This document shows, piece by piece, positions 1-64,000 of a stretch of 64,000 bases of DNA. The notes under the pieces were generated by a model, which saw nothing but the letters and a program-made list of their open reading frames with translations, was not told the origin of the DNA and searched no databases. The DNA comes from Bordetella sp. H567. GTDB taxonomy: Bacteria; Pseudomonadota; Gammaproteobacteria; Burkholderiales; Burkholderiaceae_B. Where the stretch lies: NCBI RefSeq assembly GCF_001704295.1, contig NZ_CP012334.1:2802084-2866083 (forward strand). Reading direction: 5' to 3'. A program made the translations under genes and the position numbers. Positions within the stretch are counted from its first letter, which is position 1. Every line of letters starts with the position of its first letter.

Positions 1-2
1 CC

Positions 3-1118
3 GTGCAGCGGCTTCGGGGCCGCGCGCAGGCATCGGGCAATCTTCAGTCGAACCCGCAGCAGACCGTCAGCGTCGAGCCCGCGCCGGCGGGCGGACAAGC
101 GCAGGTCCTGCGCATCGAATCCGCCGACCCCCAAGTGATTTATGTGCCCGCGTACAACCCGACGGTGGCCTACGGTGGGTGGAGCAGTCCTTCCTATCCC
201 CCGACGTATTGGCCGCCGCCTCCGGCCTATTACCCCGGCACGGCACTGATGAGCGGCTTGGCCTGGGGCGTCGGTATCGCCGCCGCGGGCGCGATCTTCA
301 GTGATTGCAACTGGGGCGGCGGCGACGTTGATATCGACTACAACAAGGTAACGAACATCGATCGCAACTTCGACCGCTCCAAGGTGCAAGGGCAGGGCGG
401 ACGTTGGCAGCATGATCCCGGCCACCGGCAAGGCGTGGCCTATCGGGACAACGCCAGCCGGCAGCAATATGCAGGGGCCGTGCCGGGCGCCGACCGGCGC
501 GCGGAATATCGTGGTCGCGACGCCGCCGGCGCGAATCAACGGGCGGCGGATCGCGCGAACGCCGGTGGCCGCACGGCCGGCGCGGGCGGGCCGGCCAACG
601 CCAACCGCGCCGAGGGCGCCGCCCAGCGCGGCGCGGCAGGGAACCGGCCATCCGGGGCCAATAGCCCAGGTGCCGGCAATCGCTCAACCGGCCCGGATCG
701 CTCGACAGCGGCGAACCGGCCCGCGTCTGCGGATCGGCCCTCTTCAGCGAACCGGCCGACGTCTGCGGACCGGCCTTCTTCAGCGAACCGGCCAACGTCC
801 GCGGAACGGCCTTCTTCAGCGAACCGGCCAGCGTCCGCGGACCGCCCTTCCTCGGCGAACCGAGGGGCAGTGAACAACCCCGCCGGCGGTAGAGCGAATC
901 AGGCGGGCGGTGCTAACCGCGGCGCCACCAGCGGCACGGCGGGCGGCGGACGCGATAGCGCATTCGCGGGCGTGGGCGGGGGGGGAAATTCCGCCCAGCG
1001 CAGCTACGATCGGGGCAGGTCCAGTGCGCAGTCGTCCGGCGCCAACCGGGGCGGCGGCGGCCGGTCCGGCGGCGGTGGTGGCGGCGGCGGTGGTGGTCGC
1101 GGCGGCGGCAGGCGTTGA
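3..1118 (+). CDS. DUF3300 family protein, C-terminal part (cut by window edge)
   Basis: The open frame enters from the left edge, so the N-terminus is missing. The remaining 371 residues contain the typical DUF3300 stretch QVIYVPAYNPTVAYGGW (about residues 44-60), a short hydrophobic segment (about 80-98) and then a low-complexity tail. The tail has eight consecutive six-residue units R-P-x-S-A-[D/N/E] (residues 239-286) and ends in a Gly/Arg-rich run. DUF3300 proteins are of unknown function and are often exported. The stop lies 10 bases before the start of a DUF2950 gene, a common partner, so the two are probably co-transcribed. The first 50 or so codons may not belong to the true N-terminus. 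Confidence 0.8.
   Translation: MQRLRGRAQASGNLQSNPQQTVSVEPAPAGGQAQVLRIESADPQVIYVPAYNPTVAYGGWSSPSYPPTYWPPPPAYYPGTALMSGLAWGVGIAAAGAIFSDCNWGGGDVDIDYNKVTNIDRNFDRSKVQGQGGRWQHDPGHRQGVAYRDNASRQQYAGAVPGADRRAEYRGRDAAGANQRAADRANAGGRTAGAGGPANANRAEGAAQRGAAGNRPSGANSPGAGNRSTGPDRSTAANRPASADRPSSANRPTSADRPSSANRPTSAERPSSANRPASADRPSSANRGAVNNPAGGRANQAGGANRGATSGTAGGGRDSAFAGVGGGGNSAQRSYDRGRSSAQSSGANRGGGGRSGGGGGGGGGGRGGGRR
717..860 (+). repeat. 36-bp tandem coding repeat inside the DUF3300 gene
   Basis: Four copies of a 36-bp unit encode paired hexapeptides R-P-[A/T]-S-A-[D/E] and RPSSAN. The copies are nearly identical at DNA level (for example cggccctcttcagcgaac versus cggccttcttcagcgaac), which suggests recent slippage or unequal crossing-over. 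Copy number is likely to vary between strains. Confidence 0.85.
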
Positions 1119-1128
1119 GGGGAAAACC

Positions 1129-2079
1129 ATGGATGTCCAACGGCATGGCGCGGGCAAGCGATTCATACATCTGTGCATACGCCTCGCCACCGCGAGCGTC
1201 TTGGTGTTCTGCACGGCAACGGCAGTGCATGCGCAGAAGAATTTCAGTTCCCCGGACGCGGCCATGGAAAGCTTCGGCGATGCGGTCTTGAATAATCGGG
1301 AAGACGCATTGAGGGAAATCCTTGGCAAGGATTTCCGCACGCTGATTCCCCCCGCCGATGCGGGGGTACGGCAGACTTTCCGTGGCGAATGGGCGAAGGC
1401 ACACGCGGTGAAGCCGACGGACGCCTCGCGCGCGGATATCACCGTTGGGGACGCGGGATGGACCCTTCCGATCCCTCTGGTCAAGACCGATAAGGGATGG
1501 CATTTCGATACGCGCGCCGGCGCTGAAGAGATGCGCCTGCGGCGTATCGGCCGCAACGAGCTTGCCGTCATCCAGACCATGCTGGCGATCTATGACGCGC
1601 AGCGCGAATACGCGCAAACCGAGCACGATGGCCAGCGTGTACTCGTGTACGCGTCAAGGCTGATCAGCTCGCCGGGCAAACACGATGGTTTGTACTGGCC
1701 GACGACGGCGAACGAACCGCCAAGTCCGCTTGGCCCCGCCTTCATCGATGCGGGCGTCAAGAATGCCGCGAGTGGCGGCTACCATGGCTACCATTTCAAA
1801 CTGCTGGAGTCGCAGGGCACGCACGCGCCCGGCGGCGCCTACGCTTACGTCGTACGCGGCAAGCTGTTCGGCGGTTTTGCCGTCATTGCCTGGCCCGCGA
1901 AGTATGGCGACTCCGGGATCAAGAGCTTCATGGTCAGTCATGCGGGACAGGTCTATGAGGAGGACCTCGGGCCCGACACCACGGCCAGGGCCGAGGCGAT
2001 CCGGTCATTCGATCCAGGGCCGGGCTGGAGCAAGGTCTCTGGCGATGACAGCCGTTTATCCGGCGATGACGGTCGTTGA
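1129..2079 (+). CDS. DUF2950 family exported protein
   Basis: A 316-residue protein starting at ATG 1129, with GAGGGG just upstream. The frame stays open further upstream, but that part overlaps the DUF3300 gene in another frame and is not used. Residues about 12-36 form a signal peptide ending HAQ. The body shows DUF2950 features: a start such as FSSPDAAMESFGDAVLNN, a central segment around GGYHGYHFKLLESQG, and a C-terminal part FGGFAVIAWPAKYGDSGIKS. The function of DUF2950 is not known. Coupling with DUF3300 suggests a shared envelope role, which is inferred. Confidence 0.85.
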   Translation: MDVQRHGAGKRFIHLCIRLATASVLVFCTATAVHAQKNFSSPDAAMESFGDAVLNNREDALREILGKDFRTLIPPADAGVRQTFRGEWAKAHAVKPTDASRADITVGDAGWTLPIPLVKTDKGWHFDTRAGAEEMRLRRIGRNELAVIQTMLAIYDAQREYAQTEHDGQRVLVYASRLISSPGKHDGLYWPTTANEPPSPLGPAFIDAGVKNAASGGYHGYHFKLLESQGTHAPGGAYAYVVRGKLFGGFAVIAWPAKYGDSGIKSFMVSHAGQVYEEDLGPDTTARAEAIRSFDPGPGWSKVSGDDSRLSGDDGR

Positions 2080-2168
2080 TCCGGCGGATACCGCCGCGCC
2101 CCGACGCATCGAATCTTCGACAGTCGCCACCGCATGCTCCGAAACCATGTGGCGGCCAGGCATTGCCG

Positions 2169-3167
2169 CTATCCCGTCTTGGCTCGCTTGCGCGAGTGCC
2201 TGGCCGGACGTGCCGACGCCGGTATGCCCGGCAGGGCCACATCCGCGTCCTGGGCGGCGGGCGGGGAAAGCATCATCTCCGGCATGGCGGCCAGTTCACG
2301 CCGCAGGTGCACCACGAACTGATCCATCAGTTCCGAGCGCGGCGACTGGCGCGCCCGGATCAACAGCGTGTTCAGCTCGATGCGCGGCCGCAGCGGGCGC
2401 GCGACCAGCCCCTCCAGCCGCAACGAGTTCAGCAGGAAAGGCTCCACCAGGGCGATGCCCGCCCCGTGGTACGCCATGATCATCCCCGTCAGCGACAGGC
2501 TGACCTGCACCGAGATGTTCGGCACCACGCCGGCCCGGTTCAGCGCGCCATCCACATAGCCGCGCAGCAATGCCTGGGGCAGATAGGTGATGATCGGGTA
2601 GGGCGCCAGTTCGCCGACTTCGATCTCCTCCAGACGGGCCAGCGGATGGTCGTCGCGCATCACACAGGCCACGGCGGAACGCACCAGGTGTTCCGTTTCG
2701 ACCTCGGCGTTGATCACGGGCCCGTAGGCGATGCCGATCTCCACCTCGCGGCTGGCCACGCGGTCGATCACCTGGGGAGAGGTAAGGGATTGCAGCGCGA
2801 CCTGGATGCCGGGACGCTCTTGCAGAAAAGTGGCCACCGCCTTGGCCAGATAACCGTTAGCGATGGGAAAGGACGCGGCGAGCGACACCGACCCCAGCCG
2901 TCCGCCCGCCAGGTCCTGCATCAGCCGGCTCATCGCATCCAGGCGGCCATAGATCGCGCTGGCGTCCGGGAACAGCGCGCGCGCCTCCGGGGTCGGCCGC
3001 AAGCGGCCACCGGCGCGTTCGAACAGCTTGATGCGCGCGCGGGCCTCGCAGTGCTTCAGCACCGAGCTGACCGCGGGCTGCGACACATTCAGCAGCCGGG
3101 CCGCGCCGGTGACCGAGCCTGTCTGCATGATGGCGTGGAAAACCTCGATGTGGCGCAGGGTCAACAT
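2169..3167 (-). CDS. LysR-type transcriptional regulator
   Basis: A 332-residue protein from ATG 3167; a TTG at 3194 would add nine residues and lacks a better ribosome site. The N-terminal winged helix-turn-helix reads HIEVFHAIMQTGSVTGAARL and LNVSQPAVSSVLKHCEA (about residues 6-42). A LysR substrate-binding domain follows from about residue 90. It is divergent from the operon beginning at 3261, which is the classical arrangement for a LysR activator and its target. The inducer is probably a substrate or intermediate of that operon (inference). The C-terminal tail after the effector domain is Ala/Arg-rich. Confidence 0.92.
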   Translation of the reverse strand: MLTLRHIEVFHAIMQTGSVTGAARLLNVSQPAVSSVLKHCEARARIKLFERAGGRLRPTPEARALFPDASAIYGRLDAMSRLMQDLAGGRLGSVSLAASFPIANGYLAKAVATFLQERPGIQVALQSLTSPQVIDRVASREVEIGIAYGPVINAEVETEHLVRSAVACVMRDDHPLARLEEIEVGELAPYPIITYLPQALLRGYVDGALNRAGVVPNISVQVSLSLTGMIMAYHGAGIALVEPFLLNSLRLEGLVARPLRPRIELNTLLIRARQSPRSELMDQFVVHLRRELAAMPEMMLSPPAAQDADVALPGIPASARPARHSRKRAKTG

Positions 3168-3169
3168 GG

Positions 3170-3184
3170 ATAAGCTCGCCTTAT
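3170..3184. promoter_or_regulatory. Candidate LysR operator
   Basis: ATAAG-N5-CTTAT is a perfect five-base inverted repeat of the T-N11-A form bound by LysR proteins. It sits directly upstream of the lysR start codon and about 77 bases before the divergent operon, so it could serve autoregulation. Binding is inferred from the pattern only. Confidence 0.4.
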
Positions 3185-3260
3185 GGCTTGGCAATAAATT
3201 TTGATTGGAAAGTTATACCCCACGCCGCCATCATGCATAAAAAAATTTCAGGAGGAAGAC

Positions 3261-4046
3261 ATGGAAATCGCCGGCTACGCGCTGGACCTTCTGGTCGTGG
3301 GCTTTCCCGGAAAATCGGTGTGCCATGGCGGCATGGGGTGGAGCACCATCGCGCTTTTGCGCGGCCATGGCCGTGTCGCCCTGATCGATACGGGCCCGAT
3401 GGGCATGCGCAAGGTGCTGATCGAGCGGCTGCGCGCCCATGGACACGCCCCGGCGGACGTGACCGACGTGCTGCTGACTCATTCGCATCACGATCACACC
3501 ATCAACTGGGTGCTGTTTCCGAACGCGCGCATCGCCATCGGTGCGCGTGAACTGGCGTGGTCGCTGGAGCAGCCGTGGGGCGAGACGCCGGTCCCGGAGC
3601 TGTATATGCGCGAATTGGCGTCGTCCCCGCGTGTCGACCGCCTGGCCGACGGCGCCCAGGCGCTGCCGCATCTGCGCGCCCATGCGGCGCCGGGCCACAC
3701 GCCGGGCCACCTGTTCTTCGTGCTGGAAGACGAGGACCGCGACGTGCTGTTCGTCGGCGACGCCGCCAAGACGCGCGCCGAACTGGCATCGCGCCGCTGC
3801 GAGGCCACGCTGGATTCCGACGCATCGGCGGCGACGGTCGAACGCATTTGGTCCTGCTGGTCGCGCAAGCCGGGCAGCATCGTGGTGCCGGGACATGACG
3901 TGCCGCTGCTACAGCGGGATGGCCGCATCGAATACATGCAGCGCCACCAGGCTGCCGTGAAGGCCAACTTCGGCGACGATCCGGAAGCTTTCGAAATCAT
4001 CGATTTGACGGGCGCCATATCGCGCGCCGGGGAGACGGCACGATGA
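3261..4046 (+). CDS. MBL-fold metallohydrolase
   Basis: A 261-residue protein from ATG 3261, chosen because AGGAGGAAG lies directly upstream; the frame extends 60 bases further up without a site. The zinc-binding motif THSHHDHT is at residues 73-80. A second metal-ligand region appears as HAAPGHTPGHLFFV (about 147-160), with the aspartate in LFVGDAAKT and a late histidine in VVPGHDVPL. This is the glyoxalase-II-like branch of the metallo-beta-lactamase superfamily, so it likely hydrolyses an ester or thioester, substrate unknown. It is the first gene of the operon and its stop overlaps the next start by four bases. Confidence 0.88.
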   Translation: MEIAGYALDLLVVGFPGKSVCHGGMGWSTIALLRGHGRVALIDTGPMGMRKVLIERLRAHGHAPADVTDVLLTHSHHDHTINWVLFPNARIAIGARELAWSLEQPWGETPVPELYMRELASSPRVDRLADGAQALPHLRAHAAPGHTPGHLFFVLEDEDRDVLFVGDAAKTRAELASRRCEATLDSDASAATVERIWSCWSRKPGSIVVPGHDVPLLQRDGRIEYMQRHQAAVKANFGDDPEAFEIIDLTGAISRAGETAR

Positions 4047-5182
4047 GCGCCGACTACATGAACGATTCCGCCGCACAAGGACCCGGCTGGATCCGAGCCG
4101 ACGCCGACACGGTGCACGCGCAGATCCTGTCCCTGCTGCTGGCCTGGGGCATGAGCGACGAACAGGCCCGCACCAGCGCCGCGGTCATGGTGGATACCGA
4201 CCTTTCTGGCGTGGACTCGCACGGCATCTCCATGCTGATGGACTACGACCAGTCGCGCCGCAAGGGCAAGTTGAACCTGCATGCCAAGCCGCGCGTGGTA
4301 CGGGAAAACGCTGTGACGGCCCTGGTCGATGCGGACGCCGGCCTGGGCCATGCGGCGGCCGTGCTGGGCATGCGCATGGCGATGGACCGCGCCAGGCAAC
4401 AGGGCGTGGGGATCGTCACGGTGCGCAACTCCCATCATTTCGGCGCAGCGGGCTATTACGCGCGCATGGCCAGCGCCGAAGGGCTACTGGGGCTATGCCT
4501 TAGCTCCACCCGCACCATCAACACCGTGCCTACGCGTGGCCGCGTGCCCGTGCTTGGCACCAATCCGATTGCATTCTCCGCGCCGGCGCGGCGCAACGCG
4601 CCTTTCGTGCTGGACATGGCCACCAGCAGCGCGGCATCGAACAAGGTCAAGGTCTACGATCTGCGCGGCAATCCCATTCCGGCCGGCTGGGTGGTGGACG
4701 AGCAGGGCGAGCCGGTCACCGACGCCTCCAAGGCGATGGAGATCCTGTTCCAGCGCCCCAAGTACATCGGCGGCGGTTTGACGCCGCTGGGCGGCTCGGC
4801 CGATATGTCCAGCCACAAGGGCTACGGACTGGCCATGCTGGTCCACATCCTGGCGGGTACGCTGTCGGGATCGTCGTTTTCACCGATACGGGTGCGCACG
4901 CAGACAGCGACGGATCCGGACAACCTGGGCCACTTCTTCTGCGCGATCGACCCGGCCGTCTTCCGCGATCCCGGCGAGTTCGAGGACGACATGGACGAAG
5001 TGATCGACACGCTGCACGCCACACCGCCCACGCACGCCGACGAGCCGGTCCTGGTGCACGGCGACCTGGAGGCCTTGACACGCGCACGGCGCAAGGCCCA
5101 GGGCATCCCGCTGCCCGTCACGCTGGCCAACAAGATACGCGCACTATGCGAAGAGGCGAACGTGCCGTTTTTATTCGATTGA
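4043..5182 (+). CDS. Ldh/malate dehydrogenase family NAD(P)-dependent oxidoreductase
   Basis: A 379-residue protein of the LDH2/MDH2 family (malate/L-lactate, ureidoglycolate and related dehydrogenases), which are not Rossmann-fold enzymes. Family landmarks are DSHGISMLMDYD near residue 55, VTVRNSHHFGAAGYYARMA (about 125-143), and GTNPIAFSAPA (about 169-179), followed by VLDMATSSAASNKV. Length is normal for the family. It overlaps the metallohydrolase gene by four bases (ATGA), so translation is coupled. In context it probably oxidises a 2-hydroxy acid to the 2-oxo acid used by a downstream aldolase (inference). Confidence 0.9.
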   Translation: MSADYMNDSAAQGPGWIRADADTVHAQILSLLLAWGMSDEQARTSAAVMVDTDLSGVDSHGISMLMDYDQSRRKGKLNLHAKPRVVRENAVTALVDADAGLGHAAAVLGMRMAMDRARQQGVGIVTVRNSHHFGAAGYYARMASAEGLLGLCLSSTRTINTVPTRGRVPVLGTNPIAFSAPARRNAPFVLDMATSSAASNKVKVYDLRGNPIPAGWVVDEQGEPVTDASKAMEILFQRPKYIGGGLTPLGGSADMSSHKGYGLAMLVHILAGTLSGSSFSPIRVRTQTATDPDNLGHFFCAIDPAVFRDPGEFEDDMDEVIDTLHATPPTHADEPVLVHGDLEALTRARRKAQGIPLPVTLANKIRALCEEANVPFLFD

Positions 5183-5197
5183 GGGGAGACCGTTTTC

Positions 5198-6145
5198 ATG
5201 AAGAAAATCTACGTACTGGATGCCTTCCATCCCGCCGGCATCGACTGGCTGCAAGGCAAGGCTGAAGTCATTCCCTTCCGCGATCCGCGCGGTGAGCATT
5301 GGCACGAGGACGCCGACGGCATCATGGTGCGCATGCGGCCCGTCACGGCTGAAGACTTCAAGAAGGCGCGCAAGCTCAAGGGCGTGGTCAAGCAGGGCGT
5401 GGGCGTGAACACGCTGGACCTGGATGCGGCCCGCAAGCACGGCATCGTGGTCGCCAACACGCCGGGCGTGAACAGCGAGACCGTGGCGGAGCTTGCCTTC
5501 TCGCTGGCCCTGGCGGTGGCGCGCCGCGTCGTCGAATTCGATCGCCTGATCCGCGCGGGCGTGCCCATCGAGCGCCCGAAAATGCTGGGCCTGGGCCTGG
5601 AAGGCAAGACGGTGGGCGTGGTCGGCATGGGCAATATCGGCGTGCAGGCCGCGTCCAAGTTCCATCGCTACGGCTGCCACATCGTGGCCTACGATCCCTA
5701 TTACCAGCCGCGCCAGGATGGCGATGCCTGGGCCGCCATTCCGCATGAGCGCGTCCAGGACCGGGGCCAGCTGTGGCCGAGACTGGATGTGCTGACCATC
5801 CACGTGCCTTACACCAAGGAAACCGCCAACCTGGTCGGCGCGAAGGAACTGGCGGCGCTCAAGCGCAATGCCATCGTCATCAATGTCTCGCGCGGCGGCA
5901 TTGTCAACGAGGCGGCGCTGTACGACGCCTTGGTCTGCGGCCACCTGTTCGGCGCGGGCCTGGACGTGTGGGAAGAGCGCGAACCGCCTGCCCCGGAGCA
6001 CCCGCTGCTCACGCTACCCAATGTGGTGGCGACGCCGCATGCCGCGGGCGGCACGGTGGAAACCCAGGAGCGCAGTTCGCTGCGCGTCGCCCAGGAACTG
6101 CTGAATATCCTGGACGGCGGCCAGCCTGCCTCTCGCGTGGCCTGA
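5198..6145 (+). CDS. D-isomer-specific 2-hydroxyacid dehydrogenase
   Basis: A 315-residue phosphoglycerate-dehydrogenase-like protein. The NAD-binding loop VGVVGMGNIGVQAA is near residues 133-146, with the acidic NAD residue in VAYDPYY. Catalytic Arg lies in INVSRGGIVNEAAL, Glu in DVWEEREPP, and His in ATPHAAGGT. All three catalytic residues are present. It follows the Ldh-type gene by 15 bases and is preceded by GAGGGGAGA. Having both an Ldh2-type and a D-specific enzyme in one operon suggests handling of both stereoisomers of a hydroxy acid, or epimerisation through the keto acid (inference). Confidence 0.92.
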   Translation: MKKIYVLDAFHPAGIDWLQGKAEVIPFRDPRGEHWHEDADGIMVRMRPVTAEDFKKARKLKGVVKQGVGVNTLDLDAARKHGIVVANTPGVNSETVAELAFSLALAVARRVVEFDRLIRAGVPIERPKMLGLGLEGKTVGVVGMGNIGVQAASKFHRYGCHIVAYDPYYQPRQDGDAWAAIPHERVQDRGQLWPRLDVLTIHVPYTKETANLVGAKELAALKRNAIVINVSRGGIVNEAALYDALVCGHLFGAGLDVWEEREPPAPEHPLLTLPNVVATPHAAGGTVETQERSSLRVAQELLNILDGGQPASRVA

Positions 6146-6217
6146 CGCCCAGCCATTCCCGTTGCGGGCCGCGCCTGCGCGGCGCGCGCCTTTCCGTTTC
6201 GCCAACAAGGATGTCCC

Positions 6218-7024
6218 ATGTCGTTCAGCTTACCGGTCAATCCCGTCAAGAAGCGCATGCAGGCCGGCGACGTTGCGCTGGGCATGAGCGTGCGCATGTC
6301 GCGCTCCGCCGATATCGCGCGCATCGCCAAGGCCACCGGCCATGACTTTATCTTCATCGATACGCAGCACTCCATTTTCAATCTGGAAACCATCAACCAC
6401 ATCGCCCAGACCGCGCTGGCGATCGACATCGCGGCCGTGGTGCGGGTCAAGAGCATCCACGATCCGGACGTCTCGCTGCTGCTGGACAACGGCGTGACGG
6501 GCATCGTGTATCCCGACATCAACACGGCGGCAGAGGCCCGCCGGGCCGTGGACGTCTGCCGTTTCGCGCCGGTGGGCAAGCGTTCCGTCTCGGGCAATTT
6601 CATGCACTTCAATTTCCAGTCCACACCCTATGCGCAGTTCAGCACGGCGCTGAATGACGTGGCTTTGCTGGTGTGCATGATCGAGACCCCGGAAGGCCTG
6701 GCCAATATCGAAGAAATCTGCGCCGTTCCGGGCATCGACGTGATTCATATGGGTACGGGCGACTTCGCCGCCAATATCGGCAAGCCGGGCAAGTTCGACG
6801 ATCCGGAGGTGGTCGCGGCGCAGGCGCGCGTCATCGAGGTCGCGCGCAGGCACGGCAAGTACGCCGGCTGCGGCGGCAATCGCGACGTCACGCGCCAGGC
6901 CAATGCCATCCGTCACGGCGTGCAGTTCGTCACGACTCAGACCGACATCAGTTTCCTGGCATCGGCCGCGCAGCAGTGGACATCAGGCGTGCGCGAGGCG
7001 CTGGCCGCCGGCGCGCGATCCTGA
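6218..7024 (+). CDS. HpcH/HpaI aldolase family protein
   Basis: A 268-residue class II pyruvate aldolase. The catalytic histidine lies in FIFIDTQHSIFN (about residues 44-55). Metal ligands are the Glu in MIETPEGLANIEE and the Asp in HMGTGDFAANIG. Such enzymes cleave 4-hydroxy-2-oxo acids to pyruvate or oxaloacetate and an aldehyde. Spacing of 72 bases from the previous gene still fits one operon. The combination with two hydroxyacid dehydrogenases suggests that a 2-hydroxy acid is oxidised and then cleaved; the exact substrate cannot be read from sequence. Confidence 0.9.
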   Translation: MSFSLPVNPVKKRMQAGDVALGMSVRMSRSADIARIAKATGHDFIFIDTQHSIFNLETINHIAQTALAIDIAAVVRVKSIHDPDVSLLLDNGVTGIVYPDINTAAEARRAVDVCRFAPVGKRSVSGNFMHFNFQSTPYAQFSTALNDVALLVCMIETPEGLANIEEICAVPGIDVIHMGTGDFAANIGKPGKFDDPEVVAAQARVIEVARRHGKYAGCGGNRDVTRQANAIRHGVQFVTTQTDISFLASAAQQWTSGVREALAAGARS

Positions 7025-7043
7025 CCGCAAGAAGGGGACGAGG

Positions 7044-8126
7044 GTGGCGAACAAAACAAAATCGATGTCGCGCCCAGCGCGGTGGTGGCTCGGCGCGCGC
7101 GGCCCGCGATACGTGCAGGATGCACAGGAAGCTGGCGTACCGACGCGTCGCGCCGCCTTGTGCGCAGCCGGCGGCTTCTGGCTCGCGGCCATCCTGTGCG
7201 GGGTGCCCGCCGCGCAAGCGGCCGATGCGTGGCCGACCCATGCCATCAAGCTGGTTGTTCCTTTCGCCGCGGGCGGCGGCGTGGACGCCGTGGCGCGCGC
7301 CCTGGCCGCCCAGCTGAGCGACGAACTGCATCAAAGCGTGGTCGTGGAAAACCGCGTCGGCGCGGGCGGCCTGATCGGCACCGACTATGTCGCCAAGTCC
7401 GATCCCGACGGTTACACGCTGCTGATGGGCACGCAGACCACGCTGGCCGTCGCGCCGCTGCTGAGCAAGGGCGCCACGCTGGATCCGCTGAAGGCATTTG
7501 CCGGTACCAGCCTGGTGGCGGACTCGCCCATGCTGCTGGTGGCCAACCCCGGATTCGCGGCCAAGGATATGAAGCAGCTTATCGAGCTGGCCAAGCAGAA
7601 GCCCGGCTACGTGAACTACGGTTCCGGCGGCGTGGGGACCACGCCGCACATGGCGGGTGAACTGCTGGCCCTGAGCACGGGCATCAAGATGACGCATGTG
7701 GCGTACAAGGGCGAGCAGCCGGCGCTGACCGATGTCGTGGGCAACCAGATCCCCCTGATGTTCTCCAACCTGGTGGTGGCGCTGCCGCTGGTGCAAAGCG
7801 GCAGGTTGCGGGCGCTGGCGATATCCACTGCCCAGCGTTCTCCGGCCGCGCCCGCTATTCCCACCGTGGCGGAATCCGGTGTGCCGGGCTTCGATGCCGC
7901 GACCTGGTTCGGCGTGGTCGCGCCCAAGGCCACGCCGCGCGCCGTCGTGGACAAGCTCAGCGATGCCATCCACCAGGCCGTGAACAGCCCACGCCTGCGC
8001 CAGATCCTGCAAAGCCAGGGACTGAACGTACGCACCAGTACCCCGGCGGCGTTCGACGCCTACATGGCCAGCGAGTTCGACAAGTGGCGCGGTGTTATCC
8101 AGCAGGCGCGCATCAGTACCCAGTAA
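7044..8126 (+). CDS. Bug family (TctC-type) periplasmic solute-binding protein
   Basis: A 360-residue protein with a GTG start at 7044, preferred because AAGGGGACGAGG precedes it; ATG 7065 is the alternative and has no ribosome site. A long N-terminal segment of about 28 residues precedes the hydrophobic export signal that ends AQAAD (near residue 58). Ligand-loop motifs are VVPFAAGGGVDAVARAL, VVENRVGAGGLIG and DGYTLLMG. Bug proteins deliver carboxylates or other small molecules to TctAB-type transporters or act as sensors. No TctA or TctB membrane gene is nearby. Confidence 0.92.
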   Translation: MANKTKSMSRPARWWLGARGPRYVQDAQEAGVPTRRAALCAAGGFWLAAILCGVPAAQAADAWPTHAIKLVVPFAAGGGVDAVARALAAQLSDELHQSVVVENRVGAGGLIGTDYVAKSDPDGYTLLMGTQTTLAVAPLLSKGATLDPLKAFAGTSLVADSPMLLVANPGFAAKDMKQLIELAKQKPGYVNYGSGGVGTTPHMAGELLALSTGIKMTHVAYKGEQPALTDVVGNQIPLMFSNLVVALPLVQSGRLRALAISTAQRSPAAPAIPTVAESGVPGFDAATWFGVVAPKATPRAVVDKLSDAIHQAVNSPRLRQILQSQGLNVRTSTPAAFDAYMASEFDKWRGVIQQARISTQ

Positions 8127-8147
8127 TCCGCCAGGAGACCAAGCACC

Positions 8148-9122
8148 ATGCACAGACGGCATTTCTTGCAGGCATGCGCGGCGGCGCCGCTGGTGGCCTG
8201 CGGCGCAGTGCGCGCGGCAGGCGGCTACCCGTCGCGCCCCATCCGCTTCCTGATCGGCTACGCCGCCGGCGGCACGGCCGACATCAGCCTGCGCATCGTC
8301 GCGCCCATTCTGTCCGACAGGCTCGGCCAACCCATTGTCATCGAGAACAAGCCGGGCGCGGGCGGCATCGTTGCCTCGCAAGGCGCGCTGACCGTGCCCG
8401 CGGACGGCTACACCTTCGTCCTGGCCGCGACGGGCAACTTCGGCATTTCTCCCGTACTGCTGAAGTCCATGCCCTATGACGCGGTCAAGGACTTCGACAT
8501 GGTGGCCCAGGTCGCCGACTTCGATTATGTGCTGGCGGCCGGTGCGGACTCGACATTCAAGAACATCAAGGACGTGGTTGCCTACGCCAAGGCCAACCCC
8601 GGCAAGCTCAGCATAGGCACCGTCCAGGTCGGTAGCGCGCAGTTCTTCGCGGCCGAACTCTTCAAGTCGATGGCGGGCATCCAGGCCGTGACGGTTCCGT
8701 ACCGCACGTCCGGCGACGTGGTGGCGGCCGCGCGCAGCGGCGATGTCCAGCTCATGGTGGATACGATCGCCCCCGTGATCGCGCAGGTCCGGGGCGGCGC
8801 CTTGCGCGCCTTGGGCGTGACCGGCGACGCGGCTTTTCCTGCGTTGCCCGACGTCCCGCCCGTGTCGCGCGCCGGCGTTCCCGGCTATGTGGTGAAGGCC
8901 TGGAACGGCCTGGCCGCGCGCACCGGCACACCGGCCGAGGCCACCCAACGAATAGGGCGGGAGCTCTCCGCCATCCTGGCCATGGACGAAGTAAAGAAGC
9001 GCTATATCGACCTGGGCATCATCGCCCAGTACGGCGCCCCAGAAACGCTACGCGCGCTGCAGCTGGCCGACATCAGGAAGTGGGGCGCGATGATGGAATC
9101 CGCCCATCTGGAAAAACAGTAG
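8148..9122 (+). CDS. Bug family periplasmic solute-binding protein
   Basis: A 324-residue protein with AGGAGACC upstream. The leader begins with the twin-arginine-like RRHFLQACAAAP followed by LVACGAVRAAGG, so export may be by Tat or as a Sec substrate; the RRxFL pattern is visible but not proof. The first ligand loop reads IGYAAGGTADISLRI and the second VIENKPGAGGIVA. It sits 21 bases after another Bug gene. The two share little beyond family motifs, so this is not a fresh duplication. It may bind a second intermediate of the same pathway (inference). Confidence 0.9.
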   Translation: MHRRHFLQACAAAPLVACGAVRAAGGYPSRPIRFLIGYAAGGTADISLRIVAPILSDRLGQPIVIENKPGAGGIVASQGALTVPADGYTFVLAATGNFGISPVLLKSMPYDAVKDFDMVAQVADFDYVLAAGADSTFKNIKDVVAYAKANPGKLSIGTVQVGSAQFFAAELFKSMAGIQAVTVPYRTSGDVVAAARSGDVQLMVDTIAPVIAQVRGGALRALGVTGDAAFPALPDVPPVSRAGVPGYVVKAWNGLAARTGTPAEATQRIGRELSAILAMDEVKKRYIDLGIIAQYGAPETLRALQLADIRKWGAMMESAHLEKQ

Positions 9123-9130
9123 GGACCGCC

Positions 9131-10078
9131 ATGAACCGCAATAACCACGCCGCCGGCGACAGCCACGCCGGCACCGCGATGTATCGGGCGCCGTCTGCCT
9201 CCGCCACACCCATGCCACCACGCGCCTGCGATTGCCATACCCACATCTTCGGTCCGGCGTCGCGCTATCCCTACGCGGCGGAACGGCACTACACGCCGGG
9301 AGAGGCCAGCGTGCGGCAGCTGCTCGCACTGCACGACAGCCTGGGCATCGAGCGCGTGGTCATCGTGCAGCCCAGTCCCTACGGTACCGACAATCGCTGC
9401 ACGCTGGACGCCGTCGCTGCGCTGAATGCCGATGGCGCCGATCGCGCCCGCGCCGTCGTGGTCGTGGATGGCCAGACGACAGGGCAGGCGCTGCGGGCCA
9501 TGCACGCGCAGGGCGCGCGTGGTGTACGCATCAATCTGGAAACCCGCGGCGCCAACGACCCCGCGGCGGCCGGAGCCGCCTTGCGCGAAGTCGCCGGCCG
9601 CGTGGCGGACCTGGGCTGGCATGTGCAGATGTACACGAATCCATTGGTCGTCGTACGGCTGGCCGACATCATCGATCGGCTGCCGGTACCTGTCGTGCTG
9701 GACCACCATGCGGGCATGCGGGTGGCCGATCCGGCGCACCAGGCGGTGCGCGGGGCACTGATCGACCTGATCGCAGGCGGCAACGTCTACGTCAAGCTGT
9801 CCGCGCCACATCGCGCCTCGTCGCAACCAAATCACGCGGACCTGCAACCGCTGGTCGATGCCTTCCTGGGATGCCGTCCCGACCGCATGGTATGGGGCAC
9901 CGACTGGCCGCATCCCGGCGCATGGCCCGGCATCAAGCGCAACCCGGCCACCATGGAGCCGTTTCATCCCGTCGATGACAGCGCCGCACTGCGGCTCGCG
10001 CGGCAGTGGATCAGCGACCCGGCCGGCTTCGCCGCGGTGCTGGCCGGCAACCCTGGGCGGCTTTACGCGTTCCCGTAG
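9131..10078 (+). CDS. Amidohydrolase-2 family protein (PDC-lactonase-like)
   Basis: A 315-residue TIM-barrel metal hydrolase starting at ATG 9131, with AGGGA upstream. The N-terminal metal motif is ACDCHTHIFGPASRYPY (about residues 35-51). Further barrel ligands are in VVLDHHAGM, and the late Asp is in MVWGTDWPHPG. This pattern resembles 2-pyrone-4,6-dicarboxylate lactonase and sugar-acid lactonases. It closes the operon, eight bases after the preceding Bug gene. A hydrolytic step on a lactone or cyclic acid is likely; the substrate is unknown. Confidence 0.88.
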   Translation: MNRNNHAAGDSHAGTAMYRAPSASATPMPPRACDCHTHIFGPASRYPYAAERHYTPGEASVRQLLALHDSLGIERVVIVQPSPYGTDNRCTLDAVAALNADGADRARAVVVVDGQTTGQALRAMHAQGARGVRINLETRGANDPAAAGAALREVAGRVADLGWHVQMYTNPLVVVRLADIIDRLPVPVVLDHHAGMRVADPAHQAVRGALIDLIAGGNVYVKLSAPHRASSQPNHADLQPLVDAFLGCRPDRMVWGTDWPHPGAWPGIKRNPATMEPFHPVDDSAALRLARQWISDPAGFAAVLAGNPGRLYAFP

Positions 10079-10304
10079 CGCAGGGAAGGAGAGGCCACGC
10101 CCACCTTTCAGCCTAAAGCGGGGTAAACGACCCCTACGCGACCCGGTAACCCGACTCTACACTGCCGCTGTTCCGTGGGCTCGACACCCCCGAAGGCTGG
10201 CCATGAGTGCGTGGCAGGGCGCCCCGACGTTCAAGTCCGGCCACTCCCCCTACGATGCCAAGGCACGCGGGAACCATCCGGGTGTCGGCATAAGGTTCCG
10301 GGTC

Positions 10305-10856
10305 ATGCCACAGCGATCTTTTCAGTTCGAGCCTGGCCGTTACGTGCGCTGGGCGATGGGGATGTTGCTGATCCTGATCGCCATCAGCGCCATGGCACAG
10401 GAGGCGATCTTGCCGTCCTGGAATGAGGGTCCCTCGCGCAGGGCGATCGTATCTTTCGTGCAGGACGTCACGAAAGAAGGCGGCGAGCACTTCGTGCCGG
10501 TGTCCGAACGTATTGCCGTCTTCGACAACGACGGCACACTCTGGAGCGAGCAGCCACTGTATTTCGAGGTGATGTATTCGCTGGACCAGGTGAAGGTGAT
10601 GGCACCCCGGCATCCGGAATGGAAAACCCGGCAGCCCTTCAACCTGGAGATGCTGCAATGGGTCGCCGACGGTTCCGGCCGGCGCTTTGCGGGCCTGGTG
10701 CACCATACCGACGCCGCGCGCGAATGGGCCTACGACAGGGACTCAAAAATCGGCCGGCTGGACAAGGCGCTGGACGTGGCGCGGCGGCGTGACTGGGTCG
10801 TGGTCGACATGAAGGACGAGTGGAAACGCATCTATTCCTTCGATGCGCCCCGTTAG
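10305..10856 (+). pseudogene. HAD-family phosphatase-like gene with internal in-frame deletion
   Basis: The 183-residue product has a signal-like N-terminus (WAMGMLLILIAISAMAQ), the HAD motif I region RIAVFDNDGTLWSEQP, then ...HPEWKTRQPF joined straight to LEMLQWVADGSG. In intact homologues, as I know the family, about 130 or more residues separate these segments, carrying the Ser/Thr and Lys motifs and the first acidic pair of motif IV (GNSDGD). Here they are absent, although the ending REWAYDRDSKIGRLDKAL through VVDMKDEWKRI is well preserved. The join is near 10640. The reading frame is intact, so a product could be made, but it is unlikely to be an active phosphatase. An upstream in-frame ATG at 10203 is possible. 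Confidence 0.75.
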
Positions 10857-10966
10857 CCGGCACGTTCCGCCGCGGGAACGCTGCGGGGGAACGGAGCGTA
10901 GGGACTTTCCCGCATGACGGAAAGTATGTATTTGCAGACCAAATAGAAAACGGTACCTTAGCTGCC

Positions 10967-10978
10967 TGTCTATACAGC
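10967..10978. promoter_or_regulatory. Candidate HutC operator upstream of the TauD gene
   Basis: The core TGTCTATACAGC lies 66 bases before the start of the dioxygenase gene. Its exact reverse complement occurs at 15876-15887 in front of hutH. The TGT(A)...(T)ACA pattern agrees with the known HutC-type recognition sequence. It lies just downstream of a weak -35/-10-like pair (TTGCAG at 10932, TACCTT at 10954), a good position for repression. Confidence 0.65.
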
Positions 10979-11043
10979 ACTAGCCAGATACGCTGCTGGC
11001 CGTGTCCCGAAATCGCTTCCCGTCCCTCTGCCAGGAGAGTTTC

Positions 11044-12138
11044 ATGTCGGAGTCGAGTGTTCTGCAAGGCGCCTGCGTGTGGAAGGGGCCCGAGATGGTG
11101 GATAACCCCCGCTGGGTCAAGACGTTCCCGCCGGCCGTACTGGAGCAGATCGACGCCGCGGTCCGCAAGACCGAGGGCGTGGCGTGGCGCGAGATCAATC
11201 GACAGAACTTCCCCTTGCCCGATGCCGCGCCTTTCCTTGACGACGTGCGCGAAGAGCTGGAGAACGGCTCGGGCATGGTCAAGATGAAGGGCCTGGACGT
11301 GGGCCGTTACGAGCAGGAGCAACTGCGACGGCTGTGGTATGGCCTGGGCGCCCATCTTGGCACGCCCATGTACCAGAACTACCGCGGCGAAGTCATGCGG
11401 GAAATCAAGGACGAAGGCATGGGTGTCGGCGCCAAGCTGTACGGCTCGACGGTGGATGAAACCGGCAAACAATTCCTCTCGTCCGGCGCCCGGACGCTGA
11501 CGCCCGGACAATTGCGCTTCCATACCGACCGGTGTGACGTCGTGGGCCTGCTGTGCGTGCGCCAGGCAGCCGAGGGCGGCGTCAGCAAGCTGGCGAGCAG
11601 CGCAACCGTCTACAACGAGATCCTGCGGCGCCGTCCCGACCTGCATGCCTTGCTGTGCAAACCCATCCCGCGCAGCCGGTTCGGCGAAGAAGCGGGCGGC
11701 GAGCATATCGTCTACGACCTGCCCATCTTCGGCGTGCGGGACGGCAAGCCAACCAGCCATTTTTCGCTGACGTACATTGAAAATGCCCAGATGGTGCCCG
11801 GCGTTCGCAAGCTGACGGACGCCGAACACGAAGCGATCAAGCTCTTGATGACCGTGGCGGAAGAGTCGTGCTTCGAGATGCGCTTCGCGCCCGGCGACAT
11901 CCAGCTCCTGAACAACCACGTCATCTATCACGGACGCACGGCGTTCAAGGATCAGGCCGAAACCGGCCAGAACCGGCTTCTCATGCGCCTGTGGCTGTCG
12001 GTGCCGAATTCCCGCGCCTTGCCTACGGATCACGCGGTACTGTGGGGAGACGTCGGGTCGGGCAAGCCGCACGGCGGCATCGCGCAGCCCGCCGCCGCGA
12101 TGAGCGCCCAGGCGGCAAACGGAAGCGCCAACGGATAG
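11044..12138 (+). CDS. TauD/TfdA-type Fe(II)/2-oxoglutarate dioxygenase
   Basis: A 364-residue protein from ATG 11044, with AGGAG seven bases upstream. The facial triad is visible as LRFHTDRCDVVG (His160, Asp162) and a distal His in LNNHVIYHGRTAF. An Arg after it (NRLLMRLWL) fits 2-oxoglutarate binding. Members oxidise taurine, aryloxyacetates, betaines and many amino-acid derivatives. It heads an operon with an amino-acid ABC transporter and a HutC-type repressor. A substrate related to histidine is therefore plausible but not shown. The C-terminal 30 residues are Ala/Gly-rich and look disordered. Confidence 0.9.
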   Translation: MSESSVLQGACVWKGPEMVDNPRWVKTFPPAVLEQIDAAVRKTEGVAWREINRQNFPLPDAAPFLDDVREELENGSGMVKMKGLDVGRYEQEQLRRLWYGLGAHLGTPMYQNYRGEVMREIKDEGMGVGAKLYGSTVDETGKQFLSSGARTLTPGQLRFHTDRCDVVGLLCVRQAAEGGVSKLASSATVYNEILRRRPDLHALLCKPIPRSRFGEEAGGEHIVYDLPIFGVRDGKPTSHFSLTYIENAQMVPGVRKLTDAEHEAIKLLMTVAEESCFEMRFAPGDIQLLNNHVIYHGRTAFKDQAETGQNRLLMRLWLSVPNSRALPTDHAVLWGDVGSGKPHGGIAQPAAAMSAQAANGSANG

Positions 12139-12208
12139 AGATACCTTCAATCGCGAACCAGCCGGCTCGCCCGGATGGGCTTTGCTTCATGTACCTCGGG
12201 AGAACTCA

Positions 12209-13081
12209 ATGAAACGGCATGCAGTCAAACAGGCAGGATGGTTACGCAACGGAGCCCGCTTTCTTCTCGTTCCGCTCCTGCTGGGCCTGACCGCCGCCAC
12301 CGCGTCGGCCGCGAAGTTCAGCAATTGCGAAGTGAGCGGCACGCGCGGTTCGGTCAAGCTTGAAACTGTGGTGCCCGGCGCCCTTTCCGTGCGCCCGGTA
12401 CTGCCCGCGCCGGGGTGGTGGAATGGCGACTCGCCGGAAACGATCAATGGCGGCTTTGAATATTGCATGGCCGCCAATATGGCCTACCGTGCGGGGCTGG
12501 ACCGCGTGAATGTCGTGAGCCGTTCGTTCGCGCAGATCCTGACGGGCCAGGCCCAGGGCTTCGACATCGCGCTCAGCGAAATCACCATTACCGAAGAGCG
12601 CAAGAAGGCGGTGAACTTCACCGATCCGTACTTCGATTCCGACATGGGCATCCTGGTGAAGGCGGGCGACAAGATCACCGCGGAGAACATCAAGAGCAAG
12701 CGGCTGGGCGTCAAGCAGGGCACTACCACGTACCAGTTCCTGTTGGACCACGTCAAGCCCACCGAGGCGCCGAAGGTCTATCCCGAGGTGGCGGCCATGT
12801 ACGCCGCTCTCGCGGCCGGCCAGGTGGATGCGGTGATCTACGACACCCCGAACGTACTGGCACAGGCCAAACAATCGGGAGGCCGGTTCCAGGTCGTGGG
12901 CCGCTATGACACCGGCGAACGGTGGGGCGGGCTGGTCAACAAGGATTCGCCGAACCTGGCGACGTTCAACAAGCTCATCCAGGAAATGAAGGACGACGGG
13001 ACATTCGCCCGCCTGGCCGCGCAATACCTTGCGCCCAGTCTTGGCGAGGATCCGAACAAGGTGCCGGTCTTCAAGCCGTAA
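12209..13081 (+). CDS. ABC transporter substrate-binding protein, family 3
   Basis: A 290-residue exported protein from ATG 12209, with CGGGAGAA upstream. The signal peptide runs through FLLVPLLLGLTAATASAA. The periplasmic binding fold of polar amino-acid transporters is recognised from GFDIALSEITITEERKKAVN, FTDPYFDSDMGILVKAGD, and LGVKQGTTTYQFL with VDAVIYDTPNVL. The segment before the first domain contains an unusual Cys/Trp-containing stretch, SNCEVSGTRGSVKL and APGWWNGDSPET, not typical for HisJ-like proteins. In this operon histidine or a derivative is the likely ligand (inference from HutC/HutH context). Confidence 0.9.
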   Translation: MKRHAVKQAGWLRNGARFLLVPLLLGLTAATASAAKFSNCEVSGTRGSVKLETVVPGALSVRPVLPAPGWWNGDSPETINGGFEYCMAANMAYRAGLDRVNVVSRSFAQILTGQAQGFDIALSEITITEERKKAVNFTDPYFDSDMGILVKAGDKITAENIKSKRLGVKQGTTTYQFLLDHVKPTEAPKVYPEVAAMYAALAAGQVDAVIYDTPNVLAQAKQSGGRFQVVGRYDTGERWGGLVNKDSPNLATFNKLIQEMKDDGTFARLAAQYLAPSLGEDPNKVPVFKP

Positions 13082-13094
13082 CAGCGCCGCTTCC

Positions 13095-14231
13095 ATGCGC
13101 CATCCCATCGATCCCATGCCGGGCACGGCGGGCCCCGCCGGCCGTGAGCGCCGGCTGGACATCGGCGGCATGCCTTCCATGCCGACGGCACTGTTCCTCT
13201 GCGCCCTTGCGGCGGTGGCGCTCACGATAGCGTCCAGCTGGTACACCATCGGCGCCCTGCGTGCGGTCCTGCTCGCGAACAAGCTCGATGGCGTGTGGGT
13301 GCCGGCAGGGATGGTGGTGCTGGGCCTGGCCTCGGCCTGGATCGCGCTGCCGCTGTATCGGACCTTCAAGCGGTGTAGGGAGGTTCGCGCCGCCGCCGCG
13401 CGCAGCGATATCGTCGCCGCTCGCGTGGCCCGATCGCAGGCACGCGTACAGGGCTGGATCGTCCTCGGCTATACGCTCACGCAGTTCATCTGCGTGCTGG
13501 CCCTTCAATTCCTTCTGGCGAACAACCAGGCGGTGGCCAAGACCTTCTTCTTCGTGCCGCTGATCGTCAATACCTTCCCGCTGGTGCTGCAGGCCTTCTG
13601 GATCAACGTAAAGATCTTCATGATCGCCGAGGTCTTCGTGCTGATCTGGGGGCTGATCGTGGCCTTGGCCATGCTGGCGCCCGGCGAGGCCGGCAAGCCC
13701 TTGCGTGTGCTTGCCACGGCCTATGTCGACATATTCCGCGCGATGCCGGCGGTGCTGGTGATCTATCTCGTCGGCTTCGGCTTGCCGCTGACCGGCGTGC
13801 CGATCCTGAAGGACCTCTCGCTGACGACCTATGTCGTCATTGCCCTGACCCTGACGGTCGGCGCCTACGTCGCGGAAATCTACCGTGCCGGCATCCAGGG
13901 GATCCATTGGAGCCAGACGGCGGCCGCCCGCTCGCTGGGGCTGTCGCATATGCAGACGATGCGGTTCGTCGTGCTGCCGCAGGGGATCCGGCACATCATC
14001 CCGCCCTTGCTGAACGCCTTCATCGCCCTGCAAAAGGATACGGCGCTGGTCAATGTGGTCGGGGTGATCGATTCCTTCAACCAGTCCATGGTGCTGGCCT
14101 CCAACTACTACAACCTCTCGGCCGCCACGACCGTCGCGCTGCTGTTCATCATCATCTCCGTACCCCAGGTGCGCCTGGTCGAGCGCATGGCAAAGCGCGA
14201 TCGCGCACGCATGCGCGCCGGCGGCGCTTAA
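13095..14231 (+). CDS. Amino-acid ABC transporter permease with N-terminal extension
   Basis: The 378-residue protein is much longer than the usual 220-240 residues of HisM/HisQ-type permeases. The C-terminal half is a normal MetI-like domain, with FRAMPAVLVIYLVGFGLPLT, the EAA loop YRAGIQGIHWSQTAAARSLG, and LPQGIRHIIPPLLNAFIALQ. The N-terminal half adds at least two extra membrane segments around ALFLCALAAVALTIASSW and VVLGLASAWIALPLY, separated by charged linkers. Only one permease gene is present, so it probably acts as a homodimer. Start ATG 13095 has no strong ribosome site; later ATGs at residues 26 and 29 of the extension are possible. Confidence 0.88.
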   Translation: MRHPIDPMPGTAGPAGRERRLDIGGMPSMPTALFLCALAAVALTIASSWYTIGALRAVLLANKLDGVWVPAGMVVLGLASAWIALPLYRTFKRCREVRAAAARSDIVAARVARSQARVQGWIVLGYTLTQFICVLALQFLLANNQAVAKTFFFVPLIVNTFPLVLQAFWINVKIFMIAEVFVLIWGLIVALAMLAPGEAGKPLRVLATAYVDIFRAMPAVLVIYLVGFGLPLTGVPILKDLSLTTYVVIALTLTVGAYVAEIYRAGIQGIHWSQTAAARSLGLSHMQTMRFVVLPQGIRHIIPPLLNAFIALQKDTALVNVVGVIDSFNQSMVLASNYYNLSAATTVALLFIIISVPQVRLVERMAKRDRARMRAGGA

Positions 14232-14242
14232 GGAGCCAGGGC

Positions 14243-14986
14243 GTGTCGTTCATCGAAATCCGCGGCATCTCCAAGTCCTACGGACAATTGCCGGTCATCG
14301 ATCAATTGAGCATGACCGTGGAAAAGCACCAGGTGGTGTGCCTTATCGGCCCATCCGGATCGGGCAAGTCCACCTTGCTGCGCTGTATCAACGGCCTGGA
14401 GCCTATCGACGACGGCGAAATCCTGGTCCACGGCGACCGTATCACCGGGCCGGGCGTCGATGTGGACGCCTTGCGGCGTGACATCGGCATCGTGTTCCAG
14501 GGCTACAACCTGTTCCCCCACATGACCGTGCTGGAGAACGTGACCTTGGCGCCGGTCCAGGTGCTCAAGCACTCGCGCAAGCAGGCCGAGGAACAGGCGA
14601 TGGCGCTGCTCGCGCGCTTCGGCCTGGCGCAGAAGGCGGGGGAATACCCGGACCGGATGTCCGGCGGGCAACAGCAGCGCGTGGCCATCGTACGCGCGCT
14701 GGCGATGGACCCCTTGGTGCTGCTGCTGGATGAAATAACGTCGGCACTGGATCCCGAACTGGTGTCGGATGTATTGAATATCGTGCGCGACCTGGCCAGC
14801 GAGGGCATGACGATGTTGCTGGCCACGCACGAAATGGGCTTCGCCTCCGAAGTGGCGTCCAAGATATGTTTCCTGTGCGACGGCGCCGTCTACGAAGAAG
14901 GCCCGCCGGCGCAGATTTTCCGGGATCCGCAACGCGATCGGACCCGCGCATTCTTGCGCAGTATCCGAGAGGCCGGCCGCATCTAA
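14243..14986 (+). CDS. Amino-acid ABC transporter ATP-binding protein
   Basis: A 247-residue ATPase with a GTG start at 14243, preceded by AAGGAGCC overlapping the permease stop. Walker A is IGPSGSGKSTLLR (about residues 35-47), the signature is MSGGQQQRVAIVRALA, Walker B is LVLLLDEITSALDPE, and the switch histidine is LLATHEMGF. Walker B reads DEIT instead of the frequent DEPT; the catalytic Glu is kept. It belongs to the GlnQ/HisP subfamily and completes a binding protein-permease-ATPase set. Confidence 0.93.
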   Translation: MSFIEIRGISKSYGQLPVIDQLSMTVEKHQVVCLIGPSGSGKSTLLRCINGLEPIDDGEILVHGDRITGPGVDVDALRRDIGIVFQGYNLFPHMTVLENVTLAPVQVLKHSRKQAEEQAMALLARFGLAQKAGEYPDRMSGGQQQRVAIVRALAMDPLVLLLDEITSALDPELVSDVLNIVRDLASEGMTMLLATHEMGFASEVASKICFLCDGAVYEEGPPAQIFRDPQRDRTRAFLRSIREAGRI

Positions 14987-15004
14987 CGTCAACAGGCCCT
15001 AGCC

Positions 15005-15817
15005 ATGAACCATCGCACCGTCGAACGCCTCGCCATGGCCACCGCACAGGGGAAACAGACACCGGCAGCGGGGCAGGGGGCCGCCACGGCCATTCAGGGC
15101 GGCGCGGCAACGACGCTGCATGAACGGATCAAGGCATATGTGACGCGCGGCATCGCCGACGGTACCTGGGCGCCCGGGGAACGGCTGCCTTCCGAACATG
15201 AACTGGTCTCCCAGCTAGGCGTGTCGCGCATGACGGTCAACAAGGCGCTGCGCGAACTGGCCGCCGCGGGACGGATCGTGCGCGTGCCTGGCGTGGGTAC
15301 TTTCGCGGCGGAGGCCAAGCCGCAGTCAACCTTGCTGCAGATCGCCAATATCGCCAACGAGATCCGCTCGCGCGGACATGAGCACCAATGGCGCTGCCTG
15401 TCCCGCGAACGGGTGGCCGCCGCCCCGGATGTCGCGGTGTGGCTGGGCATGCTGCCGGGTCAATCCGTCTTTCACATGGTCAGTGTCCACCTGGAAAACG
15501 GGGCGCCGATCCAGCTGGAAGACCGCTACGTCAATCCCGGGATGGTCCCCGACTTCATGGACCAGGATTTCGAGCACACCACGCCGGGCGAGTACCTGCT
15601 GGCCTCGATACCGGCCGACTTGGTCGAGCACGTTGTCGACGCGGTCATGCCCACGCCCAAGCAAGCACGCATACTCGACATGAAAGTCACGGAGCCCTGC
15701 CTGCAGCTGACGCGCCGCACGTGGTTCGAAGACGTCCCCGTCACGTGGGTGCGCTGCCTGAATCCGGCATCGCGCTACAGCCTGGGCAGCCGGTTCCGGC
15801 CCGGCCCCGATCAGTGA
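15005..15817 (+). CDS. hutC: HutC-type GntR family repressor
   Basis: A 270-residue regulator with an N-terminal GntR winged helix (LHERIKAYVTRGIADGTWAP, then RLPSEHELVSQLGVSRMTVN, about residues 38-78) and a UTRA effector domain. Hallmarks of histidine-utilisation repressors are the region ALRELAAAGRIVRVPGVGTF and the end VTWVRCLNPASRYSLGSRF. Known HutC proteins bind urocanate and repress hut genes. It lies 18 bases after the ABC ATPase gene and 85 bases before hutH. Two copies of a HutC-like operator core flank this unit, so it probably controls both the transport operon and hutH. The first 35 residues are extra and low in complexity. Confidence 0.88.
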   Translation: MNHRTVERLAMATAQGKQTPAAGQGAATAIQGGAATTLHERIKAYVTRGIADGTWAPGERLPSEHELVSQLGVSRMTVNKALRELAAAGRIVRVPGVGTFAAEAKPQSTLLQIANIANEIRSRGHEHQWRCLSRERVAAAPDVAVWLGMLPGQSVFHMVSVHLENGAPIQLEDRYVNPGMVPDFMDQDFEHTTPGEYLLASIPADLVEHVVDAVMPTPKQARILDMKVTEPCLQLTRRTWFEDVPVTWVRCLNPASRYSLGSRFRPGPDQ

Positions 15818-15875
15818 GATAAGCCCTTTTACGCATGCGCGGGGTGTAGCCACTCACGCGATTCTGCTTCTCAAC

Positions 15876-15887
15876 GCTGTATAGACA
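15876..15887. promoter_or_regulatory. Candidate HutC operator upstream of hutH
   Basis: GCTGTATAGACA lies 15 bases before the hutH ATG and is identical, in reverse orientation, to the core at 10967-10978. It contains TATAGA, which could double as a -10 element, so bound repressor would block initiation. Flanking bases differ between the two copies, so the shared 12-mer is not part of a larger duplication. Confidence 0.65.
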
Positions 15888-15902
15888 TGAATAGAGTTGA
15901 CC

Positions 15903-17468
15903 ATGGAAAAAAAACCTATCGTGCAACTCACGGCCCAGTCCATGACCCTGGCCGATCTTCGCCGCATCCATGCCGGCGACGTACAGCTGGCCCTGGCGGA
16001 TGAACTTATCCCCGCATTGAGGCGGGCACACCAGACCGTGAGCGACATCGTGGCCGGCGGCCAGGTTGTCTACGGCATCAACACCGGCTTCGGCAAACTA
16101 GCCAGCACCCGTATAGACAAGAATCACCTGGCCGACCTGCAACGCAACCTGGTGTTGTCCCACAGCGTGGGGATAGGCGACATCCTGCCGGCTCCGGTGG
16201 TCCGCCTGATCCTGGCGACCAAGGCCATGAGCCTGGCGCGCGGCTTCTCCGGCGTCCGGCCCGAGCTGGTGGCGGCCTTGATCAAGCTGTTCAATGCGGG
16301 CGTGATCCCCTGCATTCCCGCCAAGGGCTCCGTGGGCGCATCGGGCGATCTCGCACCGTTGGCGCACCTGGCCTGCGTACTCATCGGGGAAGGGCAGGCG
16401 CTGCTGCCGGACGGACAAAGGGTGAGTGGGGCGCAGGCCATGGGCGCCGTGGGCTTGAGCCCCTTCGTCCTGGGCCCCAAGGAGGGGCTGGCGCTGCTGA
16501 ATGGCACCCAGGTATCGACGGCATTGGCGCTGGCCGGCCTCTTCGGAGCCGAACACGTGTTCGCCGCCGCGCTGCTGGCAGGCGCGCTTTCGCTGGAAGC
16601 GATACAGGGATCGGTCAAGCCGCTGGATCCGCGCATACACGCGGCGCGCGGGCAACCGGGCCAGATCGCGGTGGCGCGCGCATTGAGTACGTTGTTGGCG
16701 GGCAGCCAGATCGTGACCTCGCATGCGAACTGTGGACGGGTCCAGGATCCGTATTCCATCCGCTGCGTACCGCAGGTGATGGGCGCCTGCCTGGATAACC
16801 TGGCCTACACGGCCGGTGTATTGGCCAGGGAGGCCAACGCCGCCTCGGACAATCCGCTGGTCTTTGCCGACACCGGCGAAGTGATATCGGGCGGAAACTT
16901 CCATGCCGAACCGGTCGCCTTCGCCGCCGACATCATCGCCCTGGCAGTCAGCGAAATCGGCGCGATCTCCGAACGGCGCACGGCGCTCCTGCTGGATAGC
17001 GGCCTGTCCGGCCTGCCGCCATTCCTGGTACGCGACGGCGGGTTGAATTCCGGATTCATGATCGCGCAGGTCACCGCCGCGGCCCTTGCGTCCGAAAACA
17101 AGTCGCTCGCCCACCCGGCCAGCGTCGACAGCCTGCCCACCTCGGCGAACCAGGAAGACCACGTGTCCATGGCCACCTTCGCCGCGCGTCGCCTGGGCGA
17201 CATGGTGTCCAACACCGCGGCGGTCGTCGGCGTGGAGGCAATGGCTGCCGCGCAAGGGATCGAACTCAAGCGTACGCCCCAGGGGCCGCGCAGCTCGGCG
17301 GCGGTGGAGGGCGTCCTGGCGGAAATCCGCCAACATGTGGCGTTCCTGGAGCAGGACCGCTATCTGGCCGACGATGTGGAGACCATGCGCGAATGGGCGA
17401 TGAACCCAGACCGCGTCAACGCCTTCACGGATATCATTCCCAGTCTGAACAGCGCGAACCAGGCCTAG
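15903..17468 (+). CDS. hutH: Histidine ammonia-lyase
   Basis: A 521-residue enzyme that deaminates L-histidine to trans-urocanate. The MIO prosthetic group forms from Ala-Ser-Gly in [16 protein letters not shown] (residues 146-148 of the ATG form). Histidine-type landmarks are [16 protein letters not shown], the His in [11 protein letters not shown], and [12 protein letters not shown] with the conserved Glu; tyrosine and phenylalanine lyases differ at these sites. Length is that of HutH. A TTG six bases upstream could also start. No urocanase, imidazolonepropionase or formiminoglutamate enzyme is found in the window, so the pathway must continue elsewhere or be a partial route. Confidence 0.93.
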
Positions 17469-17512
17469 ACTCACGCTGGTCCTAAGGCAGGGCCCGGCAC
17501 AACGAACGATCG

Positions 17513-17944
17513 CTATGGGTGTACCGTGTCCAGTTCTGGCAGAAGTACGACGCTTTCCTGCTCGTTAGGGTCCGTCCTTGCGATCAACACGACGGCAGGC
17601 TCGGCCGAGTCGTTGTAGGGCTGGTGCGGCACACCGGCAGGTATGTAAAAGAAATCGCCCGGAGAAACGACCTGGTGGTGTTCCAGCCTGGGGCCGAACC
17701 ACACCTGGGAGACGCCCGATAATGCATAGATCGCCGTTTCATGTTCGCTGTGCATGTGCGTCTTTGCCTTGACGCCGGGCGGGATGCTGACGATTTGAAG
17801 GTTGATACCCTTTGCGCCAACGGTTTCCGCGGAAATGCCGACGGCGTACTGCAGCCCCTGCTTCCCGGTATTCGGGGTCCGGGCACGCAACAGACGGCAC
17901 ATACCGTCTTCGGTCTGGTCAATCCTTTCTTTGCTGCTATCCAT
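17513..17944 (-). CDS. Cupin-domain protein
   Basis: A 143-residue single-domain cupin, start ATG 17944 with TGGAGTG upstream; a longer open frame upstream has no ribosome site. Metal-binding cupin motif 1 is visible as THMHSEHETAIYALSG (about residues 60-75), and motif 2 as SPGDFFYIPAGVPHQPYN (about 90-107). Small cupins of this kind are dioxygenases, isomerases or mere binding proteins. It is convergent with hutH and 44 bases from it, without an obvious shared promoter. A role in handling a histidine-derived compound is possible but unsupported. Confidence 0.85.
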   Translation of the reverse strand: MDSSKERIDQTEDGMCRLLRARTPNTGKQGLQYAVGISAETVGAKGINLQIVSIPPGVKAKTHMHSEHETAIYALSGVSQVWFGPRLEHHQVVSPGDFFYIPAGVPHQPYNDSAEPAVVLIARTDPNEQESVVLLPELDTVHP

Positions 17945-18464
17945 ACATACACTCCATAACGCCACGCAGAGCGTGCGGTCCCTTATCGCAAGCATCCATT
18001 TCGTGCGACCACATCGGGGAAGGAGCATACCGGATTTCGATTCTCCACATGTCGGCCGTGTCGGGGAAAACCCGTGCATCTGGCACGGCAGCGCAGAAAT
18101 AAGGGTATGCGCCGGCGCGGGCGGCATCCCATGCTGGAAGCCGGCCTCGCGCGGGATGGAAACGGCAGCATGTGCTGCCTGACGGCAGGTAGAGTCACGC
18201 TTCGTAAGCCGCCATACCTTGGCACTCCTTCGTCGACGCCCACCCGCCTAGACCAACGAGGGCGATTGCCCTCATGGCCGCGTTCCTTGCAGCGACGTAC
18301 CCGTCCTGCAAGAGAAAAAACGCTGGCCGCCATCACCCGAAAAGCGCTACCACGCGCTCGACGGGCATGGCATTCCGCTGGCGATTGTTCCCCAAAAAGA
18401 CAGAAGCGACATGAGAACCGCAATGCGGTTCACGCGCGCGATCTGAAAACAATGGAGACGAGAC
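17945..18464. other. Non-coding stretch between cupin and Bug genes
   Basis: About 520 bases with no convincing gene; overlapping open frames on both strands lack ribosome sites and family likeness. It must contain the promoters of the minus-strand cupin gene and the plus-strand Bug gene. I see no palindrome matching the HutC cores, no tRNA and no clear terminator. Confidence 0.5.
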
Positions 18465-19439
18465 ATGAACCTTCTACGCCGCTCATTGCTTGTTGCGCCG
18501 CTGGCCTTGGCCTGTGCGATCGCAACGGCACAATCCGAATCCGGTTATCCGAACAAGCCTATCAAGATCGTCGTGCCGTTCGCGCCCGGTGGCACGACCG
18601 ACCTGCTGGCACGCATCATGGCCCAGCGCATGACGACCGCGTGGGGCCAGCCCGTGGTCGTGGAGAACAGGCCGGGCGTCGGGGGGACGATAGGCGCGAA
18701 TATGGTCGCCAAGGCGCCAGCCGACGGTTACACGCTGCTGCTGGGTACGGCGCATCACACCATCGCGCAGGCCGTCTACAAGAACGTGCCGTATAACTTC
18801 GGGCGTGACTTCGCACCGGTGAGCGTCATGGCGATGGTGCCAAACGTCGTGGTGGTGAACATGGCCGTTCCCGCCAAGACCATCCAGGAATTCATATCGC
18901 TCGCCAAGTCGCGGCCAGGTGAACTCAACTACGGAACGGCGGGCGCGGGGACAGCGCACCACTTGATCGGCGAGCTGTTCCAACTGCAAGCTGGCGTGCG
19001 CTTGGTCCACGTGCCGTACAAGGGCAGCGGGCCCGCGGTCACCGACCTGATCGGTGGCCAGGTGCAAGTCATGTTCGACACCGTGACGTCAGCGCTGCCA
19101 CAAGTCAAGGCCGGCAAGACGCGCGCGCTTGCGGTGACGACGGCAAAGCGCTCTTCGGCCTTGCCCGATATCCCGACGCTTGCGGAAACGGTGTTGCCGG
19201 GATTCGACGTCGGCACGTGGTTCGGTCTTGTTGCCCCGGCCGGCACGCCGGCGCCCGTCGTGCAGAAGATCTATGGCGAGATAGACCGGACGGTGAAGGA
19301 CCCTGACGTGCGCCGGCAATTGCTCGAAATAGGCGCCGAACCGATCGGCAGCACACCGGCGCAGATGGGCGCGCAGATCCAGGCGGAGCTCGATTCGTAC
19401 AAGGCACTGGCCACGAAAATCAACCTTGTCGTCGAATGA
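18465..19439 (+). CDS. Bug family periplasmic solute-binding protein
   Basis: A 324-residue protein, with GGAGACGAG just before ATG 18465. Sec signal peptide: LLVAPLALACAIATAQ. The first ligand loop is VVPFAPGGTTDLLARIM, with the Asp that binds the ligand ammonium or backbone in characterised Bug proteins; the second is VVENRPGVGGTIG. Domain 2 carries LNYGTAGAGTAHHLIGE and HVPYKGSGPAVTDLIGGQ. It stands alone with 500 bases in front and the chromate genes behind. It may be a stand-alone receptor or an orphan of a lost cluster. Confidence 0.92.
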   Translation: MNLLRRSLLVAPLALACAIATAQSESGYPNKPIKIVVPFAPGGTTDLLARIMAQRMTTAWGQPVVVENRPGVGGTIGANMVAKAPADGYTLLLGTAHHTIAQAVYKNVPYNFGRDFAPVSVMAMVPNVVVVNMAVPAKTIQEFISLAKSRPGELNYGTAGAGTAHHLIGELFQLQAGVRLVHVPYKGSGPAVTDLIGGQVQVMFDTVTSALPQVKAGKTRALAVTTAKRSSALPDIPTLAETVLPGFDVGTWFGLVAPAGTPAPVVQKIYGEIDRTVKDPDVRRQLLEIGAEPIGSTPAQMGAQIQAELDSYKALATKINLVVE

Positions 19440-19520
19440 CCGGGCGCGCTCCTCACCAGGGCGGGCCGCTCGCCGGGGTTTGACGGTAGCCCTGTAGCCG
19501 CTTCCCCCCGGCAGGGGTCT

Positions 19521-19534
19521 GTAGAGATCTCTAC
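19521..19534. promoter_or_regulatory. Perfect 14-bp palindrome, candidate ChrB operator
   Basis: GTAGAGATCTCTAC is self-complementary over all 14 bases and lies 39 bases before the chrB start. A -35-like TTGCAA (19539-19544) and a poor -10 TAAGCT (19562-19567) with 17-base spacing follow it. ChrB proteins are chromate-sensing regulators in known chr operons, so this palindrome is the natural candidate binding site. Confidence 0.55.
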
Positions 19535-19573
19535 GTGATTGCAACGTCCGTTACGGCGGCCTAAGCTGCCGTC

Positions 19574-20536
19574 ATGACAACGCTTCTTGATCCCTGGCTA
19601 TTGCTTGTGGTGAGCCTGCCCACCGGCAGCGCGAGCACCCGCATGCGCGTCTGGCGCACAGTCAAGGCGCTGGGCTGCGCCGCGTTGCGCGACGGGGCCT
19701 ACCTGCTGCCGGCCGCTTCGCCGCAGGCAGCGCAGCTCGTCGATCTGGCCGAGATGGCGCGCAAGGACGGCGGGCAGGCCTGGCTCGTCCATGTCCAGGC
19801 TCGGGACACCGAGGAGAACGCAGCCCTTCGGGCGCTCTTCGAGCGTTCCGCCGAGTACAGCGAGTGGCTGGACGGGCTGGCGCAGGCACGCAAGACACTG
19901 AACGAATTGCCCGCCGGCGAACTCGGCCGCCTGTTACGCCGCCATGCACGCAGCTATGAAGCGCTGCAGCAGTTGGACTTCTTCCCGGATGGGACGTCCG
20001 ATCGCGCGAAGGCGCAATGGCGCGATTTCCGGGATGCCGTCGAAACCATCCTGTCGCCCGGCGAACCCCGCGCAACCCCGGGCACGATCGCGCGGCGCGA
20101 TCCGATACGGTACCAGGGCAGGACCTGGGCGACGCGCCGGCACCTGTGGGTGGACCGCGTCGCGTGTGCCTGGCTGATCCAGCGCTTCGTCGATCCCGGC
20201 GCGCGCTTCGTATGGCTGGAGGATCCTGCCGCGTGTCCGGACGATGCCCTGGGATTCGACTTCGACGGGGCGACCTTCACCCATGTCGGCGATCGTGTCT
20301 CGTTCGAAGTCCTGTTGGCCAGTTTTGGGCTGGACAGCAATCGCGGCCTGGCCCGGCTCGGTCTCCTGGTCCATGCGCTCGATATCGGAGGGCCGAAGGC
20401 GCCCGAAGCGACCGGCTTCGAAGCGGTATTGGCCGGCGCCCGCAAGCGCTTGGCGGACGACGACGCCTTGCTGGCCGAAATGGGCTCGGTGCTGGATTCC
20501 CTGTACGCCCATTTTTCCACCGACCGAAAACCCTGA
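19574..20536 (+). CDS. chrB: Chromate resistance regulator ChrB
   Basis: A 320-residue protein with the two-part ChrB structure. The N-terminal domain contains LLVVSLPTGSASTRMRVWRT and ALRDGAYLLPAA. The C-terminal domain has TRRHLWVDRVACAWLIQRF, FDFDGATFTHVGDRVSFEVL and LLVHALDIGGPKAPEA. ChrB is known as a chromate-responsive transcriptional regulator of chrA. The ATG has no Shine-Dalgarno sequence, and the distance from the candidate -10 suggests that transcription may start at the ATG itself. chrA follows after 23 bases. Confidence 0.92.
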   Translation: MTTLLDPWLLLVVSLPTGSASTRMRVWRTVKALGCAALRDGAYLLPAASPQAAQLVDLAEMARKDGGQAWLVHVQARDTEENAALRALFERSAEYSEWLDGLAQARKTLNELPAGELGRLLRRHARSYEALQQLDFFPDGTSDRAKAQWRDFRDAVETILSPGEPRATPGTIARRDPIRYQGRTWATRRHLWVDRVACAWLIQRFVDPGARFVWLEDPAACPDDALGFDFDGATFTHVGDRVSFEVLLASFGLDSNRGLARLGLLVHALDIGGPKAPEATGFEAVLAGARKRLADDDALLAEMGSVLDSLYAHFSTDRKP

Positions 20537-20559
20537 AAGCCCACGCTCCCGGAAGCATC

Positions 20560-21762
20560 ATGCAGCCCAACCCTCCGCAAGTCGATGACACCACCGGGGT
20601 ACCACGCCCGCGCTATAGCCTGTGGCAGCTTGCCCGCTATTTCCTGCGGCTGGGCACGTCCGGCTTCGGCGGCCCCGTGGCGCTGGTCGGTTATATGCAC
20701 CGCGACCTGGTCGAGGCGCGGGGCTGGATCGGCGAGGCCGACTACAAGGAAGGCCTCGCGCTCGCACAGCTGGCTCCCGGGCCGCTGGCCGCTCAATTGG
20801 CCATCTACCTGGGCTATGTCCATTACCGCATCCGGGGCGCGACGATCGCCGGCCTCGCCTTCGTGATGCCGTCTTTCGTGATGGTGGTCGCCCTGGGCTG
20901 GGCCTATGTGCGCTATGGCGGACTGGCATGGATGCAATCCGTGTTCTATGGCGTAGGCGCGGCGGTCATCGGGATCATCGCGATCAGCGCCTACAAGCTC
21001 ACCCGGAAAAGCGTGGGGCGGGACAAGCTGCTCTGGGCGATCTACCTATCGCTCGCCGCCGTGACCGTGGTGACGGAGTCCGAGATGGCATGGCTCTTCC
21101 TGGCCGCCGGTGTCCTGGTGTGGCTCTGGCGCGCACCGCCGCCATGGCTGCGGCGCGGCAATGTGCCGATGCTGGCCGCGATATCGCTTCCCGCCACGGC
21201 GGCTGGCACCGGAATGACGGACTGGACGCTGTTATCGCAGCTGGGCGTCTTCTTTGCCAAGGCCGGCGCCTTCGTCTTTGGCTCCGGCCTGGCGATCGTG
21301 CCCTTTCTCTACGGCAGCGTGGTAACCGAGTTTCATTGGCTCAGCGAAAGGCAATTCGTCGACGCGGTGGCCGTGGCCATGATCACGCCCGGCCCGGTGG
21401 TCATTACGGTGGGATTCATCGGCTATCTGGTGGCCGGGCTGCCCGGGGCCTGCATCGCGGCGGCGGCCACCTTTCTGCCGTGCTACCTCTTCACCATCCT
21501 GCCCGCACCGTATTTCAAGAAATACGGCAAGTTGCCCGCCATCCTGGCCTTCGTCGATGGCGTGACGGCGGCCGCGATCGGGGCCATTACGGGCGCGGTC
21601 ATCGTGCTGGCTCGGCGCTCCATCGTCGATGTGCCCACCGCCGTGCTGGGCGTGGCCGCGGCGCTGCTGCTGCTTCGATCCAGGAAGGTTCCGGAACCAT
21701 TGCTCGTCGCGCTCGCGGCAGTGATCGGCCTGTTGATTTATCCGCTCGTCCACGGCTCGTGA
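20560..21762 (+). CDS. chrA: Chromate transporter ChrA
   Basis: A 400-residue membrane protein of the CHR family (long chain, two homologous halves) that exports chromate by proton motive force. Half one begins FLRLGTSGFGGPVALVGYMH with LAQLAPGPLAAQLAIYLGY. Half two has FGSGLAIVPFLYGSVVTEFH and AMITPGPVVITVGFIGYLVA. About ten hydrophobic segments are visible. Start ATG 20560 is preceded by GGAAG; the frame is open far upstream but overlaps chrB. It forms an operon with chrB. Confidence 0.93.
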   Translation: MQPNPPQVDDTTGVPRPRYSLWQLARYFLRLGTSGFGGPVALVGYMHRDLVEARGWIGEADYKEGLALAQLAPGPLAAQLAIYLGYVHYRIRGATIAGLAFVMPSFVMVVALGWAYVRYGGLAWMQSVFYGVGAAVIGIIAISAYKLTRKSVGRDKLLWAIYLSLAAVTVVTESEMAWLFLAAGVLVWLWRAPPPWLRRGNVPMLAAISLPATAAGTGMTDWTLLSQLGVFFAKAGAFVFGSGLAIVPFLYGSVVTEFHWLSERQFVDAVAVAMITPGPVVITVGFIGYLVAGLPGACIAAAATFLPCYLFTILPAPYFKKYGKLPAILAFVDGVTAAAIGAITGAVIVLARRSIVDVPTAVLGVAAALLLLRSRKVPEPLLVALAAVIGLLIYPLVHGS

Positions 21763-21910
21763 TGAACGTATGGACAGCGGCCTTATCGGTTCCCGTGTAT
21801 TCAGAGGAGGAATTGCCTATGACGCAGGAAGCAGGGATGAACCATGGATGCCGGTTCCCGCGACCCCGACTGTGTCGGCCTGACGCGCGGGAGCGGCGAA
21901 GGAGAACATC

Positions 21911-22372
21911 ATGCAATGGATTACCCGAGAACGCCCCAAGATCGACCGGATTGCCTGTCCGTGGCTGATCGCCCGTTTTATCGACGAAACCCCCGAGTTC
22001 CTGTATGTCCCGCCTGGTGACGTGCTGCGTATCGCGAAAGAGCAGGGGGCGACCCCCTATGACATACCCGGCGTGGCGCTTTCGCATGTTGGCGAGCGCT
22101 GCAGTTTCGACGCCTTTCTCGAAAAATATGGGCTGGAGGGCGATCCCGCGTTGCGGCAGATCGCCACGATCGTGCGAGGGGCGGACACCTCCCGGCTGGA
22201 TCTCACGCCGCAGTCCAGCGGGCTATATGCGATTTCCCTCGGACTGTCGCACGTGTTCGCGGACGATCACGAGATGCTCGAGCACGGGCTGGTGATGTAC
22301 GACGCGTTGTATGCCTGGTGCAAGGCGGGCCAGGACGAGACTCATAACTGGCCGCCCCGAATGCCGGGTTGA
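21911..22372 (+). CDS. ChrB C-terminal-domain-like protein
   Basis: A 153-residue protein with GAAGGAG before ATG 21911. It matches only the second half of ChrB: RPKIDRIACPWLIARFIDE parallels WVDRVACAWLIQRF, and VALSHVGERCSFDAFLEKYGL parallels THVGDRVSFEVLLASFGL. It lacks the N-terminal, presumably DNA-binding, half. In known chr clusters such short proteins are annotated as chromate-resistance accessory proteins. It is 148 bases after chrA on the same strand, so it may share or have its own transcript. Whether it binds chromate is unknown. Confidence 0.82.
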   Translation: MQWITRERPKIDRIACPWLIARFIDETPEFLYVPPGDVLRIAKEQGATPYDIPGVALSHVGERCSFDAFLEKYGLEGDPALRQIATIVRGADTSRLDLTPQSSGLYAISLGLSHVFADDHEMLEHGLVMYDALYAWCKAGQDETHNWPPRMPG

Positions 22373-22384
22373 TGTCGTCATGGG

Positions 22385-22415
22385 AGGCATGCGCCCCTGG
22401 AGCGGGCGCATGCCT
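22385..22415. terminator. Hairpin between convergent genes, likely bidirectional terminator
   Basis: AGGCATGCGCCC and GGGCGCATGCCT form a perfect 12-bp stem with a seven-base loop. It sits 13 bases after the ChrB-like stop and 56 bases after the stop of the convergent lipoprotein gene. No T-run follows on either side, so function as an intrinsic terminator is probable from position rather than certain. Confidence 0.6.
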
Positions 22416-22470
22416 GCGCGCCGCAGCGGCTTGCCCAACCGCTCGCGGGATGGCCCGGGGTGCGGGCCAG

Positions 22471-22860
22471 CTATTTGAGACGCTCAGGTTTGGCCTGGCT
22501 GGCTGTGTCCCGCGTGGCGGCGACCAGGATACCGTCGTGGAACAGCGCCGTGACGGTGCCGCCCCCGTTGGCCGCATCCTGCTGGAAACGAACCTGCCAG
22601 CCGTAGATATAGCCGCCGGGATTGTCGAGATCGGTCGCCCAGCCCATGCTCAGGCGGTGTCCGGCGTCGCGGCGGTTTTCGGTGTCGAAGCGTGCGACAT
22701 CGCCGCCCAATGCCCGGACGCCTTCCCTTATCTGCGCCGCCGTGGGCGGTGGACCATAATCCGCGGAGTCCCGGTCCGACATGCTGGGACCGGACGACGA
22801 ACAGGCAGTCAGCACCGCAACAAGGCAAGCGGCCGCGGCAAGCTTGATCAAGTTTTTCAT
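22471..22860 (-). CDS. Small lipoprotein of unknown function
   Basis: A 129-residue protein from ATG 22860. The N-terminus MKNLIKLAAAACLVAVLTACSSS is a lipoprotein signal with the lipobox LTAC. The mature part has no family that I recognise; visible features are IREGVRALGGDVARFDTE and GGYIYGWQVRFQQDA. It follows the RcnA-type exporter after 29 bases on the same strand, so it may be co-expressed with it, possibly as a periplasmic or outer-membrane accessory (inference). The open frame extends upstream into rcnA and is not used. Confidence 0.75.
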   Translation of the reverse strand: MKNLIKLAAAACLVAVLTACSSSGPSMSDRDSADYGPPPTAAQIREGVRALGGDVARFDTENRRDAGHRLSMGWATDLDNPGGYIYGWQVRFQQDAANGGGTVTALFHDGILVAATRDTASQAKPERLK

Positions 22861-22889
22861 GAGCATGTTCCGTAGTAATCCACCGGTTC

Positions 22890-23834
22890 CTAGGCCATCG
22901 CCGGCAATGCTTGCATGCCGATCCAGCCCTGTATACCGACATAAACCCCGACGGCGATGATCAAAAGACTGGAGAAGTAGGGCGCTCGGCGCGCCAAGGT
23001 GGAAAACCAGGAAAATCGCTTGGTCGCATGCCGCACGCTCAGCGCGGCGGCCGCCCCGACGGAAACCAAGGTCAGTGCCAGTCCGATGGAGAAGCACAAC
23101 ACCAGCACCGCGCCCAGGGTGAATTCCTTCAATTGCAAGCACAACAATAAAACGGTGATGGCGGCCGGGCAGGGGATGAGCCCGCCGGTCAATCCGAACA
23201 AGGCGATCTGCCAGTTGGTGACCTTGCGATTCGCGAAGCGGCGACGAATATCATTGGCATGCGCCCGTTCATGGGTATCCTGGGCGTCCTTGCCGATCGC
23301 CTCGAACCCGCGCGTCTCGTGGCTGTGGTCATGGTCATGACCGTGGCTGTGGCTGTGGCTGTGGTCATGGTCATGGTCATGGTCATGATCATGATCATGA
23401 TCGTGGCTATGGTCATGGTCATGGCCGTGGCCGTGATCGTGGCCATGGTCGTGCTGGTGTGGGTGATGCCGGTGGAGACCGTCCGGATGCTGATCGCGCC
23501 AGATTCTCCACAACATCCAGAGCGCGATCGCGATGATGACCAGGCCGGAAGCAAACTGGAAGTAGGGCTCCAATCGCTCCGCGTCCACGCCTTGCCACAA
23601 ATACATCCCACCCAATCCGATTCCCCAGACGATCAGGGTGTGCGAGATCGTGGCGGTAATGCCAAGCAGGACAGCTTGCCCCACGGTGCCCCGGATTGCC
23701 ACGATGAAAGCGGCCATCATTGTTTTCGAATGGCCCGGTTCAAGCCCATGAAGGGCGCCCAGCAGGATCGCGCTAGGAACGAACAGCCAGCCATGCGTGG
23801 CGCCGCGCGCCACCAGATCGGAAAAAGTCAACAT
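22890..23834 (-). CDS. rcnA: RcnA/NicO-type nickel/cobalt exporter
   Basis: A 314-residue inner-membrane protein from ATG 23834, the start that matches known RcnA; an ATG at 23864 would add ten residues. The first helix carries PSAILLGALHGLEPGHSKTM, the conserved HxxEPGH metal motif. The second half has NWQIALFGLTGGLIPCPAAI and TLARRAPYFSSLLIIAVGVY. Residues about 121-172 form a long His/Asp loop. RcnA expels Ni(II) and Co(II); the loop probably binds the metal. No rcnR regulator gene is nearby. Confidence 0.92.
   Translation of the reverse strand: MLTFSDLVARGATHGWLFVPSAILLGALHGLEPGHSKTMMAAFIVAIRGTVGQAVLLGITATISHTLIVWGIGLGGMYLWQGVDAERLEPYFQFASGLVIIAIALWMLWRIWRDQHPDGLHRHHPHQHDHGHDHGHGHDHDHSHDHDHDHDHDHDHDHSHSHSHGHDHDHSHETRGFEAIGKDAQDTHERAHANDIRRRFANRKVTNWQIALFGLTGGLIPCPAAITVLLLCLQLKEFTLGAVLVLCFSIGLALTLVSVGAAAALSVRHATKRFSWFSTLARRAPYFSSLLIIAVGVYVGIQGWIGMQALPAMA
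23319..23474 (-). repeat. His/Asp-coding hexanucleotide repeat in rcnA
   Basis: Imperfect tandem units of the type ggtcat/gatcat on the plus strand encode alternating His-Asp and His-Ser pairs over about 52 residues of the cytoplasmic or periplasmic loop. Such a tract is prone to slippage in multiples of six bases, which would keep the frame and change loop length. Confidence 0.8.
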
Positions 23835-23869
23835 TGCGGAACCAGAGATACGCGGTCCACGCATGATAC

Positions 23870-24259
23870 ATGGCTCTTTATGAAGAGAATGGTAAGTTCC
23901 ATGACCTGACCATTTACTCCGAAACTTCGTCGGACGATTTCAAGCGGTGGATACAGTCCGCCACCAAGGAAAACGTCCACTATACGTGCGATCTCAAAAA
24001 ATTGACCGCCGAAGGCGTAAGCGTTTACCAATTACAGTCATGCGCTGCCGGAAATTGGAGCAACGTCGCCCCTTATTTGGTAAAGGCCAGCCAACAGCTA
24101 CAAGACTGCCATTATGATCCAGGTAGAAAAACCTGGAATTGCCCGGATAAAAACACGCCGATCAACCACTACAAGACTTACTTCTCGGCGCCTGTCCTGC
24201 AGTCCAACGGTAGTTACCAGTCACAGGCCGCTGTCCCGTTGACCGAGCTGGGCAACTAG
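23870..24259 (+). CDS. Unknown protein, probably a truncated remnant
   Basis: A 129-residue open frame with four cysteines (YTCDLKK, LQSCAAGNW, LQDCHYDPGRKTWNC) and no signal peptide. I do not recognise a family. The ATG has no ribosome site and lies only 35 bases from the divergent rcnA start, leaving little space for a promoter. Base composition is clearly less GC-rich than rcnA or chrA. These points suggest the 3' end of a transferred gene whose 5' part was lost; the region downstream shares the same composition. Confidence 0.45.
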   Translation: MALYEENGKFHDLTIYSETSSDDFKRWIQSATKENVHYTCDLKKLTAEGVSVYQLQSCAAGNWSNVAPYLVKASQQLQDCHYDPGRKTWNCPDKNTPINHYKTYFSAPVLQSNGSYQSQAAVPLTELGN

Positions 24260-24298
24260 CTCAGGAAGCAATACCTTGGGGCGCCCATGGCGCACAAA

Positions 24299-24793
24299 TC
24301 AGGGCGGGTCCCCACCGAGCAACATTTCCTCTGCCCGCCGTTGCAGCTTCGACAGCAAGCGATCCATCATTTCGGCTTCGCTTTTGGTCAGCACGCTCAG
24401 GAGTGCTTCCTGCCGCTTCATCACCAAGGGCACCGCCTTCGCGTAAAGCGCTTTTCCCTGTTCGGTCAGACTGAGAATTACCTTTCTGCCATCGATTTCG
24501 TCGACGCTCGTCTTGACGAACCCTTTTTTGACAAGCGCCGCAACGATGCGGCTGACCCACGCCTTGTCCGTGCTCAACTCTGCGCTAAGCGCGTTCATGC
24601 TTATGGGCTCATGCAGGGCCAACGCGGCAACCAACCTCCACTCGGCCAATGGAATACCCAGTCGTCGCGTATAAAAACGAACCGCGCCCTTGCCCAAGGT
24701 GTTGGAAAGTACGAGTATCCGATACGTCAATAGCTCCTTGTAGCTGTATCTCACGGGCTCAACCGATTCTTCGGCGCGAGACGACGACGTCAT
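24299..24793 (-). CDS. MarR family transcriptional regulator
   Basis: A 164-residue regulator with TAGGAG upstream of ATG 24793. The winged helix spans LAEWRLVAALALHEPISMNA, LSAELSTDKAWVSRIVAALV and the wing DGRKVILSLTEQGKAL. It is the last gene after a reductase-alpha-beta-Bug series on the same strand, though 224 bases separate it from the Bug gene. It is the best candidate to bind the two palindromes at 29224-29275 in front of that operon. MarR repressors of aromatic catabolism usually respond to the substrate or its CoA ester. Confidence 0.9.
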   Translation of the reverse strand: MTSSSRAEESVEPVRYSYKELLTYRILVLSNTLGKGAVRFYTRRLGIPLAEWRLVAALALHEPISMNALSAELSTDKAWVSRIVAALVKKGFVKTSVDEIDGRKVILSLTEQGKALYAKAVPLVMKRQEALLSVLTKSEAEMMDRLLSKLQRRAEEMLLGGDPP

Positions 24794-25016
24794 GATTTAC
24801 ACTCCTAAAAACCCGAAGCATGCGCGTCAGTCTTAATGGAGACACGCAGCAGCGTGACCGGAATCCGACTCGTCCGGCCAACCAAGCCCGGTATGCTAGA
24901 GGGTCTCAGCGGATCGTTCAAGCTCGAACCATACTTCGTGGCGGGAGCCCGTGGCTCACGCAAACCACAGACCAGCGACATGAGTGGCGTGATGGGATTC
25001 AAAGTGGCCCATGCGC

Positions 25017-25982
25017 TTATTCACGCTGTATTTTTGCCGCCTTCACTGCCTTCTCAAACTTCTCCATGTTGGCGCGCAAACTTGCCGAATACTCGGCGGG
25101 CGAGCTATAGGTTACGGCGATACTGGTATCCTTGAGTTGTTCCTTGAATTCGGGCCTTTGGACGGCTTTCTTTATTGACTCAGTCAGCTTAGTCAAAATA
25201 TCGGGCGGAAGGCCTGCCGGAGCGAGAATGCCAACCTCTGAAGAAAAGTCGAAGCCGGCAATGTACTTGGAGAAAGAAGGAACATCCGGGTACATCGGGA
25301 GCGGAGCGGCCGAAGTCGATGCAAGGATATGCAGCTCGCCACTGCGGATATGCGGTCCGGCGGCGGTGATGGAAGTGATCAGTAGCGGTATCTCGCCCGA
25401 CAGCGCGGCCGTGATGGACTGTCCGCTGCCCTTGTACGGGACATGGACGATGTCCAATCCCATGGAGGTCTTGAACGCTTCCATTGCGATATTATGAATC
25501 GTCCCGATCCCGGACGAGCCGTAACTTAAGCTGCCAGGTTTGGCTTTCGCTTGGCGAATAAGATCTTCCATCGTGTTGATCGATGACTTCGAACTTGCCA
25601 CCAGCAACATCGGATCCGTTGTTATTTTCGCCACGGGCGTGAAGTCGGTAAGTGTATGGTAGGGAACCGACTTGTTCACGAAGGGCGCTATCACCAATTG
25701 GCCGGTTTCTCCCAACAACAGGTTGTAGCCGTCCGGGGGCAGCTTGGCCAATAGTCCTGTCGCAAGCACACCGCCGGCGCCGGGTTTGTTTTCGATTATC
25801 ACCGGTTGCCCGATCGTGTGGGCGAGGTTGTTCCCGAGCACTCGCGCGATCATGTCCGGCCCACCGCCCGCGACGTATCCCACGAGCAGTCTTATCGGCC
25901 GTGAGGGATAATCGTCTGCAGTTGCATTAAAGCCTGCTGCCAGACAAAGACAGGCTATTATGTATCGCAAAAAAATTCGCAT
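25017..25982 (-). CDS. Bug family periplasmic solute-binding protein
   Basis: A 321-residue protein with GGTGGAGAC before ATG 25982. Signal peptide: YIIACLCLAAGFNATAD. The ligand loops read LVGYVAGGGPDMIARVLGNN and VIIENKPGAGGVLATGL; domain 2 has LSYGSSGIGTIHNIAMEAF. It lies 138 bases downstream of the dioxygenase beta gene, like the TphC binding proteins that accompany terephthalate dioxygenases. It therefore probably captures the aromatic acid attacked by the neighbouring oxygenase. Lower GC than the other Bug genes in this window. Confidence 0.9.
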   Translation of the reverse strand: MRIFLRYIIACLCLAAGFNATADDYPSRPIRLLVGYVAGGGPDMIARVLGNNLAHTIGQPVIIENKPGAGGVLATGLLAKLPPDGYNLLLGETGQLVIAPFVNKSVPYHTLTDFTPVAKITTDPMLLVASSKSSINTMEDLIRQAKAKPGSLSYGSSGIGTIHNIAMEAFKTSMGLDIVHVPYKGSGQSITAALSGEIPLLITSITAAGPHIRSGELHILASTSAAPLPMYPDVPSFSKYIAGFDFSSEVGILAPAGLPPDILTKLTESIKKAVQRPEFKEQLKDTSIAVTYSSPAEYSASLRANMEKFEKAVKAAKIQRE

Positions 25983-26120
25983 TTTGTCTCCACCGCGCCG
26001 TTATTCGGACGAATCGTCCTTTGTCATAAAACCAGCATAGGGCCTACGTTGTCACGTCGGCATCCCTCGTATGGGAACGCTCGATTTTCCCCAAGCGGAA
26101 GGATGCGGCCCAGGTCTTCA

Positions 26121-26618
26121 TCAGAAGTAAACGGCCAGGGGACCGAAGGCGGAATCGCAATTTATCAGCATCGCTTTTTTACCCAGAATGCGAAAACTGC
26201 CGTCGGTCTCCTTCAGGATGTGCTGATACTCCCCACCGAACATTCGCTGCACCCCTTCCGGCACACTTGGTCGGTACTCCAGAACCAGGAATTTCGACGT
26301 CACACTTATTTCGCCCGCGTCTCCGGGGATGTCCGAGGCCACCACGTTGCTCACCATGTGCATCGTGCGCGAGTGGGGGATTTGGGAATGAACTCTCTCG
26401 TGGCGCAGGCGGGTTATCCGTTGCGCCATCAACTCCCTATTGTCGAAAAATATCGAGACTTCAGTCAGTGGACTTTGCTGGCCAACGACTGACGGTGCCC
26501 AATAAAAACCCTCGTCGTCGAAGAGGGCCATCCAGTCCTCGAACTTCCGGTCGTCCAAGAGCCGAGCTTCATGAATCAGGAACGATTCAACTGCTTTGGA
26601 ATCCAGTAAAGCTGCCAT
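26121..26618 (-). CDS. Ring-hydroxylating dioxygenase, small (beta) subunit
   Basis: A 165-residue protein of the SnoaL/NTF2-like fold used by dioxygenase beta subunits. ATG 26618 is preferred over the TTG at 26630, because GGAGATATTT precedes it. Typical features are SFLIHEARLLDDRKFEDWMA with LFDDEGFYWAP, the conserved RITRLRHERVHSQIPHSRT, and the end GKKAMLINCD. It is 27 bases after the alpha gene. The beta chain stabilises the alpha3beta3 hexamer and has no cofactor. Confidence 0.9.
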   Translation of the reverse strand: MAALLDSKAVESFLIHEARLLDDRKFEDWMALFDDEGFYWAPSVVGQQSPLTEVSIFFDNRELMAQRITRLRHERVHSQIPHSRTMHMVSNVVASDIPGDAGEISVTSKFLVLEYRPSVPEGVQRMFGGEYQHILKETDGSFRILGKKAMLINCDSAFGPLAVYF

Positions 26619-26645
26619 AAATATCTCCAAATTGACCAGCTGCTA

Positions 26646-27959
26646 TCAGACTTCACTGCACATGTAATTGAGCCAGGCTCTGTATTGGTTTCTCATCGCC
26701 ACTTCGCTGGTCCCAAACCCTTTCAGCCCGCCTTTGTCCGATACATCTTGTCCAAAACCACGCCCAAGGACCACCCACTCCGTACCCTTCGATTTGACCC
26801 CGACCTGAATACGGCGAAACATCTCGAGGTCGTCGGTTTGAATCAACGAGGCGGGTGAATGTGTGAAGTTCAGATAACGGATAACCTGGTGATACATCTC
26901 ATCAGGCGCACCTTTCAAGCGCACCGGGTAGACCCGGACTTCGGTTCTATCCACCGCGATTGGCCTGACTACGCGGATGTGGTTCGACAGGAGCTGGATG
27001 CACAGATTCGGGTAGATGATGGCGTTATGGAAGGGCTCCGCCAGAATCTCCGCGACCCGTTCCGGGCTGTGTTTTTCGAGCAGGGCTGCCTTATAGCGCT
27101 CGAAAACCGGTCCTTCCCGTTGCTTGTCCTTGTCGTCGGGCAGGGGGCCGCAATAGCTGTGTCCACCGTCGAACGCCCAGATATTCACTCGGTCCCACGA
27201 CGAAGACTTGTCGTCGCTGTCCATGATTCGCGGCCCTTGCGAGTCGCCAACGCGACGCGCGAATTGACGACCGTCGGGGCGTACCGTCGATTCGTGCGAG
27301 TAGGGCGGGTGATAGAGATCGTTCAGGTTCTCGAGCTGTGCTTTCCAGTTGCCGTTGAAGATGTACTTCTGGACCCCACCTGACAGAACGATCTCCCCAT
27401 CGGGGGCTCGATCGCACAGCGTGTCGATGCAGGTTTTCATCTGGCCAAGGTGCGATTCGATGTCGAACTCGCCGTCCATCGATGCACCAAGGTTGGCAAA
27501 AAGGAAGCCCCGGTATTTCTCGATTCTGATGGGCATCAGACCGAACTGTCGGTCCTTGATGTCATAACATTCCGGATAACCGTTCTTCAGCGGCGCCGCC
27601 AGCAGCTCGCCGTTTGTCTTGAACGTCCACCCGTGATAGCCGCAGCGGAAACTATTCCCTGTATTCCCGCGTTCCTCATTGCAGACCGTGGCGGCGCGGT
27701 GTCCACATCGGTTGTGCATGGCATGGACGGTGCCATCCTTGTGCCGGCTGATAATAATCGGCTGGCCACCTATCGCGTTGGTGACAAAGTCACCCTTGTT
27801 GGGTATTTCGCTCTCGTGTCCAACATAGATCCAAGCTTTGCCGAATAGGTGTTCCATCTCGAGCTGGAAGATGTCGGTGCTCTCATAGACGTCTTTATGT
27901 ACGCGATCTTCTTTAACGAGACTTTTCAGATAATCGGGATTCAGTTCCATTTTTGTCAT
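26646..27959 (-). CDS. Ring-hydroxylating dioxygenase, large (alpha) subunit
   Basis: A 437-residue Rieske oxygenase. The [2Fe-2S] ligands are in MHNRCGHRAATVCNE and FRCGYHGWTF (near residues 80-105). The mononuclear iron site is ENLNDLYHPPYSHEST, with the third ligand in TDDLEMF. Start ATG 27959 has AGGACT upstream; the longer frame is not needed. The sequence belongs with the benzoate/anthranilate/halobenzoate and terephthalate group, but I cannot name the substrate. Because catA, catB and catC lie beside it and no cis-diol dehydrogenase is present, a substrate giving catechol directly, such as anthranilate or a 2-substituted benzoate, is the best inference. Confidence 0.9.
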   Translation of the reverse strand: MTKMELNPDYLKSLVKEDRVHKDVYESTDIFQLEMEHLFGKAWIYVGHESEIPNKGDFVTNAIGGQPIIISRHKDGTVHAMHNRCGHRAATVCNEERGNTGNSFRCGYHGWTFKTNGELLAAPLKNGYPECYDIKDRQFGLMPIRIEKYRGFLFANLGASMDGEFDIESHLGQMKTCIDTLCDRAPDGEIVLSGGVQKYIFNGNWKAQLENLNDLYHPPYSHESTVRPDGRQFARRVGDSQGPRIMDSDDKSSSWDRVNIWAFDGGHSYCGPLPDDKDKQREGPVFERYKAALLEKHSPERVAEILAEPFHNAIIYPNLCIQLLSNHIRVVRPIAVDRTEVRVYPVRLKGAPDEMYHQVIRYLNFTHSPASLIQTDDLEMFRRIQVGVKSKGTEWVVLGRGFGQDVSDKGGLKGFGTSEVAMRNQYRAWLNYMCSEV

Positions 27960-28006
27960 TTCTGTAGTCCTACTGAAAATTTGGCGCAGGTTCAGGCATT
28001 TCGGGA

Positions 28007-29044
28007 TCAAAGATCCAAAACCAATTTCTCCGAGCTTGCCCAGGACACGCAGGTGCACATCGCGTCGCCCTTTTGCCGCTCTTTCTCATTCAGGTAGAAA
28101 TCCCGATGAAGCGGCACGCCGTCTATCACTTTCGTCAGACAAGCGCCACACTCACCGACTTTGCAGTCGTAGTCACAATCAATGCCCGCCGCCGCCACCG
28201 CGTCCAAAATGCTTGTGCCGGCTTGCACAAGCAAAGTGATGCCGGTCTGACGTAGTTCGACGGCGATATCGCCGTCCTTCGCTTGTTTCGCGAGGGGATT
28301 GCTGAACAGTTCAAAATGGATCGCACTTTCCGGCCATCCATGTTCTTGCGCCAATTCGCGAACCGCCTGGATCAGGCCGGCCGGGCCGCACACGTAAACA
28401 TGGTGGCCGGGCTGATACCCCGAAAGAATGTCTGCACAGCTCATCCCGCTTTGAGCATGCTCGTCGTCCGTATAAATCCTCCAGCAGGGGGCCAGGCTTG
28501 TTGTCACCTCCGCATGGAGCGCCATTTCGGGAATGGATCTTCCGGCGTAGTGCAGCTCGTAGCTTTGAGCTTGGCTTTGCAGCTGCTTTGCCATGCAGAA
28601 TATGGGCGTAATGCCGATTCCTCCGGCAATCAGGATGCTGTGACGAGCCTGGGGATTCAGCGGGAAGTGGTTCGACGGCGGCAATATGTCGATCTCAGTG
28701 CCGGCCTTCACATGGTCGTGAAAATAAACAGACCCGCCCTGGCCTTCGTGTTCGCGCTGAACGGCAATCCGGTAGGGCTGAGCAGGGTCGTAGGGATCAA
28801 TCAAGGAGTAGCTGCGCAATTCCTGCATCCCATTGGTTGCGGTAACGCGCACGCGGATGTGTGCCCCCGGGGCATAGGGCGGAAGAGGGCGGCCTGATGT
28901 CGCGGCCAAGGCGTAGACATTCACGCGCGGCGTCACAGCGATACAGGACTGGACTCGAACGTGGATAGGTACTGGGCCTGCGGAACTATCCGCGACGCAT
29001 GAGCCGTCGTGATCGCCGCTAAGAATCGCGTTTGTCGTTGTCAT
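28007..29044 (-). CDS. Phthalate-dioxygenase-reductase-type electron transfer protein
   Basis: A 345-residue reductase starting at ATG 29044 (weak ribosome site; TTG 29101 would add 19 residues). Order of domains: flavin domain with RSYSLIDPYDPAQPYRIAVQ, NAD domain with HSILIAGGIGITPIFCMAKQ and VYVCGPAGLIQAV, and a C-terminal plant-type [2Fe-2S] ferredoxin with CDYDCKVGECGACLTKV and DAMCTCVS. This order is that of phthalate dioxygenase reductase and VanB. It passes electrons from NADH to the Rieske centre of the alpha subunit encoded 47 bases downstream. Confidence 0.92.
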   Translation of the reverse strand: MTTTNAILSGDHDGSCVADSSAGPVPIHVRVQSCIAVTPRVNVYALAATSGRPLPPYAPGAHIRVRVTATNGMQELRSYSLIDPYDPAQPYRIAVQREHEGQGGSVYFHDHVKAGTEIDILPPSNHFPLNPQARHSILIAGGIGITPIFCMAKQLQSQAQSYELHYAGRSIPEMALHAEVTTSLAPCWRIYTDDEHAQSGMSCADILSGYQPGHHVYVCGPAGLIQAVRELAQEHGWPESAIHFELFSNPLAKQAKDGDIAVELRQTGITLLVQAGTSILDAVAAAGIDCDYDCKVGECGACLTKVIDGVPLHRDFYLNEKERQKGDAMCTCVSWASSEKLVLDL

Positions 29045-29223
29045 GGCAACTAAATGGGTAAGATGAGATGGCGTCGTCACAACACCATCCCGGATAGCCA
29101 AAAAGCTTTGCCGAACGAAGCGCGGTCAGCGCTGAGGACTTTTACGTTCGGTCTGCGCGGCTCTGGCCGATACGCGCACGTCAAGAGACCCCCCAAGGAA
29201 AAACCTTGGGCAACCGCCATATC

Positions 29224-29240
29224 ATTGTTATGACAACAAT
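29224..29240. promoter_or_regulatory. Candidate MarR operator 1
   Basis: ATTGTTATGACAACAAT has perfect six-base inverted arms around five bases. It overlaps the -10 region and presumed start point of the minus-strand promoter. It matches the second palindrome at 29259-29275 in 13 of 17 positions, with centres 35 bases apart, on nearly the same helix face at three to three and a half turns. Confidence 0.65.
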
Positions 29241-29266
29241 ATAGGCGTGGGTATACTAGTTGTCAA
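29238..29266 (-). promoter_or_regulatory. Sigma-70-type promoter of the dioxygenase operon
   Basis: On the minus strand a perfect -35 hexamer TTGACA (29266-29261) is followed after exactly 17 bases by TATATT (29243-29238), five of six matches to consensus. Transcription would begin near 29231 and read the reductase gene after a leader of about 187 bases. This is by far the best consensus promoter noticed in the window, as expected for one that is normally held off by a repressor. Confidence 0.75.
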
Positions 29267-29275
29267 CACAACAAT
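29259..29275. promoter_or_regulatory. Candidate MarR operator 2
   Basis: GTTGTCAACACAACAAT contains inverted arms GTTGT and ACAAC around CAAC, and overlaps the -35 hexamer. Together with the copy at 29224-29240 it brackets the whole promoter, a layout typical of MarR repression. Confidence 0.6.
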
Positions 29276-29377
29276 CAGCTTATGCGCCCGTCTTTTGATC
29301 TTCGACGTCCGAAAGTGAGCCGTCGACTTCGGCGATCTGATCGACGGCGGCCGACATGGACCATCCTTCCCCTAGGA

Positions 29378-30313
29378 TCACGCCCGCGCCACGGCGCGCA
29401 AGCGATTGACGATCTGGTTGTCCTTGCCCTGAACCAGCGGGGTTAGTTCGAAGTTGAACTCTATGTCGCGGTAGTTGTCGGCCTTCAGGCCCAGCGCAAT
29501 GCCGCCTGTTTTGGCGGTCACGCCGGCGATCAATTCCTCGCGAGTCGCATAGGCAAAGTCGTCCCAGATCAGCGGATCGCCCGCGATGTTGAACTGTGTA
29601 GTGAGCTTGCGGTGGTGGTCACTGCTGACGAAGAAATGCACGTGGGCAGGGCGGTTGCCATGGCGAGCCAGTAGGTCGAGCAACTGCTGGGTCGCGCCTT
29701 GCGGCGGGCAGCCATAGCCCACGGGCATGAGCGTATGCAGTTCGTACTTGCCGTCGGCGCCCGTCCTGACCGCGCCGCGCAAGTTGAACGGGCTCTGCTC
29801 CCCGGTTGGGTCGAAGTGCGAATAAAAGCCCTTGGAGTTCGCGTGCCAGCATTCGACCACGGCGCCGGCAACGGGTTTGCCGTCCACACCCGTGACAATG
29901 CCATGGATCACCAGCGGGTCGGCGTCCGGGTCGGGGTCGATATCGATCCTGGCCACGCGATCGCGCACGGGCGCGCCCGCGACGTACAGCGGACCTTCGA
30001 TGGTGCGCGGCGTGCCGCCCTGGATGCCGGCCTTCCTGTCGGCCGTGTCCATGCAGATGTCCAGATATCTTTCCAATCCGATTCCCGCGGCCAGTAGCGC
30101 CGCTTCGCCGTCGCGGCCGAGTCTATTCAGGTAGTTGATGCCAGTCCAGACTTCCTCAGGGGTGATGTCGAGATCGTCGATGGCCTTGAACAGATCGCTC
30201 AGCACGCGGTGGAATATCTGCTTGAACCGCGGATTGCCGTTCTGGCCGTCCAGGTTACAGGCGGCGCGCAACAAGTCTTGTGTCTCCGCGGTGGCAAAAG
30301 CATCAATGCTCAT
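29378..30313 (-). CDS. catA: Catechol 1,2-dioxygenase
   Basis: A 311-residue intradiol dioxygenase that opens catechol to cis,cis-muconate. Fe(III) ligands are the Tyr in EGPLYVAGAPV, the Tyr in MPVGYGCPPQ, and the two His in RPAHVHFFVSS. The N-terminal helical dimer segment (FKQIFHRVLSDLFKAIDDLD) is typical for catechol rather than protocatechuate enzymes. AAAGGAAC lies before ATG 30313. It is the last gene of catB-catC-catA, 51 bases after catC. Confidence 0.95.
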   Translation of the reverse strand: MSIDAFATAETQDLLRAACNLDGQNGNPRFKQIFHRVLSDLFKAIDDLDITPEEVWTGINYLNRLGRDGEAALLAAGIGLERYLDICMDTADRKAGIQGGTPRTIEGPLYVAGAPVRDRVARIDIDPDPDADPLVIHGIVTGVDGKPVAGAVVECWHANSKGFYSHFDPTGEQSPFNLRGAVRTGADGKYELHTLMPVGYGCPPQGATQQLLDLLARHGNRPAHVHFFVSSDHHRKLTTQFNIAGDPLIWDDFAYATREELIAGVTAKTGGIALGLKADNYRDIEFNFELTPLVQGKDNQIVNRLRAVARA

Positions 30314-30364
30314 GGTTTGTTCCTTTGGGAAGTTGCCGGTGCGATGCCGGTTGTCTGCGTTGTG

Positions 30365-30655
30365 TCAGCGGTCGTCGCCGCGGATCGAAGAAGGGTGGCG
30401 GCACAGAGGTGTGACCGTCACTTTCATGTAGGGATAGAGCGGTAGCCCCGTCAGGATGTCGTGCAGCGCCTGGTTGCTTTCCACGTCGAAAATGCTGAAG
30501 TTGGCGTACTCGCCGGCGATCCGCCAGATGTGGCGCCACACGCCTTTTTCCTGCAGTGCCTGCGAGTATGCCTTTTCCCTTGCCTTGATCTCGTCCACGA
30601 CCGCGGGATCCATGCCGGTGGGAATATTGACGTCCATACGCACGTGAAAAAGCAT
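30365..30655 (-). CDS. catC: Muconolactone delta-isomerase
   Basis: A 96-residue protein of the normal length, converting muconolactone to beta-ketoadipate enol-lactone. Family features: MLFHVRMDVNIPTGMDP at the start, GVWRHIWRIAGEYANFSIFD, and LPLYPYMKVTVTPLCRHPS. AGGAGACGAGG precedes the ATG. It lies 20 bases after catB. The enol-lactone hydrolase and beta-ketoadipate CoA-transferase genes are not in this window. Confidence 0.95.
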   Translation of the reverse strand: MLFHVRMDVNIPTGMDPAVVDEIKAREKAYSQALQEKGVWRHIWRIAGEYANFSIFDVESNQALHDILTGLPLYPYMKVTVTPLCRHPSSIRGDDR

Positions 30656-30675
30656 GTCCTCGTCTCCTGTCGGGT

Positions 30676-31854
30676 CTACTTGATTACGCTGATCGTCCTG
30701 TGCAGTCCGTCACGCCGGAAGAAGCGCACGCGGTCTTCGTCCAGCTCTATCCCCAGCCCCGGCGCGTCGGGCACGGTCAACTGGAAATCGCTGTAGTCCA
30801 GCGGCTCGACCAGGATTTCCTCCGCCAGCAACAACGGGCCGAACAACTCCGTACCCCAGCGTAGCGAGCTGAAGGTGGAGAACACGTGGGCGGAAGCCAA
30901 AGTGCCGAAGGCGCCTTCCAGCATGGTGCCGCCGTAAAGTTCGATGCCCGCGGCCTCGGCAATGGCTGCGACGCGCTGCGCGGCGAACAGTCCGCCGGAC
31001 TGTTCGACCTTGACCGCGAACACATCCGCTCCATGCACCTGGGCGATTTCGAATGCCGACTCGGGGCCGTGCAAGGACTCGTCGGCCATCAGCGCGATCG
31101 GGAAACGCCGCACCAGGCGCCCCAGCGCGGCGGCCGTCGCCACGGGTTGCTCGACAAGTTCGCAACCCGCGCCGGCCAGCGCCGCCATGCCGTAGGCCGC
31201 CTGCGTCTCGCTCCAGGCCATGTTCACGTCCACGCGCACTGAGACGTCGTCGCCCAGGGCGCGCTTGATGGCAGCGACATGGGCGATGTCGTCCTTGATG
31301 GGCTTGGCGCCGATCTTCAGCTTGAAGATCTTGTGCCGGCGCAGATCGAGCATCTTTTCAGCCTCGGCGACATCCTTCGCCGTGTCGCCCGACGCCAGCG
31401 TCCATGCCACCGGCAGTCGTTCGCGGCGGCGTCCGCCGAGCAGTTCGGACAAGGGCAGGCCGGTACGCTTGCCCAGTGCATCGAGCAAGGCGGTCTCGAT
31501 CGCGCACTTGGCGAAGCGGTTCTCCTTTACCACGCTGCCGATGCGGTCCATGAGCCGCGGCACGAGGGAAGCCCGCTGGCCTATCATCCCCGGCGCGAAA
31601 TACGTGTCGATGGCCAGCTTCATCCCTTCGGGACTTTCACCGCCGTAGGCGAGTCCACCGATCGTGGTGCCTTCGCCGATGCCCACGACGCCGTCGGAGC
31701 AATGCACGCGCACCAGCATCAGGGTCTGGCCTTGCATCGTCGCCACCGACAACTTGTGCGGGCGGATAGTGGGAAGATCGAGCAGCAGGGTCTCGACGCG
31801 CTCCACCACGGAAACGTCGGACTGAGGGGAGGGGGCGGGAAACGGGCTGTTCAT
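30676..31854 (-). CDS. catB: Muconate cycloisomerase
   Basis: A 392-residue enolase-superfamily enzyme converting cis,cis-muconate to muconolactone. Catalytic residues: the KxK motif in HKIFKLKIGAKP, metal ligands in VRVDVNMAW, ELVEQPVAT and ALMADESLHG, and the second-side Lys in DVFAVKVEQSGG. Start ATG 31854 has no good ribosome site; a GTG at 31881 is an alternative. It is divergent from catR with the CatR-type operator between them. Confidence 0.94.
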   Translation of the reverse strand: MNSPFPAPSPQSDVSVVERVETLLLDLPTIRPHKLSVATMQGQTLMLVRVHCSDGVVGIGEGTTIGGLAYGGESPEGMKLAIDTYFAPGMIGQRASLVPRLMDRIGSVVKENRFAKCAIETALLDALGKRTGLPLSELLGGRRRERLPVAWTLASGDTAKDVAEAEKMLDLRRHKIFKLKIGAKPIKDDIAHVAAIKRALGDDVSVRVDVNMAWSETQAAYGMAALAGAGCELVEQPVATAAALGRLVRRFPIALMADESLHGPESAFEIAQVHGADVFAVKVEQSGGLFAAQRVAAIAEAAGIELYGGTMLEGAFGTLASAHVFSTFSSLRWGTELFGPLLLAEEILVEPLDYSDFQLTVPDAPGLGIELDEDRVRFFRRDGLHRTISVIK

Positions 31855-31911
31855 AGGCGCATTAAGCGCCTGGCGGGACACCGCCGTCCAACACCATTTA
31901 GGTCTCGAACT

Positions 31912-31926
31912 ATACTTATAAGGTAT
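31912..31926. promoter_or_regulatory. CatR/BenM-type operator
   Basis: ATAC-N7-GTAT, embedded in TATACTTATAAGGTATA, matches exactly the consensus bound by BenM, CatM and CatR. It lies between the divergent catB and catR starts. A half-site ATAC at 31972-31975 nearer catR could be the second contact used in activation. The expected inducer is cis,cis-muconate. Confidence 0.75.
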
Positions 31927-32001
31927 AAATCGGGCTTCTCTCCGTGTTTTTATGGCTACTAACCCGGCACCATACTTTATTGTGTAGGTAGAAACCCCCA
32001 C

Positions 32002-32961
32002 ATGGACCTCAGGCAACTACGCTATTTCGCCACCGTCGCACGTGAGAGAAGCTTCACCCGTGCGGCAGAGCAGTTGCATATCGCTCAGCCACCGCTAAGC
32101 CGTCAGGTGCAATTGCTGGAGGAAGAGTTGGGGGTCAGGCTGCTGTCGCGCGATAGCCGGCCGGTGCAATTGACCGAGGCCGGACGGCAATTCTATGAAC
32201 AGGCGCTGCAATTGCTGGGACGGGTCGAGCAGCTCAAGCTGGCCACCCAACAGATCGGCCGCGGTGAACGCCGCCTGCTGTCCATTGGCCTTGTGCCCTC
32301 GGTGCTGTATGGCGAGCTGCCGTGGCTGCTACGTCGGTTACGCAAGCAGGTGCCCGACATGGACTTCCAGTTCATCGAGATGATGTCGCTGCAGCAACTG
32401 GAGGCCTTGCGCAACGGGCGCATCGACCTGGGCTTCGGCCGCATTCCGGCCAATTTTCCCGACATCACCCGGGTGGTACTGCGGGAAGAGAGGCTTGTCG
32501 TCGCGTGTCCGCACGACAGCCCTTATGCGGCGCATCCCACCGGGACGCCGTTGCCTTTCGCCGCGCTCGCCGGCCACCGCCTGATCGTCTATCCCAAAGA
32601 GCCGCGCCCCAGCTTTGCAGACCAGGTCCTGAGCCTGGTCCGCAGGCATCAGGTCCAGCTTCTCGACATCCAGGAAGTCAACGAAATGCAGACGGGACTG
32701 GGCATGGTGGCCGCCGAGGCCGGCCTATGCATCGTGCCGGCCTCGGCCGAGCTGCTTCGTTCCGACGTGCACTATCGGCTACTCGATGACGAACACGCCA
32801 CCTCGCCGGTCATCATGAGCTATCGGGCGAACGACAACTCGTCCATTCCTGAATTGATCCTCCGGCTGCTCAAGGAGCTTTACGCGGAAAAGCACGCGTG
32901 GGCGAAGTATTCCTACAATCGCCTGGGAGAGCCGGATTCGGGAGAGCCGGATGGGCTGTAA
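32002..32961 (+). CDS. catR: LysR-type activator of catechol genes
   Basis: A 319-residue regulator. The helix-turn-helix reads LRYFATVARERSFTRAAEQL and HIAQPPLSRQVQLLEEELGV, as in CatR, CatM and BenM. The effector domain starts near residue 90 (LLSIGLVPSVLYGELPWLLR). It is divergent from catB and next to a consensus CatR site. The C-terminal end has an imperfect repeat GEPDSGEPD. The gene symbol rests on position and operator. Confidence 0.9.
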   Translation: MDLRQLRYFATVARERSFTRAAEQLHIAQPPLSRQVQLLEEELGVRLLSRDSRPVQLTEAGRQFYEQALQLLGRVEQLKLATQQIGRGERRLLSIGLVPSVLYGELPWLLRRLRKQVPDMDFQFIEMMSLQQLEALRNGRIDLGFGRIPANFPDITRVVLREERLVVACPHDSPYAAHPTGTPLPFAALAGHRLIVYPKEPRPSFADQVLSLVRRHQVQLLDIQEVNEMQTGLGMVAAEAGLCIVPASAELLRSDVHYRLLDDEHATSPVIMSYRANDNSSIPELILRLLKELYAEKHAWAKYSYNRLGEPDSGEPDGL

Positions 32962-33032
32962 CAGCCCGCCGAATATCGGCTGTCCACCCGGACGGCTGTC
33001 GTAGTTGTCCTCGTAATGCGAGCGCTTCAGGC

Positions 33033-33659
33033 CTATTTTTCCGCTCGAGTACCGAACGAGAAGGCGTGGAACACCGTTACGCTGTCGGCCTTGGTCCACA
33101 TGCCGACGGCGCCGGCGCCAGTGATGTGGTCATCGGTTGCATCGATATAGCGTTTGCCGTCCAGTGACACCTGGATGCGCTGCCCGGCAAAGTCCACACG
33201 CAACGTGTGCCACACCTGACCCGCGACGGGCGCTGCCTGATATCGAATCGTATGTCTGCGACCGCCTGTCGTGTGATAGAGAGAGACGTTGTTTTCCAGT
33301 GCGTTCGCCCGCGCAACGTAATAGTTATCGCCATCCTTCCACCGCCAGACCACACCCCCGGCCTGGTCGTCGCGACCTGCGATGGTCTTGAATTTCACCT
33401 CTACGTACCCATCGCGAACAGCGGTCCCTTGCTTGATGCACCAGGGAAAGTCGCCGACGGCCGATTGCTTCAGGACAACCCCACCATCGGGCACGGTGGG
33501 GTCCGATTCGACCGTCCATTTCGACCTGCCGTGCCCAGTCACACCGGTCACCCAGCCGGCCGGCGGGCCGCCGAGCTGATCCCGGCTAAAAACGATCGTT
33601 TCCGCTGTCGCTGGGACACCGGCCGCTAACAACCCTAAAAGCAGTAACGTGCGCCACAT
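33033..33659 (-). CDS. Exported concanavalin-like protein (DUF1080/family-16 type)
   Basis: A 208-residue protein with GGAG before ATG 33659 and a signal peptide LLLLGLLAAGVPATAE. The mature part looks like a jelly-roll laminarinase/LamG-like domain: GYVEVKFKTIAGRDDQAGGV, VVWRWKDGDNYYVARANALE, and WHTLRVDFAGQRIQVSLDGK. Such domains bind or cleave carbohydrates, but no catalytic motif is evident, so binding is as likely as hydrolysis. It is convergent with catR and appears monocistronic. Confidence 0.8.
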   Translation of the reverse strand: MWRTLLLLGLLAAGVPATAETIVFSRDQLGGPPAGWVTGVTGHGRSKWTVESDPTVPDGGVVLKQSAVGDFPWCIKQGTAVRDGYVEVKFKTIAGRDDQAGGVVWRWKDGDNYYVARANALENNVSLYHTTGGRRHTIRYQAAPVAGQVWHTLRVDFAGQRIQVSLDGKRYIDATDDHITGAGAVGMWTKADSVTVFHAFSFGTRAEK

Positions 33660-34122
33660 GGATGTTCTCCGACGGGCGTAGCAGCCTGCGCTGCGCTACG
33701 TATACTCGCGCCGATCTCTGGCAATTCGTAAGTGCGGCATGCTCTCGCGCAGTGAGGCCATGTGCACGACCCGGTCGCCGCTGGCGGGTGCCTGTCGCCT
33801 CATGCCACTTCCCATTATCCAACGGATATCGCCGTCGCCGTCGCCACTAGGCGGAGTAGGGCAGGCGTCCGAAGTTTCGCTGACTCCTCCCCAGCCGCGA
33901 CCCGGCCGACTGCGCGAGCCCGGTGCGGCAGATCAAGCGCCTGCGCATACCGGCCGCACTTCGGTCAGTAGGGACAATATGCCTGGGGCATTATGTCCAA
34001 TGTTGATCGCTGTTTGCTTAAACTAAAATAGACCGACTTCGATTGAGATGGCATACAGCGGTTTGAGGGAGCGCTCCTCACGATGGGTAGTGTCAAGTAA
34101 CAGCCTGGAAATACTCAAAAAG
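33660..34122. other. Non-coding stretch
   Basis: About 460 bases with only short, unsupported open frames. It carries the promoter of the exported minus-strand protein and a long inverted repeat at 33972-33998. GC drops near 33975-34120, just before the small membrane protein. Confidence 0.45.
33972..33998. repeat. 27-bp inverted repeat
   Basis: GGACAATATGCC and GGCATTATGTCC are inverted arms (10 of 12 paired) around three bases. There is no T-run, so it is more like a dimeric protein-binding site than a terminator. It lies about 125 bases before the small membrane protein gene. Confidence 0.5.
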
Positions 34123-34353
34123 ATGGATTGGACCCCTATAGTCTTCGGTACGTTCAAGGTTCTCGTGTTCGGCACGGGCGTGTTCTTCGCCATCAAGTGG
34201 CATTACGATCAAGGGAAGAAAGAAAAAGAGATGCGCGCGGTGCTACCCGCGCTCGGCAAGGTGGCAGCAGTCTTCATGCTATCGCTCCTGGGCCTGCTGC
34301 TCTTCACCTACGTCCTTGGCAGGAAGCTCGGTTTGGACTTGACCTTCCCATGA
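34123..34353 (+). CDS. Small two-helix membrane protein
   Basis: A 76-residue protein starting at MDWTPIVFG; the open frame begins 25 codons earlier but that part is not membrane-like. Two hydrophobic segments, VFGTFKVLVFGTGVFFAIKW and VFMLSLLGLLLFTYVLG, flank a charged loop DQGKKEKEMR. No ribosome site beyond AAAAAG is visible. I do not recognise the family. Low GC and isolation leave some doubt that it is expressed. Confidence 0.55.
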   Translation: MDWTPIVFGTFKVLVFGTGVFFAIKWHYDQGKKEKEMRAVLPALGKVAAVFMLSLLGLLLFTYVLGRKLGLDLTFP

Positions 34354-34486
34354 TCAGCCGAGTGCAGTGGCCCGTCGAGGTCAAAAAATAGGCTTGGCGT
34401 GGTGTCCAAGCATGACTTTACATAATATACATTATGCGGGTAAAGCAGCTGCGGTGAGAGCCCGTCGCAGCCGTCCGCCGCAGGTC

Positions 34487-34801
34487 TCAGCTTTCAGCTA
34501 TCTCCAGCCGCAGCACCGCATAGCCCAATGATTTCGCGGTCTGGTCAAAGCGCAGCGTCTGCGTCGCGCCGCCGCCCAGGGCGTGCTCCAGGAGGACGAG
34601 GCAGCCATCAATGTTGGGCATGGGGTAAACATCGATCTCGCCGCGCGCCCAGTCGGCGAACAGGGTGCGCAGGCGCTCCGGCGTGACGGTGCGCAGCAGC
34701 GCGGGGTAATCTTCCGGCCGCTTGGCCAGTACGCCGATCGAGACATTGTCGCCCTTGTCGCCGCCACGTACGTAGGCGATCTGTTCCAGCAGTCGGGTCA
34801 T
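34487..34801 (-). CDS. AtuA C-terminal-domain protein (ferredoxin-fold)
   Basis: A 104-residue protein from ATG 34801, overlapping the stop of the AtuA-type gene by four bases. It resembles the C-terminal domain of full-length AtuA proteins: IAYVRGGDKGDNVSIGVLAK, then PNIDGCLVLLEHALGGGATQ. Here the two AtuA parts are separate, translationally coupled polypeptides and probably associate. The exact reaction of AtuA proteins is unknown; they are needed for acyclic terpene or branched-acid degradation in Pseudomonas. Confidence 0.82.
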   Translation of the reverse strand: MTRLLEQIAYVRGGDKGDNVSIGVLAKRPEDYPALLRTVTPERLRTLFADWARGEIDVYPMPNIDGCLVLLEHALGGGATQTLRFDQTAKSLGYAVLRLEIAES

Positions 34802-36159
34802 GATTCGATGATCTCCATGGTGCTTTCGACCAATTCCCGGTCGATGACCGTCGGCCACAGACTGACGGCTGGACGAGGCTTGAAAGGCGCGCCGAACGAG
34901 GTGCCGCCCGGGCCCATGATCCAGAGGTGCGTGCAGGCCCGGCGCACTTTCTCGGCTTCCTCCTGGGTGCGCGTGCGTACCGCCACGCGCAGGCCTACTT
35001 CGTTCATGTCGGCCGCGGCGGGCCAAGGCGCGGCCGGGCCGTGCAGCGCATTCACGCCCACGTAGGAAAACAGTATGTCGTCGGCGTTCAGCCCCAGGCG
35101 CTCGAAGCGCTCCGATAGCGTCGCCTGCGCCTTTCGCGCCCGCTCCAGCGCGCGCGGCCAAGGGAAAAGCATGAATCCTTCGCCTATCCAGCCGTCGGCG
35201 TAGCCGATCAGCAGCTTCAGCTGGCGGGGCCGCCCTGCTCCCTTGCAGCCGCTGACGCGCACGCGGTCCGGGGCAATCTCGCGCAGGCTCGGGGCGGTAA
35301 AGTCCGCGATACCGTCAGGCGCGGCATAGCTGCGCGGGTCGCCGATCTCGTAGACCAGGTGCTCCTTGACGGTGAATTCGTCCACGCGGCCTCCGGTGTC
35401 CGGTAGCTTGGTGACCACCGCACTGCCGTCCGCCTCGAATTCGATGATGGGAAAGCCCACCCGGCCCATGTGGGGCATTTCATCGAATCGCGACGACATG
35501 CCGCCGGTGCAGCCGGCGGCGCATTCCGCGATGTGGCCCGCGGTGATCGCGGCTGCAACCAGGTCCGGATCGTCGTAGCCCTTGCCCAGGCGCTGCAGGA
35601 TAGGACCGACAAAAAGGGCGCTGTCGGCCACGCGGCCCGTGACGACGATGTCGGCGCCGGCCTGTACCGCCTGCATGATGCCATCCGCGCCGGCATAGAC
35701 GTTGGCGCACAGGATGCGGTCGCGCAAGGATTTCAGGTCGCCCTCTCCCGTTGCGGTGTTGACCAGCGGAAGGCCATCCGCGATCAAGGCATCCAGGCGA
35801 TGCATCAGGTCATCGCCGCCCACCACGCCTATTTTCATGCCAGGCGAACCTTCCCGCCGCAAGGCGTCGGCGATGGCACGGCCGGCGGCCAGCGGATTGG
35901 CGCCCCCGCCGTTGGAAACCAAGCAGGTGCCATGCTCGCGGGCGATTGGCGCCAGGCTGGTCATGAAAGACAGCACGTCCGGCACGTAGCCGGAGTCGGG
36001 ATTGCGCTTTTTCTGCCGATGCAGGATAGCCATGGTCAATTCGGCGAGAAAGTCGAAGCACATGAAATCCAGCCGGCCCTGCCGCAGCAGCTCTTCTGCC
36101 GGATCGTAGGCATCGCCCCAGAAACCGCCGCCAGCACCCAGCCTTATCGTCGTACTCAT
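34798..36159 (-). CDS. AtuA-type protein (DUF1446)
   Basis: A 453-residue protein with the DUF1446 features IRLGAGGGFWGDAYDPAEEL, LVSNGGGANPLAAGRAIADA, VTGRVADSALFVGPILQRLG and YADGWIGEGFMLFPWPRALE. In acyclic-terpene (atu) clusters the protein is essential but biochemically undefined. It overlaps the thioesterase gene by four bases upstream and the small AtuA-like gene by four bases downstream, so three proteins are made from one coupled message. The divergent acyl-CoA genes suggest a shared branched-chain or terpenoid-acid pathway. Confidence 0.9.
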   Translation of the reverse strand: MSTTIRLGAGGGFWGDAYDPAEELLRQGRLDFMCFDFLAELTMAILHRQKKRNPDSGYVPDVLSFMTSLAPIAREHGTCLVSNGGGANPLAAGRAIADALRREGSPGMKIGVVGGDDLMHRLDALIADGLPLVNTATGEGDLKSLRDRILCANVYAGADGIMQAVQAGADIVVTGRVADSALFVGPILQRLGKGYDDPDLVAAAITAGHIAECAAGCTGGMSSRFDEMPHMGRVGFPIIEFEADGSAVVTKLPDTGGRVDEFTVKEHLVYEIGDPRSYAAPDGIADFTAPSLREIAPDRVRVSGCKGAGRPRQLKLLIGYADGWIGEGFMLFPWPRALERARKAQATLSERFERLGLNADDILFSYVGVNALHGPAAPWPAAADMNEVGLRVAVRTRTQEEAEKVRRACTHLWIMGPGGTSFGAPFKPRPAVSLWPTVIDRELVESTMEIIES

Positions 36160-36614
36160 CGCTGTTCCTCAAAAACGTGGGGGCCGCGACGTGGCGTCGA
36201 GAGGGCGCCATCGCTACGCAACCGGAAGGTCCCTTCTCCCAGGGCAGCAAGTTCGCCTTGGTCGTCGAGCACTTCGACAGTAGAAAAAAAGATCCGGCTG
36301 CCCTGCTTGCGCACTCGGGCATGTGCTAACAGGCGCCCTTCCCTGACCTGCCCTGTGAAGCTCGTGGTCAAGGACAAGGTAATCGCCAGCTTCGAGCGTG
36401 CCGGATCGGTGCTATGGCAGCCCGCCAGGCCTCCCGCGGCGTCGATAAGCACGGAATACAGGCCACCATGGACCACGCCGGAGCGATTGAGATGCCGTCC
36501 GTCCAGGGGAAGCACGACGGTGGCGCGGCCTTCGGACCAGTCCGCCACGTACGCGCCGATGAATTGCAGAAAAGGGGCTGCGTGATCGAACTCCGGCGGG
36601 CTTGCGCCTTCCAT
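36156..36614 (-). CDS. PaaI-type hotdog thioesterase
   Basis: A 152-residue hotdog-fold protein. The key segment is HLNRSGVVHGGLYSVLIDAA (about residues 40-59), with the HGG turn and acidic residue typical of PaaI/YbgC thioesterases. It releases free acids from CoA esters, perhaps to relieve CoA sequestration. CAGGAGAC precedes ATG 36614. It is the first gene of the minus-strand unit with the two AtuA-type genes and is divergent from the enoyl-CoA hydratase at 36917. Confidence 0.85.
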   Translation of the reverse strand: MEGASPPEFDHAAPFLQFIGAYVADWSEGRATVVLPLDGRHLNRSGVVHGGLYSVLIDAAGGLAGCHSTDPARSKLAITLSLTTSFTGQVREGRLLAHARVRKQGSRIFFSTVEVLDDQGELAALGEGTFRLRSDGALSTPRRGPHVFEEQR

Positions 36615-36695
36615 GTGCCTGTCTCCTGTGGTCCGCCCTCACGCGCCGCATGGCCTGTGCCCCATCGGCACTTCAGCCATCACGCGCGATGTTGC

Positions 36696-36719
36696 AAAAC
36701 CGTCTAGTTGGTCGGTTTT
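36696..36719. promoter_or_regulatory. Candidate TetR operator
   Basis: AAAACCG-N10-CGGTTTT is a perfect seven-base inverted repeat, with further partial symmetry inside. The ACCG...CGGT form is common for TetR regulators of acyl-CoA catabolism. The TetR gene at 42279 at the end of the cluster is the likely binder. Confidence 0.55.
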
Positions 36720-36743
36720 ATTCTATGGCTGCTTCAGGCAAGG

Positions 36744-36811
36744 CGTCAATGGCGTATTTGTCCATCTTATGGCGGGATTTAAGGGCTTTCACGGATAGAA
36801 AGCCATTGACG
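36744..36811. repeat. Ten-base inverted repeat with 48-base spacer
   Basis: CGTCAATGGC (36744-36753) and GCCATTGACG (36802-36811) are exact inverted copies in the divergent control region. They could form a looped hairpin or be two binding sites in opposite orientation, one for each promoter. Confidence 0.5.
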
Positions 36812-36916
36812 TATTCCTCGAACCGTTTATGATTTCCACAAAACAGACCACACGGTCGGGAAACCATAGGGGCTGGCTCGCGCCGCCTCGCATGACCGCC
36901 GCAATGGAGGAGACAT

Positions 36917-37720
36917 ATGGGGCATGCCTCGGAGGACGGCGCCGAAGGCCAGGTGCTGCTACGACGCGACGGCGCCATCGCGACGATCACTCTGAACCGG
37001 CCGAACCGGCGCAATGCGCTGTCCCACGCGGCGAACCGCCGCCTGTATGCCTTGTGGGACGAGGTCGATGCCGACCCGGACATTCGCGCGGTAGTGCTCA
37101 CCAGCGCCGATTGCGGCACGTTCTGCGCAGGCATGGACCTGAAGGAAGCCGCGGCGCTACGCGCCTCCACCGGCAAGGACATCCTGCAATTGCTGGACGA
37201 CCCCTTCTACGAGCGCATGCGTTCGGTGCGCGTACCTATCATCGCCGCCATGACCGGCCACTTCACCGCCGCCGGCATGGTACTGGCGGCCAACGCCGAC
37301 CTGCGTGTGGGGCTCGCCGGTACGTCGGGCGGCATTACGGAAGCCCGAGTCGGCCGTGGCACGCCCTGGGCCGCGCCCATGGTGTCCATGCTGCCGCTGG
37401 CGGTACTGATGGAGATGGCCGTCACCGCGCAGCTGCTGCCCATCGAGCGGTTGTACGCGCTGGGCTTCATCAACGCCGTGGAAGCCACGCCCGATGACGT
37501 GCGCGCGAAGGCGGCGAACTATGCGCGCGTTATCGCCGACAACGCGCCGCTTTCCGTCGCGGCGGCCAAGGCCGGCCTGCTCTCCAGCGTCGCCCTGGGC
37601 GCGCAGGCGGGCTACGCCGCCTCCAAGGCCAGGCACCGCGAAGTCTATGCCAGCGAAGACGCCATCGAAGGCCCGCGCGCCTTCGCCGAAAAGCGTCCGC
37701 CACGCTGGCTGGGACGCTGA
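36917..37720 (+). CDS. Enoyl-CoA hydratase/isomerase family protein
   Basis: A 267-residue crotonase-fold protein with GGAGGAGAC before ATG 36917. The oxyanion-hole regions are CGTFCAGMDLKEAAAL and MTGHFTAAGMVLAANADLRV. The first catalytic Glu position corresponds to GGITEARVGRGTPWAAP, which has Glu but an otherwise divergent loop, so isomerase or another crotonase reaction is possible. It opens the plus-strand acyl-CoA unit. Confidence 0.88.
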   Translation: MGHASEDGAEGQVLLRRDGAIATITLNRPNRRNALSHAANRRLYALWDEVDADPDIRAVVLTSADCGTFCAGMDLKEAAALRASTGKDILQLLDDPFYERMRSVRVPIIAAMTGHFTAAGMVLAANADLRVGLAGTSGGITEARVGRGTPWAAPMVSMLPLAVLMEMAVTAQLLPIERLYALGFINAVEATPDDVRAKAANYARVIADNAPLSVAAAKAGLLSSVALGAQAGYAASKARHREVYASEDAIEGPRAFAEKRPPRWLGR

Positions 37721-37764
37721 TACGAACCTACCCTTCCCCACCCCTCCACGTAACCTGGTACCCA

Positions 37765-38208
37765 ATGATCGACCTTCCCTTTGGTGAACTGTCGCTTGGC
37801 CAACGCCGCCGCTCCCGTGGCCGGACCATGACCGAGACCGATGTCGTCAACTTCTGCGGCCTGACGGGGAACTGGCTGTCCATCCACGCCGACGCGGAAT
37901 TCTCCAAACGGTCCATGTACGGGCAGCGTGTCGTGCAAGGCGGGCTGGTGTTCGTGGTGGCCAACGCGCTACTCGGCTTCGATTCCAGCCTGGTCGAGGC
38001 GTTCTACGGCGTGGACAAGCTGCGCTTTCTCAAGCCCACATTCATCGGCGACACCCTGCACGCGGAAAGCGAAGTAATCGACCTGCGCGACAAGGGCGAG
38101 AACCATGGCCTGGTCACGACGCGGCTTACCGCCATCAACCAGCGAGAGGAGACCGTGCTGAGCTGTGAATTCACGCTGCTGATCCGCCGCCATCCCTTGC
38201 TGGCCTGA
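37765..38208 (+). CDS. MaoC-like hotdog dehydratase
   Basis: A 147-residue protein of the MaoC (R-hydratase) type. The motif TETDVVNFCGLTGNWLSIHADAE (residues about 25-47) carries the Asp/His catalytic pair region, followed by VVQGGLVFVVANALLGF. It hydrates 2-enoyl-CoA esters. The gene lies 44 bases after the enoyl-CoA hydratase and 33 before the acyl-CoA dehydrogenase. Two hydratases in one cluster suggest a branched or cyclic acid route (inference). Confidence 0.86.
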   Translation: MIDLPFGELSLGQRRRSRGRTMTETDVVNFCGLTGNWLSIHADAEFSKRSMYGQRVVQGGLVFVVANALLGFDSSLVEAFYGVDKLRFLKPTFIGDTLHAESEVIDLRDKGENHGLVTTRLTAINQREETVLSCEFTLLIRRHPLLA

Positions 38209-38241
38209 ATCCTTAATCCAGACCCCAACCGCGAGTTTGAA

Positions 38242-39381
38242 ATGGACTTCCTGAACGACGAACAAATGCTGTGGCGCGACACGGTCGCGCGCGTAATGGA
38301 ACAGGAGATCACCCGGGAATACGTTCGCCGCTGCGACATCGACCGCGCATATCCCTACGAAGCCTACGAAAAAGTCGCGAAGCTGGGCTGGCTGCGCCTG
38401 CTGATTCCGGAGGAAATAGGCGGCGACGGCGGCACGATCTTCGACTACGCGCTCATGTGCGAGGGGCTGGCGCGCTATGGCTTCGATTTCGCCACTGCCT
38501 TCATGGTGTCGACCTTCACCGGCATGAACATCGTCAAGTTCGGCACGCGGGAACAGCAGGAGCGCTATCTTCCCGCCTTCATGCGCGGCGACCTGCGTTT
38601 CTCGATCTCGATTTCCGAGCCGCAGGCGGGATCGGACGCCGCGTCGACCCGCACGCGCGCCGAGCCCCGCGACGACGGCTGGGCGATCCGTGGCCAGAAG
38701 CTGTGGTGTTCCGGCGCGGCGGCGAAGAATGTAGTGATCGCGATGCTGGTGCGTACCGACAAGGAAGCCAAGAAGCACAAGGGCCTGTCGGTGCTGCTGG
38801 TGCCCAACGATACGCCCGGGCTGGACATCCGCCGCTTGCCGACGATGGCGCGCCGCGCCACGGGCACCACGGAGATATTCGTCGACGATGCCTGGGTACC
38901 CAACGCGAACATGCTGGGGGCGCCGGGCAGCGGTTGGAGCATCATCACCGACCACCTTGAGCTGGAGCGCATCGCGGTGTCCGCCGCCTACGTGGGCAAC
39001 GCCCAGCAGGCCGTTACCGACGCGCTGCGCTACGCCCACGAGCGTATCCAGTTCGACCGTCCCATCTTCGAGTTCCAGGTCATACGCCACATGCTGGCCG
39101 ATATGCAGACGGCGGTCGATGCCTCGCGCCTGATGGTCTATCGCGCGGCGGACATGGCGTCGCGCGGCCTGCCGTGCTCGCGGGAGGTCAGCATGGCGAA
39201 GCTGATGGCATCGGAAACCCTGCAGACCGTATCGCGCCAGGGCATGCAGATCCTGGGCGGACACAGCATGCTGCCGGAATCCGACATGGAGCGCTATTTC
39301 CGCGAAGGCATGCAGTCGACCATCGGCGGCGGCACCTCGCAGATCCAGCGGACCATTATTTCGAAGGCGATGCACCTGTGA
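38242..39381 (+). CDS. Acyl-CoA dehydrogenase
   Basis: A 379-residue flavoprotein with SISISEPQAGSDAASTRTRA (FAD loop), KLWCSGAAAKNVVIAMLV and the C-terminal IGGGTSQIQRTIISKAMHL. In medium-chain enzymes the catalytic Glu precedes this GTSQIQ motif; here the position is Gly (residues 361-364). A Glu is present in LELERIAVSA (residue 242), the position used by isovaleryl-CoA dehydrogenase. A branched-chain substrate is therefore likely. The stop overlaps the CoA-transferase start by one base (TGATG). Confidence 0.92.
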   Translation: MDFLNDEQMLWRDTVARVMEQEITREYVRRCDIDRAYPYEAYEKVAKLGWLRLLIPEEIGGDGGTIFDYALMCEGLARYGFDFATAFMVSTFTGMNIVKFGTREQQERYLPAFMRGDLRFSISISEPQAGSDAASTRTRAEPRDDGWAIRGQKLWCSGAAAKNVVIAMLVRTDKEAKKHKGLSVLLVPNDTPGLDIRRLPTMARRATGTTEIFVDDAWVPNANMLGAPGSGWSIITDHLELERIAVSAAYVGNAQQAVTDALRYAHERIQFDRPIFEFQVIRHMLADMQTAVDASRLMVYRAADMASRGLPCSREVSMAKLMASETLQTVSRQGMQILGGHSMLPESDMERYFREGMQSTIGGGTSQIQRTIISKAMHL

Positions 39382-40640
39382 TGAGCGACGCACATAACCA
39401 GGCCCCGCTGCCGTTGCGGGGGGTGCGCGTGCTGGACATGACGCGCATCCTGGCAGGACCATGGGCCACGCAGAGCCTGGCCGATCTGGGGGCGGAGGTG
39501 ATCAAGATCGAGCACCCCGCCGGCGGCGACGATACGCGGCGGATGGGACCGCCGTTCATCCGCGATGCCGGCACGGGCGAGGAAACCGATGCCGCCTACT
39601 TCCTGTGCTGCAACCGAGGCAAGGACTCCGTGGCGATCGACATCGCCACGCCCCGTGGCCGTGAACTGGTGCGCCGGCTCGCCGCCAAGTGCGACGTGCT
39701 GATAGAAAACTACAAGGTCGGCGGGCTGTGCAAGTACGGGTTGGACTACGAGACGCTGCACGCGGAGCTGCCCGACCTGGTTTATTGCTCGGTCACCGGG
39801 TTCGGGCAGACCGGGCCCTATGCGCAACGTCCGGGCTACGACTACCTGATCCAGGGCATGGGCGGCCTGATGAGCGTGACGGGCGAACCCGACGGAATGC
39901 CCGGCGGCGGCCCGCAGCGCGCCGGCGTCGCGCTGGCCGACATCCTCTCGGGCATGTATGCCGCGCTGGCGATCCTGGCGGCGCTGCGGCATCGCGACCT
40001 GGGCGGTGGTGGCCAGCGCATCGACATCGGCATGCTCGACGTGCAGGTGGCGGTGCTGGCAAACCAGGCGATGAATTACCTGACCACCGGCAAGGCGCCC
40101 AACAGAATGGGCAATGGCCATCCGAACATCGTGCCCTACCAGTCCTTCCGTGCGTCGGACGGGCATCTGATCCTGGCGGTGGGCAACGACACCCAGTTCC
40201 GCAAGATGGCGCAAGCGATGGGACGTCCGGACATCGGCGAGGACCCGCGCTTCCAGACGATCAAGCTGCGCGTCGCGAATCGCGGCGTGCTGGTGCCCAT
40301 GCTGGAAGAGATCATCGCTTCGCGCACCATAGAGGAATGGGTGGCGGCGATGGCGGCCGTCGAGGTTCCTTGCGGGCCGGTCAACACCCTGGACCGCGTC
40401 TTCGCCGATCCGCAGGTGCTTGCGCGCGGTGCCCGCCTGACGCTGCCCCATGCCAGTGCGGGCGAGGTGCCGTCGGTGGCCAGTCCGATGCGCCTGTCGG
40501 AGTCGCCGCTGCGCTACGAGGCCGGGCCGCCGGTACTGGGGCAGCATACGGCGGGCGTATTGCGGCGCGTGCTGGGTCTCGCGGACGAAGATATCGCGGC
40601 ATTGGCCGAGCAACACGTGATCAAGGACACCGCCCTATGA
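39381..40640 (+). CDS. CaiB/BaiF family CoA transferase
   Basis: A 419-residue class III CoA transferase. N-terminal LRGVRVLDMTRILAGPWAT and LADLGAEVIKIEHPAGGDDT are family signatures; the catalytic Asp is in GVALADILSGMYAA. It activates the carboxylic acid substrate by exchange with a CoA ester such as succinyl-CoA. ATG 39381 is used, the open frame above being inside the dehydrogenase gene. Coupled to both neighbours by overlapping codons. Confidence 0.92.
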   Translation: MSDAHNQAPLPLRGVRVLDMTRILAGPWATQSLADLGAEVIKIEHPAGGDDTRRMGPPFIRDAGTGEETDAAYFLCCNRGKDSVAIDIATPRGRELVRRLAAKCDVLIENYKVGGLCKYGLDYETLHAELPDLVYCSVTGFGQTGPYAQRPGYDYLIQGMGGLMSVTGEPDGMPGGGPQRAGVALADILSGMYAALAILAALRHRDLGGGGQRIDIGMLDVQVAVLANQAMNYLTTGKAPNRMGNGHPNIVPYQSFRASDGHLILAVGNDTQFRKMAQAMGRPDIGEDPRFQTIKLRVANRGVLVPMLEEIIASRTIEEWVAAMAAVEVPCGPVNTLDRVFADPQVLARGARLTLPHASAGEVPSVASPMRLSESPLRYEAGPPVLGQHTAGVLRRVLGLADEDIAALAEQHVIKDTAL

Positions 40641-41143
40641 AGCATACCGAGGAAAACGTAAGCACGGACCCGGCCTGGCGCGACGCGCCCGTCATGGGCC
40701 TGGGCCTGCACTGGAACGACGTACGGGTCGGCCAGCGCTTTAAGACCCTGGGCCGTACCGTGACCGAAGCCGATATCGCGATGTTCGTCGGCGTGACAGG
40801 CATGGTCGAGGAAATGTTCACCAATCTGGAATACATACAGCGCGAGTCCCGGATGGGTTCGCGGCCTGTTCCGGGTTCGCTGGTTTTTTGCGTCGCGGAA
40901 GGCCTGCTGATGCAGTCCACCATGCAGCGTACCGGTGTCGCCTTTCTGGAATGCGACCTGCGGATACGCAAGCCCACGCTGGCGGGCGACACGCTGCATG
41001 TATGCGTAGAGGTGGTCGAAGCCCGCGCCACGAGCAAGCCCGGCAGCGGCCTGCTGCGCACCATGAACCGAGTGGTCAACCAGCGTGGCGAGGTGGTGGC
41101 CACCTATAACCCATTGCGCATGGTCAAGGGCCGACCCGACTGA
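40637..41143 (+). CDS. MaoC-related dehydratase domain protein
   Basis: A 168-residue hotdog protein, overlapping the CoA-transferase stop by four bases. It resembles MaoC proteins at the start (WNDVRVGQRFKTLGRTVTEA, then DIAMFVGVTGMVEEMFTNLE) but the usual His of the catalytic loop is not where expected: the sequence has MVEEMFTNLEYI rather than an NxxHxD pattern. RPVPGSLVFCVAEGLLM follows. It could be a non-canonical hydratase or a partner of the MaoC protein encoded at 37765. Confidence 0.8.
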   Translation: MKHTEENVSTDPAWRDAPVMGLGLHWNDVRVGQRFKTLGRTVTEADIAMFVGVTGMVEEMFTNLEYIQRESRMGSRPVPGSLVFCVAEGLLMQSTMQRTGVAFLECDLRIRKPTLAGDTLHVCVEVVEARATSKPGSGLLRTMNRVVNQRGEVVATYNPLRMVKGRPD

Positions 41144-41173
41144 CCCCAGCGCAGGATAACGAGGAGACACGCT

Positions 41174-42184
41174 ATGCGAGCTTTTTTGAAAGCCAGGGAC
41201 TGGCTATTGCTAGGCGCGCTGGCCCTGGGCGCCGCGTCCGTCGCAGGCGCCCAAGCCCAATCCCAAGTCCAGGGCAAGGCTTCGGCAGCGGACTACCCGA
41301 GCAGGCCCATCACCATCGTGGTGCCATTCGGGGCCGGCACCACCACAGACCAGACCGGTCGATTCCTGGCCAAGCACATCACGGACGCCACCAAACAGCC
41401 CGTGATCGTGCAGAACATGCCTGGCGCCGAGGGTTTCATCGGCATACAGCATGTGTTGCGACAGCCGGCGGACGGCTACACCATCGTCATCGGGTCCAAT
41501 ACGACCCACGCCGCGAATCTCAGCCTGTTCAAAAAGCTGCCCTACGATCCCGTGAACGACTTCGTTCCCATCTCGGGCATCATCATCGGCGGCGTGACGC
41601 TGGTCGTGGCGCCCAATTCGCCCTACAACAATGTGCAGGACCTGGTCGCGGACGCCAGGAAGCATCCCGGCAAGCTGTCGTTCGGCTGGGGCAATTCGTC
41701 GTCCCGCTCCGGCGGCGAGGTGCTGAAGGAGTTGACCGGCATCAACATCCTGTCGGTGCCGTACAAGGCGCTGACGATGGCCATTACCGATCTGATCGGC
41801 GGGCAGATCACCATGGTGTTCGGCGACGCGCCCGCGGTGATGCCCCTGGTGCGCGCCGGCAAGCTCAAGGCCCTGGGCGTGTCGACGACATCCCGCATGC
41901 CCGGCTATGAAGATATCCCGACGATCGCCGAACAGGGCATCAAGGGCTACCAGGCGAGCGGCTGGCTCGCGGCCTTCGCGCCCAAGGGCACACCGCCCGA
42001 AGTTGTCGCCAAGCTGAACTCCCTTATCGTGCCCATCATGAAATCGCCGGAGGCCGCGCAGTTCTTTGGCCAGAACGCCTGGAAGCCCTTCCCGGGCACG
42101 CCGCAGGACCTCGCGCAATTCCAGCAGACCGAGATCAAGCGCTGGGCCGATCTGGTGAAATCAGCCGGCATCGAGCCGCAGTAG
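41174..42184 (+). CDS. Bug family periplasmic solute-binding protein
   Basis: A 336-residue protein, with GAGGAGACACG before ATG 41174. Signal: LLLGALALGAASVAGAQAQ. The first ligand loop VVPFGAGTTTDQTGRFLAKH has GAGTTTD instead of the usual GG[T/G]xD; the second loop is VIVQNMPGAEGFIG, with Gln and Met replacing the common Glu and Lys/Arg. These changes suggest a different ligand from most Bug proteins. It lies 30 bases after the MaoC-like gene and probably supplies the substrate of this cluster. Confidence 0.9.
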   Translation: MRAFLKARDWLLLGALALGAASVAGAQAQSQVQGKASAADYPSRPITIVVPFGAGTTTDQTGRFLAKHITDATKQPVIVQNMPGAEGFIGIQHVLRQPADGYTIVIGSNTTHAANLSLFKKLPYDPVNDFVPISGIIIGGVTLVVAPNSPYNNVQDLVADARKHPGKLSFGWGNSSSRSGGEVLKELTGINILSVPYKALTMAITDLIGGQITMVFGDAPAVMPLVRAGKLKALGVSTTSRMPGYEDIPTIAEQGIKGYQASGWLAAFAPKGTPPEVVAKLNSLIVPIMKSPEAAQFFGQNAWKPFPGTPQDLAQFQQTEIKRWADLVKSAGIEPQ

Positions 42185-42198
42185 GCCACGCTTTGAAT

Positions 42199-42229
42199 CG
42201 GCGCGGTCCGTCGGATCGGGGCCGCGCCG
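42199..42229. terminator. Hairpin after the Bug gene
   Basis: CGGCGCGG and CCGCGCCG form a perfect eight-base stem with a 15-base loop, 14 bases after the Bug stop and followed by TTTG only. A terminator or attenuator before the TetR gene is possible. Confidence 0.45.
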
Positions 42230-42278
42230 TTTGCAGCTATCATATGCCACCGGCGCAACGCCCTTGCCTTCTTCGTCC

Positions 42279-42899
42279 ATGGCAGAGAAAAAAACCGCTC
42301 CGAAAAAACGCGGCCGGCCGGCCGTGCACCGTACACCGCGCAAGGAAGAAATCCTGGAAACGGCAGCGCGGCTTTTCGCAGACGAAGGCTACAACTCGGT
42401 TTCCTTGCAAGACATCGCGGACGCGGTCGGTTTGTCCAAGACGGCGCTGTATCACTACTTCGATCGCAAGGAAACGATACTCGGCACCATCGTCGTGTCG
42501 ACGGTAAGGGAGCTGAGCGAGTCCGTCGAGCAGGCCGTGGCCGCGCACCAGTCGCCGCAAGACCGGCTGATGGCCTTCCTGGAGGCGCAGGCGCAGTTCT
42601 TCGAGCAGCACCAGGCCTCATTCCAGGTATTGCTGACCCGCTTCGCCAACCTGCGTGAGCCCAGCATGCGCGACATCGCCATCGAATGGCGGGTCAATTA
42701 CGAGAACACCATCCGTAATATCGTGCACGAGGGCGTGGCTGCCGGTGTCTTTCATGCCGACAGCCCCAACGCGGTGGTCCGAGTGGTGATTTCCTCGGTG
42801 TACTGGCTGGCCCGCTGGTATCGTCCTTCGGGCAAACAGACCGCGAGCGAAATCGCGCGCGAATACGCGCACATCATCCTGCACGGTATCGTCAGGTAG
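42279..42899 (+). CDS. TetR family transcriptional regulator
   Basis: A 206-residue regulator from ATG 42279; a TTG 48 bases upstream is less likely. N-terminal basic arm KKTAPKKRGRPAVHR, then helix-turn-helix EEILETAARLFADEGYNSVS and LQDIADAVGLSKTALYHYFD. The C-terminal part is an acyl-CoA-regulator-like helical domain (TRFANLREPSMRDIAIEWRV). No ribosome site precedes the ATG. It ends the acyl-CoA cluster and likely represses the divergent promoters at 36615-36916. Confidence 0.9.
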   Translation: MAEKKTAPKKRGRPAVHRTPRKEEILETAARLFADEGYNSVSLQDIADAVGLSKTALYHYFDRKETILGTIVVSTVRELSESVEQAVAAHQSPQDRLMAFLEAQAQFFEQHQASFQVLLTRFANLREPSMRDIAIEWRVNYENTIRNIVHEGVAAGVFHADSPNAVVRVVISSVYWLARWYRPSGKQTASEIAREYAHIILHGIVR

Positions 42900-43030
42900 C
42901 TCGTTGGCGTCGTGAGTCCTCCACGCGGCAATACAGCCAGGTGCATGGCACGCTTCATGTCAGCCCACTCGGGCGCGACCTCGTACAGTGGCACCCCACC
43001 GAAGAGACCGAACACGCAGCGTGACAGCCG

Positions 43031-43522
43031 CTAACGATCGCCACCAAGGAACAGCTTGTCGCAGTAGCCGCCTTGCAGGTAGGAAGACACGATGGTCTTT
43101 TGGGCGTCGGTGATGAAGGTCATGATGCACGTTTCGCCTTGTTGGGTGTAATAACCCGTTGGCGCGGTATTTTCCTGGTAGATCGGGGTCTGGCCTTGGC
43201 CGCCACCGGCAGGAAGCATCCCGACCAGCGTGCTGCCTGTCGACGCCGTTCCGGTCTGGACGAAGCGCTGGCGCTGGGTAGAGCCGTATCGGCTCCAGGC
43301 GTGCGCGTAGCGGGGGTTTTGTGGGGTGCCGATGTTGGGATAGGTGGCCGAACCGCCCTGGTGATCTTCGGGGCCGAACCGCGAGGTGACCTCGTTCAGG
43401 TTATGACCGACCATACTTTTCGCGTAGCGGTCCATCTGGTTGGCGGGCGGGTGGTAGACGCAACCGCCTAGCAGGACAAAACCCAGGGTGGCGGAACAGG
43501 CGAACGGGGTACGGCGGATCAT
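43031..43522 (-). CDS. Small lipoprotein of unknown function
   Basis: A 163-residue protein with the signal FACSATLGFVLLGGCVYHP, lipobox LGGC. The mature part starts with MDRYAKSMVGHNLNEVTSRF and has a low-complexity Gly/Thr/Gln middle and a Cys pair near the end (GETCIMTF, GGYCDKLF). The region VGHNLNEVTSRFGPED resembles the SmpA/BamE-like small outer-membrane lipoprotein start, but only weakly. No operon partner. Confidence 0.72.
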   Translation of the reverse strand: MIRRTPFACSATLGFVLLGGCVYHPPANQMDRYAKSMVGHNLNEVTSRFGPEDHQGGSATYPNIGTPQNPRYAHAWSRYGSTQRQRFVQTGTASTGSTLVGMLPAGGGQGQTPIYQENTAPTGYYTQQGETCIMTFITDAQKTIVSSYLQGGYCDKLFLGGDR

Positions 43523-43616
43523 GGAGTTGTTTCGCGAAGCTCGAAAGTGTGAATTCTATTTCCCGGGCTGCCGGACAGAAACCCTCATCAGCGAAGAAAA
43601 TGTAACTACGGCTGCT

Positions 43617-43661
43617 CTCAAGTTAGGTGAGGTTTTAGCAGCAAGATCTCAACTTAGGTGA
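43617..43661. repeat. Direct repeat pair, 14 bp
   Basis: CTCAAGTTAGGTGA (43617-43630) and CTCAACTTAGGTGA (43648-43661) differ at one base and are 31 bases apart. Possible remnant of a transposon end or a tandem binding site. Confidence 0.45.
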
Positions 43662-43794
43662 CCAGTCGATCCCGATGCCAAAGAACGAACGCCCCTAACC
43701 CGTCGAACTCGCTGTCGTGCGAGTTTTCAGCTTCGGCGCAGTTCGACAGCCGCGATACGGGCGCGGTTTTCCCAGAAGTGGGTAGGTAGGGACA

Positions 43795-43833
43795 GGAACA
43801 AAATTACGCACAAAGCGGGAACAAATTTACGCA
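43795..43833. repeat. Direct repeat pair, 16 bp, next to the Bug fragment
   Basis: GGAACAAAATTACGCA (43795-43810) and GGAACAAATTTACGCA (43818-43833) match in 15 of 16 bases with a period of 23. They border the point where similarity to Bug proteins stops, as transposase-binding repeats at an element end would. The element is not identified. Confidence 0.5.
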
Positions 43834-43839
43834 AACCGT

Positions 43840-44006
43840 CGGCAGCACGACGGGTTCAAAATCATTCACCGGGTCGTACGGCAGGGTTTTGTACAGCCAT
43901 TTGTTGACGGCGTGGGTGCTGACGGACCCCATCAGCAGCATATAGCCGTCCGCCGGCGCCCTGGCGCACGGCCGCCACGATGCCGAGGGCACGCGACGTA
44001 CGGCGT
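43840..44006 (-). pseudogene. Fragment of a Bug-family gene, frameshifted
   Basis: On the minus strand one frame reads ...ALGIVAAVRQ, and after a one-base shift the next frame reads RAPADGYMLLMGSVSTHAVN and then KTLPYDPVNDFEPVVL. This is the middle part (roughly residues 70-125) of a Bug protein. Both ends are missing: no signal peptide, ligand loop 1 or domain 2 is found. The fragment ends at the 16-bp direct repeats. It is a relic of a tenth Bug gene. Confidence 0.75.
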
Positions 44007-44203
44007 CTTGCTACGGGTAAGCCAGATATGAGCCCCATCACAGCCGATATATAGTCACATGTAGCGGCAGTACTCGGCTCTCCCTCCAATCTTGTCGGCG
44101 CATTGGGCCCCGGGGGCGCGACGGGCGCCTGCCGGCGCGGCGCGGGCCTGATACGTGAACGGCCTACGGCGCCGCGCGACACGGATCTTCTGGGGAGCCC
44201 ATC

Positions 44204-45025
44204 ATGAACGATCCAAAGAAGGCGTCTAAGGCAGACCGGGCGCCCGCGCCCAAAGGGCTGTCGGGCAAGCAATACGACCAGGAGTTGGCGCAGCTGCACG
44301 TGGAACTGGTCAAGCTTCAGGAATGGGTCGTACAGACAGGCGCCAAGATCTGCATCCTGTTTGAAGGGCGTGACGGCGCCGGCAAGGGCGGAACGATCAA
44401 GGCGATCACCGAGCGCGTCAGCCCCCGGGTATTCCGCGTCGTCGCCCTGCCCGCACCCAATGATCGCGAAAAAACGCAGATGTACGTGCAACGCTACCTG
44501 CCGCATCTACCCGCGGCCGGCGAAGTCGTGATTTTTGATCGCAGCTGGTACAACCGTGCGGGTGTCGAGCGCGTCATGGGGTTCTGTACGCCGGAACAGG
44601 TGGAGTCTTTCCTGAAGGTCGTGCCGCTGGTCGAGCGGGCGATCATCAGTTCCGGCGTCATCCTGCTCAAATACTGGCTGGAAGTCAGTGCCGACGAGCA
44701 GACGCGCAGGCTGGAGGCGCGTATCAATGACGAGCGGAAAGTCTGGAAGCTTACGAAGATGGACCTGAAGTCGTATAGCCGCTGGTATGACTACTCGCGG
44801 GCACGGGACGCCATGTTCCGGGCCGCCGACACCGAGTTGTCGCCATGGTTCGTGGCGCAATCCGACGACAAGAAGCGTGTGCGCCTGAACATCATCAGCC
44901 ACCTTCTATCGAGCATCCCGTACAAGGCCATGCCCAGGCACAAGGTCAAGCTGCCCAAGCGACAAAAGCCCGGCGACTACCGTGAACCGGACTATGCGTT
45001 CAGGTTCATCCCCCAGAAGTTCTGA
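44204..45025 (+). CDS. ppk2: Polyphosphate kinase 2
   Basis: A 273-residue PPK2-family enzyme, with GGGGAG before ATG 44204. Walker A is FEGRDGAGKGG (residues 53-63) and Walker B is VVIFDRSWYNRAGVE (about 109-123), with the lid region ERVMGFCTPEQVESFL. WLEVSADEQTRRLEARINDE and the end YAFRFIPQKF are typical. It transfers phosphate between polyphosphate and nucleoside mono- or diphosphates. A SulP transporter gene starts 30 bases downstream, so the two may share a transcript. Confidence 0.93.
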   Translation: MNDPKKASKADRAPAPKGLSGKQYDQELAQLHVELVKLQEWVVQTGAKICILFEGRDGAGKGGTIKAITERVSPRVFRVVALPAPNDREKTQMYVQRYLPHLPAAGEVVIFDRSWYNRAGVERVMGFCTPEQVESFLKVVPLVERAIISSGVILLKYWLEVSADEQTRRLEARINDERKVWKLTKMDLKSYSRWYDYSRARDAMFRAADTELSPWFVAQSDDKKRVRLNIISHLLSSIPYKAMPRHKVKLPKRQKPGDYREPDYAFRFIPQKF

Positions 45026-45055
45026 AAACAGACGTGCCGACGTGGGGTCGATTCC

Positions 45056-46753
45056 ATGGTCCGCGATACATCAAGTCGCTCTGCCGATGGCCCGCGTATT
45101 CCGCTGCCGGAATGGATACGCCATTACCGGAAAGCCTGGGCCAAGCCCGACCTGGTCGCCGGGCTGACGGCGGCGACCGTCGTCATTCCCAAGGCGCTCG
45201 CCTACGCCACCGTGGCGGGATTGCCCGTGCAGGTGGGCCTGTACACGGCGTTCCTGCCGATGGCGATCTACGCGCTGTTCGGCACATCCAGGACGCTCAG
45301 TGTCAGCACGACCACGACGCTTGCCATCCTGACGGCGACCGCGATCGATCGCGCCGCGCCCGGCGGCGATGCCGCGGCCCTCGTGGCCGCCACGGCCACG
45401 CTGACGATGTTGGTCGGGATCGCGCTGGTACTGGCTTCGTTCCTGCGGCTGGGGTTCCTGGCCAACTTCATTTCCGAGCCCGTGCTGATCGGGTTCAAGG
45501 CTGGTATCGCGATCGTCATCGTCGTCGATCAGATACCAAAGCTGCTGGGTATCCACATTCCGAAAAGCGCATTTCTGTCCAATGTGATGGCGATCGGCCA
45601 GGGCATTCCGCAGGCCTCCGTGCCGACTTTCCTCGTGGGCGTGATCACGTTTGGCGCCCTCCTCGCTGTGACGCGATTCCTGCCGCGCGTCCCCGCCGCG
45701 CTCTTGATCGTGGCAGGCGCAATCGCCGGCTCCGCCCTGCTGCACCTTCCGGATCACGGCGTCGAAACCGTGGGCTACGTCCCGATCGGTTTGCCGTCCT
45801 TGACCTTGCCCGAGCTGGCGCTTGTCGGGCAGCTCTGGCCGATAGCCCTGGGCATCGCGCTGATGAGTTTCACCGAGACCATCGCGGCCGGCCGCGCGTT
45901 CCTGCGAGACCGCGCGCCATCGCCCGATGCCAATCGGGAATTGCTGGCCACGGGCTTCGCGAATGCGGGCGGCGCGCTGTTCGGCGCCATGCCCGCCGGC
46001 GGCGGAACCAGCCAGACCGCCGTGAACTTCCACGCCGGCGTATGCACCCAGGCGGCGGAATTGGTCACTGCCACGGTCTCGCTTGGCGTGATGATGCTCT
46101 TGGCGCCGCTGATTGGCCTGATGCCGCACGCGACATTGGCGGCGGTGGTCATCGTGTATTCGGTCGGCCTGTTCAGCCCGGCGGACTTCCGCGCCATCGT
46201 CAGCGTGCGACGGATGGAGTTGGTATGGGCACTGGTGGCGCTGGGCGGCGTTGTGCTGCTAGGCACGCTGCAAGGAATATTCGTCGCCATCATCGTTTCA
46301 CTTGCATCCCTTGCCTATCAGGTCTCGAACCCTCCCGTACACGTGCTGCGGCGCAAGCCGAATACGCAGATATTCCGCCCCGAATCCGCGGCGCATGCCG
46401 GCGACGAGGCTTTCCCGGGCATGTTGTTGCTGCGGCCGGAAGGACGGATCTTCTTTGCCAATGCGGACAACATCGGGCAGAAAATGCGTCAGTTGATCGA
46501 CGCGGCCAATCCCAGGGTTGTGGTGCTCGACCTTGGCGGCGTATTCGATATCGAGTACACGGCGCTGAGGATGATGAACGATGCGGAGAAAAAATTGCAT
46601 GACGCCGGCGTAACGCTGTGGATGGTGGGCCTTAACCCCGGCGTGCTGGAAATGGTAAGGAGGTCGCCATTGGGTAGAACGCTGGGCCGCGAGCGCTTGC
46701 TTTACACCCTTGACGAGGCGGTAGCCAAGTACCAGGCATCGGTTCATGTGTAA
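45056..46753 (+). CDS. SulP family anion transporter with STAS domain
   Basis: A 565-residue membrane protein. The transport domain begins with KPDLVAGLTAATVVIPKALA and YATVAGLPVQVGLYTAFLPM, and has multiple hydrophobic segments to about residue 425; AMPAGGGTSQTAVNFHAG is the conserved NxxGG-type region. The C-terminal STAS domain is VVVLDLGGVFDIEYTALRMM. SulP proteins import sulfate, bicarbonate or dicarboxylates. Being next to ppk2 does not define the substrate. No carbonic-anhydrase gene is nearby. Confidence 0.92.
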   Translation: MVRDTSSRSADGPRIPLPEWIRHYRKAWAKPDLVAGLTAATVVIPKALAYATVAGLPVQVGLYTAFLPMAIYALFGTSRTLSVSTTTTLAILTATAIDRAAPGGDAAALVAATATLTMLVGIALVLASFLRLGFLANFISEPVLIGFKAGIAIVIVVDQIPKLLGIHIPKSAFLSNVMAIGQGIPQASVPTFLVGVITFGALLAVTRFLPRVPAALLIVAGAIAGSALLHLPDHGVETVGYVPIGLPSLTLPELALVGQLWPIALGIALMSFTETIAAGRAFLRDRAPSPDANRELLATGFANAGGALFGAMPAGGGTSQTAVNFHAGVCTQAAELVTATVSLGVMMLLAPLIGLMPHATLAAVVIVYSVGLFSPADFRAIVSVRRMELVWALVALGGVVLLGTLQGIFVAIIVSLASLAYQVSNPPVHVLRRKPNTQIFRPESAAHAGDEAFPGMLLLRPEGRIFFANADNIGQKMRQLIDAANPRVVVLDLGGVFDIEYTALRMMNDAEKKLHDAGVTLWMVGLNPGVLEMVRRSPLGRTLGRERLLYTLDEAVAKYQASVHV

Positions 46754-46757
46754 GCGT

Positions 46758-47453
46758 TCAGGGTAGCGTGTTTCCACCGAACACCCGCGCGAGCGTTGCC
46801 GCGACGATACGGTCGCAGTTGTCGCCATCGAACTCGAACAAGTCCTGCGCGGTCAGGTCCATGTCGCGGGACAGCAGTTCACGCAACAAAGCGTTGGCGC
46901 GGAAATGCCGGCTGCGAACCGTCGCTTCCGGTATGCAGAGGCAGGCCGCCGTTTCCTCCACGGTCATTTCCTCCACGGAGCGCAACATGAATACCGTGCG
47001 ATAGGCCTCCGGCAGCTGATCCAGCCGGGCCTCCAGCAAGGCGCGCAGCTCGGTGCGCGCGGCGGCGTGGTACGGTGGATTCGAATCGGCACTGGCCATC
47101 GCATCCGCCTCCCTTTCGATATCAGCGGCAATGGGAACCAGCCTGTCGCGGCGTTCGTACTTGCGCAGCCGGCCAAAGCACTCGTTTAACAGCAGCCGCG
47201 ACAACCATGTGAAAAGCGACGATTCCCCACGGAACTTGTCCATGGATCGATAAGCCTGAAAATACGCTTCCTGCAGCGCGTCTTCGGCTTCCATATCACT
47301 GCGCAGTGTCCCGCGCGCGAGCCGGTAAAGCCGGCGGTTATGGCGGCGCATCATCAGCTCGAAGGCCGCGGCATCGCCGCCCGCGATGCGACGGGCCAGC
47401 GCCAGGTCGTCCCCCGCGGCAAGCGGATCGGCGCCTGCGGTTGCAATGGTCAT
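46758..47453 (-). CDS. ECF-type RNA polymerase sigma factor
   Basis: A 231-residue sigma-70 family protein from ATG 47453, with GGAGCAGGGG upstream. Region 2: LMMRRHNRRLYRLARGTLRS, then AEDALQEAYFQAYRSMDKFR and SLFTWLSRLLLNECFGRLRK. Region 4: LDQLPEAYRTVFMLRSVEEM with CLCIPEATVRSRHFRANALL. A 35-residue acidic tail follows. It is the last gene of a DUF4142-cupredoxin-sigma unit. No anti-sigma gene is next to it, unlike most ECF factors, so control must be by another route, possibly through this operon's envelope proteins (inference). Confidence 0.92.
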   Translation of the reverse strand: MTIATAGADPLAAGDDLALARRIAGGDAAAFELMMRRHNRRLYRLARGTLRSDMEAEDALQEAYFQAYRSMDKFRGESSLFTWLSRLLLNECFGRLRKYERRDRLVPIAADIEREADAMASADSNPPYHAAARTELRALLEARLDQLPEAYRTVFMLRSVEEMTVEETAACLCIPEATVRSRHFRANALLRELLSRDMDLTAQDLFEFDGDNCDRIVAATLARVFGGNTLP

Positions 47454-47473
47454 GGCATGGCCCCCCTGCTCCG

Positions 47474-47851
47474 TTACCGTACGACCACTGTCCCCAGCAT
47501 CCCAGGATGGAACTGGCATGTATAGGGATAGCTGCCGGGCTTGTCGGCAGTGTACGTCCACGATGCACCAGGCGCGATGCTGTGGGAATCGAAGGCGCCG
47601 AAGGTGGAGGTGACCGTGTGGGGAACCAGGTCCTTGTTCACCCATTCGATACGCTCGCCGGGCTTGGCCTCCAGCGTGGCGGGGACGAATTGCATGCCCT
47701 CCAGGGTGACGACATGCGTGGTCGCCGTCGCGTGGCCATCATCATGGGCAAGGGCGCTGCGCGGCAAGAGGGTCCACACAAGGGCCAGCAGGCTCGCAAG
47801 CAGCCACGCCCGGGCTGGCGTTCGCCTTGCGGGGATACGAGGTTCAGCCAT
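47474..47851 (-). CDS. Exported cupredoxin
   Basis: A 125-residue blue-copper-type protein from ATG 47851, overlapping the DUF4142 stop by eight bases; ATG 47881 is an alternative. Signal peptide: WLLASLLALVWTLLPRSALA. Copper ligands: His in DLVPHTVTS, and Cys, His and Met in YTCQFHPGM near the end, the type-1 copper set. The start of the mature chain, HDDGHATATTH, is His-rich and may bind extra metal. It could carry electrons or copper in the periplasm; the sigma factor begins 20 bases after its stop. Confidence 0.9.
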   Translation of the reverse strand: MAEPRIPARRTPARAWLLASLLALVWTLLPRSALAHDDGHATATTHVVTLEGMQFVPATLEAKPGERIEWVNKDLVPHTVTSTFGAFDSHSIAPGASWTYTADKPGSYPYTCQFHPGMLGTVVVR

Positions 47852-48371
47852 TGCCCAGCTGCGCCTGGAGGTGTTTGGCATGCTCCAGATGGGCCATGAA
47901 CGCGGGGCGCACCTTGATCAGCAGGGCCTTGAGCTCGGCGTTCTGCGCATTCGGGATCAAGGTCGTATCGAGCGCCTGGATGACGGCTTCGTGGTAGGCC
48001 ACTTCATGCGTAACATAGGCCTTGTCGAAGGCCGACCCGCTCAGGGTTTTCAACTGCGCCATATTCTTGTCGCCACCCTGCTGCAGCCCCTGGCTGGTCG
48101 GGTTCGCTTCGGGCTTGACGCCCAATTTCTGGACGAGCTCTCCGGCCGCTTTGTTGACCGCGCCGTGGTCGGTCACCATCTGCTGTGCGAAGTCCTTCAC
48201 GGCCTTGGATTTGGTCTTGGACTGCGCCAGCTTCCCGGCATCGATGTCCACCTGGTTGGCCGCCACGACGATCGCCGCTATCTGCGGGTCCGTCGGTGCC
48301 GCCGATTGCGCCAGCGCGGCGCCGGCCGCCAGGGCGAGGGACAGAGACAAACAGGCATGTATCGCTTTCAT
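47844..48371 (-). CDS. DUF4142 family exported protein
   Basis: A 175-residue protein with the signal ACLSLSLALAAGAALAQS. The four-helix DUF4142 core has AKDFAQQMVTDHG-type residues (here KSKAVKDFAQQMVTDHGAVN) and FDKAYVTHEVAYHEAVIQAL, with His/Glu positions that resemble ferritin-like metal sites. The function of DUF4142 is not established. It is the first gene of the operon with the cupredoxin and ECF sigma factor, 43 bases downstream of an 18-bp perfect palindrome. Confidence 0.9.
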   Translation of the reverse strand: MKAIHACLSLSLALAAGAALAQSAAPTDPQIAAIVVAANQVDIDAGKLAQSKTKSKAVKDFAQQMVTDHGAVNKAAGELVQKLGVKPEANPTSQGLQQGGDKNMAQLKTLSGSAFDKAYVTHEVAYHEAVIQALDTTLIPNAQNAELKALLIKVRPAFMAHLEHAKHLQAQLGNG

Positions 48372-48769
48372 TCGAATCTCCGAGCATGAGGGGGGCGCGG
48401 CGTTGCCCGCGCGCAGGCGGAATTCCGCCTGGCACGTACTTAGATGTCACATGCGGAGTTCGCGTTTCAGGAAAATCCGCCTACGAAATTGGACGCTTGG
48501 TCGCGGACAACCTACAATGGCCGCCATGACTTCCAGGCATGCCGTGCACGTTCTCATCGCTGGCGCCGGCCCGCTACAGCGGACCAGGCTGGCGTGCGCC
48601 TGCCCGCCCCAACCCCATAAGACCGGACCGGCCGCGGCTTTTGCCGCACATGCTTGAGCCCGGCGACCCGCAGCACCCTTCCCCAAGCGCATTCCTCCAG
48701 GTCGTCGGGCCCCGCCCGCGCAAAGCCGTGCCGCACCGCCGTGCGGCGCACGACCTTACGGAGCGATCC
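48372..48769. other. Divergent gap between DUF4142 operon and rnk
   Basis: About 400 bases. Besides the palindrome at 48414-48431 it holds AT-richer DNA near 48440-48530 that suits promoters for both directions. Open frames that extend upstream from rnk here lack a ribosome site and family likeness. Confidence 0.5.
48414..48431. promoter_or_regulatory. 18-bp perfect palindrome upstream of DUF4142 operon
   Basis: CAGGCGGAATTCCGCCTG is fully self-complementary and lies 43 bases before the DUF4142 start codon, inside the expected promoter or leader. It may be an operator; a terminator is unlikely as there is no loop and no T-run. Confidence 0.5.
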
Positions 48770-49186
48770 ATGCACGCCCCCCTCCATGAACGCATACTCA
48801 CCGAACTCGACCATGCCCGTCTCGCGGGCCTGTTGACGCGGCTGACCGCTCGCGGCTACGTCGAAGCCAGCCATGACGCGCACGATTTGCTCGACACGAC
48901 ACCCATCCTGCCCGGCCGGGCAGTTCCGCCGGATATCGTCACGATGCGTACGCGCATCCGTTTGCGTGACGATGCGGGCCAGGAACGTGCGCTCAGGCTG
49001 GTCTATCCCGCCGAGGCCGATGCGGGTCACGGCGATATCTCCGTGCTGTCCCCACTGGGCCTGAGCCTGATCGGTTGCCGTATGGGCCAGACGATCCAAT
49101 GGCAAGGGCCGGACCGCGTGGTGCACCGCGGCACCGTCGCGGAGATCCTGTACCAGCCCGAAGCCGCCGGCGACTACGGCACGTAA
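48770..49186 (+). CDS. rnk: Regulator of nucleoside diphosphate kinase (Rnk type)
   Basis: A 138-residue protein from ATG 48770, with CGGAG upstream. The C-terminal half is the GreA/GreB-type FKBP-like domain: RALRLVYPAEADAGHGDISV and LSPLGLSLIGCRMGQTIQW. Rnk proteins bind RNA polymerase near the secondary channel without GreA-like cleavage and affect nucleotide and alginate metabolism. The N-terminal coiled coil is short, as in Rnk. Monocistronic. Confidence 0.88.
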   Translation: MHAPLHERILTELDHARLAGLLTRLTARGYVEASHDAHDLLDTTPILPGRAVPPDIVTMRTRIRLRDDAGQERALRLVYPAEADAGHGDISVLSPLGLSLIGCRMGQTIQWQGPDRVVHRGTVAEILYQPEAAGDYGT

Positions 49187-49218
49187 ACCGTCGGCCCCGT
49201 GGCGAGAGCCACGGCCCC

Positions 49219-49758
49219 CTATCTTCCGCGCCCGCCTGTCTCGCGCGACTTCGCCAGGGTTTTCTGCGCATGGACGGTCAGCACGTCGAGCGCGCGATCC
49301 AATACCGCGCGCTCTTCCTCGCTGAGCACCGACAGCAGTTCCTCGTTGCGCTTGACCGCGCGGGGAAATACTTTGCGGTAGAGCGCCTTTCCCTGCGGCG
49401 TCAGGCTCAGCTGCACGCCGCGGCCGTCGCTCTCGTCCGAATCCCGCTGCAGCAGGCCGCGTTCGATCATGTCGGACACCGTGCGGCTGGCCTGGCTCTT
49501 GTCCAGATTGACTTCCCGTGCCAGGCCCTGCAAGGACATCGGCGCGTAGGCCCCCAACATGCCGACGATGCGCCATTCGCGCGGATCCAGGCCGAACTCG
49601 CGCTGGTTGGTTTCGGCGGCGAGACGGCTCCAGGTACTGGCAAGGATATTCAGGCGAAAGGAAACCAGTTCCTTGAAATTACGCGCGCGCGCGTTCGCCG
49701 CCTGGGACGACGGGGCTTCAGCTGACATTTTCGTTCGAGTAGCGGGTTCGATGCTCAT
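49219..49758 (-). CDS. MarR family transcriptional regulator
   Basis: A 179-residue regulator. The winged helix includes LDPREWRIVGMLGAYAPMSL, LAREVNLDKSQASRTVSDMI and the wing DGRGVQLSLTPQGKAL. Its start overlaps the lyase-like gene stop by four bases, so it is translated with the whole minus-strand operon. It probably acts at the divergent promoter region 57197-57260, where inverted TAGTTGA motifs occur. Shares architecture with the MarR protein encoded at 24299-24793, which also ends its operon. Confidence 0.9.
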   Translation of the reverse strand: MSIEPATRTKMSAEAPSSQAANARARNFKELVSFRLNILASTWSRLAAETNQREFGLDPREWRIVGMLGAYAPMSLQGLAREVNLDKSQASRTVSDMIERGLLQRDSDESDGRGVQLSLTPQGKALYRKVFPRAVKRNEELLSVLSEEERAVLDRALDVLTVHAQKTLAKSRETGGRGR

Positions 49759-50780
49759 GGTTGGCCGAGTCTAATATCTGTGGCGGTACGCAAGGGATTG
49801 AGGCCGCTGCGGGCCACCCTTCCCTGCAGCGTTCTGCCCAGGGCCTCTTCACAGGCCTGTACGGTGGACAGCAGCCTGTCCAGGTCGATGCCTGTGTTAA
49901 CCCCCATGTTCTCGAAGAGATCCACCAGGTCCTCCGTGCAGACGTTGCCGGTATGGCCGCCGCCGTAGCGGACCTTGGCCGGATGGCCGCCCACGCCGCC
50001 GAAGGCGCAGTCGAAATGCCGCACGCCCGCCTCCAGGGCGGCGACGTAATTGGCCAGGCCGGTGCCGCGCGTATCGTGAAAATGCGCGACGGGCACGACG
50101 TCCGGGTACTCCGCCATCATGCGGCGAAACAGCGCGCGCGTGCTCACCGGCGTCGCGGTCCCCGTCGTGTCGCCTAACGTCACGTGGCGTACGCCGGCCT
50201 CGCGCATGCGGCCCACGTCCTCGATCACCGCCGCCGGGTCCACCTTGCCTTCGAAGGGGCACCCGAAGGCCATGGAGATCGTGCCGATCAGCCGGAAGCG
50301 GCCCGCGGCCGCCACGGCCATCTGCCCGATGTTGACCCACTGATCCGCCCGGCCGCGGGCCAGGTTCTTCATGGAGTGAGATTCCGTGGCGGAGACCAGC
50401 AGGCTGATTTCGTTGGCGCCGAAGCCGGCCTGGGCATCGGCCAGGGCGCGTTCGACCGCGCGCACGTTGGCGCAGGTGGCCTTGTAGAAGACGCCGGGAC
50501 GGCGCGGCAGCGTGCGCAGCATGTCGGTCGCGTCAGCGAACTGCGGCACCACCTTGGGGTTGCTGTACGAGGTGGCTTCCACCCGGGCGAAGCCGATATC
50601 CGCGAAGCGCTGCACCAGCGCCACCTTGGTGGCGGTCGGCAGGAAATCCGGTTCATGCTGCAAGCCGTCGCGGGCGAAGCATTCGCACAGCACGACGGCG
50701 CGGCCGTCCTGTTCCAGCGCAGACGTCCGGGAGTCCCCTTCGCGGGCGGCATCCGCGTTGCCACTATTGCCTTCATTCAT
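49755..50780 (-). CDS. HMG-CoA-lyase-like protein with altered active site
   Basis: A 341-residue HMGL-fold TIM barrel. RDGLQHEP (residues 37-44) has the catalytic Arg/Asp; SMAFGCPFEGKV and the metal motif VAHFHDTRG (231-239) are normal. The glycine-rich active-site loop reads GGVGGHPAKVRYGGG (261-275): the Cys of canonical lyases (GGCP) is His266. Another Cys occurs further on in GNVCTEDL. It may be a retro-aldol lyase or synthase for a different hydroxyacyl-CoA. Start overlaps the acyl-CoA synthetase stop by four bases. Confidence 0.87.
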   Translation of the reverse strand: MNEGNSGNADAAREGDSRTSALEQDGRAVVLCECFARDGLQHEPDFLPTATKVALVQRFADIGFARVEATSYSNPKVVPQFADATDMLRTLPRRPGVFYKATCANVRAVERALADAQAGFGANEISLLVSATESHSMKNLARGRADQWVNIGQMAVAAAGRFRLIGTISMAFGCPFEGKVDPAAVIEDVGRMREAGVRHVTLGDTTGTATPVSTRALFRRMMAEYPDVVPVAHFHDTRGTGLANYVAALEAGVRHFDCAFGGVGGHPAKVRYGGGHTGNVCTEDLVDLFENMGVNTGIDLDRLLSTVQACEEALGRTLQGRVARSGLNPLRTATDIRLGQP

Positions 50781-52438
50781 GAGGCCACCGTATCACGTTC
50801 GATTTTCCAGAGCTTGACCGCGTATTCCCGCAGTTTGTTCTTTTGCACCTTGCTGCTGCCCGTCATGCCGATGTTCTCGAAGGTGTCCACCAGGGCCATA
50901 TAGCGCGGCACCTTGAAGTTGGCGCAGCGCGCCCGGCACCAGGCGATGAGTTCCTCGCAGTTGCTCTGCTGTCCCGGCTTCAGCAGGATGAAGGCGCCCG
51001 CCACCTCGCCCAGGCGCGCGTCCGGTACGCCGATCACCTGCGCCATCTGCACCGCAGGATGGCCATGCAGGACTTCCTCCACTTCGGCCGGGGCGACGTT
51101 CTCTCCCCCGACGCGGAACATGTCCTTGAGCCGTCCCACCATGCGCGTGCGGCCGTCCGCGCGCTGCTCGCCCATGTCGCCGGTACGCAGCCAGCCATCC
51201 GCGGTAAAGGCGCGAGCCGTCGCTTCCGGCAGGTTGTAGTAGCCACGCATGACGTTCCAGCCGCGCACCTGGATTTCACCCTGGCCCGTGCCCGGCGCGA
51301 TGGCGGCGCCGGTATCCGGATCCGCCAGGCGCACCTGGACGCCCGGATGAGGCAGCATGAAGCCGTCGCGACGCAGTTCGAAGGGGTCGTCCCGGTCGCT
51401 GACCAGCACGTTGGGCGAAGCCTCGGATTGGCCATAGGCATTGCAGATATGCGGCACGCGCATGACATCGCGGATCTTCTGCATGACTTCCGGCCCGGCC
51501 GCCGCCCATCCGCCTTTCAGGTGGATGCGTTCGGGATCGAAGTCGGCGTGCCCCATCATCATCAGGAAAATCGTGTCGTTGCCCGAGGTCAGCGTGCAGC
51601 GCTCCGTTTCCAGGACGTCCAGCGTCTGCTTGACGTCGAACCTGGGCAGGCTCAGCAGGCAGCAACCCGTCACCAAGGTGACCAGCACGGACAAGGTGCT
51701 GCCCGCGACATGATAGAAAGGCCGGATGCTGAAGTAGCGGTCTTCGGGCGTCACGCCCAGGCGCCGCGCCACGGCGGCCGCGTCGCCGAGCATGTTGTGA
51801 TGGCTGAGCATCACGCCCTTGGGGAAGGAGGTCGTGCCCGAGGTGTACTGGATCAACAGGACATCCCGCGGCGTAACAGCGTCGGCGAGGCTGTCCAGCT
51901 CCTGGTCCGAAACGCCCTTGCCGGCTGACAGGAATTCCTCCAAGGTCTGCAATCCCTGCGGGGCTCTGCCCTCGCCCACCATGACGGCGGCACGCAAGCG
52001 GGCAAGCGCATCGCCGGGCAAGCCGCGATCGATGGCGGGTTCCGCCTGTCGCAGCAGCCCGGTAAAGTCTATGCCCAGGAAATTATCGGCATACAGCAGC
52101 AGTTTGACATCGGCCTGCTTCAGGCAGAACTGCAATTCTTCGATCTTGAAGCGAGTGTTCACGGGAACGGTGACGGCGCCGATGGAGGCGCAGGCAAAGA
52201 AAGCCGCGATCCACAGGCCCGAATTACCCAGCATCAGCCCTACGTGGTCGCCCTTGCCGATGCCTGCCCTGTGCAGCGCGGCCGCCAGGCGCCGGCTCTC
52301 CTGGCGCAGGGCAGTCCAGCTGAGGCGTTCGCCTGGTCCGACATAGGCCTCCTGATTCGATCGCTCGCGTTCAGTCGCTTTCAGGACCTGCGCCAGCGTC
52401 GCCGGGACGGGTACGCCATCATCGTCAAGAAGCCGCAT
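50777..52438 (-). CDS. AMP-forming acyl-CoA synthetase
   Basis: A 553-residue ANL-superfamily ligase. P-loop: LIQYTSGTTSFPKGVMLSHH (about residues 195-214). ATP/substrate motifs: ICNAYGQSEASPNV, WLRTGDMGEQRADGRTRMVG, and LKDMFRVGGENVAPAEVEEV; the C-terminal catalytic Lys lies in GSSKVQKNKLREY. It makes the CoA ester of a carboxylic acid via an acyl-adenylate. Overlaps the enoyl-CoA hydratase gene by 14 bases and the lyase-like gene by four. It provides a second activation route beside the CoA transferases. Confidence 0.92.
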   Translation of the reverse strand: MRLLDDDGVPVPATLAQVLKATERERSNQEAYVGPGERLSWTALRQESRRLAAALHRAGIGKGDHVGLMLGNSGLWIAAFFACASIGAVTVPVNTRFKIEELQFCLKQADVKLLLYADNFLGIDFTGLLRQAEPAIDRGLPGDALARLRAAVMVGEGRAPQGLQTLEEFLSAGKGVSDQELDSLADAVTPRDVLLIQYTSGTTSFPKGVMLSHHNMLGDAAAVARRLGVTPEDRYFSIRPFYHVAGSTLSVLVTLVTGCCLLSLPRFDVKQTLDVLETERCTLTSGNDTIFLMMMGHADFDPERIHLKGGWAAAGPEVMQKIRDVMRVPHICNAYGQSEASPNVLVSDRDDPFELRRDGFMLPHPGVQVRLADPDTGAAIAPGTGQGEIQVRGWNVMRGYYNLPEATARAFTADGWLRTGDMGEQRADGRTRMVGRLKDMFRVGGENVAPAEVEEVLHGHPAVQMAQVIGVPDARLGEVAGAFILLKPGQQSNCEELIAWCRARCANFKVPRYMALVDTFENIGMTGSSKVQKNKLREYAVKLWKIERDTVAS

Positions 52439-53204
52439 CGCCCTTCTCCTTCTTGCCGAAGGCCGAGATCGCCTTCTGCCAGTCGCTGTGCCGCAGGTTG
52501 CGCTGGATGGCCAGCAGCTCGATCGCCATGGCGCCTTCGCGCGTGGTATCCAGCCCGTCGTCGATGCTTTGCTTGGTCAACCGGACCGTAAGCGGATTGG
52601 CTGCCGCGATGCGCTGGGCCAGGTCCATGACGGCGGCCTCGAATTCAGGCGGCGCGTACACATGGTTCACCAGCCCTAGCTGGAGCGCCTCCTGCGCGTC
52701 CACCGTCCTGCCGGTAAAAAGCAATTCCTTGGCCATGCGGCGGCCGACGATGCGCGGCAAGCGCTGGGTCGCGCCGACCGTCCCCCACCCGACCTCCGGA
52801 TACTTGAAGGCCGCCTGCGCGGTGGCCAGGACGAAGTCGCAGGCGGCCGCGATTTCGCAACCGGAGCCAAAAGCCGCGCCGTGCACGGCGGCAATCAGGG
52901 GCTTGGACAAGGCCTCGAGCGCGGCGTAGGCGGTAAAGCCGTCCACGCGCCGCGCCACCATGTCGGCCGCACTCATGCCCTGCCGCTCCTTCAAGTCCGC
53001 GCCGGCGCAAAACGCCACGCCGCGGGCGCGCAGGACGACCACCCGCACGGCTTCGTTTTCTTCCAGGGCCTCGCAGGCCGCGGTGATCTCGTGGCACATG
53101 CGCAGGTTCAGCGCATTGCGGCTGTCGGGACGATTCAGCCAGAGGGTGGCGATCCCGCCTTCCAGTTCCAGCTGCAGTGTGTCGAATACGGGTAGCGTGC
53201 TCAT
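52425..53204 (-). CDS. Enoyl-CoA hydratase
   Basis: A 259-residue crotonase-fold protein. Oxyanion-hole segments are VAFCAGADLKERQGM and HGAAFGSGCEIAAACDFVLA; the second catalytic Glu region reads PEVGWGTVGATQRLPRIVG, with the Glu before VGWG but not the second one of true hydratases. It resembles methylglutaconyl-CoA hydratase-like proteins, which would pair with an HMG-CoA-lyase-like enzyme. Its stop is inside the next gene (14-base overlap). Confidence 0.9.
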   Translation of the reverse strand: MSTLPVFDTLQLELEGGIATLWLNRPDSRNALNLRMCHEITAACEALEENEAVRVVVLRARGVAFCAGADLKERQGMSAADMVARRVDGFTAYAALEALSKPLIAAVHGAAFGSGCEIAAACDFVLATAQAAFKYPEVGWGTVGATQRLPRIVGRRMAKELLFTGRTVDAQEALQLGLVNHVYAPPEFEAAVMDLAQRIAAANPLTVRLTKQSIDDGLDTTREGAMAIELLAIQRNLRHSDWQKAISAFGKKEKGDAAS

Positions 53205-53213
53205 TCCTGTCCT

Positions 53214-54185
53214 TCAGTCTTGTAGTTTCATGCCGGTCGCCTTCACCAGCGCGGCAAGCTGCTCGCCGTCGGCGCGGATATAGTCGGTGGCCTGCTGCTT
53301 TTGCTGCGGCATCGCGATGGCGTTCTGGGCCGCCAGGATCTTCTTGAATTCCGGCCGTTCCTGCACCGTCTTCAAGGCCTGCGCCAGCTTGTCGACGACG
53401 GCGGCGGGCGTGCCCGCGGGCACGGCCAGGCTGTACCAGCTGCCCGACACCATGTCGGAAAGGCCGGCTTCCGCGAAGGTCGGCACGTCAGGCAAGTCCG
53501 GCGAGCGCTCCTTGTTGGCGTACGCCAGCGCGCGCAGCTTCCCGGCTTTGATAAACGGCAAAACAGCCGAGATGTTCAGCAGCCCGACGGCCACGGTACC
53601 CGCCACCATGTCGTTCACCGCGGGCGCCGCGCCTTTGTAGGGCACATGGACCAGGTCCACCTTGGCGTAGTACTTGAACATTTCCGCCGCGATATGCGGA
53701 GAGCTTCCCATGCCGGCCGACGCGTAGTTCAGTTTCCCGGGCTGCGACCTGGCCAGGGCGATGAATTCCTTCAGGTTGTGCGCCGGGACGGACGGGTGGA
53801 CGGTGAGGATGTTCGGCACGTTCGCCACCATGCCGACGAACTCGAAGTCCTCGATGCCTTTATAGGGCACCTTGGTGGCCGCCGGCGTGACGGTGTGCGC
53901 GGCGGCCGTTCCCAGCAGCAAGGTGTAGCCGTCCGGCGCGGCCTTGGCCACATAGGCCGTGCCTATGCTGGCCCCGCCGCCGGGTTTGTTTTCGACGATG
54001 ACGGATTGCCCCAGAACTTCGCCCAGCTCCTTGGCGAGCGCACGGCCCAGCAGATCGGCCGGGCCGCCAACCGCATAGGGATTGATCAACACCAGGGGAT
54101 GCGAAGGATAGGCGTCGGCAGCCATGGCCCTGGGCAGCATCATGCAAAGCGCCAGGGCGAGCAGGATGCGGCGTAGCGTGTTCAT
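53214..54185 (-). CDS. Bug family periplasmic solute-binding protein
   Basis: A 323-residue protein, start ATG 54185 preceded by AGAGGAGACACG. Signal: RILLALALCMMLPRAMAAD. The first ligand loop is INPYAVGGPADLLGRALAKE (Pro-Ala-Asp in place of the usual Thr-Thr-Asp); the second is VIVENKPGGGASIG. Domain 2: LNYASAGMGSSPHIAAEMFK. It is in the middle of the minus-strand acyl-CoA operon, nine bases before the enoyl-CoA hydratase gene, which makes a substrate-capture role for this pathway very likely. Confidence 0.92.
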   Translation of the reverse strand: MNTLRRILLALALCMMLPRAMAADAYPSHPLVLINPYAVGGPADLLGRALAKELGEVLGQSVIVENKPGGGASIGTAYVAKAAPDGYTLLLGTAAAHTVTPAATKVPYKGIEDFEFVGMVANVPNILTVHPSVPAHNLKEFIALARSQPGKLNYASAGMGSSPHIAAEMFKYYAKVDLVHVPYKGAAPAVNDMVAGTVAVGLLNISAVLPFIKAGKLRALAYANKERSPDLPDVPTFAEAGLSDMVSGSWYSLAVPAGTPAAVVDKLAQALKTVQERPEFKKILAAQNAIAMPQQKQQATDYIRADGEQLAALVKATGMKLQD

Positions 54186-54235
54186 GTCGTGTCTCCTCTA
54201 TGGTTATCGGCTCGCGATGTAGCGCGCGACGCGAG

Positions 54236-55432
54236 CTAGACCGCGCCCGCGCCGCGCAGTCGCGCGATGGCGGCATCGTCCAGGCCCAGTTTTTCGCGCA
54301 GCACTTCATCGGTATGCTCGCCCAGCAGCGGTGGACGGCCCACTTGCGGATCGTCCATGCCGTCAAAGCGCAAAGGCACGCGCAGTCCCGGGAAACGCCC
54401 GATCAGCGGATGCTCGAAGTCCACCACCATGCCCCGCGCGGCGACGTGTTCGTTGGCGAGCACTTCGTCCACCTGCAGGATGGGGCCGGCCGGCACGCCC
54501 GCCGCATCGCAGCGGCGGCATAGTTCGTCGCGGTCCAGGCGGCGTATCGCCTGCTGCAGGCCGGCCATGATCTCTTCGCGCCGCGCCAGGCGGTCGGCAT
54601 TGCGCGCCAGGGATGGATCCGCGCCCCAGGCTTCCAGGCCAAGCAGGTTGCACAAGGGCGCCCAGTGCTGGTCGCTGCCGGTGATCTGCACCCACTTGCC
54701 GTCCGCGCAGATGAACGCGGCCGACGGGATGCGGCCGGGATGCTCCGTACCCAGGCGTTCGGGCACTTCGCGCAAGGTAAACCACCGGGCGGCCGCGAGC
54801 GACAACAAGCCAACCTGCCCGTCGTACATCGAAAAGTCGACATGGCAGCCGTGGCCGGTCTTCTCGCGTCCCGCCAAGGCGGACAGGATGGCGATGCAAA
54901 CCCAGAGACCGGAACTGAGATCCGCCACCGGCAGACCCGGCTTGACCGGGCCGCCGCCCCGTTCTCCCGTCAAGCTCATGATGCCGCCCATGGCCTGGAA
55001 TACCGTGTCGTAGCCCTTGCGCCTGGCGTACGGGCCCGTCATGCCGAAGCCGGTACAGCTGACATGGACGATACGGCTGTTCAGGCCGGACATCGCCGCA
55101 TAGTCCAGTCCGTACTTCTTCATCGTCCCGACCGGAAAGTTCTCCAGCAGGACGTCGGCCTTCGCGGCCAGCCGGCGAACGACATCCTGGCCTTCCGGCG
55201 AACGCAGGTTCACCGTAATGGACCGCTTGCTGCGGTTGAAGGCCATGTAGTAGGCCGATACCTTGCCGGCATCGCCCTGTACCACGGGTTCGAAATCCCG
55301 CGTTTCATCGCCGGTGCCCGGCTGCTCGACCTTGATGACCTCGGCCCCCAGCTCGGCCAGGATCATGGACGCGAAGGGGCAAGCGAGCACGCGCGACAAA
55401 TCCAGGATGCTGATGCCTTCCAAGGGTCTCAT
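54236..55432 (-). CDS. CaiB/BaiF family CoA transferase
   Basis: A 398-residue class III transferase: LEGISILDLSRVLACPFASM, LAELGAEVIKVEQPGTGDET, and the catalytic Asp region GLPVADLSSGLWVCIAI. The C-terminal end GRPPLLGEHTDEVLREKLGL is typical. It is preceded by the enoyl-CoA hydratase gene (46-base gap) and followed by the Bug gene (50 bases). It differs clearly from the two other CoA transferases in this window, so the three are not recent copies. Confidence 0.92.
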   Translation of the reverse strand: MRPLEGISILDLSRVLACPFASMILAELGAEVIKVEQPGTGDETRDFEPVVQGDAGKVSAYYMAFNRSKRSITVNLRSPEGQDVVRRLAAKADVLLENFPVGTMKKYGLDYAAMSGLNSRIVHVSCTGFGMTGPYARRKGYDTVFQAMGGIMSLTGERGGGPVKPGLPVADLSSGLWVCIAILSALAGREKTGHGCHVDFSMYDGQVGLLSLAAARWFTLREVPERLGTEHPGRIPSAAFICADGKWVQITGSDQHWAPLCNLLGLEAWGADPSLARNADRLARREEIMAGLQQAIRRLDRDELCRRCDAAGVPAGPILQVDEVLANEHVAARGMVVDFEHPLIGRFPGLRVPLRFDGMDDPQVGRPPLLGEHTDEVLREKLGLDDAAIARLRGAGAV

Positions 55433-55478
55433 GGCTGCGCCCCCTTATCGTCGCGCGCGGACTCGCCCAGGGATGGAA

Positions 55479-56210
55479 TCATGCCCGCTCCTTGCGAAAG
55501 CCGCGCATCATGACGTTGGCGTCGCGGCCGACTTCGAGCGCCTGGCCCAAGCCCAGGTCCGCCGCGCGATGGAATGCGCGCTTGGTCGTGGCCATGGCGA
55601 TGGGGCTCCAGCCCGCCACCTTGGCGGCCAGTTCCAAGGCCGTATCCAATACCTGGTCATCGGGCACGACACGGTTGCACAGCCCCCATGCCTTGGCGGC
55701 ATGGCCATCCAGGGGCTCGGCCAGGGCGACCAGCTCGAAGGCTTGCTTGCGGCCCAGCTGGCGAACCAGGTTGGCCATGACCACCGCGGCCACGATCCCG
55801 TGCTTCAGCTCGGGATACCCGTAGCGCACGGTTTCCGACATCACGCACATATCGCAGGCGATGGCCAGGCCGGCGCCGCCGCCCAGCGCGTTGCCCCGCA
55901 CGGCCGAAATCACCGGCTTGTTCATTTGCGAGAACACCAGGTGCAGGCTGGTGGTCAAGTCCGCCCGGGCGCTGACTGCTTGCGGGTCCTGCGGGGTCAG
56001 CGCGGAAAACTCGGTGGTATCGGCGCCCGCGCAAAAGGACTTGCCGGCGCCGGTCAGGACGACCGCGTTGATACCGGCCGCCCGGTCCGCATCGCGCAGG
56101 CCGTCCAGCAGCTCCTGGGTCAGGCGCGTATTCAGCGCATTGTGCTTTTCGGGCCGGTTCAGGGTCAGGATACGGACCGCGCCGCGGTCTTCAATGAGCA
56201 GGTGTTCCAT
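55479..56210 (-). CDS. Enoyl-CoA hydratase/isomerase
   Basis: A 243-residue crotonase-fold protein from ATG 56210; the open frame continues far upstream inside the oxidoreductase gene and is not used. KSFCAGADTTEFSAL and VRGNALGGGAGLAIACDMCV form the oxyanion hole. At the catalytic positions the sequence reads YPELKHGIVAAVVMANLVRQ, lacking the paired Glu of true hydratases, so isomerase or hydrolase activity should be considered. The ribosome site is weak. Confidence 0.88.
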   Translation of the reverse strand: MEHLLIEDRGAVRILTLNRPEKHNALNTRLTQELLDGLRDADRAAGINAVVLTGAGKSFCAGADTTEFSALTPQDPQAVSARADLTTSLHLVFSQMNKPVISAVRGNALGGGAGLAIACDMCVMSETVRYGYPELKHGIVAAVVMANLVRQLGRKQAFELVALAEPLDGHAAKAWGLCNRVVPDDQVLDTALELAAKVAGWSPIAMATTKRAFHRAADLGLGQALEVGRDANVMMRGFRKERA

Positions 56211-56245
56211 ATGGGTTCGTCGATTCGTCTCGGGTGTCTTGAAAA

Positions 56246-57196
56246 TCAGCCAGCCATCGTGTGCAGCCGGCCGGTCGCCTCGGCCAGCTCGCGCACCAGC
56301 CGGTCCATGACGGCGGCGGCGGGCTCGATGCGCGAGATCAGCCCGGCCGACTGGCCCAGCTCCACCCTGCCCCACTCGACGTCGCCGTCCAGCGCCGCCT
56401 GCTTCAGCGTGCTTTTCTTGAACAGGGCCAGGTATTCCTCCTGCCCCAATTGATCGCGTTCGGCGTCGAAGATCGCGCGGGCGAAGGCGTTGCGCAAACC
56501 GCGTATGGGCAGGTCGCGGCGGCCGACCAGGGCGGTGTCGTGGACGTCCGCGGCCAGGACGGCGGCCTTGTAGTTGGCATGCACGGTGGCTTCCTCCGTC
56601 AGCAGGAAGCGGGTGCCCAGCTGCACGGCGTCGGCGCCCAACGCCAGCAAGGCGGCGATTCCCCAGCCGTCCGCCACGCCGCCGCTGGCGATGACGGGAA
56701 TGGACACTTCCTGCAGGACACGCCGTACCGTGACCAAGGTGGTGACTTCGCTGGCCGGCGGGTGCCCGCCGGCCTCCGTGCCCACGACCACCAGTGCGTC
56801 GACACCCGCTGCGGCGGCTTTCCTGGCGTGTTCCAGCGTGGCCACGACCTGTATCCACGTCGCGCCGATATCGCGGAACCGCGCCAGATGCGCCTTGGGA
56901 CTTCCCTGCGAGGCGATCACCACCGGCACGCGGCGGCTATGCATGGCGTCCAGGATCTCGGCCGCGCCCGGGCGGTATAGCGGAATATTCACGGCGTAGG
57001 GCTTGCGGGTGGCGTCGGCCAGTTCGCCCAGCACGCGTCCGAAATCCTCGGGCCGCAGCGGCCCCGCGGCCAGCACGCCCAGCCCGCCCGCGTTGGAGAC
57101 CGCCGCCGGCAGCGCCGCGCAGGACGAAGCCCAGCTCATCCCCGCCTGCACGATGGGATGGTCGATGCCCAGCATAGTGGTGATTCGTGTGCGCAT
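56246..57196 (-). CDS. Nitronate monooxygenase-type flavin oxidoreductase
   Basis: A 316-residue FMN-dependent TIM-barrel protein of the 2-nitropropane dioxygenase family. Signatures: HPIVQAGMSWASSCAALPAA, VVVGTEAGGHPPASEVTTLV, VIASGGVADGWGIAALLALG and AVQLGTRFLLTEE. Many relatives act as enoyl-type or other flavin oxidases in acyl-CoA pathways rather than on nitronates. It is the first gene of the minus-strand operon. The ATG lacks a ribosome site; a TATCCT element five bases upstream of it would allow a leaderless message. Confidence 0.88.
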   Translation of the reverse strand: MRTRITTMLGIDHPIVQAGMSWASSCAALPAAVSNAGGLGVLAAGPLRPEDFGRVLGELADATRKPYAVNIPLYRPGAAEILDAMHSRRVPVVIASQGSPKAHLARFRDIGATWIQVVATLEHARKAAAAGVDALVVVGTEAGGHPPASEVTTLVTVRRVLQEVSIPVIASGGVADGWGIAALLALGADAVQLGTRFLLTEEATVHANYKAAVLAADVHDTALVGRRDLPIRGLRNAFARAIFDAERDQLGQEEYLALFKKSTLKQAALDGDVEWGRVELGQSAGLISRIEPAAAVMDRLVRELAEATGRLHTMAG

Positions 57197-57217
57197 GGTT
57201 AAGGATATGGTTCAAAG

Positions 57218-57257
57218 TAGTTGATAAACTAAACTATCTAGTGGACGAAATCAACTA
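57218..57257. promoter_or_regulatory. Inverted TAGTTGA motifs, candidate MarR operator
   Basis: TAGTTGATAAACTA (57218-57231) is a palindrome with five-base arms. The half-site TAGTTGA (57218-57224) recurs inverted as TCAACTA (57251-57257). The block lies between divergent starts at 57196 and 57261 and is strikingly AT-rich for this genome. Likely bound by the MarR regulator encoded at 49219. Confidence 0.5.
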
Positions 57258-57260
57258 TCC

Positions 57261-58514
57261 ATGACTGACACGCAGACAGCGGCCACATCGGCCGACATGG
57301 CGATGCCCTTGGCCGGCATCCGGGTGGTGGACCTGACCTCGGCCGTGGTGGGCCCTTATTGCACCCAGGTGCTGGCGGACTACGGCGCCGAGGTCATCAA
57401 GGTGGAGGAGAAGTCGGGCGATGTCATCCGCTGGATCTCCGGGCGGTCCAGAACCCCCGGCATGTCCGGCAAGTTCATGCATATGAACCGCAACAAGCGC
57501 AGCATTTCCCTGGACCTGAAGCAGCCGGGCGGCCGCGAGGCGCTGCTGACACTGGTGGACACCGCGGACGTGTTCCTGCACAACATGCGCAACGCGGCGG
57601 TAAGCCGTCTGGGCGTGGACGCGGATACGCTCATGGCCCGCCGCCCCAACCTGCTTTACTGCGGCATTGCGGGCTTCGGCAGCGACGGCCGATATGCCGG
57701 CCGGCCCGCATACGATTCCATCCTCCAGGGCGGCACCGCCTTGGCCAGCCTGTTGTCGGGGGCGGACGGCGAGCCGCGCTACGTGCCCTATGTCGTCATC
57801 GACCGGACCGCGGCCCTGATGGTGGCGCACGCCATCCTTGCCGCGCTTTTCGCCCGCGAGCGTGACGGGCGCGGCCGCGTGATCGAAGTGCCGATGTTCG
57901 AGAGCTATGCCGGACTGCTGCTGAGCGAACACCTGTACGGCCACAGTTTCGAGCCGCCCACGGACCGCCTGGGCGATCGTCGCCTGCTGGACGCCAACGC
58001 CCGGCCCGTGCGCACCCGCGATGGCCATGTGTGCATCACGACCAACACCGATGCCCAGGTGAACAAATTCTTTACCGCGCTGGGGCGCCCCGATCTGGCG
58101 GCCGATGCGCGCTTCGCCACGTCGCTATCGCGGATCGACCATATCGCCGAATTCTTCGCCATCCGCGCCGAGCTGCTGGCGCAACGCGACACGGATGACG
58201 TGGTGGAGCTGCTCTTGGCGCACGACATCCCCTGCATGCCCTGCCACACGCTGGAGTCGCTATTGGCCGATCCGCATCTGGCCGACGTTGGCCTGGTGTA
58301 CCGGGGACAGCATCCGACACAGGGCGAGATACGGGAGATCCGGCCGGCCATCCGCATGACGGGCTTCGAGCCGGCCGTGCGCCTGCCGGCCCCCCACATC
58401 GGCGAGCACACCCGTGCCGTCCTGGCCGAACTCGGCTACGCGCCCGAGCGGATAGTCGAATTGTTCGGCTGCGGAGCCGCCTACACCGCCCCCGACGCGC
58501 CATCGCACCCATAA
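57261..58514 (+). CDS. CaiB/BaiF family CoA transferase
   Basis: A 417-residue class III transferase: LAGIRVVDLTSAVVGPYCTQ, LADYGAEVIKVEEKSGDVIR, and MNRNKRSISLDLKQPGGREA. The catalytic Asp should be in YVPYVVIDRTAALMVAHAI. Unlike the other two it has a longer C-terminus. No ribosome site precedes the ATG. It is divergent from the flavin oxidoreductase operon and followed after 30 bases by its own Bug gene. It probably activates a related acid for the same pathway. Confidence 0.92.
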   Translation: MTDTQTAATSADMAMPLAGIRVVDLTSAVVGPYCTQVLADYGAEVIKVEEKSGDVIRWISGRSRTPGMSGKFMHMNRNKRSISLDLKQPGGREALLTLVDTADVFLHNMRNAAVSRLGVDADTLMARRPNLLYCGIAGFGSDGRYAGRPAYDSILQGGTALASLLSGADGEPRYVPYVVIDRTAALMVAHAILAALFARERDGRGRVIEVPMFESYAGLLLSEHLYGHSFEPPTDRLGDRRLLDANARPVRTRDGHVCITTNTDAQVNKFFTALGRPDLAADARFATSLSRIDHIAEFFAIRAELLAQRDTDDVVELLLAHDIPCMPCHTLESLLADPHLADVGLVYRGQHPTQGEIREIRPAIRMTGFEPAVRLPAPHIGEHTRAVLAELGYAPERIVELFGCGAAYTAPDAPSHP

Positions 58515-58544
58515 ATACACATACACCCATACGGAGACACCCCC

Positions 58545-59522
58545 ATGATCGACCTTCAGCGCCGCCGGCTCCTGGCCACTGCCGCCCTGGCGACCGTCAT
58601 CCCCGTTGCGCGCGCCCAGGCCGGCTTTCCGGATCATCCACCGCGCCTGATCGTCGGTTTCGCGCCTGGCGGCGGCAGCGATTTCATCGCCCGCGCCCTG
58701 GCCTCGGAAATCGCCGGCCCCTTGGGCCAGCCGCTGATCGTCGAGAACCGCCCTGGCGCGGGCGGCGCCATCGCGGCGCGCGCGGCGGCCTCCAGCCCGC
58801 CCAACGGCTACACGCTGTTCCTGGGCAGCGCGGCGACGTTCGTCATCAACCCCGTGCTGATGACCGGCCTGCCCTACGATGCCGAAAAGGACTTCGTGCC
58901 GGTGGGATCGGTGGCGCGCTTCGACTATGTACTGATGACGCGTCCCAACCTGCCTTACAAAACGGTGGCCGACCTGATCGCGCACGCGAAACAGAAGCCG
59001 GGCGAGCTGACCATAGGCTCGGCCGGCAATGGTTCCAACACCCACCTGGCCGTCGCGGCCTTCCAGCAGGCCGCGGGCATACAGCTTCGCCACATCCCCT
59101 ACAAGGGCACCACGCCCGCCCTGACGGACCTGGCGGGCGGCAACATCGATTTGCTGTTCGACTCCGTGCCCACGGTGCTCAGCCTGGTCAAATCCGGCAA
59201 GGTCAGAGGACTGGCCACGACCGGCAACACCAGGGAAACCCTGCTGCCGGACCTGCCTACGGTGAGCGAAGCCGGCGTGCCGGACTTCACCGCGAGCAAC
59301 TGGTTCGCCGTCTTCGCCCCGGCCCATACACCGCCTGACGTCGTCATGCGCATCAACGCCGCCATGCACAGGGCGCTGACCGGCGAGGCGCTGCGCGCGC
59401 AATTGACGTCCACGGGCAATGTCCCCCTACCCGGCAGCCCACAGGATCTGCAGACCCTGGTGAACGAGGAGCGTGCCTCCTATACAAAACTCATCAAATC
59501 GTCAGGCATCAAGATTGACTGA
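58545..59522 (+). CDS. Bug family periplasmic solute-binding protein
   Basis: A 325-residue protein with CGGAGACACC before ATG 58545. The leader QRRRLLATAALATVIPVARAQA has three arginines before the hydrophobic core, compatible with Tat or Sec. Loop 1 is VGFAPGGGSDFIARALASE, loop 2 LIVENRPGAGGAIA, and domain 2 LTIGSAGNGSNTHLAVAAF. Paired with the CoA transferase 30 bases upstream, it likely binds the acid that the transferase activates. Confidence 0.92.
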   Translation: MIDLQRRRLLATAALATVIPVARAQAGFPDHPPRLIVGFAPGGGSDFIARALASEIAGPLGQPLIVENRPGAGGAIAARAAASSPPNGYTLFLGSAATFVINPVLMTGLPYDAEKDFVPVGSVARFDYVLMTRPNLPYKTVADLIAHAKQKPGELTIGSAGNGSNTHLAVAAFQQAAGIQLRHIPYKGTTPALTDLAGGNIDLLFDSVPTVLSLVKSGKVRGLATTGNTRETLLPDLPTVSEAGVPDFTASNWFAVFAPAHTPPDVVMRINAAMHRALTGEALRAQLTSTGNVPLPGSPQDLQTLVNEERASYTKLIKSSGIKID

Positions 59523-59662
59523 GCGCCTAGTCTTCCATGCGCCGCCGCAAGCCCTCATGGACCGGCACGGGCATTGCTGTAGCACAGGCGGGTGCCCTGG
59601 CGCCGCGCCATTCCCGCGCGGCCCGGGCTTTCTGCCGAATCGGCTGGACTAGGAGAACCGCG

Positions 59663-59914
59663 ATGCTGGAAAAGACTGAAGGAACCGCACAGAAATGGGC
59701 TGGCAAGGCGCAAGACGCCATTGGCGAAATGGCCGGCGATGCCGGCACCCAGCTCAAGGGCAAGGCCCGCGAGTTGGCCGGCCGCACCCAGGAGTCCTAT
59801 GGGGACGCATTGAATATGGTGCGTGAATGCGCCTCGAATAACCCGCTGGCTACCGTCGCAGTGGCCGTCGGCGCCGGGGTTCTGCTGGGCGCCCTGCTTT
59901 CGTCGCGGCGCTGA
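59663..59914 (+). CDS. CsbD/DUF883-like stress protein
   Basis: An 83-residue protein from ATG 59663, with TAGGAGAACC upstream. The first 45 residues are a CsbD-like amphipathic helix pair (EGTAQKWAGKAQDAIGEMAG, then KGKARELAGRTQESYGDAL). The C-terminus is a hydrophobic anchor, NPLATVAVAVGAGVLLGALL, as in DUF883/ElaB ribosome-associated membrane proteins. It is probably a general-stress protein at the inner membrane. Monocistronic. Confidence 0.85.
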   Translation: MLEKTEGTAQKWAGKAQDAIGEMAGDAGTQLKGKARELAGRTQESYGDALNMVRECASNNPLATVAVAVGAGVLLGALLSSRR

Positions 59915-59930
59915 CGCGTTGCAACTTGAA

Positions 59931-60746
59931 TCAGTGCTTACCCGCGAGCGCATTGCTGATGCGTCTCGCGGATTGCAGCAGCAATGGCACAAGCTCCTTC
60001 TTCGCGCGCGCGACGCTCCAGCGCGGCGACGGAACGGCGATGTTGATGGCGGCGACGATCTCGCCGTCCCGATTGAACACCGGCGCGGCCAGCGAGATGT
60101 CGCCAATGAACGCTTCCTGGTCGTTCACGGTGTATCCGTCTCGTTTGACCCGCGCCAGGATGGCGCGCAACGCATCCGGGTCGGTGACGGTATGCGGCGT
60201 CATGGGTTTGCGCGGTCCGGCCAACAGGCGATCGGCATGCTCCGCAGGCAGCCATGTAAGAAAGGCGCGGCCTGCCGCCGTGCAAAACACGGGTAGTCTC
60301 GACCCCACATGCAAATCGACGCTTACCGCGTGGCTGCTGGGGAAGCGCAGCACATAAACTATCTCGCTTCCGTCCAGCTCCATCAGGTTGACGGTTTCCT
60401 GCGTGGCCTGGTTCAAGGCGCGAAGATGCGGTTCGGCGGCCTCTCGAACCAGATGCGTCGCCAGCGCGCTATGGCCAAACTCCAACAGGCGCGAGGACAG
60501 CACGTAGGCCCGTGTCCGCGGATCCTGACGCAGGTATCCCAGCACCCGCAGGGTGTGCGTGAGGCGTTGCGCCGCGCTTTTCTCCAGGCCGGATAGCCGG
60601 GTCAGCTCCTTCAGGCTCAACGGCCGCTGCGCCCCGTTGAAGGCTTCGAGGACAAGGAAGCATTTCGCGACCGAGTTGACGAACAGGTGATCCACGGGCT
60701 CGCCGTCGGTTTGCTCCGCGATTACTTTCCCGTAACTGCGCGCCAT
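59931..60746 (-). CDS. IclR family transcriptional regulator
   Basis: A 271-residue regulator from ATG 60746 (the frame is open for 31 more codons). The winged helix reads LSLKELTRLSGLEKSAAQRL with THTLRVLGYLRQDPRTRAYV. The IclR effector domain has VCTAAGRAFLTWLP-type residues (here FCTAAGRAFLTWLPAEHADR) and GDISLAAPVFNRDGEIVAAI. It is divergent from the Bug gene at 60966, its probable target; the 220-base gap is unexceptional apart from TTGTGATTCGATATTCTAAG, which looks promoter-like. Confidence 0.9.
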   Translation of the reverse strand: MARSYGKVIAEQTDGEPVDHLFVNSVAKCFLVLEAFNGAQRPLSLKELTRLSGLEKSAAQRLTHTLRVLGYLRQDPRTRAYVLSSRLLEFGHSALATHLVREAAEPHLRALNQATQETVNLMELDGSEIVYVLRFPSSHAVSVDLHVGSRLPVFCTAAGRAFLTWLPAEHADRLLAGPRKPMTPHTVTDPDALRAILARVKRDGYTVNDQEAFIGDISLAAPVFNRDGEIVAAINIAVPSPRWSVARAKKELVPLLLQSARRISNALAGKH

Positions 60747-60965
60747 GGTTGGACTATCCCCCGCTCTGCCTGCACAGGCCGGTGCTGTCCATGTCTGCCT
60801 GAGTGGCGGGACCGAGGCCGGCATAGAGAGGTCGTCCACGCAGGCCTGGAAACCCCGTATTGGATTGCAATATGCGCTATTGTGATTCGATATTCTAAGG
60901 ATATAGGCTTGCGGCAGGCAAGGTCGGGCACCGTGCCGCGCTCCAAAGCCTACAAGGGGAACATC

Positions 60966-61940
60966 GTGTTTGAAAACTTATTCAAGCTGGTGCTGATGGC
61001 GGGTCTGTCCGTGGTCACGAGCGCGGCGACGGCCGCGGAAACGTATCCGGCGCGGCCCGTACGCATGGTGGTGGCCTATCCCGCGGGCGGCACTACCGAT
61101 ATCGCCGCCCGCATACTGGCCAAGGCGCTGAGCGAGCGCATGAAGGGCAGTTTTGTCGTGGAAAACCGCGCCGGCGGCGGCGGCGTGATCGGCGCGGGGA
61201 TGGTGGTTAACTCGCCGCCCGATGGCTACACCCTGCTTTTCGCTGCTTCGCCCGAGCTGTCGATCGCCAAGGCGACAAAGAAGGACGTGCCGTACGACGC
61301 CGAGAAGGATTTCGCACCGGTCGCCATGATCGGGCAAGTGCCGTTCGTGCTGGTCGTGAGCAAGGATTTCCCGCCCAACACTGTGCGGGAATTGATCGCC
61401 TACGCCAAGGCGCATCCCGGGGCGGTCAATTTCTCGTCTTACGGCAGCGGCACATCCAACCATCTTGCGGCGGAGCGGCTGAATCTGCAGGCGGGCATCA
61501 AGATGACACATGTGCCTTATCGCGGCAGCGCACCTTCGCTGACGGACCTGATGGGGGGCCAGATCCAGGTTACGCTGGACGCCGTTCCGGCGGTTCTCCC
61601 GCTGATCCAGTCGGGCAAGGTCAAGGCGCTGGCGATAGCGACACCCCAACGTTCGGCGCTGCTGCCCGATGTCCCGACCATGACGGAAAGCGGTCTGCCC
61701 GGATTCGTCGGCGGCACCTGGTTCGCCCTGGTGGCGCCCAAGGGCACGCCCGCCGCGGTGGTACAGGTCTTGTCGCAAGCGACCATTGCGTCATTGAACG
61801 ATCCGGCCCTGAAGAAGGACCTCGAAATGCGCGGCCTGGTCCTTGACCCTCAGCCGCCGGAATACCTGGCCAGATTCCTGGCCGCCGAATCGGCGAAGTC
61901 GCAGCAGGTCGTCACCAGGATCGGCTTGCAGCCGCAATAA
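60966..61940 (+). CDS. Bug family periplasmic solute-binding protein
   Basis: A 324-residue protein with a GTG start at 60966 preceded by AAGGGGAAC. Signal: LFKLVLMAGLSVVTSAATAA. Loop 1 is VVAYPAGGTTDIAARILAKA, loop 2 VVENRAGGGGVIG, domain 2 VNFSSYGSGTSNHLAAERLN. The neighbouring convergent amidohydrolase and the divergent IclR regulator suggest an uptake-plus-hydrolysis module. The region upstream (60747-60965) carries the divergent promoters. Confidence 0.92.
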   Translation: MFENLFKLVLMAGLSVVTSAATAAETYPARPVRMVVAYPAGGTTDIAARILAKALSERMKGSFVVENRAGGGGVIGAGMVVNSPPDGYTLLFAASPELSIAKATKKDVPYDAEKDFAPVAMIGQVPFVLVVSKDFPPNTVRELIAYAKAHPGAVNFSSYGSGTSNHLAAERLNLQAGIKMTHVPYRGSAPSLTDLMGGQIQVTLDAVPAVLPLIQSGKVKALAIATPQRSALLPDVPTMTESGLPGFVGGTWFALVAPKGTPAAVVQVLSQATIASLNDPALKKDLEMRGLVLDPQPPEYLARFLAAESAKSQQVVTRIGLQPQ

Positions 61941-61944
61941 GCGC

Positions 61945-63171
61945 TCATGCATCGGTGACCTGGTCGCCGGTGCGCTTGTCGCTGATGATCTTGCCATTTT
62001 TTATGACGAGCTCCAGCGTGCGCACATTGTTGATATCTTTCAGCGGATCGTCTTTCACCACGATCATGTCGGCCGTCTTGCCGACCTCGATAGTGCCCAG
62101 TTCGTCACCGACGCCGCAGATGGCGGCGCCATGCCTGGTTGCCGCCTGCAGCGTTTGCCACGGCGACGCGCCGTTTCTGGTCCACAAGCCCATTTCCAGA
62201 AGCGCCGCATCCTTCAATGGCCGGATATCGGAGCCCAAGGCCATTTTCACCCCCGCCTTGAGCGCCTTCTGGAACCACTCGGCGTGCACGGGCGCGGCCG
62301 CCTCCGCGCGGCAGCATAGCGCATGGGACCAGCCACGGCCGGTGGCGAACATCGACTCCCATCTATTCGTGGCCTGACTCGGTGTCAATTGGCTGATGGC
62401 CAGCGTCGGCACCAGCCAGACATCGTGCTTGAGCAGCAGTTCGATACATTCGTCGTCCATGATGTATCCATGCTCGATACTGTGCGCGCCCAGTCGTATC
62501 GCCTCCTTGACGACGCCCGGATGCGTTGCGTGCGCCATGATCTTGAAGCCGCGGGTTTTGCAGATATCAAAGGCCGCCCGAAGCTCTTCGTCCAGGTAGA
62601 AGGACTGCGTGTGCAGATCCCATTTGGGGCCAATGATCCCCCCGGACAAGTTCAACTTGATATGGTCGACGCCGTTTTTTATCCCCTCTCGTATTGCCTT
62701 GACGAAACCATAGGGCCCATCGCATTCAAGCGCGTGGCCGGAAGTGAGAAAGTGTCCGCCCGTCGTGGTCAGGAAATAGCCGGCGGCGAACAAGCGCGGA
62801 CCGACGAACTGGCCCGAATCGAAGGCATTGCGCCATGCCACGTCCATGTAGTTGTGCGAGCCGGCGCATCGAAACCCCATGATGCCGGAGTCGAACATTG
62901 CCGATCGCAGCCTATGCCCGAACAATGCCGTTTGATCCGGCAAGGGCATCGTGGAAAGGGGATGGTAGTCTGGGTGTATGTGTACATCCCATAGCCCGGG
63001 CAGCAGGAAGGAACCTTCCAGGTCGGTCACGACATCCTGGTCCGCGGGTGTGAACGAATCGGTCTGCGATACCTGTGCGATCTTGCCCTCCTCTACCACC
63101 ACCACGCCATGCGGCCTGGGTTCGGGATTGACGCAATCGATGATCGTGGCGTTCTTGAATACGGTTCGCAT
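61945..63171 (-). CDS. Amidohydrolase family protein
   Basis: A 408-residue metal-dependent hydrolase from ATG 63171. The N-terminal beta-sandwich leads into LLPGLWDVHIHPDYHPLS (HxH metal motif, near residues 56-73). Further ligands: Lys in VDHIKLNLSGGII, His in FKIMAHATHPGVV, His in HSIEHGYIMDDECI, and Asp in MALGSDIRPLKDAALLEMG. This set fits prolidase-like (imidazolonepropionase-related) amidohydrolases. It converges on the Bug gene, with four bases between stops. Confidence 0.9.
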   Translation of the reverse strand: MRTVFKNATIIDCVNPEPRPHGVVVVEEGKIAQVSQTDSFTPADQDVVTDLEGSFLLPGLWDVHIHPDYHPLSTMPLPDQTALFGHRLRSAMFDSGIMGFRCAGSHNYMDVAWRNAFDSGQFVGPRLFAAGYFLTTTGGHFLTSGHALECDGPYGFVKAIREGIKNGVDHIKLNLSGGIIGPKWDLHTQSFYLDEELRAAFDICKTRGFKIMAHATHPGVVKEAIRLGAHSIEHGYIMDDECIELLLKHDVWLVPTLAISQLTPSQATNRWESMFATGRGWSHALCCRAEAAAPVHAEWFQKALKAGVKMALGSDIRPLKDAALLEMGLWTRNGASPWQTLQAATRHGAAICGVGDELGTIEVGKTADMIVVKDDPLKDINNVRTLELVIKNGKIISDKRTGDQVTDA

Positions 63172-63439
63172 GGCGGGATTCTTCCAGCTTGGAGGTAATG
63201 ACCTTGGGATGGATCTGCGCATTGTGTCGCGGCATTGATTATTGACCCGCAACCCGCGGCTCGCCAATAGCCATGCCGGCAAATCCGGCGCGACGTTGCA
63301 GATAAACATGTGCCCTGGATCAATTGACGTATTTCCGGGGGGTGCCGTATTGCATTGTGATAAGCGCCATTGCCCGGCCCGCTACGCTGCAAGTAAATTG
63401 TCCTGCTTCATTCGACAAACAAAGCATCAAGGGGATCAA

Positions 63440-64000
63440 ATGAGATGTCGTTGGATGTGCGCCCTCATCACGGCGTGTTTGTCTTTGTGCGTCTCCGCCA
63501 GCCACGCTGCGGGTTATCCCGAACGTCCCATCACCATCGTCGTGCCATGGCCTCCCGGCGGGTTGACGGACAACCTTGGCCGAATGTTGGCGCAGAAGCT
63601 CACCTTGCGATTGGGCGTATCCGTCATCGTCGAGAATCGGCCCGGTGCCTCGGGTTTGATCGGCGCGGAATATGTCATGCGCGCGGCACCGGACGGCTAC
63701 ACGCTGGTGGTCACGTCGTCGGACAGCACCGTGAAGATGCTGCAAGCGCCCAACGCCGACCCCGTTGGCCAATTCACGTCCGTTGCGATGCTGGCGTCGG
63801 TGCCTGTCGCGCTGGCCGTGGGCCCCAAGTTCAAGGGAACCACGCTCAAGGACTACGTCGATGCCGCGAAGAAAAATCCTGGGGCGATCTCCTATGCATC
63901 GCTCGGGGAAGGAGGCGCCACCAACTACGGCATGGAAGCCTTCGCCAGGCAGGCGGGCATGCGCCTGATGCATATCCCTTACAAAGGAACGGCACCCGCC
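63440..64000 (+). CDS. Bug family periplasmic solute-binding protein, N-terminal part (cut by window edge)
   Basis: ATG 63440 is preceded by AAGGGGATCAA; 187 codons are visible before the window ends. Signal: WMCALITACLSLCVSASHAA. Loop 1 is VVPWPPGGLTDNLGRMLAQK, with Trp and two Pro that differ from the other copies; loop 2 is VIVENRPGASGLIG. The last visible segment, MRLMHIPYKGTAPA, is the normal start of domain 2. It is divergent from the amidohydrolase gene (268 bases between starts) and is probably its partner. Confidence 0.9.
   Translation, partial: MRCRWMCALITACLSLCVSASHAAGYPERPITIVVPWPPGGLTDNLGRMLAQKLTLRLGVSVIVENRPGASGLIGAEYVMRAAPDGYTLVVTSSDSTVKMLQAPNADPVGQFTSVAMLASVPVALAVGPKFKGTTLKDYVDAAKKNPGAISYASLGEGGATNYGMEAFARQAGMRLMHIPYKGTAPA

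Follow-up and report, generated by a model that had tools for sequence, protein, structure and literature searches.

A candidate HutC operator shared by a TauD-type dioxygenase and importer operon and by hutH in Bordetella sp. H567

Two exact copies of a 12-bp sequence, GCTGTATAGACA, mark the histidine-utilisation locus found in a 64 kb stretch of the Bordetella sp. H567 genome (hereafter the window), one of them placed before an operon that joins a TauD-type dioxygenase gene (tauD) to an amino-acid ABC importer (tauD-ABC) and a HutC-type repressor gene (hutC1), and the other before the histidine ammonia-lyase gene hutH. The core of this sequence is conserved before tauD in most of the relatives compared, and it is found at both tauD and hut genes even where the two are unlinked. 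Judging from these sequences, tauD and the amino-acid importer most likely belong to the HutC regulon, being under cis control in the window and trans control in Pandoraea and some Variovorax. The explanation as a whole, in which HutC operators lie at tauD and hutH and the tauD unit forms an accessory branch of histidine utilisation, is considered highly probable.

Genes and candidate operators of the locus

The six genes of the locus lie on the plus strand in the order tauD, binding protein, permease, ATPase, hutC1 and hutH (Table 1). In the tauD product, residues H160, D162 and H296 were invariant across 15 aligned sequences, and this H-x-D...H arrangement is presumably the TauD/TfdA triad. 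The presence of SBP_bac_3, BPD_transp_1 and ABC_tran domains within one operon, as judged by gene spacing, identified the three following genes as a polar-amino-acid ABC importer. The hutH gene was the sole match in the genome (E<=0.001), and its translation contains ASG, which we take to be the MIO triad Ala-Ser-Gly. The initial annotation had placed a HutC-family gene between the two sites, in agreement with the TIGR02018 match of hutC1. Another HutC model, NF011575 (PRK14999), scored 221.9 bits for hutC1, below its cut-off of 424; however, this cut-off was also missed by a second HutC of the genome, HutC2, encoded beside hutU, and by two other HutCs scanned, and the model was therefore not treated as defining HutC.

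Table 1. Coordinates of genes and putative regulatory elements in the window
Feature	Position	Strand	Evidence or remark
Putative sigma70-type tauD promoter	10932..10959	+	TTGCAG, 16-nt spacer, TACCTT; read by eye
Putative operator A	12-mer 10967-10978; core 10967-10976	12-mer -; core read on +	core TGTCTATACA
Possible third half-site	10981..10986	+	TAGCCA, 4 nt past operator A core
tauD, TauD/TfdA-type Fe(II)/2-oxoglutarate dioxygenase	11044..12138	+	PF02668 95.8 bits, cut-off 27
Periplasmic amino-acid-binding protein (SBP_bac_3, GlnH-like)	12209..13081	+	profile matches
Amino-acid ABC permease	13095..14231	+	profile matches
Amino-acid ABC ATPase	14243..14986	+	profile matches
hutC1, GntR/UTRA histidine-utilisation repressor	15005..15817	+	TIGR02018 294 bits, cut-off 220; GntR and UTRA domains
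Putative operator B	12-mer 15876-15887; core 15878-15887	+	core TGTATAGACA
Possible third half-site or part of a weak ribosome-binding site	15892..15897	+	TAGAGT, 4 nt past operator B core
hutH, histidine ammonia-lyase	15903..17468	+	TIGR01225 679.8 bits, cut-off 539.15

The 12-mer had been noticed in no intergenic position other than these two, each just upstream of a start codon, and both statements held: no further exact copy occurred in the window or in the whole genome (5,532,470 bases), for which 0.14 copies were expected under a second-order Markov model whose training set was the window together with one further sequence (L041), and the cores end 67 nt before the tauD ATG and 15 nt before the hutH ATG. 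A genome-wide scan for many random matches to the core, as proposed in the initial annotation, thus returned just these 2 exact copies. Copies with up to two mismatches were uninformative, since they numbered 109 against 167 for a reversed control; among the matches listed, one differed by a single mismatch, a copy at 5291096 inside a sugar-nucleotide reductase-like gene.

It is the 10-bp near-palindrome TGTMTAKACA, not the full 12-mer, that forms the recognisable unit. Site B fits the HutC-subfamily operator consensus NyGTMTAKACNy (PMC4494728) in full and site A in all but the last y, where it carries G, while each is one base off the TGTA-N2-TACA operator given for Pseudomonas HutC (PMC12977541). 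The two 12-mers are exact reverse complements, as first noted, but this orientation carries no added meaning because the operator is palindromic. A looser core, TGTMTAKWCA, was found at five places in the genome: sites A and B, the hutI/hutC2 intergenic region (TGTATATTCA), and positions 752111 and 2643546, the last two without a visible hut link.

Site A lies directly downstream of the putative tauD promoter, and elements resembling this promoter were read at similar distance in several relatives. Extra weaker half-sites, 7-12 nt from the operator centre, are known for operators of HutC-subfamily GntR regulators (PMC4494728). A TAG at +4 after the core was present at 6 of 7 non-Pandoraea tauD sites versus none of 11 in Pandoraea, and at all four tauD-linked hutH sites; by inspection, it was absent from three unlinked Variovorax hutH sites. 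The TAGAG before hutH may simply be a ribosome-binding site.

The remaining hut genes, hutU and hutI, lie with the second HutC in a hutI-hutC2-hutU locus about 430 kb from the window sites. HutC2 is 42% identical to the hutC1 product, scores 304 bits against TIGR02018, above the cut-off, and differs in its recognition helix (SRMTARRAILEL in HutC2 versus SRMTVNKALREL); the intergenic site at its own locus, ACTTGTATATTCAAGT, is unlike the window sites. The initial annotation had proposed a two-unit regulon of the tauD-importer operon and hutH. Joint control is supported, and a second HutC with its own locus makes a regulon of more than two units probable.

Conservation and genomic placement of the core

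A genome scan with TauD yielded 22 loci in relatives, with 76-84% identity. In 15 of them, the 150 bp ahead of tauD contained the strict core, whereas 300 dinucleotide shuffles of those upstream regions gave a mean of 0.003 loci and a maximum of 1. The conservation that the initial annotation had called for was thus observed, including in genomes where tauD-ABC and hut genes are unlinked. The remaining 349 kb held three strict cores. Two of these precede hutH, and the third lies 472 bp ahead of tauD (position 7519) in V. boronicumulans, a genome that keeps the gene order of the window, yet has inexact sites at tauD and hutH. This locus (L070) and L052 carry near matches and belong to the seven loci lacking the strict core within 150 bp, the other five (L055, L064, L065, L066 and L067) having neither the strict nor the relaxed core before tauD.

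HutC was detected in 18 of the 22 relative genomes (E<=1e-30) and HutH in 19 (E<=1e-60). The three genomes without a hutH match (L064, L065 and L067) all keep tauD and all lack the site, and the association between site and HutH presence gave Fisher p values of 0.023 for the strict and 0.0065 for the relaxed core, kinship being ignored. With HutC presence the association was weaker (p 0.077 and 0.024, respectively, kinship again ignored): L055 and L066 are without a site though HutC is present in the genome, and L062, a metagenome-assembled genome, has a site and no HutC match at E<=1e-30. In L067 (CGII-43), the position of tauD and the letters upstream of it are the same as in G149, a genome with a listed completeness of 99%.

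In Pandoraea, the tauD core was present in 11 of 11 genomes, of which nine had a single HutC match (E<=1e-30), one had three and one had none. The identity of the tauD flanks averaged 75% among the 11 Pandoraea loci, which are close kin, and 41% in the non-Pandoraea set, in a comparison anchored on the core, so that the identity of the core itself is partly built in. The order tauD-ABC-hutC-hutH is kept in Variovorax CF313, V. boronicumulans and Bordetella BOR01, and in the first two hutU, 70-71% identical to that of the window genome, follows next after hutH. In a HutC tree of 21 rows, hutC1 clustered with the tauD-linked HutCs of these three genomes (support 98/97); 5 of the 24 fetched HutC loci had been dropped by a motif filter, four of which were later read by eye, with L081 left out.

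Few genomes had a TauD match: 4 of the 268 searched in the family (E<=1e-100) and 3 of the 399 drawn evenly from the order (E<=1e-80), the window genome counting in both. The gene is thus patchily distributed; at E<=1e-100, a match was lacking in all 5 genomes listed for the same genus. Two other TauD proteins (L105 and L106) were only 46% identical. The one new close relative (L103) carried the core with one mismatch, TGTATAGGCA.

The strict core was also sought throughout 16 of the 22 relative genomes, namely 15 that were classified and CGII-43, leaving out L052, L055, L062, L064, L065 and L066. Of the 45 cores in the 15 genomes, 14 stood before tauD, 22 lay no more than 5 kb from a hutC or hutH match (one of them being the V. 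boronicumulans core mentioned above) and 9 fell elsewhere. The reversed-pattern control occurred at 0 to 3 places per genome and 24 in total, so that the core count was merely about twice that of the control and the case rests on the position of the cores, not on their number. In the 10 Pandoraea genomes of this set, tauD-ABC is unlinked to the hut operon. Eight of these genomes held exactly two cores in all, the first at tauD and the second at the hut operon, either on separate contigs or with more than 300 kb between them; the remaining two genomes had one additional core each. CGII-43, which has tauD-ABC and no HutC or HutH match, contained 7 cores; the 150 bp preceding tauD held none of them.

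Alternative readings and the substrate of the tauD unit

That the core reflects chance or a conserved core-promoter sequence is scarcely credible. It has a high AT content and is close to the putative transcription start, a region in which promoters conserve sequence, and its total counts exceed the reversed control only about twofold; against this, 36 of the 45 cores stood before tauD or at hut genes, and shuffled upstream regions yielded almost none. The sites could also be real HutC-subfamily operators bound mainly by HutC2, by both HutCs or by another GntR regulator, with a different or mixed signal, given that other HutC-subfamily regulators have the same operator consensus (PMC4494728). 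The genome does encode HutC2, a HutC query gave 33 genome matches at E<=0.001 including itself (about 22 of them confined to the region around the DNA-binding domain), and in two Variovorax loci (L050 and L063) a FadR-type GntR gene, named by eye from its sequence, is located on the opposite strand, upstream of tauD. However, HutC2 has a different recognition helix and its own locus with a different site, and most Pandoraea genomes have a single HutC match while all carry the tauD core, which makes this second reading quite unlikely.

A weightier alternative, which we hold to be a real possibility though short of an even chance, accepts HutC control and takes tauD-ABC to be unrelated to histidine chemistry, urocanate serving as a nutrient signal for the use of another amino acid or for nitrogen or sulphur scavenging. 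The three relatives that keep tauD without a hutH match, including L067 with its match to the near-complete G149, are in its favour and indicate that the link between tauD and hut is not obligatory. The binding protein is likewise closest in sequence to glutamine-binding proteins, glutamine-binding models and structures outscoring HisJ. On the other side, four genomes (the window, BOR01, CF313 and V. boronicumulans) have the tauD unit in physical continuity with hutC-hutH, which suggests a histidine-related amino acid as the tauD substrate, and this is our guess. No substrate, taurine included, can be named from the protein itself, since the five equivalogs that it matched all scored far below cut-off. 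Matches to named dioxygenases were weak. The nearest solved relatives by sequence are FrbJ (5eqn; E 3.1e-33) and the 'predicted hydroxylase' 7n7v (E 1.1e-49), on which no literature was found. Both align with the window TauD over the H-x-D and distal His regions, but are partly gapped over residues ~127-156, a conserved stretch. A structure prediction for TauD from 15 aligned sequences had a mean pLDDT of 41.8 and was not used.

A rather unlikely elaboration of the histidine-related reading would make tauD-ABC a so far unrecognised entry branch into histidine catabolism, importing a modified histidine (e.g. N-methylated or hydroxylatable) and converting it to histidine or urocanate, with HutC and HutH closing a self-amplifying urocanate loop; the branch would then be a mobile module captured by a resident HutC through its ready-made operator.

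Proposed regulation and relation to known HutC systems

In the favoured explanation, HutC would bind TGTMTAKACA at the tauD promoter and beside the hutH start, repressing the operon tauD-SBP-permease-ATPase-hutC1 and, separately, hutH. Histidine breakdown would generate urocanate, which would release HutC and allow both units to be expressed. The tauD unit would import an amino acid and oxidise it with Fe(II) and 2-oxoglutarate, and would thereby act as an accessory branch of histidine utilisation. Its control would be in cis in the window, whereas in most site-carrying relatives it would be exerted in trans from the hut locus. Binding, repression and induction are inferred here from known HutC biology and from homology, including the described response of HutC to urocanate (PMC4494728, PMC12977541). 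A 2025 paper reports that HutC senses PCA (PMC12772324), so that urocanate may not be the sole inducer.

HutC regulons of Proteobacteria were described by Leyn et al. (2016, PMC5343134), with the GntR repressor HutC, hutH as a core target and lineage-specific extra transporters, Burkholderiales being covered; however, the words 'dioxygenase' and 'taud' occur 0 times in the main text, supplementary tables aside. For Pseudomonas HutC, the targets given are hutF, hutU-G, ntrBC and further predicted genes, with 'dioxygenase' occurring 0 times in the available part of that paper (PMC12977541). The account of HutC-subfamily operators (PMC4494728) shares the consensus and the weaker half-sites, whereas its main text has 'Dioxygenase', 'histidine utilization' and 'Bordetella' 0 times. 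In the titles and abstract beginnings covered by our literature searches, supplements aside, a TauD unit under HutC was not named, and those retrieved for TauD with hutH and urocanate held nothing on the topic. HutC regulons with extra transporters are therefore already known, while tauD-ABC as a member has so far not been named within the titles and abstract beginnings searched.

The histidine pathway of this organism is divided between two loci, and the genome encodes a diverged pair of HutC paralogues along with two types of operator. The pathway probably has an extra, uncharacterised branch, as the core still marks both tauD and the hut genes in several relatives in which the two are unlinked. 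Conservation of the operator at unlinked loci is a strong clue to the function of a dioxygenase and an importer without an assigned substrate. In this way, the designation 'TauD-family protein' could give place to a concrete claim, that of a urocanate-induced, HutC-controlled gene for whose substrate histidine-related amino acids would be the first candidates.

Short reading frame and additional boxes at tauD and hutC loci

The short reading frame upstream of the tauD operon carries the HAD-phosphatase-like motif FDNDGTLW, and its search against Pfam and NCBIfam returned no match to either; it is perhaps a gene shortened internally. In many Pandoraea loci, including L051, L053 and L057, a second TGT-N4-ACA box (e.g., TGTCTTTACA) was found immediately 5′ of the core, with a spacing of 10 bp between the two tandem boxes at these tauD loci and a location ~51-62 nt upstream of the tauD ATG. 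Two additional cores of Variovorax 770b2, separated by 66 bp, lie ~2.7 kb past hutC, and comparable pairs occur close to the hutC-hutH loci of strains CF313 and IB41.

Coordinates of the sites and of the short reading frame
Feature	Position	Genome position	Locus or motif	Basis
Putative operator ACTTGTATATTCAAGT	L041 8900-8915	3246899-3246914	hutI, hutC2-hutU	sequence
Perfect TGTATATACA	L097 1501-1510	2643546		sequence
TTATGTATAGACATAA	L096 1501-1510	752111		sequence
Two additional cores	L134 10684 and 10750		Variovorax 770b2	
Short ORF	window 10305-10856		FDNDGTLW	

Cores elsewhere in the Bordetella sp. H567 genome

At L097, a gene resembling a tripartite-tricarboxylate receptor begins ~40 bp downstream of TGTATATACA and is followed by a hydratase-like reading frame (both named by eye). 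This core is perhaps the site of a different GntR regulator. At L096, TTATGTATAGACATAA is an extended near-palindrome containing the same core, and it adjoins a lyase-like gene, also named by eye.

The second hut locus

At the hutI and hutC2-hutU locus (L041), ACTTGTATATTCAAGT is unlike the putative operators of the window in shape, and ACTTGTATATCCAAGT occupies the equivalent position in Bordetella BOR01 (L093). The operators may have become divided between the two HutC paralogues.
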